Origin: Onthophagus taurus
Taxonomy: Eukaryota; Arthropoda; Insecta; Coleoptera; Scarabaeidae
Direction: 5' to 3'
DNA length: 64,000 nucleotides
Assembly (NCBI RefSeq): GCF_036711975.1
Contig: NC_091975.1
Location: 3,722,501 to 3,786,500 of the forward strand
Position 1 is the stretch's first letter. Every line of letters starts with the position of its first letter. Positions 1-64,000 of this stretch are shown here, in pieces. The notes beneath the pieces were generated by a model, which saw only the letters and a program-made list of their open reading frames with translations, made no database searches and had not been told where the DNA came from. Both the position numbers and the translations under genes were made by a program.

Positions 1-124
1 TTGTTTGTTCGAGAATTAAATGCACATGCAATACATGAGTCGTAGTAATTTTCTTTCAACGGTTAATTCATTACAGCTACATACACACGATTAATTTCCA
101 AAGAAAACATTCTAAATAACTCAC

Positions 125-253
125 CTTGTATTTAATTTTTTCTACGGGCCAGTTTGGTCGGATTTTTTCCAAAATTTCCTTTGCGCCGTCAAAAATGTTA
201 TTTTCTTCGATTAAAACGTCAATTTTTGGTATTGTTTCATCGATTTTCATCAT
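125..253 (-). CDS. eas: ethanolamine kinase, first coding exon (partial; gene runs off the left edge)
   Basis: A 43-codon exon opens with two adjacent ATGs (251-253 and 248-250) and ends at a GTGAGT donor, phase 0, just left of 125. The tail of the exon reads IRPNWPVEKIKYK. This resembles the block just before the conserved kinase motif (LFTDGITNKL) of ethanolamine kinases such as human ETNK1 and fly easily shocked. These are cytosolic enzymes that phosphorylate ethanolamine in the first step of the CDP-ethanolamine route to phosphatidylethanolamine. The catalytic part must lie beyond the window, so the call rests on a short match and on the exon break falling where the family motif should begin. 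Bases 1-124 are intron with nothing else visible. A different choline/ethanolamine kinase family member is the main alternative. Confidence 0.55.
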
Positions 254-834
254 TTAAATTAAGTTTTATTTACCCCCTTATACACTATAATACAAAATTC
301 GTCATTTATAACAAATATTAAGCAACAATCCGCGCGAAAAGTAAACAAATAATTTTTTTTTGTAAACCGAGATAAATACGTTTGAATGACGTGTTTTATT
401 ATTGCTAATAGATTAAAAGATAGGAATTTAGGAACAAACAACTCACCAAAAATTAGTTTTTATGCTTTTTTAAACCAAGTGCTTTAATGTATTTAAAGGT
501 ATGATCGAGTAGAAACGTGCATCTACACGAAAACCACTTCTGGGAGAATGTGTTGGAGTCCTGGAGGTGTTTTGGTGGGGTCGAACGTGGCTTGAATAGT
601 GCGCGCAGGTCATAAGCTATCGATGTTTTTCCCCCAAACCAAACTCTTGCAAGGATAGAAAATCTGTATCTTTGTGGTGTTTAAAGATATCTTCTAGTTT
701 AAAGGTTATTTTTACTTTAGAGATAATTTTATCAAATAAAGTTTTATTCAATTTATAAACTTAAAAATTAATCGTAACAAAATGATTTTAAACAAAAACT
801 TAACGCTTATTTAACTAAAATATTTCAAATTAAC
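254..834. other. 5' flank between the ethanolamine kinase and the 120-aa gene
   Basis: No coding exon is supported here. The stretch 500-660 is noticeably richer in GC than its surroundings, as expected for the promoter and 5' UTR of the minus-strand kinase gene. The 3' UTR of the neighbouring minus-strand gene should occupy the right-hand part, where the DNA becomes plain AT-rich. Confidence 0.4.
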
Positions 835-1417
835 TTAAATTAGTTTGGTATCATATTTCACCATTTTAGTGACATAGTAATGTGGTGCTTCAAAAGGTTC
901 TAAAAAGAATGAATATTATAATAATTAAAGAAAATGTTAAAAAATAATTTACCATAGTCATCAAAAAGTGTTGGAGGAAATAATTTACTTGTTGTATGAT
1001 AAAAACTAGTTTCAGTAGTATCCCTTCTAATCGATGAAGTAAATTTGATGTGTAAATTAGTGGGTTCTTTTCTAAAATTTCAAAAAATATTAATCCAAAA
1101 ATGTTGATAATTAACCTACAAAAATGGTCTGGGCAAAGATGGGTTACAAAATTAAAAATAAGAAACGAAAACTTTAAAAAGTTTAAAGTTACTGAATTAA
1201 ACAAATTTAAAATTAATTTTATAAGCTTTATTAGTATTTTGGTTTATTTACAATGAGTATTTTGTACCTCATTTTTCTTAAGAGCTGTTACATTTGGATC
1301 TTTAGGTTCATTATTAATCTTATAGGTTTGTTCCAACCGGATGTTCTTTTGCGCATTCGTCAACGCTGTTGGAACGGATTGAAATTTGTAGGCACGGTTT
1401 ATAACCAACCCTGCCAT
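835..1417 (-). CDS. unrecognised 120-residue protein, four coding exons
   Basis: Exons 1252-1417, 1116-1128 (only 13 nt), 953-1071 and 835-899 join in phase (1, 0+13 nt, 2, 1) and total 363 nt with a TAA stop. The protein starts MAGLVINRAYKFQSVPTAL, has a polar, lysine- and asparagine-rich middle, and ends DYEPFEAPHYYVTKMVKYD followed by TKLI. There is no signal peptide or membrane segment. An in-frame TAA sits directly before the ATG, which fixes the start. Exon 2 may instead begin at 1191, which would add 21 in-frame residues, mostly hydrophobic. I prefer the short form because its acceptor has a better pyrimidine tract and the added residues look non-coding. The small size and Tyr-rich C terminus recall short axonemal or adaptor proteins, but I recognise no family and claim no function. 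Confidence 0.55.
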
Positions 1418-2131
1418 TTACTAAATTTTTGCACAATAATGAACTAAAGTAGCTCTAATTAGAAATCTAACAAAACGTAATAGCCTTGTTTATAGATATA
1501 TAAATGTTAAACAAGGGTAATAGATAAATGAAATAAAGATATGCATATTTTTACATATTTATTCAAACGCCGGATTATCGAGCTTATACTGTTTACGGTT
1601 TGATAGTAAACATAACAATAACAGATATGGTTGGAACGAACATATAGGTCGATTTATTTGATTTAAAAATTCAACACGAGCAAATTCCTTGATCGCAAAA
1701 ATTTGCGAAGGATATTTTGTTGTAATAATATATTTTTTATAATTTTATTAATAATTATATCACCTATTAAGAAGTGCTTACGTATGTATCTTTTTAAACA
1801 TCGATTTAAAACCATTTATTTTACTTTTTATCATCCTCGTTCAGTCTCTTCCGTGATTTTTTTAAGCAACTTTCCCCCAAAGAATCCGAAGAAAATATGG
1901 TGAGAAATAAAAAAAACGGGAAAGTGGCTTTTTGTATAATTAAAATGGAATTCAATTATCTTAATTAAAAGAAAATTGATTGTCAGAAAAAAATTAGTTA
2001 TTTTTAATGTTGTACAGTTCACCAATCTTAAGTTGCCATTTTAATAATTTAATCAAGACAATTCTTAATCAACGATTTAACATGAAACGTAATCTATCTC
2101 TTTAATTTTTTTTATAATTTCCTTTATTAAC
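1418..2131. other. intergenic, AT-rich
   Basis: No convincing coding exon was found. The right part should be the 3' UTR of the next minus-strand gene. An open stretch at 1703-1903 consists of low-complexity AT-rich codons and lacks splice or family support. Confidence 0.4.
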
Positions 2132-4441
2132 CTAAATTTTATTGTTAACCCCCCGTTTTGCATTATACTTTAATAATTCATTCATAACGTTTTGATTTCT
2201 TTTTTGTTCATCCTCAAGATCTTCCCCCATTTGTAATTCCGGGTGTTCATTTAAAGTATCCGTTAATGATGCGATTAAAACATCCAAAACTTTTTTCTCT
2301 AACCCTCGACTAATTCGTCCTTGATTTGCCTCAGTTTCTAAAAACAGCGTAAATTTTTCTAAAGCTCGTTGAGCTTCGGAACTTCCCCGTGTCAAAGATT
2401 GTGTAAACATCACTTTAGCTAATTGATAGATAACTTCTTCAAGGGAATATTCTGTGTATAAAAAATCAGCTACTCGAAGACGTTCTAAAAGCTGACTGTA
2501 TTCATCTTCTTCTGATGACGGAACCAAAATTTGACTCTTTACAATGACTGGTTCAAAATTTTTTTTCTTATCAATTATATTTGGTTTAGTTTGAAGCTGT
2601 TTTAAATAAGGGTTAGGATGAGTTAAGGGTTTTTCTAAGATTTCTTTGGATTTCAACCCCAATCGGTTGTAATAATTTTGTAAATAATCGAGATTAAATT
2701 TGATGTCTTCTAAAAATGTGATTGCTTCTTCTCTGGTCATCTTAAAATAATATTAAAATTATTTTATAATCGAGTTAAATAAAGTATTTACCAGTCCTTC
2801 TTGTAAATATTCTTCAATGGCTAATGTGACTCTCTTTTCATCTCCAGTCCAAAAAACATATTCCGCCATATCAACTGGCGAGTATTGGTTTATACCGTAT
2901 TGAGTAATTGGTTTTTCCTATCATATAAAACAATTTTTTAAATTAATTAATTAATTTATAATAAAAATAACTAGTTTTAGTTATAAATGTAAATAAAAAA
3001 TTTATTCAAATTTATTTATTAAAAATTATTTCATTTTGGGGTTCATCTTGTATTGGATCGATGTATTGTGATTTAGGAAAAAGGAAACCGGATACTAAAG
3101 GAATCTAAAACTCAACAAAAATAAAATTAGAAAATAAATTACAATTAAAACTTACGTTATTATTATTATTATCAATTTCAATGTTATCGTTTTGAGACGA
3201 TCTTCTTGTCATTTCGTTAGTATCATCGCCAATGCCTTTAACTACACCAATTGGGCGTTCGTCCTCGTCGTCGTCTTTATCTTTCTCCTTAGTGTTTTTA
3301 TGTTCATGAACCTCATTGTTTTTATTTAAATGTTGAATCAATGTTTTGTGAATACCTTTCGAGGGAATATCAATTTTCGTCCTTACTTTTCCTTGAGGTT
3401 CTTTTCCTTCACCAGGTGAAGCTTGATCTACATCTTGATCAATACTTGCTATCATTTTTCCATCTTCATTTACTAAAAATAAAAATATTTATATATTCAC
3501 AAAATTAGCTTTGATTATCATTAATGATAGGATGTCGGGATGTCCGTTCCACCACTAATTATCATGATTGTGCATACATTGTTCTTTGGTTACTGAATGT
3601 CCCTTTTCTTGTCCGTTATAATTAGAATACATTTCTGAGTGAGATTTCATCATTTCTAATGTCGATCCTATAAAAGAAAATGAATAATTTAAAAAGAAAT
3701 TTTCTTTCTAAATGGAAACATACCAACAGTGTTTTTTAAATTTTCTAATTCTTTAACAGCGTCATCCTGAAAAAGAAAATGAATTTAGGGCCACTTTTAC
3801 AAACATCCTCTTGTTATGTTGGCAACAAATAGATTTATCTGTTGTTAGGTTTTACTTTCAATTTTAATATAAACAGCAAGTTTTAGTTGAAAAACAGTTT
3901 AATAACTAAAGAACAACTTCAACAACCTGTTTTAACAAAACTATGCAACTTCGGGTTCAAAAAGATTTTCTGATATTTCAGAGGGTATTCGAATACGGAT
4001 TTTGCATACTGTACATTTTTATTTAATTGATTTTAGCTGGGATATTTTTCAAATGTCCCTCTGTGGAACGTGACTAAAGTGAAAAACGCTTAATTGATCG
4101 TTATAAAATCCCCTTTCAATCGAGTTGTATCAAAAAAGAGGAGATAAAAAAATCTTACCATATAACGAGGAATATCCTGCGCGGAATTTTCCGATGATCC
4201 TATATTAAAAAAAAAGAGAAAAAAATGTTGAAAGATTTATTGTGACGCTTTCAAACAAGTTTAAAACTTTTACAATCGGAATAAAGCGGCTATTTATTAG
4301 CAAATATATGAAATTCGAAAAGTTTGCAAAAACGTTTTTACCTTGATCTTTCGGAACGGAAGCTGCCTTAGCTACAAAACTCCTGTAATTTCCATTTAGC
4401 AACGCGAATAGTAATCCTAAAATCGCGATTAATCTCAACAT
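2132..4441 (-). CDS. unrecognised secreted protein, 7-8 coding exons, with an alternative terminal exon
   Basis: Exons 4342-4441, 4159-4199, 3724-3766, 3578-3667, 3156-3472, 2792-2917 and 2132-2740 join in phase to 1326 nt, giving 441 aa. A clear signal peptide (MLRLIAILGLLFALLNGNYR) leads a polar region with acidic runs and five Asn before the exon break. A well-structured helical part follows, beginning EKPITQYGINQYSPVDMAEY and continuing through FWTGDE to VFWT-like and RLRVADFLYTEYSLEEVIYQ segments. An additional exon, 3012-3104, also follows 3156-3472 in phase but ends at its own TAA, giving a 227-aa form (ends PQNEIIFNK). It has no usable donor apart from a GT after three codons. The long form therefore probably skips it. 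The dense, charged C-terminal helices and signal peptide suggest a soluble secretory-pathway protein, perhaps neurosecretory. I do not recognise the family. Confidence 0.6.
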
Positions 4442-5222
4442 TTCTGTAAAAAAATGGGGGTTAGTAAGTAAGCTTTGTGTGGTTGACCTTTCGGTATCCC
4501 CACGTTGACGATAACATCTCCTCGTGAGGTATTGCGTGTCAAATATTCATCAGGGGGTAAAACTCGAGAGTTCCCCATTTAATATTTATATAATCGTCTA
4601 ATTTACATACCTAAATTTATTTCTTATTCCATTAAATTTTGATTCTCGTTATTATTAATATGGTTTTAAATTTTCGTTAAATAATTATTTTTCGAGGTTA
4701 ATAAAACTGTCAGTTTAATATTTGTATTTATTTATTACAAACCGTATCTCCATAGCAACGATTCAAAATTTAAGGTTGGTTAACTTAAAAAAAAATAAAC
4801 TTTTATATTCCAAAAATCGATTTTTTTCTTAACTGCGTAATCATAACCATATGGAAAACAATAAAATAAATAACAAAATCAATTTTACCCCGAAAAAATA
4901 AGAATTAATTTATTATTAAATTGGGGTTATAAAATGAAAATTAGAACTTAACTTACCCCAAATCAAAATTTCAATAAAACACTCGAATTATTAGAAATTA
5001 CAATTTCACCACCTGCGAAAGGCTTTTCGCCGACTGAAAACTGAAACGCTGAAAGCGTATCAATAAGGTGGAAGAAAAGCGATTATCGCGACATCTAGCG
5101 ACAAATTATTTATCTATTCGAAGTAGGTCGTTTTGAAAATTTCTTTTTTATCGGTATTTTAAATTAATGAGAAAGTTTATTTAAAAAAATATATTTTTAG
5201 AAAAATCTTATTAAACTCTACT
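4442..5222. other. intergenic between secreted-protein 5' end and NDC1 3' end
   Basis: This holds the upstream region of the minus-strand secreted-protein gene, including a GC-richer patch around 4990-5100 that may be its promoter. The 3' UTR of NDC1 lies at the right edge. No coding exon was seen. Confidence 0.35.
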
Positions 5223-6920
5223 TCAATTATGATTATAAACATTAAGAACATGTAAAACATCATTATTTAACGCTAAATCATTAATATATGGCGAAAAAGT
5301 ATTAGAAATTTGATACAAACTCCGTTTAATAGCCGAATTAATATTAACTCTCATTTTGTTACTAAAATCATCCAGTTTATCATACTTCTTGATGGAAATT
5401 CGATTTAATTTCTCCAAAATCGTTTTTAACTCGACCAATGTTGCCAAGATGATCGGTAAATCTTTTTGCATGACTCCAAATTTGTCTTCGGTTAATGAAG
5501 CAACAATCAATGAAGCTAATCCTTGAACAGTCCAAATTATAACTTGGCCGTTAAATAAAAGGTATTGAACTGAACTTTCAGGTAATTTTTCAAATAAATA
5601 TTCAAATCCACTCCTTTTTTTCACAGTTCCAATAAAAACATTAATTTTTTCTCGGATATTTCCATATAAATTTTTAGTATTTTCATCAAATTCAACTTTT
5701 CTTTTATTAATTGTAACAAATTCAATCGGATCTTCATAACATTTTAAAGTCATATTCCTTATATTTCCATAATTAAAATGTTTTTCGTTTCGATTAAAAA
5801 CTTCCTCATCTAACTTCTTACGTTCATTTCCAAGTAAGTTTGCAATTGCAACATTTAAATTCTTCGTGTACTCATTTAGAAGGTTTAAAATAGCTTCAAT
5901 TAAAGAATTCCAAGTGTGGGGGTGATTACCCGGTTGAGAAAGAGTATATAATGATTCTCTTCGATATTTCAATGGCGAATTAGAAAGCAAAAATAAATCC
6001 AAACAAGCTAAATGTTGCACAATTGGTATAGAGTCGGTTAAAATCCCATCTTTTAATGTAAAATCTTTGTAATTATTGAGAGAAAATTCGCTTCCGGAGT
6101 GAATCAAAAACTGGTAGTGTTCTGTTAAAAAGACTTCGAAAAAGAATCGCATCAACCTTGTGTTTAAAATGTATAAGGCTCCAAGAAATATTGTGTAAAT
6201 TATCGTTTTTTTATTAAATGATGATGTTGTATCAGGATTCATTAAAAAATATTCTTGAACTTCTTTTCCATAAAACAAGTAAATTATCCCATAAAGAAAA
6301 ATTGGCACAAATACATCCTTTAAGCTTGCTTTTAAATTAAAAGTGAGTTTACTCAGGAAAATAATCCATTTTCTTTGTTGAACAACCGGAAAAATAATTT
6401 GATTTTTATTCCCATAAAATAGAAAAAAATTCCAAATTCCAATCCAAACTCCAAACATCACCATAAAAAAATAATTCTCATCCACTTCACTTCCTTTTTG
6501 ATCATCCTCTGATAAGTTTGATTTTATTAATTGTAAATAAACCCAAAAGAAAAATCCTCCTCCAAGCACATTAAGTGTTAACAATATCCCCTTGTGTATC
6601 GTAAACATACTCAAAAAATCTCCGATTCTCGTTGATGAACAATTTTTTTTCATAACATAATCTTTCGCGCAAATCAAACTTTGGATAAAAATCAAACCGA
6701 GGTATGGTAAAAGGTAAAACCATGTCCAAAATGAGCGTAATGTTGTAAACAATTCCATCGGCCATTGCGTCGGATTCAACAAACTCCAATTTGAGAACAC
6801 AATAACGGTGATTAACAACAAGATTTGTGTGCAAACGGTGCTAATGACTGCGTAAGAAAGCTTTTTTAATAAAAGATCTTTACATCCCACATTGGATTTG
6901 ATTTGTAGGTTAGGATCCAT
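5223..6920 (-). CDS. Ndc1: nucleoporin NDC1 (transmembrane nucleoporin), single exon
   Basis: An uninterrupted 565-residue frame starts at the ATG at 6918-6920. The N-terminal half has about six hydrophobic segments (roughly residues 22-45, 65-85, 108-130, 150-168, 205-222 and 240-260). The C-terminal half is soluble and helical. The motif SLSQPGNHPHTWNSL after KYRRE corresponds to the conserved stretch of metazoan NDC1/TMEM48 at the start of the cytosolic domain. NDC1 anchors the nuclear pore complex in the pore membrane and helps new pores insert. Length is a little short of human NDC1 (674 aa). Intronlessness is unusual next to its intron-rich neighbours and could reflect intron loss. The flank to the right is shared with the divergent receptor gene that begins at 7310. 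Confidence 0.85.
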   Translation of the reverse strand: MDPNLQIKSNVGCKDLLLKKLSYAVISTVCTQILLLITVIVFSNWSLLNPTQWPMELFTTLRSFWTWFYLLPYLGLIFIQSLICAKDYVMKKNCSSTRIGDFLSMFTIHKGILLTLNVLGGGFFFWVYLQLIKSNLSEDDQKGSEVDENYFFMVMFGVWIGIWNFFLFYGNKNQIIFPVVQQRKWIIFLSKLTFNLKASLKDVFVPIFLYGIIYLFYGKEVQEYFLMNPDTTSSFNKKTIIYTIFLGALYILNTRLMRFFFEVFLTEHYQFLIHSGSEFSLNNYKDFTLKDGILTDSIPIVQHLACLDLFLLSNSPLKYRRESLYTLSQPGNHPHTWNSLIEAILNLLNEYTKNLNVAIANLLGNERKKLDEEVFNRNEKHFNYGNIRNMTLKCYEDPIEFVTINKRKVEFDENTKNLYGNIREKINVFIGTVKKRSGFEYLFEKLPESSVQYLLFNGQVIIWTVQGLASLIVASLTEDKFGVMQKDLPIILATLVELKTILEKLNRISIKKYDKLDDFSNKMRVNINSAIKRSLYQISNTFSPYINDLALNNDVLHVLNVYNHN

Positions 6921-7309
6921 AATAATGAAAGTTATTTCTCACTAAAAAGTGTTGAAAAGGTGATTAAACTAATTTTTTAAGGATTTTTGCGATTGTCATA
7001 CCAACATAACCTCAAAGAAATTTAACCGGTATAATTTTGAACTGACAACTGATTGGAATGACAGTTGTATAGTTATAAAATCAAAAGTTACTAAATTGTT
7101 TAAATAAATATTACGATGTTTTTAATAACATATATAAATACTCAAATATTTGATTTAAAAAATAATTAATTATAAATAATTATAATAACCTTCAATTTTA
7201 ATTTTTTAACCAACGTATCAGTTGTGATGTATTTAAATTAAAAATTATAGGCAAGATAATGGTTGATAAAACTTTGATTATTTAAAGTTCTCCATGAAAC
7301 TATATAACA
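6921..7309. promoter_or_regulatory. divergent intergenic region, NDC1 (-) / Nimrod-like receptor (+)
   Basis: The two start codons are 389 bp apart. The copy of ACATAACCTCAA at 7004-7015 lies 84 bp upstream of the NDC1 ATG and belongs to a motif seen near several other starts in this window. Pairs of TGACAACTG/TGACAGTTG words occur at 7041-7070. No canonical TATA box is obvious for either gene. Confidence 0.4.
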
Positions 7310-8534
7310 ATGATTACGTTGTTTCATCTATATATTCTTGTATGTTTTCTTATATCTCCTATATATTCCGTCCTTTCAAACGACGGAATCTGTGTAACAA
7401 CAAAGAGGTAAAAAAAACCACATCAATAAAATTTTTCAATAATTTCAAAAATAAGCGTACTTTTCCTGCTATTTCTAGAGAAAAAGAAATTATTACTTTA
7501 TCTTCCGGAAAAACCATTGAAAAAGAAGTTTGGATCCTAGTAGAAGAATGCTGTAAAGGTTACAACCGTTACAACAACGTATCCAACAAATGTGAACCGA
7601 TTTGTGAACCAAATTGTCGATTTGGAACTTGCGTATCACCGAACGAATGTCAATGTTTCCGGGAATATTACGGAAAACTCTGCGAAAAGGAAAGCACAGA
7701 TTGCAATGACGGTTTTTGGGGCGCTAATTGCACCAAAGAATGTGATTGCAACGGATTTAATTGTCGTCAAATGAATGGAAAATGTATGTGTGGAGATGGA
7801 TTTATGGGAGAACACTGCGAAAGTGATTGCGGTAAAAATACCTTTGGATTTAATTGCACCAGTATTTGTGATTGTGTTAATGGTGTTTGCAATAAAATCA
7901 CCGGAAGTTGTACTTGCTATTTCGGATATATGGGGAAAAAGTAAGTAAAACTTATTAATTCGTTAATAGATGGCGCTATGAATTAGCTGTCAAATTATAC
8001 CTAACCTAAAAATCTTATTTTAATTTAAAATCATTTTAATTTGTTTCTTTTTAAGTTGTTCGATAAAAATTCCCGAAAGCACAACAACCATAAAAATGTA
8101 AGTACATCTAATATTTTTGCCGTATTATTTTTAAATAAATTTGCGTTTAGATATACTTCAAGTCCAGATGAAAATAACAATATATTTATTAATCCAATTA
8201 TTTCATATTGCATCCTCGGAATAGTTTTGTTAAGCGCAATTATAATTGTAATTTATTTCCAATGTTTGAAAAGAAAATCTTATGGAATGGTAAATTTATA
8301 TGCAGCGAAAATGGCTTTACCAGCACCTAATCCTGGTAGTTTTGAAAATATTAGTGATCACGATTACGAATCGATTCAATACGCACCATTACGTCAGTAA
8401 ATTAGTTATAATTATGATTTCCTTATTTATTAAAAATAATAATCTTGATTTTAGCTAAGCACATTTCGGATCCTAAATATTATCGGGGATATGAGATACC
8501 ATGTACTGTTCCGATCAATGCCAAATACAATTAA
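7310..8534 (+). CDS. Nimrod/Draper-like EGF receptor A, short paralogue
   Basis: Exons 7310-7407, 7479-7940, 8056-8097, 8151-8392 and 8455-8534 sum to 924 nt, giving 307 aa. A signal peptide starting MITLFHLYILVCFLISPIYS is followed by DGIC, a NIM domain (CCKGY) and about three EGF-like repeats. A short stalk, one membrane span (about residues 205-225) and a cytoplasmic tail with SYGMVNL and DYESIQYAPL complete the protein. The NIM domain (CCxGY) defines the Nimrod/Draper/Eater group of insect phagocytic receptors on haemocytes and glia. The ATG at 7310 is preferred to 7294 because only that frame gives a signal peptide matching the paralogue. The paralogue directly downstream has the same exon phases. 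Its tail lacks a properly spaced second YxxL, unlike the neighbour. AATAAA lies at 8545-8550. Confidence 0.75.
7966..7977 (+). promoter_or_regulatory. CTCF-like site (ATAGATGGCGCT) in receptor A intron 2
   Basis: This exact 12-mer recurs in the window at 21287, 21483 and 44886. Its core AGATGGCGC fits the conserved CTCF consensus. Binding is inferred only. Confidence 0.3.
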
Positions 8535-9027
8535 AGTTGGAGTTAATAAAGCTTTTGTTGTTTTTTAATTATTCATGTGGCGTATTATAAAACAAGTATT
8601 AATCATTACCCACAGACGCTTAAGAGGCGCACGGCTAAACTCGAATAGAATAAATTAAACTTTTGCTAATTCAAAATGTGAAATAGTAGTTGCCTACCCA
8701 AGAGTGACGTTATGAACGGGCCGTCAAGCTGTGCAACTTAAATCACTACTTTTCAAATTTTTTTTTAATTTGATTTGACAAAAATACTTTTTAATCATCT
8801 TTAAAAGTAATGTCACAAATATACAATAACTAATGTATAAATAGATGATATCATATAATAAATACATGTTATCAATCTGATAAGATAACTGATAAAACTA
8901 GACTGAAAGGTAATTTTGTACTTTTCTTATATAAACAATCTTTGAAAGTATAGTTTTTCGAAATATTATTTTAAATTAACTATAATCCTATAAAATATGA
9001 GAAAATGATTTAAAATATTTATAACCA
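8535..9027. other. spacer between tandem receptor genes
   Basis: The 493 bp between the paralogues contain the 3' end of copy A at the left and AT-rich DNA with no coding signal to the right. It presumably holds the promoter of copy B. Confidence 0.4.
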
Positions 9028-11583
9028 ATGATTGCTTTAATTATATTTGTTTTTATAGCTCCGTTATCAGCATTGGGTACTTCCAATGATGGGATTTGTG
9101 TCAATGAAACTAGGTAAAAAAAATAATAAATTGTGTTCTTATTTAACAAATTGTAACACATTTTCTTTGATTAGAGAATTACAGTATATACCTATTGCTC
9201 CTAATCAAATAATTACACGACCTCGAAATATTCCAAAAGAGTCTTGCTGCGATGGTTACGCAAACATTTCCGACAACCCTCTCAAATGCAGCCCCATTTG
9301 TGACCCCGAATGCATTTTTGGAACTTGTATTAAACCCAATCAATGTGAATGTTTGTCAGGTTACAAAGGAGAATATTGTGAAGTATTCGAAATGTTTTGC
9401 GCTGACGAATATTGGGGCAGTGATTGCGACAGAAAATGCGAATGTAACGGTTCTAATTGTACTGCATCAGAAGGAATATGTACTTGTCAAGCTGGATTTA
9501 CCGGAGAACATTGTAACATCCCTTGCGTTAAAACACATTATGGACTTAATTGCAGTGAATTGTGCGATTGTGTAAACGGAATTTGCGATGGAGTTACCGG
9601 AAGTTGTAGTTGTTATCCTGGATTTACAGGAAAAAAGTAAGAAATCCTTGTTTTTTATATTTAAAGTTAATTTAAATTGTTTTTTAAAAGTTGTTCAATG
9701 GAATGCCCCCAAGATAAATACGGTTCAAACTGCACAGAAACTTGTAAATGCGAAAACGATGCGATTTGTAACGGAATAAATGGATCATGCGAATGTAAAC
9801 CGGGGTTTCAAGGTGAATTTTGTGAAAAACCTTGCTCTAAAGGTTTTTGGGGCCCTAATTGTAGCGAAATTTGTTTATGCAGTGAAATGGATATTTGCGA
9901 TACAAAAAGTGGGAATTGTTTTTGTGAAAATGGATTTACCGGACAACAGGTAAACTTAAAAATTATTTATAAATTATAAATTTAATTTTTTTAGTGTACA
10001 AAACCTTGTGAACCAGGTTTTTGCGGGTTTGAATGTTCCCAAATATGTTCCTGTTCAAACGGAATATGTTCACCTCAAAATTGTACATGCGATTGCCCAC
10101 CGATGATGTATGGAACAAGCTGTTCTGAAAGTTGTAATTGCAATAAAGACAACACAGAAAAGTAACCATCTTTTTATCAGTTTATGCAAATTATAATCAC
10201 ACTTTATAGATGTAACCAAATTTCGGGAAAATGCGAATGTAAACCAGGTTGGATTGGACCCACATGTAACGAACCTTGCCCGGCTGGTTTTTATGGTTAT
10301 AACTGTGAAAAAGAGTGTACTTGCAATTGGAATAATACGCTTCAATGCATTAACGGGTTATGTAGATGTAAAGATGGTTTTTCAGGAGAACATTGCGATT
10401 CTAAATGTGAACCTGGTTATTATGGAAGTAATTGTACCAAGATTTGCTTTTATACTGGATTAGGTGAATTTTGAACGCTGAAAATTATTTAAATTAATCC
10501 CAATTTGATTTTAGATAATTATGTATGTGATCCAGTTCAAGGAGATATTTGTAGTTCACTTTACAACGGAACAAATTGCGGTACTTGTAAATGTATTAAT
10601 GGTTCATGTTTAAAAGGTATGTTATTTGTAACATATTTTTTGTAAGAATTATTTTTTAGGTTAGTTTTTATGTTTTGTTGTGTCTCCTAGCAACAGTAAG
10701 GCATAGACAGTAAGGTTGACAACCTTTAGAAAAAAAATTTGAATTAAATATCAATCATGATATTTTTAGGTTGTTTTTAAAAACATTTAAAATTAATTAT
10801 TATTAATAATTTTCAGATAAATGTGATTGCGATGTTGGGTATTACGGGAAATGGTGCCAGGAGCGTTGCTCGATAACAAATTATGGTAAAAATTGTGAAA
10901 ATATATGCGGATGTATTAATTGTAGAGCCACCGACGGTTATTGCAAATGCCAGGATGGTTTTAAAGGAAAAACATGTTCAGATTGTAATGAAATGATGAT
11001 GATAAAAAATGTATTATGAGATGTATTTTATTAAGATTCATTTTAGATTGTCCAGTAAGCCTTTACAACAATACAACAAATCAATGTATAAACCTGTATG
11101 AAGAAGATTCATATCATTCAATTATTTTGTATTGTGCTATTGGAAGTACTTCTATATTGGCACTAATAATGATTTTTACGATTATAATTTGCCTTAAATA
11201 TAAAAATAAAGATAGATCTTATGGTATGGTAAATCTAACAGCGCCAAAGATGTCCCTACCAACTCTACCAAGTCCAGATAATTATCTATCGGCAAATAGC
11301 AATACCTATGAAAGGGAGGAACCCGATTATGAAACTATTCCTGATACAGTACCATGTAAGGTAAACTATTTTTTTATGATAATTTAATTAAATCTATTTT
11401 TTAGCTAATTATCAAAACCTTGCCCGCGAAGATGAAATACCAAGGCATGCTCGAGAAGCCAGTTATTTTCTTGCATATGAAACCCCTCGTCATGTTCCTC
11501 AACACATCGAAATGTATACCTCCCCAACACAAGAATACGTTTTTTTAAATCGAAGTAGTATTGGTCCACATCGGAAGAATTAA
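9028..11583 (+). CDS. Nimrod/Draper-like EGF receptor B, long paralogue with ITAM
   Basis: Nine exons (9028-9113, 9175-9636, 9691-9949, 9995-10161, 10210-10463, 10515-10616, 10817-10984, 11047-11355, 11405-11583) total 1986 nt, giving 661 aa. The order is signal peptide (MIALIIFVFIAPLSALG), NIM domain (CCDGY), about nine to ten EGF-like repeats, a membrane span beginning near IILYCAIGS, and a cytoplasmic tail. The tail shares SYGMVNL with copy A and then carries YETI, seven residues, YQNL. That is a canonical ITAM, the motif Draper uses to recruit the kinase Shark during engulfment. The ITAM is assembled across the last splice junction. Exon 2 is exactly 462 bp in both paralogues. It is likely a haemocyte or glial engulfment receptor. 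Orthology to NimC, NimA or Draper is not resolved. Confidence 0.8.
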
Positions 11584-11685
11584 ATTTAAGTTTTAATGTA
11601 TTATTTTTTTTATTAAATCAAAAATTATTAATACAAATCAAGTATTGAAACTTAAATATCAAATTTCCTTCTAAATTAATAAACT

Positions 11686-12078
11686 TTAAACGTAATAATG
11701 TGGTTTTTTAACACTAATGCCAAACTCGGATAACGCTGGTGTTAAATCTTCCATCGTCAAGCAATACCTTCTATCTTTAGTACCTTTCGCATTTTTCGAA
11801 TTATTCCCCGAACTGCTACTGGACGATGAATTACTGGTGCGCATTTTACAATGTTGCAAAGCATCATTTGCAATATCCGAAATGAATTTTTGAGCTGCGA
11901 TTGAAATTAGGCGTAGCAAACGCGGATCTTTCGGTTCCAATCCGGACGAACGCAAATAATGGGCCGTTACACCGTCCGGAATCGTCGGATTATAATCTTC
12001 CAGTTGTAATAGGAAATCGCTGAGCGGTTGCCCCATTGTTAATTGAGATTCTTCACCGTTTTGTTCGATTTGACTCAT
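11686..12078 (-). CDS. Taf10: TFIID subunit TAF10
   Basis: A single 130-aa frame starts at MSQIEQNGEESQL (ATG 12076-12078). The upstream in-frame ATG at 12117 would add 13 non-conserved residues. The body carries LSDFLLQLEDYNPTIPD, then AHYLRSSG..DPRLLRLIS and a C-terminal CLTMEDLTPALSEFG. These are the hallmark segments of the TAF10 histone-fold domain, with a Ser-rich loop inserted between helices. TAF10 dimerises with TAF3 or TAF8 in TFIID and with SPT7-like proteins in SAGA. The gene is convergent with receptor B (102 bp apart) and divergent from the membrane-protein gene at 12476. Confidence 0.92.
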   Translation of the reverse strand: MSQIEQNGEESQLTMGQPLSDFLLQLEDYNPTIPDGVTAHYLRSSGLEPKDPRLLRLISIAAQKFISDIANDALQHCKMRTSNSSSSSSSGNNSKNAKGTKDRRYCLTMEDLTPALSEFGISVKKPHYYV

Positions 12079-12475
12079 TTTATTAAATGAAATCGTTGAG
12101 GTTAAAATCGTTATCAATTTTTATTCTGACGTTTGACAGTTAAGTAAAAAGTTATAATAGAAGGTTTCGATTGACGCTTTTTTTATTTTTGTTGATTTAG
12201 TTTATTTTTATAATTTATTAGTAATTAAGTAATTATAAATTAATATTTTTTAATACATTTTATTAATCCTATTATTCAATTGTTACCATGTTTGGATTTT
12301 GGTAAAAACTTTGATTAATCGAACTATGCTTTCGTGACATAATATAACATAACCTCAATAAACATAAAGGTCATTTTTAGGCTATTTTTGGAACCATTTA
12401 GCATTAACTAGACGTAACTCGATCGAAAAGATCTAAATTTTCAAAAAATTCTAGTCTAAATAAGCTGATTTAAAA
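12079..12475. promoter_or_regulatory. divergent promoter region TAF10 (-) / membrane protein (+)
   Basis: A 397-bp shared upstream region. It contains ACATAACCTCAA-type sequence at about 12347-12358 and a TGACGTTTGACAGTT stretch at 12127-12141. No TATA box is evident, in keeping with housekeeping promoters. Confidence 0.4.
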
Positions 12476-13954
12476 ATGGTTCATATAATTGAAGCTTTCT
12501 TAGCGGCTGAATTTTCGTGTTTACCTCAATTTTTAGATAAATACATGGGTAAATATTATTCCACAAAAATTAGTAATGGGGCTACTTGGGTGTTTTTTAT
12601 GTGGCACATTATCCATTTTTTGTTTGAGGAATCAATTAACGTAAGTTATTTAGACAAACAAAACTGTAACCTTATTTCCAATAATATTACAGTTACTTTT
12701 AAAGCAAATGAAAATTAAAGAATATGTTCGAGTTCGATTAAAACATTCAATTTGGTACCTTGGATTCTACACGGTCTGCTTTGCTTACTGTTTGGGCACT
12801 TTATACAGTAACAACATCGATATTTTTAGCCATCGCAAATTACTTACAATCGACAATGAAATGGTTCCAGGCTATTTAATCCTGGGATTCGTTTTATTAT
12901 GCACCTTTTATGCGCATTCGATCATTTGGGAAGGTTTAAAAAAAGGATTTAGCATGTCTTTAGTTAGTTATAGCCTCCTCGTTGTTTTTATTTTAACAAC
13001 TTATTTTTCAAGAAAAGTTGAGTTGTCATTGTCTTTGTTAACGATTGTAAGTTTTACTCAATTTGGGGTTGAAATGGCGCGATGTTGCCATACTTTATTA
13101 AAATCGAATGGAGTTATATCGAGTTTTATTTTAAAAACAACCTTGGGATTAGCTATTTTATTATTGTAAGATATATTTTTACTTCACCTAACTTACATAA
13201 CCTCTTAAATTTTAGCATATTAACCCATCTCTTTATAATACCATTATTTTTTTTATTCCCATTGATGTACAGTTTTTTATGGGAATCACAAAGTAGTTCG
13301 ATTATAACCTTCAACGTAATTTTATGGCTTTGGTTATTTTGTGAAATCATAAACAATGTAATAATTATAAATTAACATTTTTAAATGACTAAATTTTTTT
13401 GTATTAATTTAATGTTTTAGCCTCTTTATAAATTAATTCGTCATTGGTTGGATCATAATTCATCTGTAACCAATAAAGATAATATTTGTCCTGGGACAGC
13501 TTTAGAATGCGCATTATTTCAAACTCGGGATGATGAGGCTTATAATATGCAATTAATTCGGCGAGCAATTAAGGAACGCGAAGCTAGATTAATAGCGTTA
13601 AGAAAACCAAAAAGTAGAAGCATGTTGCTGCAAACATTAAAATGTATGGTTGCAATTAAACGAAAAATTAAAGAGAAGCGAAGCAATGAGAGTTCAGATG
13701 ACTCAGAGGAGGAGTCGGAAGAGTATTCGGAAACTGATCGCGTTGAAACTGAGGATAAAGAATGCAATTCAGACGATGAAGACGACGACACCAATGATAT
13801 GAATGATGATCGGGAAGTTTTGGTTAAAAATGTTGATAATGAAAATCGAGAATCTTTGATTAAAAATTCAATTAATACAGTTGTTGAGACTATTGTTGGA
13901 AACGACGAGAGAGAAGTTTTCAGTGGCGATAGTAAAATATTTATGGATGAATAG
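12476..13954 (+). CDS. multi-pass membrane protein, divergent TLC/ceramide-synthase-like
   Basis: Exons 12476-12640, 12693-13165, 13216-13357 and 13421-13954 total 1314 nt, giving 437 aa. Six or more hydrophobic segments are followed by a long cytosolic tail with basic helices and a strongly acidic run around SSDDSEEESEEYSETD. The order of landmarks (KHSIWYLGFYTVCF, then VPGYLILGF..FYAHSIIWEGLKKG, then YSLLVVFILTTYFSR, then FGVEMAR) parallels ceramide synthases, where a WRxxFY motif precedes the catalytic region. The paired His residues required for acyl transfer are not seen at the expected place. I read it as a TLC-fold protein that may lack ceramide synthase activity. The assignment is tentative and an unrelated ER membrane family is possible. 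AATAAA occurs near 14104. Confidence 0.5.
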
Positions 13955-14478
13955 AAGATTTAAACACTAAAAAGAAGTCAATATCGGAAGTTACCATTAA
14001 TTTATAGGTTAGATTTATCAACAACTAAATTAATTAACGTGTTTTAATTAAAAAGCTTTAATAACTGTTAAATATTTTATAAAAAAAAATGTTTATTGAA
14101 CTTAATAAAACTTTTCAGTAGAAAATGTCAATTATTTACCGCCATCTACTGATACAAACCCGAAATTCATACGAATTATATTTTCAAACTTTTTACACGA
14201 ATTATTAAATAATTAGTTAAAAAGCGATCATACCTCATCATATCAAATTTTACATTACTTAATTGTGTTAAATCCTCACAAAAAGAAAAAAGTAAAAAAA
14301 AATCTTACCAAATTTGCTGAGACCCCTATAACTATTCACCACTATTCACTGGGGACACACAAAAACACCCAATTGATCCACATTTTTATTAGAAACCTAA
14401 AAAAAATCATTAATATAGCTTAAAATATTAATTATTTATTTATTACCTTAGCGCAGTTCGCGTTATTAAAAAGAGAAA
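13955..14478. other. intergenic, two same-strand genes
   Basis: AT-rich 3' flank of the membrane-protein gene and upstream region of the next gene. CCGCCATCTACT at 14139-14150 is a reverse-strand CTCF-like site. No exon was seen. Confidence 0.35.
14139..14150 (-). promoter_or_regulatory. CTCF-like site on the reverse strand
   Basis: Reads AGTAGATGGCGG on the minus strand, close to the AGATGGCGC core shared with other sites here. Function is not shown. Confidence 0.25.
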
Positions 14479-15199
14479 ATGGAGGATATAAACATAACCT
14501 TAAACGATAAAATTTTAAATTCATATAAAGGTAAAAATGAAGAATTTGAAAAATTTCGCGAATTAACTCAAAAAGTATACTAAAACCTCCTTGCTTACTT
14601 TACATAATAATTGTGTTAATTTTTAGAATATAGAAACTGTTGAATCATCGATAAAAGCAATTCAAGAAAAATGTTCTACTTACGAAACAACAATAAATAA
14701 CATAAAGGAACTCGCAAAACACCCCCGACATAAAAGTTATATAAAAATATGTTCTTTAGCTTACATCGAAGCATTCGTAAATCATACTGGAGAATACAAC
14801 GTAACTTACAGCCCTGATTATCAAGCTACGTTAACAAAAGATCAAACTATTGAATACCTAGAAGAACAATTAACAGGTGAACGGGGTAATTTAAACATGT
14901 TTATAGCGGAGAAGGAACAATTAGAACGTAGGCTTGGTTACGATTTTTGTGAATCTGATGATGTTCCCGATGTCTCAGAGATGCCAGAAAGTATTTTAAG
15001 CGATAAAGGAATGGCATTTAAAAGAGGAAATTTCTTTGAAATAGTCGAAGAAGATGATGCGCCATATTTAGGTAAAGGCAAAAGAATTTCAAAAGTTAAA
15101 AAAGAGAAGCCAGAAATAGATTTTGAAGGATTAAAATTAGATGATATTAAAGATGTTAATGAAAGAGCGGAGATGTTTTTGAATTTTATTGAAAAATAA
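14479..15199 (+). CDS. prefoldin-like coiled-coil protein
   Basis: Exons 14479-14574 and 14627-15199 give 222 aa. The first third is a predicted amphipathic helix with heptad spacing (NEEFEKFRELTQKNIETVES). A stretch resembling the beta-hairpin region of alpha-class prefoldin subunits follows (SLAYIEAFVNHTGEYNVTYS), then a second helix ending with ERRLGYDF. This helix-hairpin-helix order suggests the prefoldin fold, as in UXT or URI-type co-chaperones. The C-terminal third is acidic and then lysine-rich (KGKRISKVKKEKPEIDF) with no family match. Total length is modest for URI. I could not decide which prefoldin-like family it belongs to. AATAAA follows at about 15235. Confidence 0.55.
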
Positions 15200-15618
15200 A
15201 CTGTTTAAGGTTATTTTTGTATATAAAAAAATTGAAATAAATTTAATTTGAGAAAGAGTTTGTTTAAAATTGCTTTTTCCAAATCAAACAATTGAGGTTA
15301 TGATTTTGTAATAAAAAAATGTAATACATACAATAATTTTTTAATTGGTTAGAAATATTTACATAGTACGCTATGTTATAATTATATAATCTATACTTAA
15401 TTCTATGTAATATACTTAATTGTAAATCTATTTAAAAAGATATGACTTTAAATGAAAGGAAAAAAGAAAGAACTTATTTACAACATTGGTATCAAAATTG
15501 TGATACCACAAACTTAAAAAACTATATTTAGTCATTACAAATAAAAAGTAGATCTTCATGTGTTCATAACTTGTGCTAAAAAATAAATATAATAATAACA
15601 AATTAAAATAAATTCTTT

Positions 15619-18600
15619 CTACCTACCCTCATCGTCATCATCATCCCAATCATTAATAATTTTATTAACAGCATTCTCCATTCCTGTTTTCCCCGGATAA
15701 TCACTTTGTTGCGAATCCTCAGTATCCTCCCAATCGTTTAATATAGAAATTTTGGTCGCTTCATTGGGAACACCGCCAGCACCAACATTACCAGATCCAG
15801 CTACAACAATTTCTTTCGAAGATTGCGATGTTGAATTTTGAGAATCTTGACTTTGTTGCGAATTTTCATCCACCGTTTCCATATCCATTGTTTCTTGTAA
15901 CAAAACGTTTACATCATCGTAAGCTTGAGTGTCTTCCGGTAAATTTTCTACTTGTACCATTTCAGTTATTTCTTCAACTGATTCAACTTCTTCCATGTTT
16001 GGAAGTGGAATCGCTGATTCTTCTAAAACCGGGGTGGTTTCTTCAAGAATATCTGTTGGTTCAGTATCAATTGGATCTTTATTAATGAGTTCTTCTGATT
16101 CATTAATTGTGGGTTCTTTAGGTTGGGAATCGGGAATTATTTCTGTGTTTTCTTTGTTTTCTGTAGGGGGTGAAGAGATTATTTCATTATTTTCTATTTC
16201 GGAATTCTTTTCAATTGACTCATTTTCGTTAAGGTTAGGTTCTGGTGTTATTATTGGTTCATTTTCAACATTTTCTTTATTAATTTTTTCTTCCTCATTG
16301 ATAACTTCTGGAAGATTGGTAATAATTTCTTCTTCTTGTGTGTTGTTTATTTCGGGTTCATTGTTGGGGGTTTCCACATGATCTTTCTCTAATTCATTAA
16401 TTTCTTGATCCGGTTGAATTTCGTCTGCAACATTTTCGATGTCCAATTGAGGAGTTTCTATTTCAGTTTTTACGTTATTTTCATTTGAATTTATTTGAGT
16501 GTTATCATTGGGAGTTTCGTTTGGAGGTTCAAGATATTCTTCTTGATTTTGGATTTTTTCGACTTGAAATATTTCTTGATTTTCAATGTTTTCAGCTTCT
16601 TTTTCTTGGGTTGGTTGTTCTTCCATGTTTAAATCGAAATTGATTATTGGTGGGCTTTCTTCGGAAACGTTCTTTTCGATAACACTTTCATTTTCTACAA
16701 TTTCTTGGTTTGTTTCTTCTGGAATAATTTCTTGACTTTCATCGGTTAAAACAAAATTAACATCTGGGTCAATTCTTTGATTTTCTGAAAGTTCAAATTG
16801 ATTCGTAAAACCTAAATTTTCTTCTTCTTCATTTCTTTGAATGTTAGTCTCAATATTTTCAGACTCTTCTTGGATTTCCGATACTATTTCTTCTTCTCGA
16901 TTATTTTCAATCTCAACTGGAACATTCCCTTCATTAATAACCGTTTCATTTTCACATTTAATATTATTTTGAACCATTTCGATCGTTTCTTTTTGGTCTA
17001 AAACACCGGATTTGTCATCCTCAACATCGGCTTGTTGAATCAACCCATTATTAATTTCACGTTGTATTAACTCTATCGATTCAATTTGAGCATCTTGTGA
17101 ATTATTATCCACGTTATCGTTTCTTAATTCTAAAAGACCGGTTTGCGGGTTTAAAATTAATTTCCCTTCGGATGTGATAAATTCGCTTTGTTGGCCGTCG
17201 ACTGGATGACTGTATAAAACAACAATATTCGAATTTTCATTCGTTAAAATTCCGTTATTTGCATCGTTGTAATCATGGTCAGTTAGAACCATCACTAATT
17301 CATCCGTTGATGCGATTTCTGAGTTATTTGCGATGTTTAACATGCTTTGGGTAATTACGTTAGCTTGAGTTGTACGAGGATCATTAAATTCTAAAAAAAA
17401 TTTATATTTAAAACAAAATTATGATATAGGCAACCAACATTGTTTTGGCGCAAAGTTGGTTGCCTACACACAATAAATTGTACCTTGAGTTGCTGGTTGA
17501 TCATTATATTCATTAGTTAATTCCGGAATAATATATTCAGGATGATTTACCAAACTTTCCTCAGTTAACTGTTGCTCATTATGAAGAATATACTGTTGAT
17601 TATCATCCAAAACAACGATATCAACAATTCCCTGGCTATTTTCAATTTCATTAATAATTTCATTGTGCTTATTTTCCTTCACATTTCCAACCAACTCGAC
17701 TTTCTTTTTCTTTCGGGGCACTTCTGGGACATATTCCTCATCTTCAACTTCTTCCTCCTCCTCCTCTTCCTCGTCCATATCGGTTTCATCGATACTAACC
17801 ATTCCATCTCTTCGAGCTTCATCGCGATGAGCCGACCGAATGTGACTAAATAAATCGGTGACTGAATTAAATCTTTTCGTGCAATATTGACAATCGAAAT
17901 TGCATCGATTTGGATTAGAGTGCCCCGTTATCTGGATATGTGCCAATAACGACGATTGACTATTAAAGGCGACTTTGCACTCAACACATTGCGAATCATA
18001 TTTTGAGTGAGCACTTTCTAAATGTTTTTGTAATAAATTTTCGGTTAAAGCAATGAAAGGACACCGAGGACACTTTGGGAAGTTATAAGCCGGTGGTGGT
18101 TTAACACCATGCTTTGTGTATTGATGATACATTAATAGGTTATGTTTAGAGCTTTGATGACCGCAATGTTTACACATCTTTGCATCGAATTTTTCGTGAT
18201 GGACATCCGTCATATGTTTCCGGTACAAATAATAAAGCACAAATTCAACTGGTTCGGTGGAATTAAACGAACATTTTTTGCAAACCCACGGTCCTTCATC
18301 AGGTTGAGGTTTTACAATTTTTGTTGTTACCGCTTTTATTTGGGCTTTTGCTTCGACAAGTTTTATTTTTGTGGTTGTTGTAGTTGGTGCTTTGATTATT
18401 GATGGCGTTTTTGTAGTTTCTTTTGTTGGGGATTTTGCCATTATTTTTAATTTAATGTTTTTATTCTTCTTTACAAGGTGCGGGTAACGTTTTAAAACCT
18501 TTCAAATTAAAAAAAAAGTATTTATAGATTAGGTAAAACAAAAAAAAAAAAAGCGGAAAAATTCAAGAATCATCATGTTGTGTGTTTTATGACGTCACAA

Positions 18601-20659
18601 GCAATGTTAACAGTGCATGCACAAAATCAATTTTAGAAACTTAAACGTGAAGTTATTTCCCTAAATTGTAATCTCACCTAGATTACAATGTATATTTATG
18701 GATGAAACACCTTTGTTTTTCTTAGGCTTTCGATGCATAACGACTGACTACCTGTCGTTAGATAGGCTGTGTGTCAATAGACTCTGTGTTAATACTAGAA
18801 CTAACAGTAGACTGAAAACTAGAAACATTCGGATTTAATCGCACGTCTTTTAAGACGGCTAAACCCGAATGATTTCAGTTATAGGTCTTGTGTTAGTTCT
18901 AGTGATAGTGTAAAACTAGAACTAACACTAGACCTGATACTTTTTAGTTTTAGGTCGGGTAGTTTTAGTGCAATAAAAATATGCAACATAGTAATATCTT
19001 CTGTTAACTAGCGGTACCTACCACTGTCACTAGAACTAATACTAGAACTAGAAACATTTGGATTTAGCCCCACGTCTCGCAAGACGGCTAAACCCGAATG
19101 ATTCTAGTTCTAGGTTCTGTGTTAGTTCTAGTGATAGTGCTAGTGTCTAACTAGAACTAACACTAGATCTAGAACTAGAAAGTATCGGGTTTAGCCATGC
19201 GTCTCTTAAGACGGCTAAACCTGAATGTTTCTAGTTCCAGTTTTACTGCAATAAAAAAATGCAACATACTGATAGATTAGTATAGATTTTAGGCTATCTT
19301 TAGTTTATAGATGGCAAATAACGACATTTTAGTCGTTGTGCGTCGCAAACCTAAGAAACAACCGTATTTTACCCGAAAATATGCGTTTCAACCAAATGTG
19401 CTGCGAAAATATATGGTTAGCACGTCGCGTCGAAACTTTAAAGTGATTTTTCGGTAAGTTTTACACTTTTCCACATTTTTTTTATTTGTAACGGCTTACT
19501 TGAGTAATTTCTCGCCGATAAAAAAAAAATTGTCGATTTTTAAGCGACATGATGATTCTTGAATTATAGCAAAAAAAAAGCTCACCTCAGATATAATTTT
19601 AGTATGATCCATTTCCCCAGCGGTTTTTGGAGTAACACTAATCGTTGTTTCCTTATTCTCCTTTTCACTAACAGTAAATCGAACCTTTTTAGAGTGCATT
19701 GGAGAACCTTCTTTACCTAATTTACGTTTATTATGGCTCTCAACTAAATAATTATCTGGATCGTCTTCATCCTCCTCTTCAAATTCCATTTCGGTTCTAA
19801 TTTTTTGCTCCTTAACGTATTCCCGAACATCATTTAAATCGATATTTGAGGGATAATCTTTGTTTTTCTTCGGTGGATTCACATTCGCTGAGAATTTAAC
19901 CGCATCGAATGAAGTGCTAGCTCTTAATTCATCGTCTTGGGTTAATAACGGCTTGCTTGTATAAGATATGTCATCGAACGAGCTGTCGATGAGGTTAAAA
20001 GTGTTGTTTAAATCATCTTCAGGCCATTCGAAACGTGTTGGTTTTGGGGCATTATCGTACAGTGCTAAAGGATCTGCTGCGGAATTCCGTTTTTGTGATA
20101 ATGTTGAAGATGTTGTTGTTTCTGTTGAAAATAATTGAGGAGAAGACGTCCGTGAAGGTGGTTTATTGTGTTTTCGTTTCCAAACGGGTAGTTTTCTTGC
20201 TGGAGTTTCTGGGTCTGGTTTAATTTTCTTTAAATTTTGCCACGCCGTTTGTTGCTGTCGTCTTAAACTGTTTTTTATTGGTTTTCGTTGAGCATCTAAT
20301 AATTTTATTAAAATCGGGATGTTCATTAATTCGGCTGTTCTATAAAGTTTATCAAAAATTGGCATTGGAAACTCCAACATTCCCGTATACATGAAGTTCA
20401 CAATCGGAAGGATTACATCAGCTTGTAAATCATCAGGCATAACGATTGTGTTACCATCAATCATCTCACAAGTATGTTCTAAGATGTTAAAATACTCCGT
20501 ACAAGCACTCATCACTAAACGATGAACTTTCAATTGAACATTTCCTTCAAACTGTAGTGTTAGATCACAATAATCCGTTTTATTAAAGAAAACTTGCAAC
20601 CGTTGAAGGAAAAATACTCCCCAATTGTCCACCCTTACTTGTTTATTAGAATCACCCAT
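15619..20659 (-). CDS. Cp190: CP190 insulator and centrosomal protein
   Basis: Exons 19586-20659, 17484-18498 and 15619-17390 join in phases 0 and 1 to 3861 nt, giving 1286 aa (fly CP190 is 1096). The N terminus is a BTB domain with VDNWGVFFLQRLQVFFNKTD and CDLTLQF. The linker ends MDHTKIISE at the exon break, and exon 2 opens VLKRYPHLVKKNKNIKLKIM. The same junction sequence occurs in Drosophila CP190. Exon 2 then carries about five C2H2-type fingers starting GPWVCKKC and an acidic run. Exon 3 is almost entirely acidic and Asn/Glu-rich, ending with IINDWDDDDDEG, matching the fly C-terminal acid tail. CP190 is recruited by CTCF, Su(Hw) and other factors to chromatin boundaries. The ATG at 20657-20659 is chosen because it matches the fly start. 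Confidence 0.93.
18790..19262. repeat. cluster of three long palindromic repeats in CP190 intron 1
   Basis: Three hairpin-forming units lie near 18793-18903, 19029-19132 and 19149-19240. Each centre reads close to ATTCGGGTTTAGCC, a short loop, then GGCTAAACCCGAAT. Outer arms are made of CTAGAACTAACACTAG-type words in opposite orientations. Units one and two are followed by near-identical tails (GCAATAAAAA..ATGCAACATA at about 18971 and 19249), so the block also contains a direct duplication of roughly 280 bp. Partial copies of the centre occur at 29804-29850 and 33381-33440. This looks like a dispersed foldback or MITE-like family of unknown class. Confidence 0.75.
19311..19457 (+). CDS. small basic ORF nested in CP190 intron 1, opposite strand
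   Basis: A 48-codon frame starts MANNDILVVVRRKPKKQPYF and ends RRNFKVIFR, with about one quarter Lys/Arg. It is richer in CG-containing codons (CGTCGC, ACGTCGCGTCG) than the surrounding intron. The stop codon overlaps a perfect GTAAGT donor (CG|GTAAGT), so the frame might be an exon of a longer spliced gene rather than a complete protein. No signal peptide or known domain is visible. It sits directly after the palindromic repeat cluster, so it could equally belong to an inserted element. Protein expression is not shown. Confidence 0.3.
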   Translation: MANNDILVVVRRKPKKQPYFTRKYAFQPNVLRKYMVSTSRRNFKVIFR

Positions 20660-21286
20660 TGTTGGTTTATTTATTATCTTATTCAACAAAAGAAAGTTTA
20701 TAAATTAGAGGTTATGTATCATAACTGTTATTCTTGTTATTGTTGATTGTTATCGAATTTATTCACAGTTACAGAGAACGTTGGTGAAGTAAAACGAAAA
20801 GGTAAACAACGTGTGAGGAGACGTGGGGGCGGGTTTTTTGTCGGGGTTAAGAGTCTACATCCGTGCGTGGTCTGCAAATCGACCGTTTGGGGACCCACGT
20901 TTACGAAGAACATAACTTTAGAACGGTGAATATTTGTTTTTAGTTTCAAATCTACTCACCTTTTTGCCGGGATTAAAATTATAGCTCCATCTCTACAGAC
21001 CGAGGACGCATAAACATATTGAACATATATTGTTTCCTTGTGACTGTAGGTGTCGCTTCCGTGGTATACGGTTAATTATACCGGAAAAAAATGGAAAAAA
21101 TTAATCGCAAATTTTTCTTGTTTATTGTTTTTTATTGATAAACATCGATTAAACCGCGCGTAGAAGGCGTAATATGAAGAATTAAAAATTAATTATTGAA
21201 ATTAATTAAAAATAATCTCTACACAAAATGGCGTAATGACGCAGCTGCTTCCCGCTCGATAATAGCTTCAATTAAGGTTGTTCATA

Positions 21287-21298
21287 ATAGATGGCGCT
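21287..21298 (+). promoter_or_regulatory. CTCF-like site, first of two between CP190 and INO80B
   Basis: Exact copy of the recurrent 12-mer ATAGATGGCGCT, with the core AGATGGCGC of the CTCF consensus. Confidence 0.3.
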
Positions 21299-21482
21299 TT
21301 ACGAGTCAATAAAATAACCGCCAAATTTAAATTAACATCTTTAATTAACAATAAAATTAATAAAACTACATATCCAGACAAAAATGTTTAAAAAATGATT
21401 AAATTAAAAGTAGAAGATAAAAAACTAAAAATAATACGGAATCAATAAATTCTTTTAAACTTTACGGTTAAGGTTAGTCCCT

Positions 21483-21494
21483 ATAGATGGCGCT
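21483..21494 (+). promoter_or_regulatory. CTCF-like site, second of two between CP190 and INO80B
   Basis: Second exact copy of ATAGATGGCGCT, 196 bp from the first and 35 bp beyond the INO80B stop codon. Confidence 0.3.
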
Positions 21495-21528
21495 TAATTT
21501 ATTAATTTTATCTTTAATTCAACTCGCA

Positions 21529-22215
21529 TTAAAATGAGCTTTTCTTCAAATTTGATTTATAACACTCAAAACTACATAGAGGAACGCCCGTTTTTGAACA
21601 ACTATACCTTTTTAACCCACCACAGTTCATTGAGCAAAGTACGGGTTTGGGTGGTTCCTTAATTCTACAGTCTTTTAAAGGAAAATCCATATTTTCTGGA
21701 AATGTTAAGGTTCTCCCAAATACATTTTGCCTATAAATAACAACTGGAGCGCTAGTTTTACTTGTTTTCGCTTTAACGGATTTAGCAACTTTCGATTCTT
21801 GCTTTTTTAACAGCCGTTCCATAGTTTTCTTTTTGTCTTTTTCTCGCTTTTCATCTGCCATTTGTTTCCGTTTTTGTGATTTTATAGCGGCTTTTTGAAT
21901 AGCTTCAGCAGTCATAACTTTTTCTTTATAACCTGTTGGTAGAGACATTAACGTGGGAGTACCTCCGGAAGACGTTTCTAATCCTCTATCGTACATCGCC
22001 CTTTGTCGAGCTGTCATCAAAGCGGGATCCTTTGGTTTGATCTTTTTCAATTCGTCGTCTACGTCTTCTAATTTCCCCGATTCTATCGCTGTTAACCATC
22101 GTTCTTCATCACTTGAAGCCGAATCACGTTTTTTACGTTTCTTTGCGTTATTTGAACTCGTTGCTGATTGTTTTGATGATAATTGTTTCGATTTTAATTC
22201 ATCGTTGATTAACAT
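21529..22215 (-). CDS. INO80B: INO80 complex subunit B (Ies2 homologue), zf-HIT protein
   Basis: A single 228-aa exon. The N terminus is basic and Ser-rich. A central segment (LMTARQRAMYDRG) is the conserved start of the Ies2/PAPA-1-like domain, followed by a charged coiled coil (KSQKRKQMADEKREKDKKK). The C terminus has a HIT-type zinc finger with Cys pairs CSMNCGG, YSCSKTG and CSFECYK. INO80B/Ies2 stimulates the ATPase activity of the INO80 nucleosome-sliding complex. The gene is shorter than human INO80B (356 aa), with loss mainly from the low-complexity N terminus. It lies 200 bp upstream of the COX16 stop on the same strand. Confidence 0.85.
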   Translation of the reverse strand: MLINDELKSKQLSSKQSATSSNNAKKRKKRDSASSDEERWLTAIESGKLEDVDDELKKIKPKDPALMTARQRAMYDRGLETSSGGTPTLMSLPTGYKEKVMTAEAIQKAAIKSQKRKQMADEKREKDKKKTMERLLKKQESKVAKSVKAKTSKTSAPVVIYRQNVFGRTLTFPENMDFPLKDCRIKEPPKPVLCSMNCGGLKRYSCSKTGVPLCSFECYKSNLKKSSF

Positions 22216-22415
22216 TTTAAATAATTTACTTTATTTTATAAAAATGTTAGGTTATGTTTATGTGGACTTTAAGGTTATGTAGCTGTCAATTAACTCAAAA
22301 CTGTCAAATGAATTTTTTCATTTTTATTAATGCTACATACTTTATTTATTAATACTAAAGAATTTTCAATATTTTTTTAAACAAAATTATCACAGATTTT
22401 TTGTTTTATATATTT

Positions 22416-22788
22416 TTAATTTTCTTCACCTTCATCAAAATTTTCCTCCCATGGTCTAGGCCCCCTTATTTGTTCCCAATTATCTATATCGAGCTCTTTT
22501 AATCGTTCGTATTCCTTTTCTATAGTTATTTCAGAAGGTTTCTTCATTTCTATACCTACTTTCTGGGCTTCTTCTCTCACTGGATTTACGCGAGAGAAAT
22601 CATACCTAGTTAAAAGTTGTTTATAATTAAATAATATAAATAAAATACAACTTAATAATAATTAACCTGAGTCGTGAAAATTCCTTTAAACCAAAAGAAC
22701 CACCGACAACTAACGTTAAAAATGGAATTGCGTAACGAACAGACTTTTTTCGAAAGAAATACGTTAGTTTTTCTGCAAAATTATTCAT
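22416..22788 (-). CDS. COX16: COX16, cytochrome c oxidase assembly factor
   Basis: Exons 22667-22788 and 22416-22605 join in phase 2 to 312 nt, giving 103 aa. One membrane span (YAIPFLTLVVGGSFGLKEFS) follows a short basic N terminus. The C-terminal part ends IDNWEQIRGPRPWEENFDEG, matching the IRGPRPWE signature of COX16. COX16 is a mitochondrial inner-membrane protein needed for insertion of copper into COX2 during assembly of complex IV. Both exons are short. The upstream DNA at 22848-22872 contains two copies of the AGGTTATG motif seen at other housekeeping starts here. Confidence 0.9.
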
Positions 22789-23045
22789 TTCGTTTTTATA
22801 ATGACTAAATATCGGGATAAATCATTAATTTTTACTAAAATCTTAGGTTATGGTAAATTTGAGGTTATGTTAAATAACTTTAGGGAATTTTAAAGAGATT
22901 ACTAGATTAATTGCCAACTTAACTGTGTTTTTTAATAAATTTAGAAATTGTATTTAATATTTTATTGATGAATGCGCATTAATAATAGATGAGTAACATA
23001 TATTTAAAACTAAAGCAAACAGTTATAAAAAAATGTCAAAAAAAG

Positions 23046-24257
23046 TTAAATTCCTTCACACAAATATTTGGTCCATCCATCCAGAGCGTTTTCGTTTGGT
23101 AAAACCCAACCGATTGGAATTTTTGCACCCTCACTACCTCTATCAAGAAAAGTGTCCCAACTTTTTCGTATAGCAATAAACGTTTCCATGTTCTTTTCGG
23201 CTGAAGTTAATCCATAATAAGCTTGATTTGGAACAAATTTTGGTCCAAAAATGCATCGTTCCCAATCGCGAATTAACTGATCACTCCGTTTTAGACCATT
23301 TAATTGATCACCAGAAGCATTTTTTTCTAACATAACCTTCAATCCTTGTTCTTCTTTTGCGTAAACCTTCGACATGTCCTCCCACATATTCGTTAAGCGT
23401 TCCGTTGTAATATTAAAAGCAGATTTATCTTCAAGGGAAGTTTTCTCACCGCGTTGTGTACAAATATTTTCACGAACCATTCTTAATTTAATCAAAGCGG
23501 AAATTAATGATAGTTGTTTTCGAGCATCCGATTTCTTTTTAGTCACTTCAGCTAAAACACAATCTGCATCCTTTTTCATGTTTTCTTCAGCTTTAGCACG
23601 TTCGACTGTGTCTTTCATGTTTTCCAACCAATCGTCAATCTCTTTATGAGCTTTCCGGTGGTTTTCTAACCTCAAATTTCTTTCCAATTTTTTATTAGCT
23701 TTTCGTGATTTTTGTGTTAAACGTTTTTTAGAGCGTTTAGAAACAATCCGTTTTAATTGCTTTAAAGAATGAGTTTCAAATTGTGCCATTAATGTGGTAA
23801 ATTCGTGCTTTAAGTTTCCAATTTCAACAGTTTTTCGTTTCCAATCGTTCGTCGACATTGTTTCAACATTTGATTTTAATTCAAGTTGGGTTTCTTCAAG
23901 CTTTGCGATGATCTCCAAACACTTCTTTAACGATTGCTTTGCTGAGCTTATTTTAATGGGAGATTTAATAAGAGGTTGTGATACTTTTTTTGGTTGCGTT
24001 TGTGTGATGTTTATTGTTGAATCTAAATTGATTTGGATTTTTCCTATTTTCGATAGCCAAGTTTCGATGAATAATTCATCGTCGGTTTTTTGATCAACGA
24101 TTTCTTTTAATGGTAAGGTTAAATCAAAATTTTGACTTTCGGCAAAATGTAGAAGCGAGTCCTTATTAGTTTGATTATTTAAATTATAATTTAAACGCGG
24201 ATCGAGCGAATGGAATGTATTCGCCGTTGGGTTAACAAAATCGTAATAATTCGACAT
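23046..24257 (-). CDS. PDCD7: PDCD7 / U11-U12 59K protein, minor spliceosome
   Basis: A single 403-aa exon from the ATG at 24255-24257 (MSNYYDFVNPTANTF). An upstream in-frame ATG at 24281 would overlap the tail of the preceding gene's 3' end. The central region is a long basic coiled coil (KKRLTQKSRKANKKLERNL and onwards). The C terminus reads CIFGPKFVPNQAYYG and then IPIGWVLP, matching the conserved end of PDCD7. PDCD7 is a component of the U11/U12 di-snRNP that recognises U12-type introns. Its presence suggests that the organism keeps a minor spliceosome. The ATG lies only 27 nt after the TBCA stop on the same strand. Confidence 0.75.
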   Translation of the reverse strand: MSNYYDFVNPTANTFHSLDPRLNYNLNNQTNKDSLLHFAESQNFDLTLPLKEIVDQKTDDELFIETWLSKIGKIQINLDSTINITQTQPKKVSQPLIKSPIKISSAKQSLKKCLEIIAKLEETQLELKSNVETMSTNDWKRKTVEIGNLKHEFTTLMAQFETHSLKQLKRIVSKRSKKRLTQKSRKANKKLERNLRLENHRKAHKEIDDWLENMKDTVERAKAEENMKKDADCVLAEVTKKKSDARKQLSLISALIKLRMVRENICTQRGEKTSLEDKSAFNITTERLTNMWEDMSKVYAKEEQGLKVMLEKNASGDQLNGLKRSDQLIRDWERCIFGPKFVPNQAYYGLTSAEKNMETFIAIRKSWDTFLDRGSEGAKIPIGWVLPNENALDGWTKYLCEGI

Positions 24258-24284
24258 TATTTTTAATGTTTTTAACCTCACTTT

Positions 24285-24641
24285 TTAGCACATGTGTAAG
24301 ACCTCACCGGGTTTTGGTAACTGTAACCTGGCTTCTTCTAACACTCTCATTGCATTTAAATACTCTTCTTTGTCTTTTAAATCTTGCTCAGCACTCAGAA
24401 TATTTTTTAATTCATCATAAGCTTTGACAAGGCGACGTTGACAGTCAGGAACCATCATTAAACTCTCTTGTAAAACTTCCTCTTGCTTTTTAACATCGTA
24501 TTCGTCTTTTCCATCACGTCTCATTCGCTCAATACGTTCCCTTTGACCATCAGCTTCTTGTTCGTACGTTACCTTTTCTTTCGCTAATCTTCTCACAATG
24601 CCAGTTTTAATTTTTAATGTCCTTATACGTGGATCTGCCAT
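24285..24641 (-). CDS. TBCA: tubulin-binding cofactor A
   Basis: An intronless 118-aa protein starts MADPRIRTLKIKTGIVRRL and continues with VTYEQEADGQRERIERMRRD. This three-helix arrangement is typical of TBCA, which holds free beta-tubulin in the chaperone pathway that builds alpha/beta dimers. Length matches the family (about 108-120 aa). The stop is 27 nt from the PDCD7 start, too little for a separate promoter and polyadenylation region, so the two may share one transcript. Upstream DNA to VPS16 is 580 bp. Confidence 0.9.
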   Translation of the reverse strand: MADPRIRTLKIKTGIVRRLAKEKVTYEQEADGQRERIERMRRDGKDEYDVKKQEEVLQESLMMVPDCQRRLVKAYDELKNILSAEQDLKDKEEYLNAMRVLEEARLQLPKPGEVLHMC

Positions 24642-25221
24642 TCCAATTTAGTTTTTAACTGTCTTTGTCATTTGAGGAGGACTCTTAGATTGAATACTTC
24701 TTTTTTCGGATTTTTATTTCCGTTAAACCCACGTAGCAGAAACACAAAAAGGTTTAGGAGCAATGAGTCAGAATGAATGTATAGGATACCTAAAATAAAT
24801 CGATGCCGGTATGGAAACGTTTTTTGGTAATTTTAGAACGATTTCTTTTTAATTTTGTTTCATATGATGATTTAATGTTGGATTTAATGGAAATTTTGGA
24901 TCTAATGTAAAAATGTATTTAAAAATCGTAAATAAATATTAATTTTCAATTTTTTTTGTCAAAACAACATCGGCTTATTTTGAACGTGGTACTGTCATTG
25001 TCAAAAACTTTAAACATAACCTCAATTTTTTAAATTTTGTAAAATTCTTAACGTCGAGTAAAAAGCATTTCAAGGTTGTTGTTGGATAATAATACCAGCA
25101 ACAATTTTTGCAATAACATTCGATAAATAGGCGTAGTAATTGTTTTATGAATTATTCAAGCGTATTTATGACTTTATTATTTTGAATTATCAAAACATTT
25201 TATTAAATAATAACTACATTT
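24642..25221. other. intergenic, TBCA upstream / VPS16 3' flank
   Basis: AT-rich with an AACATAACCTCAA motif at about 25013-25025. No coding exon was seen. The TBCA promoter and the VPS16 3' UTR should share this stretch. Confidence 0.35.
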
Positions 25222-28200
25222 CTAACTAAAAATAGGAATTGAACTATGAGTGCTTTTCCTTGTACCAAGTTGTGCAATGAATCCATTTATTTGTTCAGAA
25301 AGTGGTGATTGACTCGGATATTTACTTTGAACGTAAAGTAAACTCTGTATGTCGCGTTGTTCAAATGCTATTTTCGCAGCTTCTTCTAATAACCTTAAAA
25401 AAATTCAAAAATATTTAAAAAATAATTATTTTTAATCTATCTTACCCAGCTTTCACGTAATATTTCACTTTAATATCATCAGAAACTTTTGCTAAAAATC
25501 CATTAACTAATCTTTTAATTTGGTCTGTATTCCTAGAAGAGCCCATTTTTTCCAAAGAAACATCAACAAACGGAGCATATCCAATCGGTGATTTTTTCGA
25601 TCTAGCCAATAAATCTAAATCATCCCAACATTCATTATCGGCTAAACTCTGTATTTTTAACCACCAAAATCGTTTATCAGGAATTTTATATTCATTTTTA
25701 AACTTTTCGGCTTCTTTTAATTCGTTCATATCCAATAAAAGCTTACAAGTATCGTGAATTGACTTTCCATTAAAATCTTTATGATACTTTTCTTCATAAC
25801 TTTTTTGTTTTTTAATTAATTTTGATTGATCTTCGCATAAATTTGCGCATAAATCGTTCCTTGCAGCTTTATAAGATTCAATTGCCGACCAAAGTAATGA
25901 ATTTTGATCCAACTTTTTCTAAAAACAATTTATTAGAATAATTTTTATTATTGTAAAGTAAATCATTATTTACTTTATCATCAATACTTTCAATAACGGA
26001 TAGTTGCCCCAAAGCGTTATGATCATCAGATAGTTTCAAAATATCTCTTAATCCAATCGAATTATGTTCCCTACAATACTTAACATATAAAGATAAAGCA
26101 ACCGGAAATTCTTGTATAATCCCTTTAAATTCTAAGCTCGACAACTTATTATGCGATTTTAAAATGACTTTGTAAGTTAAATCTGTATCACCACTTTCCA
26201 AAGCTTTTAATAAAGCTTGTTTATACTCCTCTAATTTCAATAATAATCCAACTTGTTCGCTTGATTTCGTTTCATATTCTAAAAGCTAAAGAAGAAGGTA
26301 AACTTTCTCTTAGAGGTTATGTTTTTGTGAAGTACTTTAATGGCAAGATTTTTTCTCCCAGCTGAATCTGCAGCATTTGCTATTTCGCTAAAGGATACTC
26401 CAGCAGCTAAATTTAATTTTTCAGCTATTTGCCTTGATAAAATTTCATCATCAATACCTTGTTTTCTAACCTAAAAAATTAATTTTTGCCTTTTTGGATG
26501 TCAACATGATGAAACTTTAACAATTTTTACCTTATATTTTGCCCAATGAACAAGAATACGGCTACTACCATCTTTTTCTGGCATTTTTAAGTACTTAGCA
26601 ATTTCAATTGCTAAATAATAATGATGTCTTTTAACTAAACGATCCAATAAAGACTTGTGACCTTGATATAACAATCTTAAATGAATTAATTCTTTAAATT
26701 AGATATAAATTTGTTACAATTTAATTTTACTCAGTATATGTAAGTGGAATTCCGATTTTTCGATCTCTAACCGCGTTTAAAACCCTTAAAACTCGACACA
26801 TCTTCACATAATGATCGGGATCGATATTCGCAACGAAACATTTCCCAAATTGTGCGGCCTAAAATCATCTTTAATCAATTAACATTTTTATTTCAATTAG
26901 TTTTTTACTCTTATTAACATCTTCTGTACTTGGGAATCAAATTCATATCCAGCAGCTTCAATGCATTGTTCAACAGCTTCTAATAAATTGTTCCGTACCA
27001 AAGAAATGTATTCATCAGCTCTATGACTTCTTTTCTGATTATTAAAAGTATCCTTTTAAAAACCCTTTAAAAATACATTTTTTTACCTGAAACTGTTTCG
27101 AAGCTTCCAATAAAAAACTCCCCGGCTCGGTACTATTAATTCTAAAAATCTTTTGTACCACATCGGGCACTTTCTGAATCAATTCATGTTGACACGATGA
27201 AATAACACGAACTCCATCAATCTCCGGCATTAAATGCACAGAACCATCGTAACAATAAGTAATTTTTTCCCCATATTTACCAACAATCATTAACGTTTTA
27301 TCATTACTCCCCCAAAATGCAACAACAGCTTCATTTCCACACCTGAAATTTGAAATCTTGTAAATCTTCACAATTAATAAATAAAAAAAGTACCAAACTA
27401 ATTGATGCAGCGTTGTTATTATATCAGTATTAACCTCACAATATTTTTTTGTTAAATCAACAGAACCTAACCATAAATAACCTGCATCAGTAAAAAAAGC
27501 AACATGTTTTGTATTAAATGACACAGAAATTGCTAAAATTTGGTGATGTTGATGAGTTATATCGACTTCTAGCTAAAAATTACTGTATCAATAAACTCAA
27601 AACTAATAAAAGTTAATATTAACCATAGCAGTAACATTTCTATCTTCTGTTAACCTATAAATTTCTCTACCTCTTGCAGCTAACACTTCCATATCTCGTT
27701 CTTTCGGTATAACAGCCCAAACAGGTCTTATTGGAGATCCTAAAAATAAATCAAATCAATTTTTAAAATTGAAAAATTAAATATTTGCTTACTTGGTAAT
27801 TCACTCATAACCCTCATTTTTGGATCATAAATATTATTGACAAAAAACACTTTAAATGTAGTACTTAAAATGGCAATTCCAGTTAAATTTGAAGAATTTG
27901 TAAATATAAGTGCATCAATTATTTTAGTATCTTTAGCTTCTTGGCTTATATCAAAAGTTCTAATAAAATCCCCATACATTGTGTATAAAGAAACAGAGCT
28001 GTTATCTTGAATAGTAATAAGTTCTTCTTGATTTGACCATCCTATTTTTATAATTGGGATTCCACCACTCTAAACATTCACAATTTGAATATGTTACTTT
28101 TTATATCATAAAAACTTGCCTTTACTGCTGCTAATTTCTTGCCGGAAGGTGAAAAAATTGGGATGATGCTTTGAACGGAACCCTGAACTTTAACAGGCTT

Positions 28201-28416
28201 TGTTTTATCTCGCATTAAAGCTATGGGACCACCGTATGGAGCAACTGCGGAAACTACATTTTCCATACTCACTTCTTGCTGCCATCCCATTGAATACACA
28301 TCAAATTTCCTTCAAGGAAATAGGTTATGTTTTTATTTATAATTTATTTAATTGAAATACCTGTAATAAAGATCTCTTCCTAATAAAAACCAATCTGCTG
28401 TTAACATAGCAGACAT
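25222..28416 (-). CDS. Vps16A: VPS16, core subunit of HOPS and CORVET
   Basis: Thirteen exons (28361-28416, 28120-28309, 27793-28069, 27624-27739, 27394-27572, 27087-27342, 26909-27034, 26731-26858, 26531-26675, 26336-26470, 25974-26285, 25446-25918, 25222-25393) total 2565 nt, giving 854 aa (human 839). The N-terminal beta-propeller half contains [13 protein letters not shown] and DAGYLWLG. The C-terminal alpha-solenoid has [22 protein letters not shown] and [16 protein letters not shown], all co-linear with human VPS16. VPS16 scaffolds endosome-lysosome tethering complexes and binds VPS33. Intron 2 appears to use a GC donor (AAG|GCAAGT). All introns are about 45-110 bp. Confidence 0.93.
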
Positions 28417-28983
28417 TTTTGATGATTCTTTCCGATTATTCCAAGAAAACCCTTTAGTTGAATATAAACATTTAGAAATGTCAAGTTTGACATAAAACTA
28501 ACCTATCAAATGTCAAAATAAATAAATATATTATTGTTTATTGATAAAAATGATAGTAAATTACCAATTAATTAATATATTAATTAATATTAATTAAAAT
28601 CAATAAATAAGGTGTAAATGTCCAAAAAAGTTTTTATTAATTTGAGGTTATGTTAAATCTTATCAGGTAAAATTAATAGAGGCTATTTTTAAAACTGGTT
28701 TATTTTATCTAACAAAAAATTTAAAAAAAATCTAATTTTTTAGATTTACTATAATTACTCGCATTTTTACTATTGTTACATCATCACATCCTACAAATAT
28801 TAGGTACATTATAAAGTACAAAGGTCTTAGTTTACTCAATTTTTGCGTTTAGGAGGCTTTAAATACTAATGTATTGTTAATATATACTCATACCGATCAT
28901 AATAGAATTGAACGCGGTTTAAATAAATATTTAATATTAACGTAAAATACTCTAAAAGAAAAAAATCGATTTTATTTGAGGTT
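28417..28983. promoter_or_regulatory. divergent promoter region VPS16 (-) / ACOT13 (+)
   Basis: 567 bp between the two starts. TTTGAGGTTATGTTAAA lies at about 28640-28656, and a second TGAGGTTATGG (28976-28986) contains the ACOT13 start codon itself. The remainder is AT-rich without a TATA box in a convincing position. Confidence 0.45.
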
Positions 28984-29512
28984 ATGGCTTCTTCAGGTGT
29001 AACAAAAATTTTAAACTTTTTAAATAAATGTCATGGATTTGAAAAAGTCATGCACAATGTAAGTTTTATAATAATTATAATTAAAGATTTTTTTAATTTG
29101 TTTAATTTATAGGTTAAGATCATATCTGCTGGGAATGGAAATTGTATAAGTGAAATTAAAATCCTCCCAGAACAAACCAACATTTTTCACGGATTGCATG
29201 GAGGATTTGCAACAACATTAGTTGACGTTTTATCAAGTTGTGCTTTATTAACGCACGAAAAAGGCGAATGTGGACATGTTTCAGTCAATTTAAGCATAGA
29301 GTAAGTTGGAGAGTTTCAAAAATGAAATAAAAGTTGCTTATTTTTTGAGTTTCAGTTTTCTTAAAGGGGCTAAAGTTGGTGATACCATCTTAATAGATTC
29401 AAAAACTTTAAAGGTTGGCAAAAATTTGGCATTTTTATCAGTTGAAATTAAAGATAAACCAAGCGGAACTTTATTAGTTAAAGGATCCCATACAAAGTAT
29501 TTACTTAATTAA
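28984..29512 (+). CDS. ACOT13: acyl-CoA thioesterase 13-like (hotdog fold)
   Basis: Exons 28984-29058, 29113-29300 and 29356-29512 total 420 nt, giving 139 aa (human ACOT13 has 140). Segments FHGLHGGFATTLVDVLSSCA and SVNLSIDFLKGAKVGD match the hotdog-fold 4HBT domain of THEM2/ACOT13, with the conserved LHGG helix and the Asp that follows. The enzyme hydrolyses long-chain acyl-CoA, and in mammals it is largely mitochondrial. Clear splice phases (0 and 2) support the model. The gene begins inside a TGAGGTTATGG motif, so the 5' UTR must be short or the motif transcribed. Confidence 0.88.
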
Positions 29513-32500
29513 TACTCTTTAATTAATTAGTTATCATTTTATTTATTTTGAAATTATTTAAGAAATTAGATGATTTTATATGATTTTATTTAAGTTACAT
29601 CCTGAATTGTATAAAGTAAATATAAATTAAAAAAAATTTTCATTGTTGGTCCATGTTTTGTAGAGGAACTTGAATTGAGTGGCTGTATTTGTTGTAAGTT
29701 AACAAACTAATAATAACTTCTTGTAACAACCAGAAATGATGAATTATGCTATTTATAATTTAGAGGAGTTGCTTAATTCTAGAAGATTCAGATAATTCTA
29801 GATTAAGACCTAGAACTAGAAACATTCGGATTTTGTCCTGTCTTCAGACAAAAAAAAACCAAACTGTTAGATTGGTTGCATAACTTAATTTAAAAAATTG
29901 TATGGCTAACTTAAAATTTTTAAATGATTATAATTTTTTTATTCTTAAAGTGTTATCTTTTCTAATTAAGTTATGAAATAGTTATAGAACATTTTTCATT
30001 AAGAAAAAAAACAAGTTTTGGGTCGTCACTGATTCTCCAACGATTCCTACACCTGTAATATTGGGTTACGGTAAATATTTCTATGGTGAGAAGGTATTCC
30101 AACAGTGGACAAGAGAAAGGTAACTTCTCTTGTACACAACTGAACACCTCGAGGTAGACGACGGGTAACACATTCTTGTTACTACCTCCACATCGCGTGT
30201 GATCGACTAAAAAATTTATCAAGTGTTCTCAAAATCAAAAAAGAACTTTAGAGTTTAAAAATTGAGTTTAAAATGCGAATCTATGAAAATACGTAATAGA
30301 AACTTATTTAATTAAATAAAAATTAAAATTGGTGAGGAAGTGATATTGTTTTTTGTTTATTTGTTGGAAAGAAAAAAAGTAAGTTTTGATTTTTAATGAT
30401 TTTTAATAATTTACGAAGGTGTGTTCTTAAATGGGAACGATATTTTAAAATTTCTTAAGGTAATTTAAAGAATGCAGGATGTCAACGATCAAATTGATTT
30501 TTTTGTAATCTTTCGACCTTCAAAAATAAAAACTGGTATTAAAAAAGAAATGAGATCATTGGGGAGAGAGACTAGTAACGAATTTTCCTTTCACCGCGAC
30601 CTTTACTATTTTCAAATAATTTTTTAAATAATCGATTATATAATTAGAAAAAAAATTCATTAAATTTTTTATACAGGACTAAATTAATTAAGTAAATACA
30701 AAAGTGGTTCTTTGTGATATAAGAATCTTAAGAAAAATTTAAATATTGTAATTACATTTGAATAGAAAGTGGATAAATACAAGGATATAGGAAATTTAAA
30801 TTTAAAAATCTTTTTATGTCAATTACAAATTTAATTATCTTCATTCGTTATTTTAACGCAACGAAAATGAAATAATACTCAAAGATACTTAAAAACAGGT
30901 GTTCTTTATGGTCTATGAGCAAAGTGATGAGGTGATTAGATGAACCGATGAGAAGAAAGTGTGAAGGAAATGAAATACAAAACTAAATTGAATCTTTCGT
31001 TTCATAAGGAGATGCTTTTAAAATGATGTTAAAGGCGAAAGCATTTGTTCGTTACAAAATCAATAAAGTGAAAATTTAAATTAGTTTAAATAAATCTTAT
31101 AACAATCTTTACTAAAGATCGGTAACCTTATAAAAGAGAATACCACATTGGGTGTGGACCTCTCGGTAACTTTCAGAAATTATTCAATACAGAAGAAGCG
31201 AGAAATGCCAAGGGTATTCTCGGTATTCCATTCGAGATATAAAATACAAATAACTATTATTACATCATTACAAAGTTTGTAAAAATTTTGATATTTCACA
31301 ATTTTCTTTCTACTTTATCGACATTATTAATTATTGTCAATTTGACGCAATAAGATAACCTCAAAACTGCGAAAATTTCAACGACTATCCATAAATCATT
31401 TTTTTATTCCCAATTACTTCATAATAAATTAAAACGGGACGGCAAAAACAAGAAAAAAGTCAATAAAACGAATAAGAGGTTCACGTATCTTCGCTAAGAT
31501 GAAGAAAAAACAACGCCTCGGGGTTCAAGAACCGCTAATCGAAATTACTGGGGCACCGGGGCGTGCTTCTCGGCCCCCCTTCAGTTTCTTCACGAGAAGA
31601 ACCTCTTTTAAACGATTAAGAAAAAAATCGACCTCAAAATGTATCAGATAAATTACAAATAAAATTATTTATTTTCTAGGTTCGAATTATTTTTTTAAAT
31701 AAATTATCATTTCAATTGGCTGGTTTCAATGGTACGATGAACGAGAATTAACTGTACTTAACTATATCTACAGTTTATTCTACACGCGATAAAATCACGA
31801 AAAAAAACGTTATTTAACTTACAATTTAAACGAAAAATCGATTGATTTAAATATTTAAAATAATTTAAACATAACCTAGTTACAAAATAACTAAAGTTAG
31901 CAAAATAAATATGTGTCCAATGAACAGTTACAAAACGTAGTGTGGTTTTATGCAAATTTAACGACATCCCGTCCATTTTAGATACAGATATTTATGTTAA
32001 CGTTCTCAAAACGTAGGTACATAAAAAAAAACATCTAAAAAGAAAATAAAACTTAAAATTAAGTAGTTATTCGATCCGATTGCGGTTTTAAGAGTGGAAA
32101 GCGACCACAAAAACTCAATTATGGTATTATTACTTCAAAAATAATTTACGGACGGAAAGAAAGAGAAAGTTAAAAAAATTACCTATAAATTGACGTTTTG
32201 GTATTTTGACATTTGACAATATAAATCGGAGTAGAAACATTTTCTACTTTATCGGCATAAATAATTTTAAACGATGTAATTAAAAAGAAAATATTTAACT
32301 TTTTTGTTGTTTCTTTTTGTAATTTGTTCCGTAATTAATTTTAATTTGTTTCAGGAAAATCTTGAAATCAAATTATTTTTTATTAATAGTAATTTCAATT
32401 TATTTCAGGTTGGCGGGTTTGAAAATCGGCCATCTTGGTCAGTTTTAATATTAACTGTCAAATTGAGTAAAGTTAAATTAGAAGCATTTATTGATAATAA

Positions 32501-33717
32501 AATTATGGATATCATTTATTTGTAAAGGTTTAAAGTACAATCTGATTCAAAAAACTTTGAGTTAAAATTTCCAATGACATTTTAGACTGAAAAATTTATT
32601 TTTTTTTTAATATAATTTATCTGTAATGTGTAAAGAGTCGGTAAAAAAACTCTTCGACTGTATTCCTCGTTTGAAAAGGAGGTCAAACAATCCTTTTAAA
32701 TCCCAATCCATCTAACAGGTTTGTTTGAAATCGCGTAGAGACTAAAACATTACGTTGTGTGTATAAAGATTAATTTTCTCCAAACTGTTTTTTTATCGAT
32801 AACCGTTAAGCAAAGAAGAGAAAATGTACATACATACATTTAGGAGATTTTACTATTGTTTACGTTGAAAAGGTTTGACCTTCGTTTCTAAATTTATTAT
32901 TCAATAGATCTTTGACATTTTAACATAATGTTTCTTTTTAAAACATCTTTTATACTAGTTATAAACAAGTTTTCGAAAATAAAATCGAAGAAAACTTCTT
33001 CGAATGAATTTCTTCAATTTCTAAATTTCTTTTCTTTGTATTTTCTTATCAACTCTTATTTGGACGTAATTATTGAAGAAATCACTCTGTAGAGATTATT
33101 TATTTTAACACAACTCTTTTTTTCTTCCTTATTGCAAATAGGAACCCATAATTTACTGTAAAACGGCATCGAACTGGTTCTTGGAATACCAAGAATGTGT
33201 TTCTTCGATGTCTTTCTGCCAATCTCGCCATGCGCGAACGTCTTTTGTACAGTTAGAAGGAACGAGGAAATCGCAAAATACTCAGAATCGAACGTGTCAC
33301 ATTTCGATTTAAAACTATTTCCAAATTAAATCAATACAACTTAACCCATTTGCATCACAGGCTCAGAATTGATATCATAACTAAACCGAGAATTAGAAAC
33401 ATTCGGGTTTCGTCGTTCGTTTCCTGATTCAAACAGGCTTTTATTTATCTTTTATTTTTTTAATATTTATTAGAATTATTATAATTAATATCGAAAGTTT
33501 GTATTCATTTAAATATTGTCATTTAGCTAGCCAACAAATGATGGCGCTAAATGGAAATTAGAAATTTGGCGTTTGAATTAAGTGGTTAAGTTTATTATTT
33601 TGTTGATTTCAATTTCACAATAAATTTCACCGAGGAAATAGTTACAACCACTTTCTAGTTATTATAAATTTCAATTAGAATTTATAAGAGAAAGATAATT
33701 TTTCTTTATTTTCAGAT
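29513..33717. other. 4.2-kb mostly non-coding region upstream of the LRR gene
   Basis: Patches of raised GC at about 30000-30200, 31130-31240, 31480-31620 and 33140-33290 lie in otherwise AT-rich DNA. These are candidate regulatory segments or untranslated exons of the LRR receptor gene, whose first coding exon starts three bases after a good acceptor (TTTATTTTCAG at about 33705-33715), implying an upstream non-coding exon. A 50-codon basic ORF (31499-31651) and partial copies of the CP190-intron palindrome (29804-29850, 33381-33440) occur here. Confidence 0.4.
33153..33280 (-). CDS. possible orphan 3' terminal exon
   Basis: On the minus strand a 42-codon stretch ends with TAA and reads CDFLVPSNCTKDVRAWRDWQ and then KDIEETHSWYSKNQFD, ending AVLQ. 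Composition and codon use look protein-coding. An AG lies directly upstream (33281-33282), right after an in-frame stop, and gives phase 1, but its pyrimidine tract is poor. No companion exon was found on this strand up to the LRR gene. It may be a broken gene fragment or an exon whose partner I could not see. The plus strand is open in the same place and has a strong acceptor (33130-33141), so a 5' UTR exon of the LRR gene is an alternative. Confidence 0.3.
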
Positions 33718-36700
33718 ATGTTTTTTAAATTTGCGTCAATTTTACTTCTATCAGTAACAACATTGGCTGAAGATAATTTTAGACCATGTTCGGAAATTTC
33801 ACGAGAACTCCGTTTTCCGTGTCGATGTTCTTTAGGACCAATTGAATCAGCCCTAGAAGGGAACCCAGCTATTTCAATGGATTGTGATCGAGTTGTTTTT
33901 TCAACGGATTCAACGAATGCGATTCCCTATGGGGCCCCGATTGTATCATTTCAACAAAGATACGCTGGTTATCAATCATTACCAACAAATGTAAATTATT
34001 TTTTTTGTTAAACAAATAATTATTTAATCTCCTCATTCAAGTTATTAGCTTTATCTGGACTTCCGTTGCGCTCGATCGATTTCTCCGGGAATTCTTTAAG
34101 AAGAGTAACTGAAAAATTATTATTGAAGTTGCAAAATTCTTTGGTTGAGTTGAGATTAGCCGATAATCTTCTGGGAGATACATTAAACCCGATTTTTTCA
34201 ACAAGCGAATTCCACACTTTAAAACATCTGCAAATAATTGATTTTAGTGGAAATGGGATTAAAGCAATCGAAGAAGGAATTTTTGAAGGTTGCCAAAATT
34301 TGCAAGAAATTTATTTAGACAGAAATAGTTTTTCGTTAACTCCCGGAGGATCTTTAAACGGACCAAAAAGCTTAAAAATTTTATCATTAAAAGATAACCG
34401 AATATGTAAGAAACTAAATCATCATTAATTACTTAATTTATCTTAATTTTTTAGCATTCATCAAATCAAACACATTCAGAGCGCAAAAGGACTTAGAAAT
34501 CATCGATTTTAATCGGAATTTAATCTCAAATATCGAAGGTGGTGCATTTTTCGGTTTAGAAAAGCTTCAACAACTCCGTTTAGGTCATAATAGGTTATCA
34601 AAATTTAATAGCGATGTATTTCAAGGTGCTGAAAATGCACGACACTTAGATTTAAGTGAAAATTTCATCGCTGAATTCCCATCGGTTGCGTTAAAACCAC
34701 TCGTTAATTTATTATATTTAAATTTATCATCGAATTCGATTCAAAATTTGGATAATAATGATTTGGCAACGTTTGTAAATTTATATTTTCTGGATTTAAG
34801 CAGGAATAATATTGGAAATATCGTCCCTGGAACCTTTTTGGGGTTAAAACAATTAAGAAAATTGGATATTAGTGTGAATTCATTAAGAACTGTAAGTAAA
34901 TCATAAAAATTAATATTATTTCAATACCTCAATTTGTGTATTTATTTTTTTTTAGATTGAAGATGATTCTTTTGAAGGATTGGATAATTTAGAATACCTA
35001 AACTTAAAAGACAACAACATTTTATTAATCCCAGCATCCGCTTTAGGAAGATTACCACGCTTATCGATTCTGCAATTAGATTATAATCGAATAGCTGCTT
35101 TATCGGGCGAAATTCTTCGTTCAATAGCAGAAAAAGTAACAACTTTAATTATATCAAGAAACGTTGTTAGAGAACTTCCTTCATCCACATTTCAATATTT
35201 CGAGCAATTAGAAAATTTAGATTTAACCCGAAACTTATTAACATCTCTAAACTCGGAGACGTTCAACGGGCTAGAAACAACTCTTGTAAATTTAGTCCTT
35301 TCTCAAAATAAAATAACGAATTTAAATGAAAATTTAAGTTTGAATCGACTGGAGAAATTGGATTTAAGTGAAAATCTAATTACAAATATTTCCAGTGATT
35401 ATTTTAAAGAATTGGCGAATTTAAGGAGGTTAGATTTAAGCGGGAATGTAAATTTAAGAAGTTTCCCAATAACAATTTTACACCCGTTATTAAATTTGGA
35501 GATTATCGATTTGAGCCGGGTTAAAATGAAAAGTTTATCATCTGATTTTTTTAATAAAAACGTAAAATTAAAAGAAATTTATTTAAAGGATAATGAATTG
35601 ATTGAGATATCAGAACGAAGCTTTGAAAATATGATTAATTTAACGATTTTGGATTTATCGATAAATAAAATTCAGAACATCCGTCAGTCCGCGTTTGTTA
35701 ATTTAATGAATATAAAGGAATTAATATTAAAACATAATCAATTAAGTAGCTTTAAAGGTGAATTTTTCAATACCGGAACAAGTTTGGAACTAATCGATAT
35801 CTCAAATAATCAATTAAGCTATCTATATCCGTCAAGTTTTCGCATCCACCCCAGATTAAAAACATTAAAAGCGAATAATAATAAATTTAATTTTTTCCCG
35901 GCCGAATTAATTATGGAACTCCAATTTTTAGAATTTATTGATTTATCAAAAAATTATTTAAAAGCCATCGATGAATTAGATTTTGCGCGTCTCCCAAGAC
36001 TCCGAAGTTTAATTTTAAACAACAATCAAATCGAAAACATCAACGAGATGTCTTTTCACAATTCATCTCAATTACAAGTCGTAGATTTAAGTTATAACAA
36101 ATTAGAAAGATTCGGCGAGCGCACTTTCGAAGGATTAATTCGTTTAGAATCGTTAAACTTAGAAGGTAATTTTTTGAACGATTTGCCCGAATTTGCTTTT
36201 GAACGGGCTAGATTACAAATGCTCGAAAATATAAATTTAGCAAAAAACTTATTTGAAATAGCCCCATTACGATCGTTGCAAAAACAATTCTTTTTCTTAA
36301 CTAAAGTGGATTTATCCAGGAATAAAATTGTTGATATCCCCGGAGATAACTCGATCATGGTTAACATAAAAAATTTAGACTTAAGTTTTAACCCGTTATC
36401 AGAAGACGCAATAAGCAATGTTTTAAGTGAACCGAAAACAATTCGTCACTTAAATTTAGCCGGAACTAACATAAAAAAATTATCACAATTAGAAACACCG
36501 TTCCTAACCTCGCTTAATTTGTCGTTTAATAACATCTCAGAAATCCCAATAAAAGTTTTTGAGAGAGCAACTTTACTCGAAAAACTAGATTTATCCAACA
36601 ACCAAATCAAAGAAACCTCTCATTTCCCTAAACTTTGGGAAAATTTGTTAAATTTGCAATCCTTAAACATCTCCGATAACCCAATTGAAACAATTTCCCA

Positions 36701-37877
36701 TCAAGATTTTCAAGGATTGGAAAACTTAAAAACATTAAAAATATCAAATTTACCCGAATTAACACGTTTAGAAAAAAATTCATTCAAATCGACGCCAAAT
36801 CTAATTCATTTAGACGCATTTAATTACCCAAAGTTAGGTTATCTTGATCTTCAAGGACTCCTTTTAAACCTACCTTCATTAGAAAAAGTTAATATTGAAA
36901 CGAAAGATTCGGGAATAACCGGAGAACAACTTCAAAATATCTTAAACTCACGTTTAAACGAATTAGGTCTGTTCGGTCCTCGATTAAAAACGTTAAGTTC
37001 GGGAACTTTCTCCGGTTTGAAAGCTTCAGAGATTACGATTCGATTAAAAAATACGTCAATAAGTACTTTACCTCAAACTTTATTCTTTCCTGTTCCAAGA
37101 TCATCGCATATTTCTTTGGATTTAACGGGAAGTCAATTAACAACGTTAAATTTAAATCTTTTGAATACTTTAGATGATCGAGCTTTGATGATTTTTGGGT
37201 TAGATACGAATCCTATTCTTTGTGATTGTAATTCGAAGGCTTTAAAACGTTGGCTTCCGAGTGGGTTTGATGTGAAATGTGGTAATCCAGAGAGGTTGAG
37301 AGATATGTTATTGATTGATGTTGATGAAAACGAGTTAATTTGTGATCCTAAAAAATTAACAACCATTTCAACTTCTTCGGTTAATCTAAAAAGTGTCACG
37401 AAAAGTGTTCAAAAAACAACGGAACCTGATATAATTTGGTCAATGGCTACTGAAAAAGCAAAAACAACAAATAAAAATGTTAATAATAATAATAATAAAA
37501 TACAAACCTCGCCATCAACTGTAAATAATGATGATACTTTAATAATTGGAATTGTTGGGGGCGTTGTAGCGTTTATTGCTATTTTAGTAATTATTATTTG
37601 TATTGTTCGATTAAAAATGACGAATTCCTATAATAATTCGCCGGTTTTACCTCCAATTCCGGGAAGTAGTTGCGCTTGCAGTGTTAAAGGAGCTCCGATT
37701 TATGCGGTTCCTCCAAATTATACAGCTGGCTATTCAGCTACTTTACCCCATAAAGTACAACTTTCTGGGTCACCCATTCGGACGACCTATTCAACAATGG
37801 GACGAGGAGTTCCATATCATCAAACGGTTCAACCTTATTTTATAGCTTATCCGTCCGAAGAAAAAATTTATCGGTAG
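33718..37877 (+). CDS. atk: leucine-rich repeat receptor, artichoke-like
   Basis: Exons 33718-33990, 34042-34405, 34455-34891 and 34956-37877 total 3996 nt, giving 1331 aa. The order is signal peptide (MFFKFASILLLSVTTLA), Cys-rich LRRNT (ELRFPCRCSLGPIESALEG), more than 30 tandem LRRs of the LxxLxLxxNxI type, and an LRRCT with NPILCDCNSKALKRWL. A Thr/Ser/Asn-rich stalk, a membrane span (TLIIGIVGGVVAFIAILVII) and a Pro/Tyr-rich cytoplasmic tail complete it. The LRRNT and conserved APIVSFQQRYAG block resemble the fly artichoke protein, an extracellular LRR protein needed for ciliated sensory neurons. Chaoptin is the main alternative, though chaoptin is GPI-anchored. AATAAA is at 37958-37963. Confidence 0.75.
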
Positions 37878-38116
37878 CTGTTAATTTTTAAATTTTATTA
37901 TAATGTTTTTAAGTTATTAAGTCATAATAATGTTGTTTTATAATTTATGTAGTTTATAATAAAACATGAAAAGGTTGTTTTGTATCTGTATCAGAAAATG
38001 TAATTAAAATTTAATTTTAATAAAGTTAACCCTCAAGTACTATCGTGTTTTCAAGTTACACTTATACTATGGTGGGGTGTTTGACTTTGCGATTTTACAT
38101 ACAATAAACAATTTTC

Positions 38117-38464
38117 TTAATTTAAATGAGCGTCTTTATTGCTATCTGTTGCCTCGTCAAGCTGAATCGAAAACAATTTTTCACGCAACTTTTCAAGAAG
38201 TTGATGCTGTACATCTTCGGCTATATCACCAATTCGGCGGGCAACAGTATCATTTGAAAGAGATATGGATTGCAATTGTTTGGCAAAGTTATTTTCAAAC
38301 ATAGTTTCTACAATTTTCATCGCAGCTAGCAGAATAAGGTCTTCACTAATGGTGTGAGCCTTTTTACATCTGGCTATTTTATATGATTCAACTTCAAACT
38401 CTATAACTAATGTATAAATGAGTTTTCTATATAGTTTTCTAACAAAAGGGTAGTCATTTTTCAC
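38117..38464 (-). mobile_element. hAT-superfamily transposase fragment
   Basis: A 115-codon open stretch includes ISLSNDTVARRIGDIAEDVQ, then LLEKLREKLFSIQLDEATDS. This is the catalytic-core region of ZBED/FAM200/SCAND3-type hAT transposases, where the DEATD/DESTD acidic motif sits before the next strand. It ends at a stop soon after that motif, so most of the transposase (including the C-terminal dimerisation domain) is missing. No BED finger or full-length terminal repeats were found nearby. Orientation opposes the upstream LRR gene. It is best read as a decayed DNA transposon copy rather than a domesticated host gene. Confidence 0.65.
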
Positions 38465-38764
38465 AGATAATCATTAATCATTATTCACGGGTAATCAACT
38501 TGACAGACTATAATAATTATTAATAAAATTTTAAAAAATGTCAATTTAATTTAATTTTTTTAGGACTTTCTATAGGTTTGACATTAAAAAAACGTAAACA
38601 AATTTGTTTACCTTTTTTCGTATGATTTAAGCATAAATTAATTTTCGTAAAAAAACATGACGTTTCAAAAAATTGACATTTAATTTTGACAAATTGTTGT
38701 GAAGTTGTTTACAGTTGGTAACATTGAATTTGTGTCACATTGACGTTTAAACTTTATTCAAACC

Positions 38765-39240
38765 TTTGATTATATATAATATGGATTGAGCCAACGAGAG
38801 AGATAGCTTGCGCAAGGTGATCGAACCGAGATAAACATAGAAGCGTACTGACATATAATGGGCGTGCGTTAATTTTAGCGATAAATTTAAAACAAAATTA
38901 ATAAATGAAAAAAGAAAAAAAACATAAAATAAAATAAAATTTCCTTATTATTTATAATACTTACAGGTGATGTGAAACTGTATTATCGCGAACTTTGCAC
39001 ACGAAACAATACATTTTTAAACATAACGGTGTGACTGGCTGTGACACAACAAAACGATAAACGTCAAATGGAAGAGGTTTGACACTTTTGTGCGCATGCG
39101 CCCGTCTGTTTAGTACCGTTTTATGTCTATCTTTGTTACACTTTCACATTATCGCTTTCCATCTGCGTCTATTCACCTTGAGCCACATTTTTGTTAGTAG
39201 ATATATTCAGTTAGCTCAATCCATATTATATTTAATCAAA
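38765..39240. mobile_element. foldback MITE, about 476 bp, with long imperfect terminal inverted repeats
   Basis: The left end reads TTTGATTATATATAATATGG and continues into ATTGAGCCAAC (38765-38795). The right end is its inverse, GTTAGCTCAATCC at about 39210 running to TTAATCAAA at 39240. Similarity continues inward: GATAAACATAGAAGCGTACTG near 38832 pairs with the inverse of the segment near 39110-39140. The arms therefore extend for well over 100 bp. No coding capacity was found. The superfamily is not assigned because the target-site duplication is not clear. Confidence 0.65.
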
Positions 39241-39534
39241 GATTCAAACACTTTTATAAAAAAATAAATTTATGGAATCAATTTCAATCGTAGTCGTGGA
39301 TAAAGTATACTATTCTACTCACATATAATGAACTATTATTCACTCAGGTTAATTATGTCACTCGCTACGCTCGTATAATAATATACTATTAAAAGATATA
39401 AGGCTAGTACTTAGCGTTAAAACATGATTATTTGTTTAATTAATTACTTTTTATTAATTCACTCAAATTACAATATCCTTTTAATTAAGTAAAACTTATT
39501 TTATTCTTAGATTTAATTTACAACCTAAAAAAAA

Positions 39535-41092
39535 TTACTCTTTTTCCTTTTTAACATTTTCGACAACCTCCTCGTCTTTAACATCGTCGTCATCGCCTTC
39601 ATCCTTACTATTTTCATGTAATAGAACGTATTCCCTTGAACTAAATCCAAATTTAATTACATCCTTCTCAAGCAACTCCACATATCTCTTAGGCTCAATT
39701 TTTTTATTATTAATCAAAGTCCCATTTGCGGACTCCAAATCAATTAAATACGGCCTGACTTTTTTCCCTGTTGAACCATCATCCCTGGTAAATGGAACCA
39801 AACGATATTGTAATACAGCGTGTTGTTTTGAACATGATGGATGATCAATAGCTAAATCGACCACTTTACGCTCACGCCCAATTAAATAAGCACTTTCCCT
39901 ATGAATATAAAGAGTTTGAAGTGCTTTATCCCCTTTAAACGGATACAATCTCCAACGCCTTTTTGGTTTTCGAGCTTCTGGGGGTTCACTATACTTAATT
40001 ACCACCCCTCTATAAGTATTTGTTTCCTCTGTTAACTTTCCAGAGAGTGCAAAATTCGGTTTTTCTTTTTCTTTTTGATCCGGTTTTGTTGAGGGTTTTT
40101 CATCGTCGCCGTCTTTTCCCCATTTTGCATCTTTGTGATTAAAATCATCACTTCTACTTCGACGTCTTCGCCTGTTAAAATCATTTTTCCTCGAATCATA
40201 ATGATTTCTTCTTGATTCATAATCATTTCGTCTTGAATCATAATCATTTCTTTTTAAATCATAATCAATCCTTTTTTGATCATAATCATTTCTTTTTTGA
40301 TCATAATCATTTCTTTTTGAGCCATAATCATTCCTTTTTGAATCATAATCATTTCGTTTTGAGTCATAATCATTTCTTTTTGAGTCATAATCATTTCTTC
40401 TTGAATCATACTCATTTCTTTTTGAATCATACTCATTTCTTCTTGTATCATAATCATTTCTCCTGAATTCATAATCATTCCTCCTATAATCTCTTTCCTT
40501 TTGATCTCTATAATCATTTCTGCGATTTCTTGGCGCTTCATGTCGATTCCCTTGATGTCTAAATTCCCTTTCTTCGCCATCTCTACGTTTTGAATTCCAT
40601 GGATTAGATGGTTCCCCATATTGTCGTTCCCTTGATGGTCGTTTTGGATACCTATTTTCTGATTTATATCTATCTCGGTTATTATCATAATTTTGTTGTT
40701 CGTAATTTGATTCCGAGTGCTTGGAATGTTTTAATGGCGGTCTTTCAATCTTGTTACTACATCAAAAAACAAATTAATTATTCATTTTTAATAAAATTGT
40801 TGAAATCTTACGTCTCCTTTCTTGATTTTTCATCAGGACTGTCCCACTTTGAGTGTTCGGCTTTTGATCTAACCCCACTTTGTGATGAGCTCCTCGAACG
40901 TTTTATTTGCTTCTTTATGATTTCATTAGAAGCTTCTTTTACTATTTTAACGTTTTTGGTGTTCGACTTTTTCTTTGATTGCCTTTTTTCGTCTTCAGAT
41001 GAGTTTGAGGAGGAACTAGAACTGGAGCTAGAAGATGAGCTGTCTTCTGAGGAGGAGCTTTCATCCCGTTTCCGCTGCTTCTTCTTGTTCAT
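39535..41092 (-). CDS. Snip1: SNIP1-like FHA-domain RNA-processing protein
   Basis: Exons 40812-41092 and 39535-40756 join in phase 2 to 1503 nt, giving 500 aa. The N terminus is a basic/Ser-rich RS-like region with a long Ser run. A tandem heptad array follows, then KTRGVV-type lead-in TYRGVVIKYSEPPEARKP. The FHA domain contains AYLIGRERKVVDLAIDHPSC and SKQHAVLQYR, then LIDLESANGTLINNKKIEP. FHA order and surrounding sequence match SNIP1 (fly homologue CG17168), a nuclear factor in spliceosome and microRNA biogenesis that binds phosphothreonine. The acidic C-terminal tail is short. ARMH3 is divergent on the other side, with 473 bp between starts. Confidence 0.88.
40171..40485 (-). repeat. in-frame minisatellite in Snip1: 15 units of 21 bp
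   Basis: 315 bp encode 15 uninterrupted heptads of consensus (R/K)RNDYDS, with variants such as NEYDS, NDYGS and HYDS. All copies keep the 7-residue length. Divergence among units is mostly at third codon positions and at the final Ser. Confidence 0.9.
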
Positions 41093-41565
41093 TATAGGTT
41101 TTATAGAAGATTTTCGTAAGACTTTAACACATTAAATGTTATTTTGATGATTATAAACAAGCATATAGTGATTTAAGGTCGATAAACAAGGGATTATTTT
41201 GAAACGTCAAAGATTTTTGAAACAATTTAATAAAAATTAAAATCAAATTAATTTAAAGATTCATATATTTACATAAAAGATAATAAAGCTTCGAATTAAA
41301 TTAAATAATTATTATTAAAAACTAACCTATCTTTGTCACGTCAATAAGAAAAGTCGGTAACTCAGCTTCCTGTAACATCTAATCTAAAAGTGATAAATAA
41401 ATCGTACTTTTACAAGTTTTTACAAGTAAAACTAAAAGAATATGGTAACCAATTCATCATAAACGTTTCATACATAAATATATCGATTCGCTGGAAGTTT
41501 TTAACTCAAAATAGTAATTTATACCGGTGTTAAACAATTCTAACCTATCTTTTGATTGTCAAAAA

Positions 41566-43783
41566 ATGACAACACGAAAGAGGAGCGGTTCGGGATCAAA
41601 AAGGCAGCTAAAAGAGAAGGTTGTTCAGATTTACGAGTCGTTTTTCAAAGGGGATGAAACCTACAAAACGAATGCAACGTTTTGGGATGAATTTTTCCTA
41701 TTAAAACCTAAAGTAACTCACTTAGAAAATGAGATACAAAAGATCACTCAGGAACAGCTTTCAACAACAGTTAAAGATAACATAAACGAGCTATTTAGTC
41801 AATGTATTGAGACATTAACGCACGAAAATGGTCCCCAAGCAAGCAAGGAGCAGTATATTCGTATTATTTGTGCTATGCAAACATTATGTGCTCTTGTACA
41901 TGCCGTTTATAAGAGAATTACCGCCGAAAGTGGATTAGATATAATAAACTTATTGATTGGATTTGAAGATGCAGAGAAAAAGATGCAAAAGATCTTAGAT
42001 CATTGTCATAATTTTCTAACAGGCGAATACCCCGACTCGTTAAAAGGTTTGTGTTTAAAATTATTATTGGTATTTGTAACAGGAACAGAAAATGTGAGCC
42101 AGAACACTTTAGTTGAGTACATAATGATAACATCAATGTTTGAATGTTTAATGCAATTATTATGCGACGCCCCAAAAAGACAGCTGCATGGTCATGATGT
42201 TGTACTCTTATTAACACTATTAGTTAATTATCGAAAACATGAAACTGCAAATCCTTACGTTGTTAAATTGTCAATTCTTGATGATGAGTTAGCATTAAAT
42301 GGATATGGACAAGTGATTACTTCGTCTTTAACGGAATTTTGTAGACAATTTACATTACAACAATCAGAAATGCAAAACGCATCCTGGTTATCATCTTTAA
42401 CAAATATGGTAGGGAATATGTTTATTTCTGAGGAAGGAGCTATTCGTACACAACAAATCAGAGCAAATAATGCGCTTTTAGTTGCTTTGTACGAGGCGAT
42501 TCATTTAAATCGAAACTTTATTACTACTTTATCACAAACGCAAACCGATACAAGTTTACCCCCTTCACCAAGTAATACTTTAAATGCTGGACAATCGGCT
42601 CCTAATTTAACTAATCTTCCGGTTGTTGATATCATTGCACAACCATCAAATTTATTAGTAACTTTCTTTCAGTATTGGTGAGTATTTATGAGTAACAAAA
42701 AATAGATTATGTTAAAAATATGTTGATTAATAATACAATGAGAAATAAAACTAATAAAAAGTTAAAAAAGAATTTTTTTAGTTCAATTATAATGCAAGAC
42801 ACGAAATCGGAAAGCGGTGGGAATACAGTAAAATTATGTTTTTTGATTTTAAGTTGTATTGCGGAAGATCAATATGCAAATTCTTTAATGCATGATATTA
42901 GCTTAACTTTTAAAGTTCATTTACATAGGATGCCAATGAGACATAGAAAAGTGTCGATTGATAAAATCGCGGCATCACAACCGCTGGCTTCAACTTTATT
43001 AGGTAAGTTACGTCGAAAAAATATTATAAAAATGAGTAATTGATGTAATTTTTAAAAATAGATTTACTGGTTGAGTTCATAATGAGTCATATGATGAAAA
43101 AATTTCCTATGGAACTCTACACGTTATGTATTGGGGTGATTCATAGAATTCTTTGTTATCAAAAACGCTGTAGAGTGAGGATTAATTATCAATGGAAGGA
43201 ACTTTGGACGGCTTTAATAACATTATTGAGATTCCTCGTTCAAAATGAGTCGCAATTAACGAAAAAAATGAATATTTTCGATCTGTTAATACAAGTCGTT
43301 AATATTTTAAATCTTTTTATTACTTATGGAGATACTTTTTTGCCAACGCCCGGAAGTTACGATGAATTATATTATGAATTGATTAGAATGCATCAAGTTT
43401 TTGATAATGTTTATACAATGGGATTAAGATACGCAAGCGGTGATTCCGAGTTCAAGGATAATGCTCAAAAATTAAATAATTGCCTAATCAATATTCGTGC
43501 GATCATAAAACATTTTTCACCGAAAATCGAACAATGGTTGACAGCACAGAATTTATCTACACCCTCAGAAGATCAAATCTTGGAGGTTGTTAGGAAAAAT
43601 TACGATAGTTTAACTTTAAAATTGCAGGATTCATTAGATCAATACGAGAGATACTCTGAAAAGCCTAAACACACCCAATTTTTCACCACTATGGTTAGAA
43701 ACGTTGTATCTGATACACGGCAAAGTATCGATTTTGCGACTATCGATTTTCAGATAATTATACAAGACTTACAAACGAATTAG
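41566..43783 (+). CDS. ARMH3: ARMH3 (C10orf76) armadillo-like helical protein
   Basis: Exons 41566-42677, 42782-43002 and 43062-43783 total 2055 nt, giving 684 aa (human 689). The start [19 protein letters not shown] is preferred over an upstream ATG at 41527, since it matches the family length. Segments [11 protein letters not shown]-like [33 protein letters not shown] and the C-terminal [19 protein letters not shown] correspond to DUF1741 proteins. ARMH3 is a cytosolic helical-repeat protein that recruits PI4KB with GBF1 to Golgi membranes and is exploited by some enteroviruses in mammals. A plausible polyadenylation signal is at 43836-43841. Confidence 0.9.
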
Positions 43784-44276
43784 TTCGTATATACATATAT
43801 TTTATAGTCGTATATACGTTTTGTAAATATAAGTGAATAAAACTGTATGTTTCTTAAAAATGGTTTTTATATATTTATATTATTCGCGGGATTTTTGATT
43901 TTCAAACGTCAAATATAGATGGCACTCAAAGTATTTTTTTTAAATAAATTTTTAATTAAAATTTTGGATTTAATTATAAACGATTTATGTAATGATTTTA
44001 TAAAAATTTGTTGATTTATTTGATTTATTAAAAGGTTATTTCAAAAAAGAAATAAATCGGAATGTTCTAGAACGCACCCGAAGTACTGCGGTTGTCAGTT
44101 AAAATCATTACATAATAATCCTCTCCCGCATCAATCGCTCTATTTTCTCTAAATCCCTTCGTACTAAAATTGCCTAACGAAATTAAAATAAACTTTAAAA
44201 CTAATTCCATCAGAATTTAGGTCAATTTAATAAGAATTTACGTATTTGCAAAACTGATTTGACTACTTTTTTCGTC

Positions 44277-45369
44277 ATGGCTATCTTCGCGATTTACCGC
44301 CAGTGCGCATTCTCGAATCGACTTTCGTCGTGTTCACTGTGGTCCTTTGGTTCCATTCGCTCTTTTGCCAAGAAAATGGGTCTCCCACGTGTTTACTTTG
44401 ATATGGCTTCGGACGGCCAGCCCCTCGGCAGGATCGTTATGGAGGTAAGTCGTTTTTACACGTGTTCTTTTCTTCTTTTTTTAACCCGGAACATTGGGAG
44501 TCAAAATGCCGGCTACCGGCATTTACATTTTTTGACCTTATTTAATTAGATTTATGGGCGTTTAACCCGTTTTATTATGAATAAAGGTTCGATTAAACGT
44601 TTTTAGGTTGCTTTGTGTGGGTTTGAGTATCGATTTTGCTGCTAAAAAATTGTAGGTTTTAAGGCGTGTGTAATGGCGTCTCTAATCATTTTAATAGTGA
44701 ATTTCTTTTTTTGAGTTGGTATTATTTTTTTATTTATTAATGAAAAGTTAAATTATTTTGTGGTTTTTGAAGTTAATTGGTGTTTAATTAAAGGAAAAGT
44801 CGATTTTAATGAAATATGTATTCAATTTTCATTTAGACGATAAATCAATAAAGTTTAAAATTAATCGTAATTTACTCGGTTCGTAATAGATGGCGCTTCT
44901 CTCTGTATACAATTTTAATGTGATGAATTATTTTTTTTAATAGCTCCGTTCGGATGTAACCCCAAAAACGAGTGAAAACTTCCGCTCTTTATGTACCGGG
45001 GAGAAGGGCTTCGGTTATAAAGGTTCCACCTTCCATCGAGTGATTCCAAACTTCATGTGCCAAGGTGGTGATTTTACCAATCACAATGGCACTGGTGGAA
45101 AATCAATTTACGGAACGAAATTCGAGGATGAAAACTTTACATTGAAACATACCGGACCTGGTATTATGTCGATGGCGAATGCTGGTCCTAATACAAATGG
45201 ATCCCAATTTTTTATTACCACCGTTAAGACATCGTGGCTGGATAATAGACATGTTGTCTTCGGACAAGTCGTCGAAGGAATGGATGTTGTGAAAAATATT
45301 GAGTCTATGGGTTCTCAATCAGGAAAAACAACCAAAAAAATTGTCGTTGCCGATTGTGGCCAATTGTAA
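44277..45369 (+). CDS. Cyp1: cyclophilin A-type peptidyl-prolyl isomerase with optional N-terminal extension
   Basis: Exons 44277-44444 and 44944-45369 give 197 aa. The C-terminal 164 residues are a complete cyclophilin domain ([42 protein letters not shown]), with the catalytic Arg and the cyclosporin-binding Trp present. The first 33 residues are Arg/Ser/Phe-rich without acids, typical of a mitochondrial presequence. A second in-frame ATG at 44376 ([10 protein letters not shown]) begins the classical cytosolic form. Fly Cyp1 has a comparable extension. The gene could therefore serve both compartments by alternative initiation or promoters. AATAAA is at 45423-45428. A CTCF-like site lies in the intron. 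Confidence 0.9.
44886..44897 (+). promoter_or_regulatory. CTCF-like site in Cyp1 intron
   Basis: Exact copy of the recurrent ATAGATGGCGCT, 46 bp upstream of the 3' exon. Confidence 0.3.
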
Positions 45370-48300
45370 AACCGATTATGAAAACAAAAATTTACATTAC
45401 AAAGAGTTCGTTCCACTCCTTTAATAAAATAAATGAGTTTTAAATGTAAAAGATGTAACGTTTTTTAAACAAAAGAATTTCTGCACTTATTTAGTCTTTC
45501 TTTCAAGATTTAAAAGGCTACAAAAATATTTAGATTTTTTTTTGATTCATTTATCTCGTTTTCTTTTTCTTTTTGATACGTTTAATAAATAATTATTGTA
45601 ATAGAATTCTAAGAATGCATTTGATTTTTATTTCATTCCCAGTTTTGTATTTTAAGATAAATTTGGAAAATGAAACAACGTTCTCTTAGTAGATTTGTGA
45701 TGATCAGCAGCGTTCTTTGGCGTTTTTCTCCTGCCATTTACTTGTAAAACATTTATCTAGGTATATAGTGTCGACAAAAAAAATTAAAAATAAGCAACGT
45801 AAGAATCCTTTAAATAACAGTTGTGATGTTTATAAACTGGTCGTGTATAACAGGTTGGGTTTAAAAAGAAAAATTAATAAATCATGAGCGACAAATTCAA
45901 TATTCTTTTTATTTATTTAACCCTCTATAAAACACCTAATTAGTTATTTTGATACATTTTAGATTAAGATTGATCACATTTTGGATCCTTTTAAAAATGA
46001 TTGTTTTGCTTTCTTGTTGAGTCATATTGAGTAATCTGATTATAAAATTCCATTTGGGTGTTGTACTTTTTTATTTATAAAGAGATACGATAATCAGCAT
46101 TGCTATTCTTATCTTGTACATGTAAAATATAACACAACCTTGTCGACCTTGAACGGACAACGGAAAATTCCGTTCTTACACCATTTGGCGTTTCTTAAAT
46201 AATCTATTTCCCCAAGGTTTCTTCATTTTTAATAAATTATTTTATTAGTGATTATTTCTTTAAGATAATTTAACGGATTTATCAAAGTAAACACAAAATT
46301 ATCATTCTTTTAAAAATAAATTTGAAATATTTCTAAGCGACATCTATTATTCAAAAGTGGAAGGGGTTAATAGAACTCTACTTCATAAGTATTTTTTTTA
46401 AAATTCAATTTCAATAATATATATTTATTTAAACTGCTTTATATACATCAAACTGCTTCTATTATCAGTCCAGCAACATTTCTAAATGTCTATCAATGAG
46501 AAAAATGTTTAATAAGAAGGTTGTAAAAAGTCAGAACCAATTTGATTAATCATTTTTAACGAAATTTTTTCAGGTTTATTTCTGGGAGTTAATAAACAAG
46601 GTAAATTAAAGCATAAAATGTCCATCTTTAAGGTAATGTATCTTGTAGTTTCATGTGGGGGTGAATTCCTTCACCACACTTGGCCCCAGTGAATCCTTTG
46701 TACATCCCCAGAATTTACAGTTCACTCAGGCGTCAGAAAACCAACCCAAGGTTTTAATGTACGCGATGTTAGAACAGTCACAAACAATATTATGTAATAA
46801 TGTAATTTTGAGGATTTTAAGATTTATTTTATTGAACGTAAGAGAATATTTATTTTTGTAATATAAAGTATTACTTACTGATGAATTCCGTTATGTGTTA
46901 TAGGCCGTTGATGATTTTCTATTGTATATAACTCCGATATAATCCATGTAAAGTCGATACGAAGTAATTTTTAAGACCCCCTGACAGATAGATAACCTCA
47001 ATTTTATTTTTTCTCAATTTCTTATTCAAATTCTTCTTTATCCGGTTGAAACTATTGAAAATGATAATCTTAGCATAGTAAGAATGGAAAACAGCCGTCC
47101 GTTGCGGGAATTAATGAAATATTAGATGAAAATTCATAATCTCAAGATTTGAGCATTCTGGTAATTGTGCCGTTGAATATAGAAGAAAATGATCAGATAT
47201 CTGAAATGCAATTTAAAGAAGCATTAAAACTACAAGATTTCGTACATAAATATAGTTATTATAAAAATTGAAATAATATTTAATCAAATTAAATTAGTGA
47301 CATTTCAAATGTTAAAGTTGGTAATATCAGGAAATTTTAAAAAACGAATTTCAAGTTAATGGAATTGACCAATCAGGAGACACTATTTTTGAATTTCAAC
47401 ATAAAACAAAGGAAAATTAAAAATTTGAGTAGTGTGATTTTGAACTTGAGAGAGAGTACACGCAAATCTTGTCTCGTCGAACATTATAAGCAATGTTGCA
47501 GGTTATGTAAAGAGATAAATTTGACATAGCACCAAAAAAAAAAAAATTTGCAGAATTTCTCCGAATCAAAGAAAAAATATAAAAGAAAAGAAATAATATC
47601 CTGATAATCCCAGAATCCCGTACCGTGGACTTCTTTAGGCTACAACCCTGGTGAAGAAACATCAATTTGGTTCCTGTTCCTGATTCCTTATCCTGCAACC
47701 AACAGACTAAGCTAAGTGTTATTATTTTCTTTAATCTATTCCTGTTAATTTAGTTAACAATTCACTTACCTTCAATATGAAAGATAATTCTGAGATGTTG
47801 CTCATAGTAGTTCCCTCCATAACTTCTTATTAATTTATATTTTTTTGATACATTTTTCTTCACTATGAAGAGATATTTATTATTTAATTCACAAAAGAGA
47901 TCATGAACTGTTAAGCACCACAAAAGCGGTGAGAACACTCCACTTTGTAGGGGTAGCCTCTAACCACAGCTCTCTGCACTGTGACCTTTCGCCTTAGCTT
48001 GAACAACTCTGCTTGCCAGCATTGCTTTTATCCAGCTCGCGATGTCTTTGAGATTCCAGTGCCAGATTAATACTTCTAAAGGTGGTTTTGTCAAACGCTC
48101 TCTCTATGTCAAGGAAAGCTCCCAATATAAACTCCTTGGAATGTGTAGGGCCACATCCACAGATTTACCTTTGATGTAAGCATGCTGATGCAAAAGAAAC
48201 GCTTTAAGTACATTTTTTCTAATGTAATGATCACAGTCTTTCAAGTGTCTTTAAAAGAAAAGCTGAAAGACTAATGGGTCGAAAGTATATTAATAGCATA

Positions 48301-49559
48301 CAAAAATGCTATCTATAGTTAAATACAAATATAATTAAGATAGTTATTTTAGCGATATATTTAAATAAATTAAAAGATTTAACTTTTACAAAATATTTAT
48401 TAATACATCAATTAGAACATACACGATATCATTTTTTTTTTAATAATTAACAATTGTTAACACTCCGTTAGTTTTAAAACGGGCTACAACATATTTAACA
48501 AATGCACTAATCAAGAGTAGTGCTATATACAAGATTGGGGGGTTTTCTCTATCGAATTTACTATACAAAACGATAAGCAAGGAGGGGGCGCGTACATAAG
48601 AGAGATATACATACAAAAATACTGTTTGAAACAATTAAAAAGAAAGGTAACGATGTAAGATATAGTAAATCCGAACTTACAATAAAACAATCTGTCCTAT
48701 AATAATTTTATTTATATTCACGTTTCTACTTGAAGAAGGTACAAAAATAATAATTGTTTATAAATTAGTTAAAACGATTTCAATAATTTAATTAAAAAAG
48801 AGGAATATTAATAATTAAGTAGTTGTGTAAGAAGTGTGCGCATTGGTCCATATTAAAAAAATTAATAAATATTATCACTGTTGGTTTTTTTCTTCTAAAA
48901 CTATTTTCTTTAGTTTGTGTAATTAGGGAACATTTCTAAGTTTATTTTTAATACTTGATTTCCTTTACTATTTTACTTTTCTTTATGTGTATAGATAAAA
49001 AATGGTTATATAAAAGTCGATATACAAAATTGTTTTCGGAACTACTTTAGTGACATTATTCGATGTTTTTCACCATTTAAAAATTCAAAAAAATTAGAAA
49101 ACAAACAAGCTTAAGAACTAAAAAAAGATATGTTTCTTTCTTTTTAGTTATCATTTTTTAATTATTCATTTTTAATTAGTGATTTTTAGAGAGCTACATC
49201 GAGATCAAAGCGGAATGGTTAAATACACCATTAATTTATCGATTCTTATTTATTTTTTTAACATTTTTTTACAACAAATAAAATTTCCTCAATCCATTTT
49301 TATTTTGATCTAAAAACACATAAAATAAAACTGGTTCTATCACAAAACAGAAATAATAGGATGAATAATCGCGCGTCGACAACAACCTCTTTCTTTCATC
49401 GAAAATATTTGACCCTGTGCAAAGAGCATCCGAATGTTTTTAAAAAGCGCGTTGAATTGACAAGATTTAGACCGCGTGTTCATTTTCATTCTTAAATTTG
49501 GTGAGATACCAAATTAGTTTAGTCACATCACGTTACTGCTACAGTAACGTCGTTTTATC
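45370..49559. other. gene-poor stretch between Cyp1 and the RhoGEF 3' end
   Basis: About 4.2 kb with no supported host exon. The right part (about 48300-49559) is the presumed 3' UTR of the minus-strand RhoGEF. Positions 46640-46760 hold a short GC-richer stretch that contains GGTGAATTCCTTCACC, an imperfect inverted repeat. A LINE fragment lies at 47900-48290. The area around 47090-47280 looks like decayed coding DNA (an interrupted frame with Glu/Asn-rich words), but I could not identify it. Confidence 0.4.
47900..48290 (-). mobile_element. LINE reverse transcriptase fragment (non-LTR)
   Basis: On the minus strand the sequence reads FILGAFLDIERAFDKTTFRS, the fingers/palm motif of non-LTR reverse transcriptases. 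After a short gap comes IKAMLASRVVQAKAKGH, and after a frame change a decayed version of the RGxPQGGVLSPLLW motif. At least one frameshift and several stops interrupt it and both ends are missing, so it is a dead fragment. Clade is not assigned, though the wording resembles Jockey/CR1-type elements. Confidence 0.7.
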
Positions 49560-52500
49560 TCAGGAAACGTCCCTATTATGATGTCGAGCCTTTTTATTAC
49601 CACCAAATGTAAACCAAGTGCCCACTTTGCGACCCAAAGAATTTGAATTTTGCGAGTTTAATTGAAGCATTGAGCCTACATAAATTGAGTCATTTTTGTA
49701 GTGTTTACCACCTAAAATTAAAAAAATTAGTAGTTTTTATTGTTATACAGGTGTCTCAGCGAGAACGGTCATTAGATATAATACTTAAATCTGAATTCTC
49801 AAATTTTTATTTTGGCCAGAACTCCAGAAACGTCTAATGACTGGTCTTGCTGAGACAGCTTGTATATTAATTTGTATTACCTGGTTTTCTTGGTGGTCTT
49901 CTTTGACATTTCGCAGCCATTCGAGCAAGTTGTTTAGCGGCGTTAGGGAATTCGGTTCCATCTAATTTATCTTTCGCGACAAGTCGACGTTCTTCCAAGA
50001 AAGCTTCTAACCAGTGTTGTTTATCAGAAGCTGATCGACAGCAAAATAAAAGCCATTTATCTCTGATTACGCTATATAAACGAATCGCATGTCGAACGGA
50101 AACTCCAATATGCGTATCTTTACCATCAGGAACATCAATAACTTCCGTAGTATCTAAATGTATCCTTCCTTTATAAACGTAGGTATTTCTTTTTAAAATA
50201 TCTTTCTTGCAATAAATTAATTGATGATCAAACAAAAATAACGTTAAACTTGACGTCCAAACACCCGTTGTAACTCTAATAATTTCGCCTTGGTGAATTA
50301 ATTGGGTACTTTTTTCAATTAAATCTTCGCCCTCCCATCCTTCAACTCTTTGCTGCCAAGCGGCCAATTTTTCTAAACTTTCCATTCTTCGTTTTCGCTC
50401 GTTAATCAACATAGCGACACCTCTCATCGCAGCGAGAGCTTCTTTAATATGTTCGTAATCCTCATGGTCCGTTTTTGTATATTTGAGCAATTCAGCCAAT
50501 TGTAATGGATATTTACATATTCTTTGGACTGGTGTGAGCAAATAACCATCAAGAGGAATCTCAATCAATCCCCGCATTAATCGACACGCTTCAAAAAACT
50601 TACTATAACTATTAAACTGGTAAAGTTCTTGAAGTGTTGCTGTCGCAATTGGATGACTATTGCAATAATCCGAGTACATGGTAAAACCTTCTTTGTGTTT
50701 TATAAAACAGGTACCCACACAACTTTTATGGGGTGCCTCCCAGTCGATTGAAGATTCTAAAAAATGCAAAAAATTAATTAATATTTAAAAAAATATTATT
50801 TATTATACCTAAATCTTTAAGAAATCCACTTTGAAACCTTAAAATATCCTCCAAATTAATAAAAATACTCGCAATTTGTTCTTCTGTAAACATTTCAGTT
50901 CGTTTTCGACACTCGGCAACATATCCTTCGGCAACGTCATGTAAAACTTTAACAAAATCCCTTTCGGTATGCACCAATTCCCGCACTACACTAGTCCGAA
51001 CCTGATCATTCGATAACAAAGAAATACTAGTTCTGCGCCTAATTTGGCCACTAACCGATCTTCCATTTGCCATCGCAGCAAGACAATCTTCAACGGTGTC
51101 CTCTTGGCTAACCCTTAAACGCACGAACGCGGCCGGAAACCACCCGGTTTTTCCATCACAAGCACCCCACCACCAATCTTTATTTGACGTCGTTTGCACT
51201 TCGATAACATCCCCGGCTCGAAATGCTAATTCCTCAGCTTCGATTGCTACATGATCGAAAACAGCCTCAGCTAAAACGACCATCTCTTCCAAATCCATCG
51301 CTAAATCTAAGGATTTTTTTCGGTTTTCTGATAACGAAGCCACCGAAGATTCCGAATCCGACATCATATCATCATCAGATGTTCCACGATCGTGTTCGTC
51401 TTCACTAACAACACTACTACCACCACCATTACGGAAACCTACAACAAAATTTGTTTCTAATTAATAAATTAATTTCTTAAATTAATTTTTTATTACTTGT
51501 TGTTTTCAGTCTCATTAAAGGTGATAGTTTGTCGATGTCTAAAGGTTGGCTTAGAGATCGACGAAGTTGTCCGCGCCTATATTGCGGACCGCCGCGAAGT
51601 TGTACGGCCCCCGGTAGATCTGGTGGTCGTTTTCTGGGACTTTGAGGTCGTCCCTTGACGGTTATCGGCGAAGTCATGAGGCGACGATGCGAAGATCTCG
51701 TCTCCCAGTGAAGAATACGTTGACCACCAAGATCGGAATGAGTTCTTCTTACGTACGGTCGTCGATGTGATCTTGATTTTAATTCAGCCTATAAATAAAA
51801 TAAAAATTATTGATCTCGATACACTGTTTAAACAATTCGTTTGTTATTTTTAATCGTTTGCGAAAACCGCTTATTTAGGTTGTCATTCAAAATAAGTTAA
51901 ATCATACAATAAATTTTTTTATCATTTTCCCTGGATCGCAGTGTTGGGATCTTCTATCAATCTTCTAAAACTGCAGACTTCTTTTGCGTACTATCTCCTT
52001 TGTTTTCCAACTATTCCCATTTCCATTACTCTTCTAGGAATTCTCTCTTCTGGCATTCTGACTAGGTGTCCATACCAGCTCAGCTGTTTTCTATTTCAAT
52101 TACCAGCGGTATTTTGTATTTGTTCTAACATACTTGTTGATATACATTACTTGTTTTTTGTATTCTATTTTGTATTTTTCTGTCTATTGTTCCATTTTTA
52201 GTAATAATGGTGGCCAAATATTCAAATTTATCCACAATTTCCAGTCCCTCCCCATTTATCATTATGTTTTTATCCTTTTCCCCTTTAGTTATATGCATAA
52301 TCTTGGTTTTCCTACATTTATTTGCATTCCCCTTTCTTCCAAACAAGTTTTCTAGGTGGCAATTTTTCTTTGTAGTTGTTTTAGTACTTGCTATCAGCAT
52401 TATATAGTCTGCATACACTAGATCAAAGCTCTCCATTGGTGTTAATTTGTAACAACCTATTGTGAAAGGTCTTGTTCTTGTTTTACACTTCTTAATTATT

Positions 52501-55500
52501 TGATCCATAAAAATCACAAATAGTAGTGGGCTTCTCCATATTAAAGTTTTCGAACATTTCTCAATTTAGCCTGACGCACTCTTTTACCTTACTATATACA
52601 CTTTCAATTGTTCTTTGTACTTTTTTGTTTATATATAACGCTCGTAAGGCTTTCCATATATCTTCTTTTGGTACTGTATCAAAGACTGCTGTTAGGTTCA
52701 CAAATGCTAGGTATATGTCCTTAGCCATTTCCATTGTTTTATCTATTAATGTTCTCATTGTATATATGTGGCTTCTTATGTATTAGGATCATATTATTTT
52801 TCCATTCCCCCCGCCTTTCCATTTCTGATTGTCTTTAGCTCCCTCATCTTCTTCTCCCGCTTCGCTTCCATGTAGCGTTTGTATTCTTTACAAACAATGA
52901 AGAAGAGAAAAAGTGTTAAGGAGCAATATTGTTAGAAATAAAGTTTTCTGCAACTTTTTTTCTAAAACGTTTTGAAATTTATCCTCTGCCAACAAAATGA
53001 TGTAAAACCACGATTTCATCTAATTTTGTCCATTAGGTCTATTTATTGATATTTATGCATCTGACAGAAAAAGTGTTAAAGAGCAACATTGTTAAGAATA
53101 AAGTTTATTGCAATCTTGATCATATTCCAGATTTATTTCTGATTACCTTTGTAATCATCTTCGAACTTTTTAGCAAATCTTTCCCAGGAATCTTGCTTGC
53201 TTTATAATTTCTTTTGTGTCATTTCGTTTTCTGTGATATTCCTGTTTAGTTTGTTGCGTTCTACATTGGTTGTATCTAATCCATGCTCATTTCTTCTCCT
53301 GTACCTTGTCTTTTACTGCGTCGTTCTACCATCTTGTTAGTTTCTGATAATTAACAGTTTTAGTTTATTTTACCTTTTACCATTTCAGGTATATGTTCCA
53401 ATCTTGTCTATTCCCTTGTTATTCCAATGTAATTAGGTTATCCATTAACTTTGGTACTCTTCCTGTTTTTTTCTTCATCTTAAGTCGTCTGTGTTTTATG
53501 CAGGTTTGTGTTTTTGGTGTCGATAAACTTTAAAATTTATAATCAGCAAGAAAAAGCATTGATAATAACCATACAAATATGTTATTGATTTTGAATGGTT
53601 TCAATTATTTTAATTAATATATTATTACTCACCGCTTATTAATATTTTAATAATTGCTAAATTTTCATTTAAATATTATTTTATTCAATAATACGATTGA
53701 CGTTCTTAAACCACATAATTATCACAGAATTACAACACAGGAAATAGCAAGCACTCGCAAAAAGAGTTAAAACAGGAAGATGCAATGATTATGAAACATA
53801 AACAAGAAAAATTCAACACGTCACTAAAAAGAAGGACCCAGCGATCCACCCCTTTTTTACTTCAACACCCTTCTCTACGTTGTAGATTACGTTTTCGTGA
53901 TTCATACTTTATAACACTTCAAGTTAAATCAATAAACAACACTGTTTGGAATGCAACGAAAAATTTTTTTAACGAATTGACGTCATTTCGTCGATTAAAA
54001 ACGATTTAATAACACGAAATTATGAAAGAAACTGAAAACAAGGAAGTAGTCTGGGTTTCGGTTGAATCTTTACTGGGTGGAATAGTCGATGCTGTGCGAC
54101 TAGAAGAATTTCGCGCAAGCGCCGATTAAACGGGTCGCGCTTATCAAAAAAAGAATTTCCTGGAACACGATTTTTTTTCGATACAACGCACCTGTTCGTT
54201 TTGAAACCACAAAGACGACTGGAACACAGGTGCTATTTCGAAAATGACCGGAAACACCTCCCCTTTTCATAATAAACAATAGGATTTGAAGGCGTTGTCT
54301 GTAACTAAATAACCCCCTTTGAGAAATTTGTTTGGGCTAAAATCGATTTCTTTTTTTGATAAAAAATTGTTGATATCCAAATTTAAACCAACTCTTTCTT
54401 TGTATTTAAAAAACTCCTTCGTGAGTTTATTAAAATATACGTGGTTGGAATGCGTTATTATGCCATTGCTTAAATTGGTTTTAAATACGTATTAATTACC
54501 TTGAACCTATCAATAAGAATTTGGTTGATGAGGTCAGAGTGTGGTCTGGCGCTTCTACCGTTTCCTGCTCGATTTGGAGCCCTGCGACGCACCGTTGGTG
54601 GGCTGTCGAGGTCGTCGCAGGGCTGATCGGTATCATGGGACTCGGAACTATCGCCTCCTGTGCCTCCGCACGCAGGCACCATCTGAAATCAAATCAAAAA
54701 TTCTCCTAAAAATAGTATAAAAAAAAATAAATAAATGTAAAGATGTAATCGAAATGGGGGATCTTACCAACAATAATAAATCATTGCGACGAAATCACGC
54801 GTGGAAAAGTGTGGAGTATTGCAGAGATCCATTACGGGGTTCAAAACGCAATAACCGTTTGTACACGACACGAAATGGACGATAAATTTACTTTTGGGAT
54901 TGGTGGTATTCGAAACCGCTCGTTGAAAACGGGAGGGTTGCTATAAATTATATTATACAGCTCCAGGTAACCTGGTTTTGTGTTTTATTTTTTGTGGTTC
55001 ACCTCCCAAATGGGTTTTGTTATCATCCAGATGAAGTTGGTTCAAATCAAATTAATTCTACAGGTAGTTTACGTTTTTATATACACAACAAAATTCCTTT
55101 CAAACAAATTAAAAAAAAATGGATAAGCGTTTTCTACTTACAAAAGATTATTTCAAATTTCGTACCTATTTAGATCTCGGAAATTATTATTAATTTAAAT
55201 AATTTCCGATTCCGAATGGGAACGGAATTGGAATTATCTCAATTTATAAATGGTTGTGGACTGTTCACAAATGAGCATTTAATAAATTAATAATAGAAGA
55301 AGAGTGTGGTTAAGTAGCAACAAGAAAAAAGGGTTTACTCAAGAATTATTAAAACAAATATCTTACCAAACTAGTCTATTCGCAGCCTATTAAAAATTTC
55401 ATAGATAATTAGTGGCACTGTTATTAAGACATGTTGAGTTATGTTTTTGAATTTATAATTAAAAAAAAATCGCGATGAAACAAATTTCCTCAACAAAAAA

Positions 55501-58500
55501 AAATAAATAAAAATTAAAAACGGGGTGAAACAACGAGATTAAAAATAAAATTACCTCAATTTGGATGCCGCTGTCGCCACTGTTGCACTTCGCGTTTCGT
55601 GCGGCTTTGTTTAGCTTTTTTCTTTCTTTACTCGTCCGCCAAACCAAAGGACCGAACCTGACACAACCAAAATAAATAGTAAAAATAAATTTTAAATTGC
55701 TTTCAAAAAGATAATTACTTGTATTTCTGTTCGGGGTGTTCATCCTTTACTTCGACTAATTGGCTCCCCGACGGTGATACCGAATGAGACCGCTGTTGGA
55801 TGGTTTCCTCTTCTTGATCTTGAACTTCTTGAAGATTCTCCCCAAAATCCGTGCTGCAACTTTCTTTGCTACCTTTCTTTTGAAAACGTAGCGAAAAGGT
55901 TTTTCGAAATTTTTGTAATACACTTTCTGTAGTTTGACCTTTGGGAACAATAATCAATTAAAGAAATTGCGCCTTGCTATAACAAAAGGAGAAACTCACC
56001 GGTCGCTGTGTGTCTTCTTGTTGAATACTCCTTTGGATTTAATCTATTTTCAATTAAAACATCTTGTTTCTCATCCCACTTCCTTTAAAAACAAATTAAT
56101 AGAAAAATAAGGATCTTTTTAATTATTATCGAAGACTATAAACATTTCTTACCTATTCTCAACATCCGCAGGATCTAACAGCTGCGGAGTAGATGTGGCT
56201 TTCGCTTTCCTGCTGGCACCTCCTATCGGTGAACGACGTCTGTTACCATCATGTAAAGGCTATGAGAAAAAAAACGATTGAGGATTAGGTTATATCACGA
56301 TCATAACAGGATCATTTATTTGGATTTGACAATGAATGAAAAAGTTTTTATGATATCTTTGCATACAGAGAGATAGGCAGTTACAAGATGAATAATACCA
56401 AAGACTCCAAGAGATCTCAGGAAGACAATACTGATCTAAAACTACAGCAAATGCAAGTAAAAATCATCCAAAAATAAATATTTTAATTCGAAATAGGACT
56501 TTCACATCACAAATTTAACAATACAAAAGCTTACCGAAGTACAAATTTAGCATAAAAAACCCATTGTCTACATCCTGCTTGAATATTACGACGTGAATGT
56601 GATGGGAGAATATTAAATATCCGTCCGGTTAGTTACCCGGAATTTCGTCCGGATTCGCACAAAGCCGGGGAAACTCAAGAGAACTAACGAGGAAGAGAGA
56701 GAAGGTTGAAAACGAGAAATGCGTTCCACAATCACGGTATTTAATTATTATGAGAATCCCATAATTATGAAATATGGATACTTACACTAAAATATAAGAC
56801 CATTTCAAAATAACTTAGTTATTGGTGTGTTCTCAACAGGATTTAAAGACGAACTGAGTCGAAGCTAAATTCTTACTTTGTACAACTGGGTAAGTGGATG
56901 AGTGTTGTACGTGACAAGCAAAGCAAAGAGCACTTCATGTTAATCGAAAACAATCATTTTTCTAGCCCTGATTTCTCTTCACTTCCAAATAAAATGCCCC
57001 GCTCGTTTCCGGCTTTGAGAGACTCCGATCGATCGTTTTACTGCGTGCTTACTAGTAGGGTTCGCGTAACCGGATAATTACTGTAAACGTTGCTCCCGTT
57101 GTCGGTTGCAACGATCGTAAATCTCGACAGAAATTGCTACTGGTATGGTCTCAGGACATCTGCCGGTGACGACTACCAATGACGACGACTACCTATGACG
57201 ACAACCGGTTGATCATCTAACGTGTCTCGTCTAACTGTAATTGATGTACCATGTTGTTAACATTACTACTATTCAACGATGGGAACCCCCTTTGGCTTTT
57301 AGAAACCCAATATCCTTGCAGAATGTATTCATTAACATGAAATATAACGTTTGAGAGAAAAAACTACATGTACAAATCGATTTTCAAAGGTCAACGAACA
57401 CATGAAGGTAGAAAATCTAAATTTATCACCATCCTATATTTAATTCATCTATATTTAAAATATCCAATTCGCGCTCGGATTGTTGTATAACGATCGGATA
57501 AACAAAAATACACAACTCCAGTCTATTGTGCATACTGTATACGCAACTGACGATTGGCAGATGATCCCAGCCCGTCTCGTTTTCACATCTATGCCGAGTT
57601 TCTCGAATTAACTCGAGTTGCGCTATTCGGATCGATAATTCAAGATAATTGAGTAATAGTAATCAGTAAATAACAGGATTAATTAGGATTTCACTTACCG
57701 TTACAGGAGCTGTTTGGGCTTTATTCGTCGGCGGTTGGGTTCTGCGATTTAATCCTGGCGATGTTGTCAAACTTTCAGCCCCTTTCTTTCTCCAAGGAAT
57801 TTGACATCTATAAAAATAAGTTAGAGAAATTACAAACGATTTAAGTATAAATTATTATTAAATTACTTTTTCTTTGGAACTATTTAGGTTATTTTATGAT
57901 TCATAATTTTAAATGATTTACACTGAAACGATTTGTTTAATCCTTTAATTTTAAGTTTTAGTTTAAATCTTGTTAACTGGGCGAAGATTGAAAATGAGAA
58001 TCAAATTAAGAACAATAGAGGCAGAGAAATTATTCAATTAGGACGTAAACTAGCTCAAAGTATAGTTAGCGCTCTCGGTGTTGCAGTTTAGGGCAAAGGT
58101 TAACTAATGGGTCAATGAAATCTTCACATCACTAATCAACGGATTACATTCACGCCAGAATGCGCTTTACTAAGTACAACTTTAAGTGTAGCTTTTCTAA
58201 ATGGATTTTTATTTCACCCACCTCTTAGCTATTTGTCAAGTTGGTCGTGCTTTTCGTCGTGGAAATGAAAAGAAACTCGGTCTAAAGGTTTTCCCCCACA
58301 TATTTTTTGAAATACGCACAATCATATTTTTAAGGCGATAATAAAAAGTGTGAATCCAACAATTTTTAATCAAAATGATATCCTTTCTCTAAAGATTCTT
58401 CGCGAAGTCGTGAAATGCCACGATATTTCCAAGTCGAGATTGCAATTTAACGTAACGAGAGACGTTTTCACTATTGAAAATAAAAGCTTAAGTTTCATCC

Positions 58501-61500
58501 TACTTAATATTAACTCCGATGAGATTTTCGTATGAGAAGATAGCAGAATCTTCGTTCGTACATACAATTTTCCTCGATTCTAATTTAAACGTTTTCCCTG
58601 GAGGATGAAATATTCTGGATGCGAAAGTTCAACTCAAAACGAAAATTTATTACCGTCATTTTCGATACGAAATAACTTTAATGTAGAGAGTCTTTAAATT
58701 GATGTCGTACCTAAGAAGCTTTAGATTAAACAACCGACAATAAAAGGTCGTTAAGGTGTATCGTTTCCGAGTTTTAAGGTCCCTCGTATTTTATCGTCTG
58801 GGACCATTAAACTTTGGGCGAGATATCAAAAATCTTCTTGGACGTCCCGACCTTTTTCGGAGAATTCTTTATTGAGAATGATTCTTCACTCTGTATCGAA
58901 CAAAGGAATCCGATGGAGGGAGAGAAACTCGGAAGCTAAAATGGTCCTAAAAAGAAACAGGAGATGGTGGGAAGTGAGGAGAATGGGATTAGAATTTCCT
59001 TTTGGACCTGGACTTCGATTATCCTGTCAATCATAGCGTCGCGGTTATTGATATTTCCCTCTTCGCATAAAAGGCCTTGAAGAGCTGAGGGTAGATTGTC
59101 GTTTAGATTGGGAACTTCTAACCTTTCAAAATATTTTTTAAATAAACATTTGAAAAATAAAATTTTAAAAAATTATATTTTGTTATAGTCTAAGCAGGTG
59201 ATTCGTCATCCATTCTCGGACGTTTACCAAAAAAAAAAGCACCTGGTGCGGCAAAACGTAGTCAAAGAGATCAATGGGCGCAATCTGGTGGCACAAAGAC
59301 CCGGCTCCCAACAAGAACCTTATCGCAGCTGCCGCCGCTACGGCGAATGTCGGCGGAAGCTGCATCTGCGCCAACGAAGCTTATCTCTTACGGAAATATC
59401 AAAAAACTATACACACAAACGGTTTAGTGTGTGTGAGTGTGTATATGAGTAGAGTATTGTAGAAATAGTAGAACTTGTGCCCAGACGGGGCTCGTTTTCC
59501 CTCTCGAGGATTATTTATTGCGACGTAAATCTCTTTGGAATTAGTCAAATATGCTTTTTGAGGGGGCCTGAGAGTTTGTTTTCTTTCTTTATATTTTATT
59601 TTTTTTTATCAAAGTTTTTATAAACTTGGTACTTGGGGATTTAATTCAAGACGTGTCCTTATTAAAAGGGAAGGAATATTTGAAGAAAAAAAAATTGTTT
59701 GAGAGAAAGAGAAATAAATATCTCATTATTGAATATTTTTGTTATAAAGGATTTCAAGGCAAAGATTTCTGAACAGACGATTGCCTAATAGTCACACCTT
59801 TAGCAGACTATTTTTCAGATTAAAAGAAACAGGAAGCGTAATCCACAGCCATTCCACGGAGAAACATTACACAAGGTTGGTGGAATTAAAAGAAGCAGTG
59901 ATATTATTCAAGAATAGTAGAATCGTCTAAAAATCGACAATTTTATATTTACGACTTTAAAAACAGTTTTGAGAAGAATTGATGAAAATGCTGTATCCAG
60001 TATTAGAAGGATTTCTGCACAAGAAAACTAAAAGAAAAAATATTGATAATCGAGATATCAATATGAAATAAAAACCATTTTATAGCAAATTTCATCTTAT
60101 ATACATACTTTCGAGGTTGAGTTGGTAAAAATGTGATTTAAAACAATTTACAATGAAATTCCGTTTTAATAAATTTTTGACGGGTTTAAGTTTATAACAA
60201 TTACAAGAAGTGTGGGTTATTGATTTTAGATAGACAATAGAGTAAACGTGTCATTTCAACGGTTCGTTAAGCGTTAATGCTTTGTTCCATTTCCGTGAAA
60301 ATCCCCTGGAATTACTTTCGGGTTTCTTTTAGGGGGGTGGAGTTTATCTGCAGTCCTCGGCAATTGTCCAACCATTGGTAACTCCGTGACTTGAAAGATT
60401 TAAAAATCCTTGAAACTACAATTTGTTGAAACATCTCTAAATTGTATATTTTTTATCCGATTTTTTTTCTTAGTTTAAAGCACCGATAAACCCGAAGGCA
60501 TGTTCCTGACGACTTTGCATCACGTGATGGAGATTTGGGTCCCCACAGAAATCCCCTTTTAAAGCCCTCGTGGACCTCAAATTATAAGACCCTGGACTTA
60601 TCTCTTCATCCTCTTGTCTCTTTGGGCTTTATTGATTTCGTTGGTTATACAAAAAAATGTCGTGGATGTGGGGATGAATATTTAAGGATCCCGTAGTTTT
60701 TGAGGAAGGTATTTTGCAAAATTCAGTAGACAGTTTAAGTCAATTAAAAGTTTTCAGGACAAGTTTCGCCTCGCGAACGCAATAATTAACAGTTTCCCGT
60801 CTACCGGAAGTTTCCGTTTGATAAATATGAGCTTTTGAAGGTTTTATAAACTTTTTTGGGAAACGTTTTTTATGTTCTTTTTTAATTTCCATAGAGGTTA
60901 CTTTTTAACGTGATCTTGTTTACAATTTTACTCAAACACATTCTTGTTATCTAAAACAACAAAACTGTGATGAAACGACAACAACTAAACCCTGTTTTTA
61001 GGTGAAACCCAATACAAAACAAAAACAATAACAAAAATCCTCTACCCTGGTTGATTTATTATTTTATTTCTTTCGTTATTAAATTCTATCCAATTAGCTA
61101 GGGCCCCCAAGAACAATTAACCCAACTGAAACCCAATTTTAAATTTACGTCCGACTGAACTTGACTTAATTGTGTTATTGTAGCACGGTGCATCCAATTA
61201 GGGTCGTTATTCAAAAGAATGAGGACAAATTACCCGTCAGTTCTCATTTGTCGGATGAATAACGATATTGCAAAGAAAGAATGCAACCGCAAAAGTAGAA
61301 AAAAAGATGAATTCCGTCTGTTCTAAAACCTCATTAAATAATAAAAAAAGGGTAAATGAAAATTATTTCAAGATCGTCATTGGCGTTCTTCTTCGTCTGG
61401 GAAGATTCGAAAAAAGTTCAAAGACCTTCTGACAGGTGAAGTGGAACTCTGAGTGCAACGGTTCGATGGTCGCTAACAGGAAAAGGCCACAACTTAAGAG

Positions 61501-61882
61501 ATTGAGAACATTCCTTCTTTATTACTACATCTAATTTCCAAAAAAAAAAATGTATACAGCTGTTTCACATTGCGCAAATAACACAAAATCGATAATATAC
61601 AGTCGACCTCGTAAAGGTCACGTTCCGCTACTAAACATTTTAAAGCTTCAACAACTCAAATGGACCTCCTGGATGGATTTCAATTTTAGAAGAAGGTAAC
61701 AAATTCAAACTTTAAAATTGATCAAAAAGAACTTACAAAGTAGCTCTTCGTATGGGTTTTCTTGCATCGTCGTCAGTCAGTGAAGTATCCCATGATTTAT
61801 TGGGTGTACAAAATCCAGTTATGAGACAATCAACGCTTGAAAAATGCCAACTGTGTCGCGTGGTGCGTTTTAACGAACACAT
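49560..61882 (-). CDS. RhoGEF3: RhoGEF3-type guanine nucleotide exchange factor (SH3-DH-PH)
   Basis: Eleven exons (61737-61882, 57699-57807, 56153-56259, 56000-56082, 55719-55938, 55555-55657, 54500-54682, 51497-51788, 50809-51438, 49881-50756, 49560-49711) join in consistent phases to 2901 nt, giving 966 aa. The first 450 residues are basic, Arg/Ser-rich and disordered. Then come an SH3 domain (AEAVFDHVAIEAEELAFRAG, NKDWWWGACDGKTGWFP), a DH domain starting RTSVVRELVHTERDFVKVLH, a PH domain (RNTYVYKGRIHLDT to WLLFCCRSASDKQHW) and a C terminus ending GRKVGTWFTFGGNKKA. This arrangement is shared by ARHGEF4/Asef, SPATA13 and collybistin, whose fly member is RhoGEF3. They activate Rac or Cdc42 at the cell cortex. 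The start at 61880-61882 is the first in frame, and other promoters are likely. Confidence 0.88.
49748..49862. mobile_element. 115-bp mariner-like MITE within the last RhoGEF intron
   Basis: Flanked by TA on both sides. The left end reads CAGGTGTCTCAGCGAGAACG and the right end is the inverse of CAAGCTGTCTCAGCAAGACC, followed on both sides by GTCATTAGA inverse partners. TA target site and CAGGTGTC-type ends are typical of Tc1/mariner elements. It has no coding capacity. It accounts for 117 of the 169 bp of the host intron (49712-49880) when the duplicated TA is included. Confidence 0.8.
51900..52765 (-). mobile_element. LINE reverse transcriptase remnants in RhoGEF intron
   Basis: Two open pieces on the minus strand (52561-52758 and 52125-52517) carry IYLAFVNLTAVFDTVPKEDI, FVIFMDQIIKKCK and ESFDLVYADYIMLIA. 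The order matches the palm motifs of non-LTR reverse transcriptases. The catalytic YADD is altered to YADY and at least one frameshift separates the pieces. The second piece continues with INGEGLEIVDKFEYLATIIT, the conserved thumb region. It is a non-functional copy in the same orientation as the host gene. A match to a named clade was not made. Confidence 0.75.
52900..53120. repeat. direct repeat pair in RhoGEF intron
   Basis: The sequence beginning AAAAAGTGTTAAGGAGCAAT at about 52909 is repeated with few changes near 53068 (AAAAAGTGTTAAAGAGCAAC), each followed by ATTGTTA and AATAAAGTTT words over about 45 bp. The spacing is roughly 159 bp. It probably marks a local duplication within old LINE debris. 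Confidence 0.6.
53121..54499. other. remainder of RhoGEF intron 7
   Basis: No exon or element was recognised. Positions 53790-54010 hold an open stretch on the plus strand without splice or family support, and AT-rich filler covers the rest. Confidence 0.35.
56260..57698. other. RhoGEF intron 2, 1.4 kb
   Basis: Non-coding. Positions 56990-57250 have raised GC and several short palindromic words, for example near 57170-57205 where GACGAC- and TGACGACTACC-type units are repeated three times at about 14-bp spacing. It could hold an enhancer or an alternative promoter. No exon was found. Confidence 0.4.
57808..61736. other. RhoGEF intron 1, 3.9 kb
   Basis: Apart from the GC-rich island at 59198-59452, this stretch has no exon I can support. 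A CACGTG E-box lies near 60523 inside a 120-bp GC-richer segment (60480-60600). It is a candidate regulatory intron. Confidence 0.4.
59198..59452 (+). other. GC-rich island with several overlapping open frames in RhoGEF intron 1
   Basis: About 200 bp of GC-rich DNA in an AT-rich intron is open in all three plus-strand frames for long stretches, and in one minus frame. Possible plus-strand readings include VYQKKKHLVRQNVVKEINGR (in frame from an acceptor at about 59186) and DSSSILGRLPKKKAPGAAKR. A minus-strand reading gives a hydrophobic, Ala-rich peptide (LPPTFAVAAAAAIRFLLGAG). Without conservation data none can be preferred. It may be an exon of a nested plus-strand gene, an alternative RhoGEF exon, or a GC-rich insertion. 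Confidence 0.3.
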
Positions 61883-63257
61883 TTTTTTTAAATTCCGATA
61901 ACGTTCTCGATTAAAACCGTCTGGCTGCTACCAGAAAACTGCACCTACAGACCACTACAGTCTCACCACATACTAAAGAAAAACCGATTGAAACGTGGAA
62001 ATCGACCTTATTGTCTGAGTATATAAGAGCTGGTCTCGTGCAACATGACGCGTACGTTGTCGTTTGAATCGGATCCATTCGGGTTATTTCGACGTCAATA
62101 GAAGGGGGGCGAAATACCACGAGGTGTGTACAGGAGTGGGCGTAAGTAAATTGATGCTTAAACTTGATGTTTAAGTTCGTTTAACTATCAAGTTTATTAC
62201 TAACCATGTAACTATATAGTTGATTGGTCGTTTTTGTTTATATACGAGAGTGGATAAATTTTCGGTGAAAACCGCTTTGTAGTGTGGTTTCTCGTTAATT
62301 TATTGAACGTCGATTAATTTTCGTGCAATTTTAGAGAGGAAATTGCGTGCTGGGACATTTTCGAATAACATCAAACATTTAAACGTTTTGTTAACCACAA
62401 AAACGACATTGGTTTAGTGTGAACTCAATACATTATTAATTTTTTGAATTACATTCTTTGTACGTGTAATTTTCTGAGATTGAAAATGTATATATACGGT
62501 GAAACAAAAGTTATCTTAAAATTTGAGTTATAAAAAATAATTTTCTCAAAAATGGTTAGGACGTAGGAATGTTTTATATTAGCTGTTGGTAACCGTGACA
62601 GAGTAATTTCATTACTTTCTAGAAGTCAAATTGACGTTTATAAGTGAGGTTAAGTTATTCTTCGTTTTGAATCAATATATTAGGATTTCAAATAATTTAA
62701 AATGGTATTTATACGATTTTGTTGTTAGTAAATTTCACCCCTTTTAATATTTCTTTCATTAGCTGCAGATGATAGTACATCATAAACAGTTTTAGTAGCC
62801 GAAAATCAAAATATTCTGATATCTTATAGAACTGTCAAATGATATCGTAAATAGTACCTACTGGTAAAGCAGCACCACTAAAAACATGAAAGCTGGTGCA
62901 TTCACACCTTTTTGTATGCATATAAAACCGCTGACAATACATTTCTTGTAACTTTAACTAATGAAATGGCGTCACCGCGACGTCCAAGTTAAAACCATCA
63001 TTAATCACTAGGTAAAAGGAGTTCCGCCTCTTCTGGTTGGACGATAAATTAGTTTCCTGCTAGGGTACATCGCCGAAGATCTTATCCAAGTCCCGACCAT
63101 GTTTCCTTATCAAGTACACGACTTACTACTTCATTAGAGAATCAATATGAATTACGATTTCCAATTCACCGTATAGAAAATGAAAATAAAAAAAATCCGT
63201 GTTAATATTGAAATGTGAAGGTCGAATATCTTGTACCCGGTAATCCAGAATGTTTAC

Positions 63258-63298
63258 CTGACGAGATGGGCGACGAAGGAATGTGAAAATCGTGCCAT
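63258..63298 (-). CDS. possible alternative first coding exon of RhoGEF3
   Basis: A 41-nt segment starts with ATG and reads MARFSHSFVAHLV, ending in phase 2 at a GTAAAC donor (63256-63257). The next RhoGEF exon (57699-57807) needs exactly phase 2, and the join would give MARFSHSFVAHLVRCQIPWR. This is in keeping with several promoters but rests only on phase and length, so a chance match is possible. Confidence 0.3.
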
Positions 63299-63852
63299 TC
63301 CTGATCTCGTAGATTCAAGGTCGCACTTCTACTTTTCTACTGTAATATTATCAAAGAAATTGAAAGTTGTTTTATAAAACTAGGTAAGGATTAAGATTTA
63401 TTTTCACTCGATTGCGAAATAATTTATTGGGAATGTAAAATATGCGCGTTGACCGCGTAAAACTTTTTTTAATTCTTTCGAAAGGTAGAATCCGTTTATG
63501 GCATCATATGGCACCATATGGTCGGTAACCTTGCCGGCGTCGTCGCACCAAGTCGTTCCAACGCTACACCATGAATCTCTTTTTATCCGTTTCTCAGTTA
63601 TTTTTAAGATAAGTTTATAAAACGCGTAAATGGCTCACTCATTGTCAGAATAACCTGGAAGGAAGTTGTACACTTTCACATCACGAAATGAAGATTACAT
63701 AAAAGGGTATTAAATACTTTTACTAGATTTATGTAATTTAAAACTGTATCAAAATTTGGACGGTTTTTATGTAACACGTGCTCTTTTCTTGACAAAACCC
63801 ATTTCCTCTATCCTTTCCCCTCCGGATTTCGTAGAAAAAGGAAGGCAAACCA

Positions 63853-63870
63853 GACACTTCTAATTAGAAG
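63853..63870. repeat. perfect 18-bp palindrome
   Basis: CACTTCTAATTAGAAGTG equals its own reverse complement and contains a central TAATTA homeodomain core. About 45 bp further on, TGTTCCAT and ATGGAACA form an 8-bp stem with a short loop. Confidence 0.7.
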
Positions 63871-64000
63871 TGAAGGGCAGCTGTTTCCTGGAGGATGCTG
63901 CAAACGGCAGATGTTCCATTTTAGGATGGAACATACCTGTTGGGCAAAGTAGGGACGCGCGACGTCTGTTATGACTCTCCTCTCCTCTTCACGGGGGGTT

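What the first reader, a model, noticed from the sequence alone, without database searches (positions are those of the whole stretch)
7310..11583. Tandem Nimrod/Draper-like receptors: one keeps a canonical ITAM, the other has lost its spacing
The two genes share exon phases, an identical 462-bp second exon, the SYGMVNL tail motif and a phase-1 final junction, so they come from one duplication. Copy B ends with YETI-7 residues-YQNL, which fits the ITAM rule. Copy A keeps YESI but has YAPL only one residue later and no correctly spaced partner. Copy B also has about six to seven extra EGF repeats. This suggests division into a signalling receptor and a short non-signalling or modulating receptor. 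If expressed on the same cells, A could act as a decoy.
Basis: partly seen in the sequence, partly recalled or inferred. Interest (0 to 1): 0.7.

Follow-up and report, generated by a model that had tools for sequence, protein, structure and literature searches.

The report
Tandem receptors, one missing ITAM tyrosine
Two neighbouring genes encode related Draper/Nimrod-like cell-surface receptors; one tail has a two-tyrosine activation motif, the other lacks the second tyrosine, and a protease-like gene elsewhere in the same genome carries the same kind of tail.

Summary
The observation largely holds. Two tandem genes (A 7310-8534, B 9028-11583) encode EGF-repeat, single-pass receptors with matching intron phases and a shared tail box, SYGMVNL. 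B's spliced tail has YETI-x7-YQNL, a canonical ITAM. A has YESI, then YAPL one residue later, and no partner. Exon 2 is equal in length (462 bp), not identical: 275 of 462 bases and 69 of 153 residues match, so the duplication is old. (2) A is predicted to splice past its apparent stop into a homologous last exon; residue 11 after the YE tyrosine is Tyr in B, His in A. (3) At up to 2 mismatches the tail pattern occurs in one further gene: a membrane-anchored matrix-metalloproteinase relative with HQIGH for HEIGH, and YETV-x7-YQNA. (4) A Shark-like SH2-ankyrin-SH2 kinase gene is present. "A is non-signalling or a decoy" is not supported: A keeps other conserved tail tyrosines and matches a weak ITIM consensus. 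Best reading: B is an activating ITAM receptor; A is a paralogue with changed signalling. No expression or orthologue data were available.

The parts
7310..8534 (+). Gene A: 5 exons 7310-7407, 7479-7940, 8056-8097, 8151-8392, 8455-8534; 307 aa, signal-peptide-like start, reduced EMI, 1 NIM + 2 EGF-type units (counted by eye), one TM helix, tail without a full ITAM
   Evidence: splice sites and reading frame; TM; homology of the last exon
7479..7940 (+). A exon 2 (462 bp): end of the reduced EMI, NIM repeat, two EGF-type units
8278..8298 (+). A tail box SYGMVNL
8365..8376 (+). A YESI, counterpart of the first ITAM half
8380..8391 (+). A YAPL; IQYAPL matches the ITIM consensus [SIVL]xYxx[IVL] (a match is also in 23% of shuffled A tails)
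8393..8454 (+). A last intron (62 bp, donor gtcagt, C at +3); if retained, a stop follows at 8398-8400 (tail ends YAPLRQ)
8455..8534 (+). A predicted last exon KHISDPKYYRGYEIPCTVPINAKYN-stop, homologous to the last exons of B and of the C15 metalloproteinase-like gene
8460..8462 (+). CAC (His), residue 11 after the YE tyrosine, where B and the C15 gene have Tyr; whether by substitution or by loss of a short block is not resolved
   Evidence: position read
8545..8550 (+). AATAAA polyadenylation-type signal, starting 11 nt past A's stop
9028..11583 (+). Gene B: 9 exons 9028-9113, 9175-9636, 9691-9949, 9995-10161, 10210-10463, 10515-10616, 10817-10984, 11047-11355, 11405-11583; 661 aa, signal-peptide-like start, reduced EMI, 1 NIM + about 9 EGF-type units (by eye), TM, ITAM tail
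   Evidence: Pfam EGF_laminin 2.3e-16 and EGF_PEAR1L 7.9e-14; TM
9175..9636 (+). B exon 2 (462 bp), counterpart of A exon 2
11217..11237 (+). B tail box SYGMVNL
11328..11339 (+). B YETI, first ITAM half
11410..11421 (+). B YQNL, second ITAM half, 7 residues after YETI across the phase-1 junction

Best explanation
A and B are an old tandem pair of Draper-type Nimrod receptors. Both look descended from an EMI-NIM-EGF gene: they keep Draper's intron position and phase inside the EMI domain but have lost its middle. B is most likely an activating receptor: ligand clustering lets a Src-family kinase phosphorylate YETI and YQNL, and the two phosphotyrosines dock the tandem SH2 domains of a Shark kinase. 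A has no second docking tyrosine at that place, so it cannot hold both SH2 domains in cis through an ITAM. Its other conserved tyrosines remain, so it most likely signals differently (single-tyrosine docking in dimers, or a phosphatase) and is probably not inert. The tail looks like a reusable module: a membrane-anchored, probably inactive metalloproteinase relative carries it too. Shown: gene structures as predicted from sequence, motifs, tail homology, absence of the second tyrosine in A, presence of a Shark-like kinase gene. Inferred: splicing in vivo, phosphorylation, docking, that A lost the tyrosine and did not simply never have it, and all function.
For: Gene models with GT-AG introns in frame. 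ITAM in B and none in A. A's last exon aligns with the last exon of the C15 gene (0 of 5000 shuffles reach the score) and of B (1 of 5000). The YE tyrosine lies 9 residues before the same phase-1 junction in all three genes. Among 2957 AG sites of the window read in that phase, A's exon is the best hit outside B for the B query; for the C15 query it ranks third, behind two overlapping hits in another gene. EMI is detected in this genome's Draper (E 2.5e-10), not in A or B at E<=1; Draper's exon 1 also ends in phase 2, four residues after the first EMI cysteine. The tail pattern at up to 2 mismatches hits three genes only, reversed-pattern control 0. L066 frames match SH2, ankyrin, SH2 and tyrosine-kinase models in that order. 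In Drosophila, Src42A-Draper ITAM-Shark signalling is described in PMC4503800 (passages) and PMC8092387 (passages).
Against: No RNA, protein or orthologue data. An ITAM turns up in 1.8 to 7.4% of shuffles of B's tail, by definition used. The C15 tail has YQNA and fits no ITAM definition tried, so the conserved part may be YQN (an adaptor-type YxN site, recalled) and not an ITAM. The automatic alignment of whole tails put A's YESI opposite B's YQNL, against my register; aligned on either side of the junction, YESI pairs with YETI, but A's KH is then placed opposite B's RH, 12 residues further on, as if A lacked the YQN block. If the C15 tail was copied from B after the A/B split, the direction of change is unresolved. 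A's last donor, gtcagt, is unusual (C at +3).
Confidence: 0.55

Rival explanations
1. Paired activating and inhibitory receptors: B activates through its ITAM while A, through IQYAPL, recruits a SHP-type phosphatase and dampens the same response, doing by gene duplication what Drosophila Draper does by splicing (Draper-I ITAM, Draper-II ITIM).
For: IQYAPL fits the ITIM consensus; the Draper-I/Draper-II precedent is described in PMC4503800 and PMC8092387 (passages).
Against: 23% of shuffles of A's tail also hold an ITIM match, and B has one too (SNYQNL; 25% of its shuffles). A Corkscrew-type phosphatase was not looked for.
Confidence: 0.15
2. A is a short ligand-binding decoy or modulator without signalling.
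For: Short ectodomain and no ITAM.
Against: Other tail tyrosines and boxes are conserved with B and the C15 gene, which a pure decoy would not need.
Confidence: 0.12
3. A is a NimA-like adhesion protein: one NIM, two EGF units, no ITAM, working by cell contact and not by phagocytosis.
For: The same repeat count as Drosophila NimA, which promotes cell adhesion and is reported not to act as a scavenger receptor (PMC13076899, passages).
Against: That paper says the EMI domain appears to mediate adhesion, and A has no EMI match; orthology to NimA was not testable.
Confidence: 0.15
4. The conserved tail element is not an ITAM but two separate docking sites (YE[ST][IV] and a Grb2/Drk-type YxN, recalled), of which A lacks the second.
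For: YQN is shared by B and the C15 gene, but position +3 is L in one and A in the other.
Against: The seven-residue spacing across the splice junction is the same in both.
Confidence: 0.2

Closest known systems
Draper / CED-1 / MEGF10 (and this genome's own Draper, L033)
   Same: Signal-peptide-like start, EMI-region intron of the same place and phase, NIM-type repeat after CCxGY, EGF_laminin-type units, one TM, tyrosine motifs; Draper here has YLSI-x6-YDEI
   Different: A and B lack an EMI match and NPxY, and by eye have fewer EGF units and a different tail sequence
Drosophila NimA
   Same: A has one NIM and two EGF-type units and no full ITAM; repeat count of NimA from PMC13076899 (passages)
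   Different: No EMI match in A; no orthology test possible
Draper-I / Draper-II (ITAM / ITIM splice forms)
   Same: Activating and possibly non-activating tails on one ectodomain type
   Different: Two genes, not splice forms; ITIM in A only by a loose consensus
NimC / Eater type
   Same: NIM repeat
   Different: A and B have one NIM followed by EGF-type units; a many-NIM gene is elsewhere on C10 (L035)

Membership tests
Draper-type Nimrod receptor | EMI domain | tested here: not met
   No EMI match for A or B at E<=1; only its start, end and intron remain
Draper-type Nimrod receptor | NIM-type repeat following CCxGY, then EGF units, TM | tested here: met
   in A the best Pfam EGF match (EGF_PEAR1L, 33.7 bits) is below its cut-off of 37.5
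Draper-type Nimrod receptor | NPxY in the tail | tested here: not met
   none in A or B; NPVY in L033 Draper
ITAM receptor (B) | YxxI/L-x(6-12)-YxxI/L in the cytoplasmic tail | tested here: met
   YETI-x7-YQNL
ITAM receptor (B) | phosphorylation and binding of a tandem-SH2 kinase | not testable with these tools
   a kinase gene of the right domain order is present
ITAM receptor (A) | two spaced YxxI/L | tested here: not met
   on the tail with the predicted last exon
ITIM receptor (A) | [SIVL]xYxx[IVL] | tested here: inconclusive
   IQYAPL present, but 23% of shuffles match
NimA | orthology and EMI | tested here: inconclusive
   repeat count fits, EMI not found, no insect orthologues available

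The most novel reading that the evidence does not exclude
An insect-type genome uses one tyrosine-signalling tail module on two kinds of ectodomain: a tandem pair of Nimrod receptors that has split into an activating (ITAM) and an inhibitory or single-tyrosine form, and a membrane-anchored pseudo-metalloproteinase whose dead active site would sense matrix or substrates and signal through the same tail.
Probability: 0.15. Interest if true: 0.75.

Novelty: new variant of a known kind. Interest (0 to 1): 0.45.

Why it matters
If true, it shows an ITAM lost after duplication of an invertebrate engulfment-type receptor, and the same tail placed on an unrelated, probably inactive protease ectodomain. 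That would give a simple natural test of how paired activating and non-activating receptors arise outside vertebrates. Drosophila Draper reaches a similar split by splicing (PMC4503800, passages).

Tried and rejected
Considered A ending at the in-frame TAA 8398-8400: kept only as a possible intron-retention form, because the downstream exon is homologous to two other last exons at the same junction. A control (best score elsewhere in 8401-9027, 38) was flawed because neighbouring windows overlapped the exon; one search replaces it. I first read A's change as a plain Tyr-to-His substitution; one search leaves open a loss of the YQN block, so I claim only that the tyrosine is absent at that place. 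Considered A and B as one transcript: each has start, signal-like start, TM and stop, and A has AATAAA, but an in-frame hybrid of A exon 2 to B exon 3 (both phase 2) is not excluded. Looked for an EMI-bearing NimA: EMI only in Draper and one weak C2 match, whose listed cysteine-rich frames did not look Nimrod-like to me. Looked for telomere repeats to place the insect order: none of four motifs in L067/L068; of L060 only the first 400 bases, all N, were printed. So 'beetle' is not established. (bacterial promoter scan of 100 bases) was of no use. No structure prediction was run. The prokaryotic, viral, phage and plasmid collections were not searched. Literature: (Nimrod, NimA, Draper, ITAM together) found 0 papers; the titles listed (6 of 6; 20 of 32; 15 of 47; 10 of 31; 6 of 6; 12 of 49; 10 of 16) showed nothing on such a tandem pair or tail. 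Passages only were read of PMC13076899, PMC2375007, PMC8092387, PMC2395250, PMC12065747 and PMC4503800.

Full report
What is there. The window lies in a 291-Mb genome of 33 contigs, at C10:3722501-3786500. Between an Ndc1 nucleoporin gene and a TAF10 gene (Pfam) lie two genes on the + strand. Gene A (7310-8534, 5 exons, 307 aa) and gene B (9028-11583, 9 exons, 661 aa) each have GT-AG introns, an open frame, a hydrophobic start and one membrane helix by a hydropathy scan. Pfam sees EGF_laminin and PEAR1-like EGF over cut-off in B, and in A PEAR1-like EGF at 33.7 bits, below its cut-off of 37.5.

The duplication. Introns 1 and 2 are phase 2 and the last is phase 1 in both. Exon 2 is 462 bp in both, but 275 of 462 bases and 69 of 153 residues match; each has 24 cysteines, which line up without a gap. 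The duplication is therefore old. By my count A has one NIM and two EGF-type units, B one NIM and about nine.

Relation to Draper. This genome's Draper is 2 Mb away on the same contig (L033), with an EMI domain (E 2.5e-10), NPVY and YLSI-x6-YDEI. Its first exon also ends in phase 2, four residues after the first EMI cysteine, as in A and B. A and B have no EMI match at E<=1: the middle of the domain is missing. They look Draper-type by descent but fail two Draper features, EMI and NPxY.

The tails. B reads DYETIPDTVPSNYQNL, a YxxI-x7-YxxL ITAM; of 20,000 shuffles of its tail 1.8% (x6-8), 4.1% (x6-12) or 7.4% (x6-12, V allowed) hold one. A reads DYESIQYAPL up to a phase-1 donor gtcagt. The in-frame TAA that follows (8398-8400) would lie in a 62-bp intron. 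The next exon (8455-8534) aligns with the last exon of the C15 gene (0 of 5000 shuffles reach the score) and of B (1 of 5000). Among 2957 acceptor-like sites of the window read in that phase it is the best hit outside B for the B query; for the C15 query it ranks third, behind two overlapping hits at 34560-34584 in another gene, one scoring higher (47) and one equal (43). An AATAAA starts 11 nt past its stop. No GT between YESI and the acceptor restores an ITAM (sites; frames are my reading).

The register. In all three genes the YE tyrosine lies nine residues before the same phase-1 junction, and residue 11 after it is Y in B, Y in the C15 gene and H in A. Against this, the automatic alignment of whole tails set A's YESI opposite B's YQNL. 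Aligned on each side of the junction, YESI pairs with YETI, but A's KH is placed opposite B's RH, 12 residues further on, as if the YQN block were missing. So the second tyrosine is absent in A, by substitution or by loss of a block; which is open.

A third user of the tail. A DNA pattern for the tail box at up to 2 mismatches finds three places in the genome, with 0 in the reversed control; a protein search at E<=1 returns the same three genes. More diverged tails could be missed. The third is at C15:5522946-5524803 (L034 6447-8304, 7 exons, 424 aa): a matrixin (Pfam E 8.5e-56, no hemopexin match; best solved relative stromelysin-1) with PRCG retained, a TM helix, and HQIGH in place of HEIGH. 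The other five metalloproteinase loci fetched for this keep the glutamate (HEIGH, HEFGH or HELGH); the two closest compared, L055 and L056, match it at 52 and 49 of 76 residues and have hemopexin repeats. Replacement of the catalytic Glu implies loss of protease activity (recalled for matrixins). Its tail reads YETV-x7-YQNA. It shares YQN with B; A lacks it. Loss in A is the simplest reading if A and B are sisters and the C15 tail is not a copy of B's; this was not resolved.

How it probably works. In Drosophila, Src42A phosphorylates the Draper ITAM and Shark binds; Draper-II, with an ITIM, opposes it through Corkscrew (PMC4503800 and PMC8092387, passages). A gene with SH2, ankyrin, SH2 and tyrosine-kinase frames in that order, the Shark layout, is present here (L066). 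B fits that scheme. A cannot hold both SH2 domains in cis through an ITAM. It keeps the SYGM, YE and Y..YExP tyrosines, so silence is unlikely; hemITAM-like docking in dimers (recalled) or an ITIM-like role (IQYAPL, but 23% of shuffles match) are open. A NimA-like adhesion role also fits its repeat count (PMC13076899, passages).

Limits. There are no orthologues, no RNA and no proteins; the insect order is not established; the sequence collections on offer are prokaryotic, viral or metagenomic and were not searched. The Tribolium immune paper (PMC2375007, passages) reports NimA, NimB and NimC homologues but says nothing on tails in the passages read.

Noticed in passing
L034 6447-8304 (G000 C15:5522946-5524803): Matrix-metalloproteinase-like gene with HQIGH, no hemopexin match, a TM helix and the A/B-type tail: a probable signalling pseudoprotease.
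   Followed up: partly
G000 genome-wide; e.g. L037 and L039 1186-2820: Among 63 Peptidase_M10 matches many lie in long single frames of about 490-570 aa, several with equal scores, dispersed over contigs; two copies viewed share the same neighbouring frames, so they seem to travel in a repeated, virus- or transposon-like element.
   Followed up: partly
G000 C10: L033, L035, window, L054: Draper, a many-NIM (NimC/Eater-like) gene, A/B and what look like two tandem NIM-repeat genes lie at about 1.74, 2.51, 3.73 and 4.50 Mb of one contig: a dispersed Nimrod neighbourhood.
   Followed up: partly
window 8619-8644 (+) and 19185-19210 (-): Interspersed repeat: the string at 8619-8644 between A and B (used as the query) recurs with 3 mismatches at 19185-19210 (0 expected in shuffles); similar strings are visible in L033 and L034.
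   Followed up: no
window 40179-40479: 21-bp tandem repeat, about 14 copies, 86% matches.
   Followed up: no
window 8393-8454: A's last intron has the donor gtcagt, the only one with C at +3 among the 18 donors of the three gene models; retention would give a shorter tail.
   Followed up: partly
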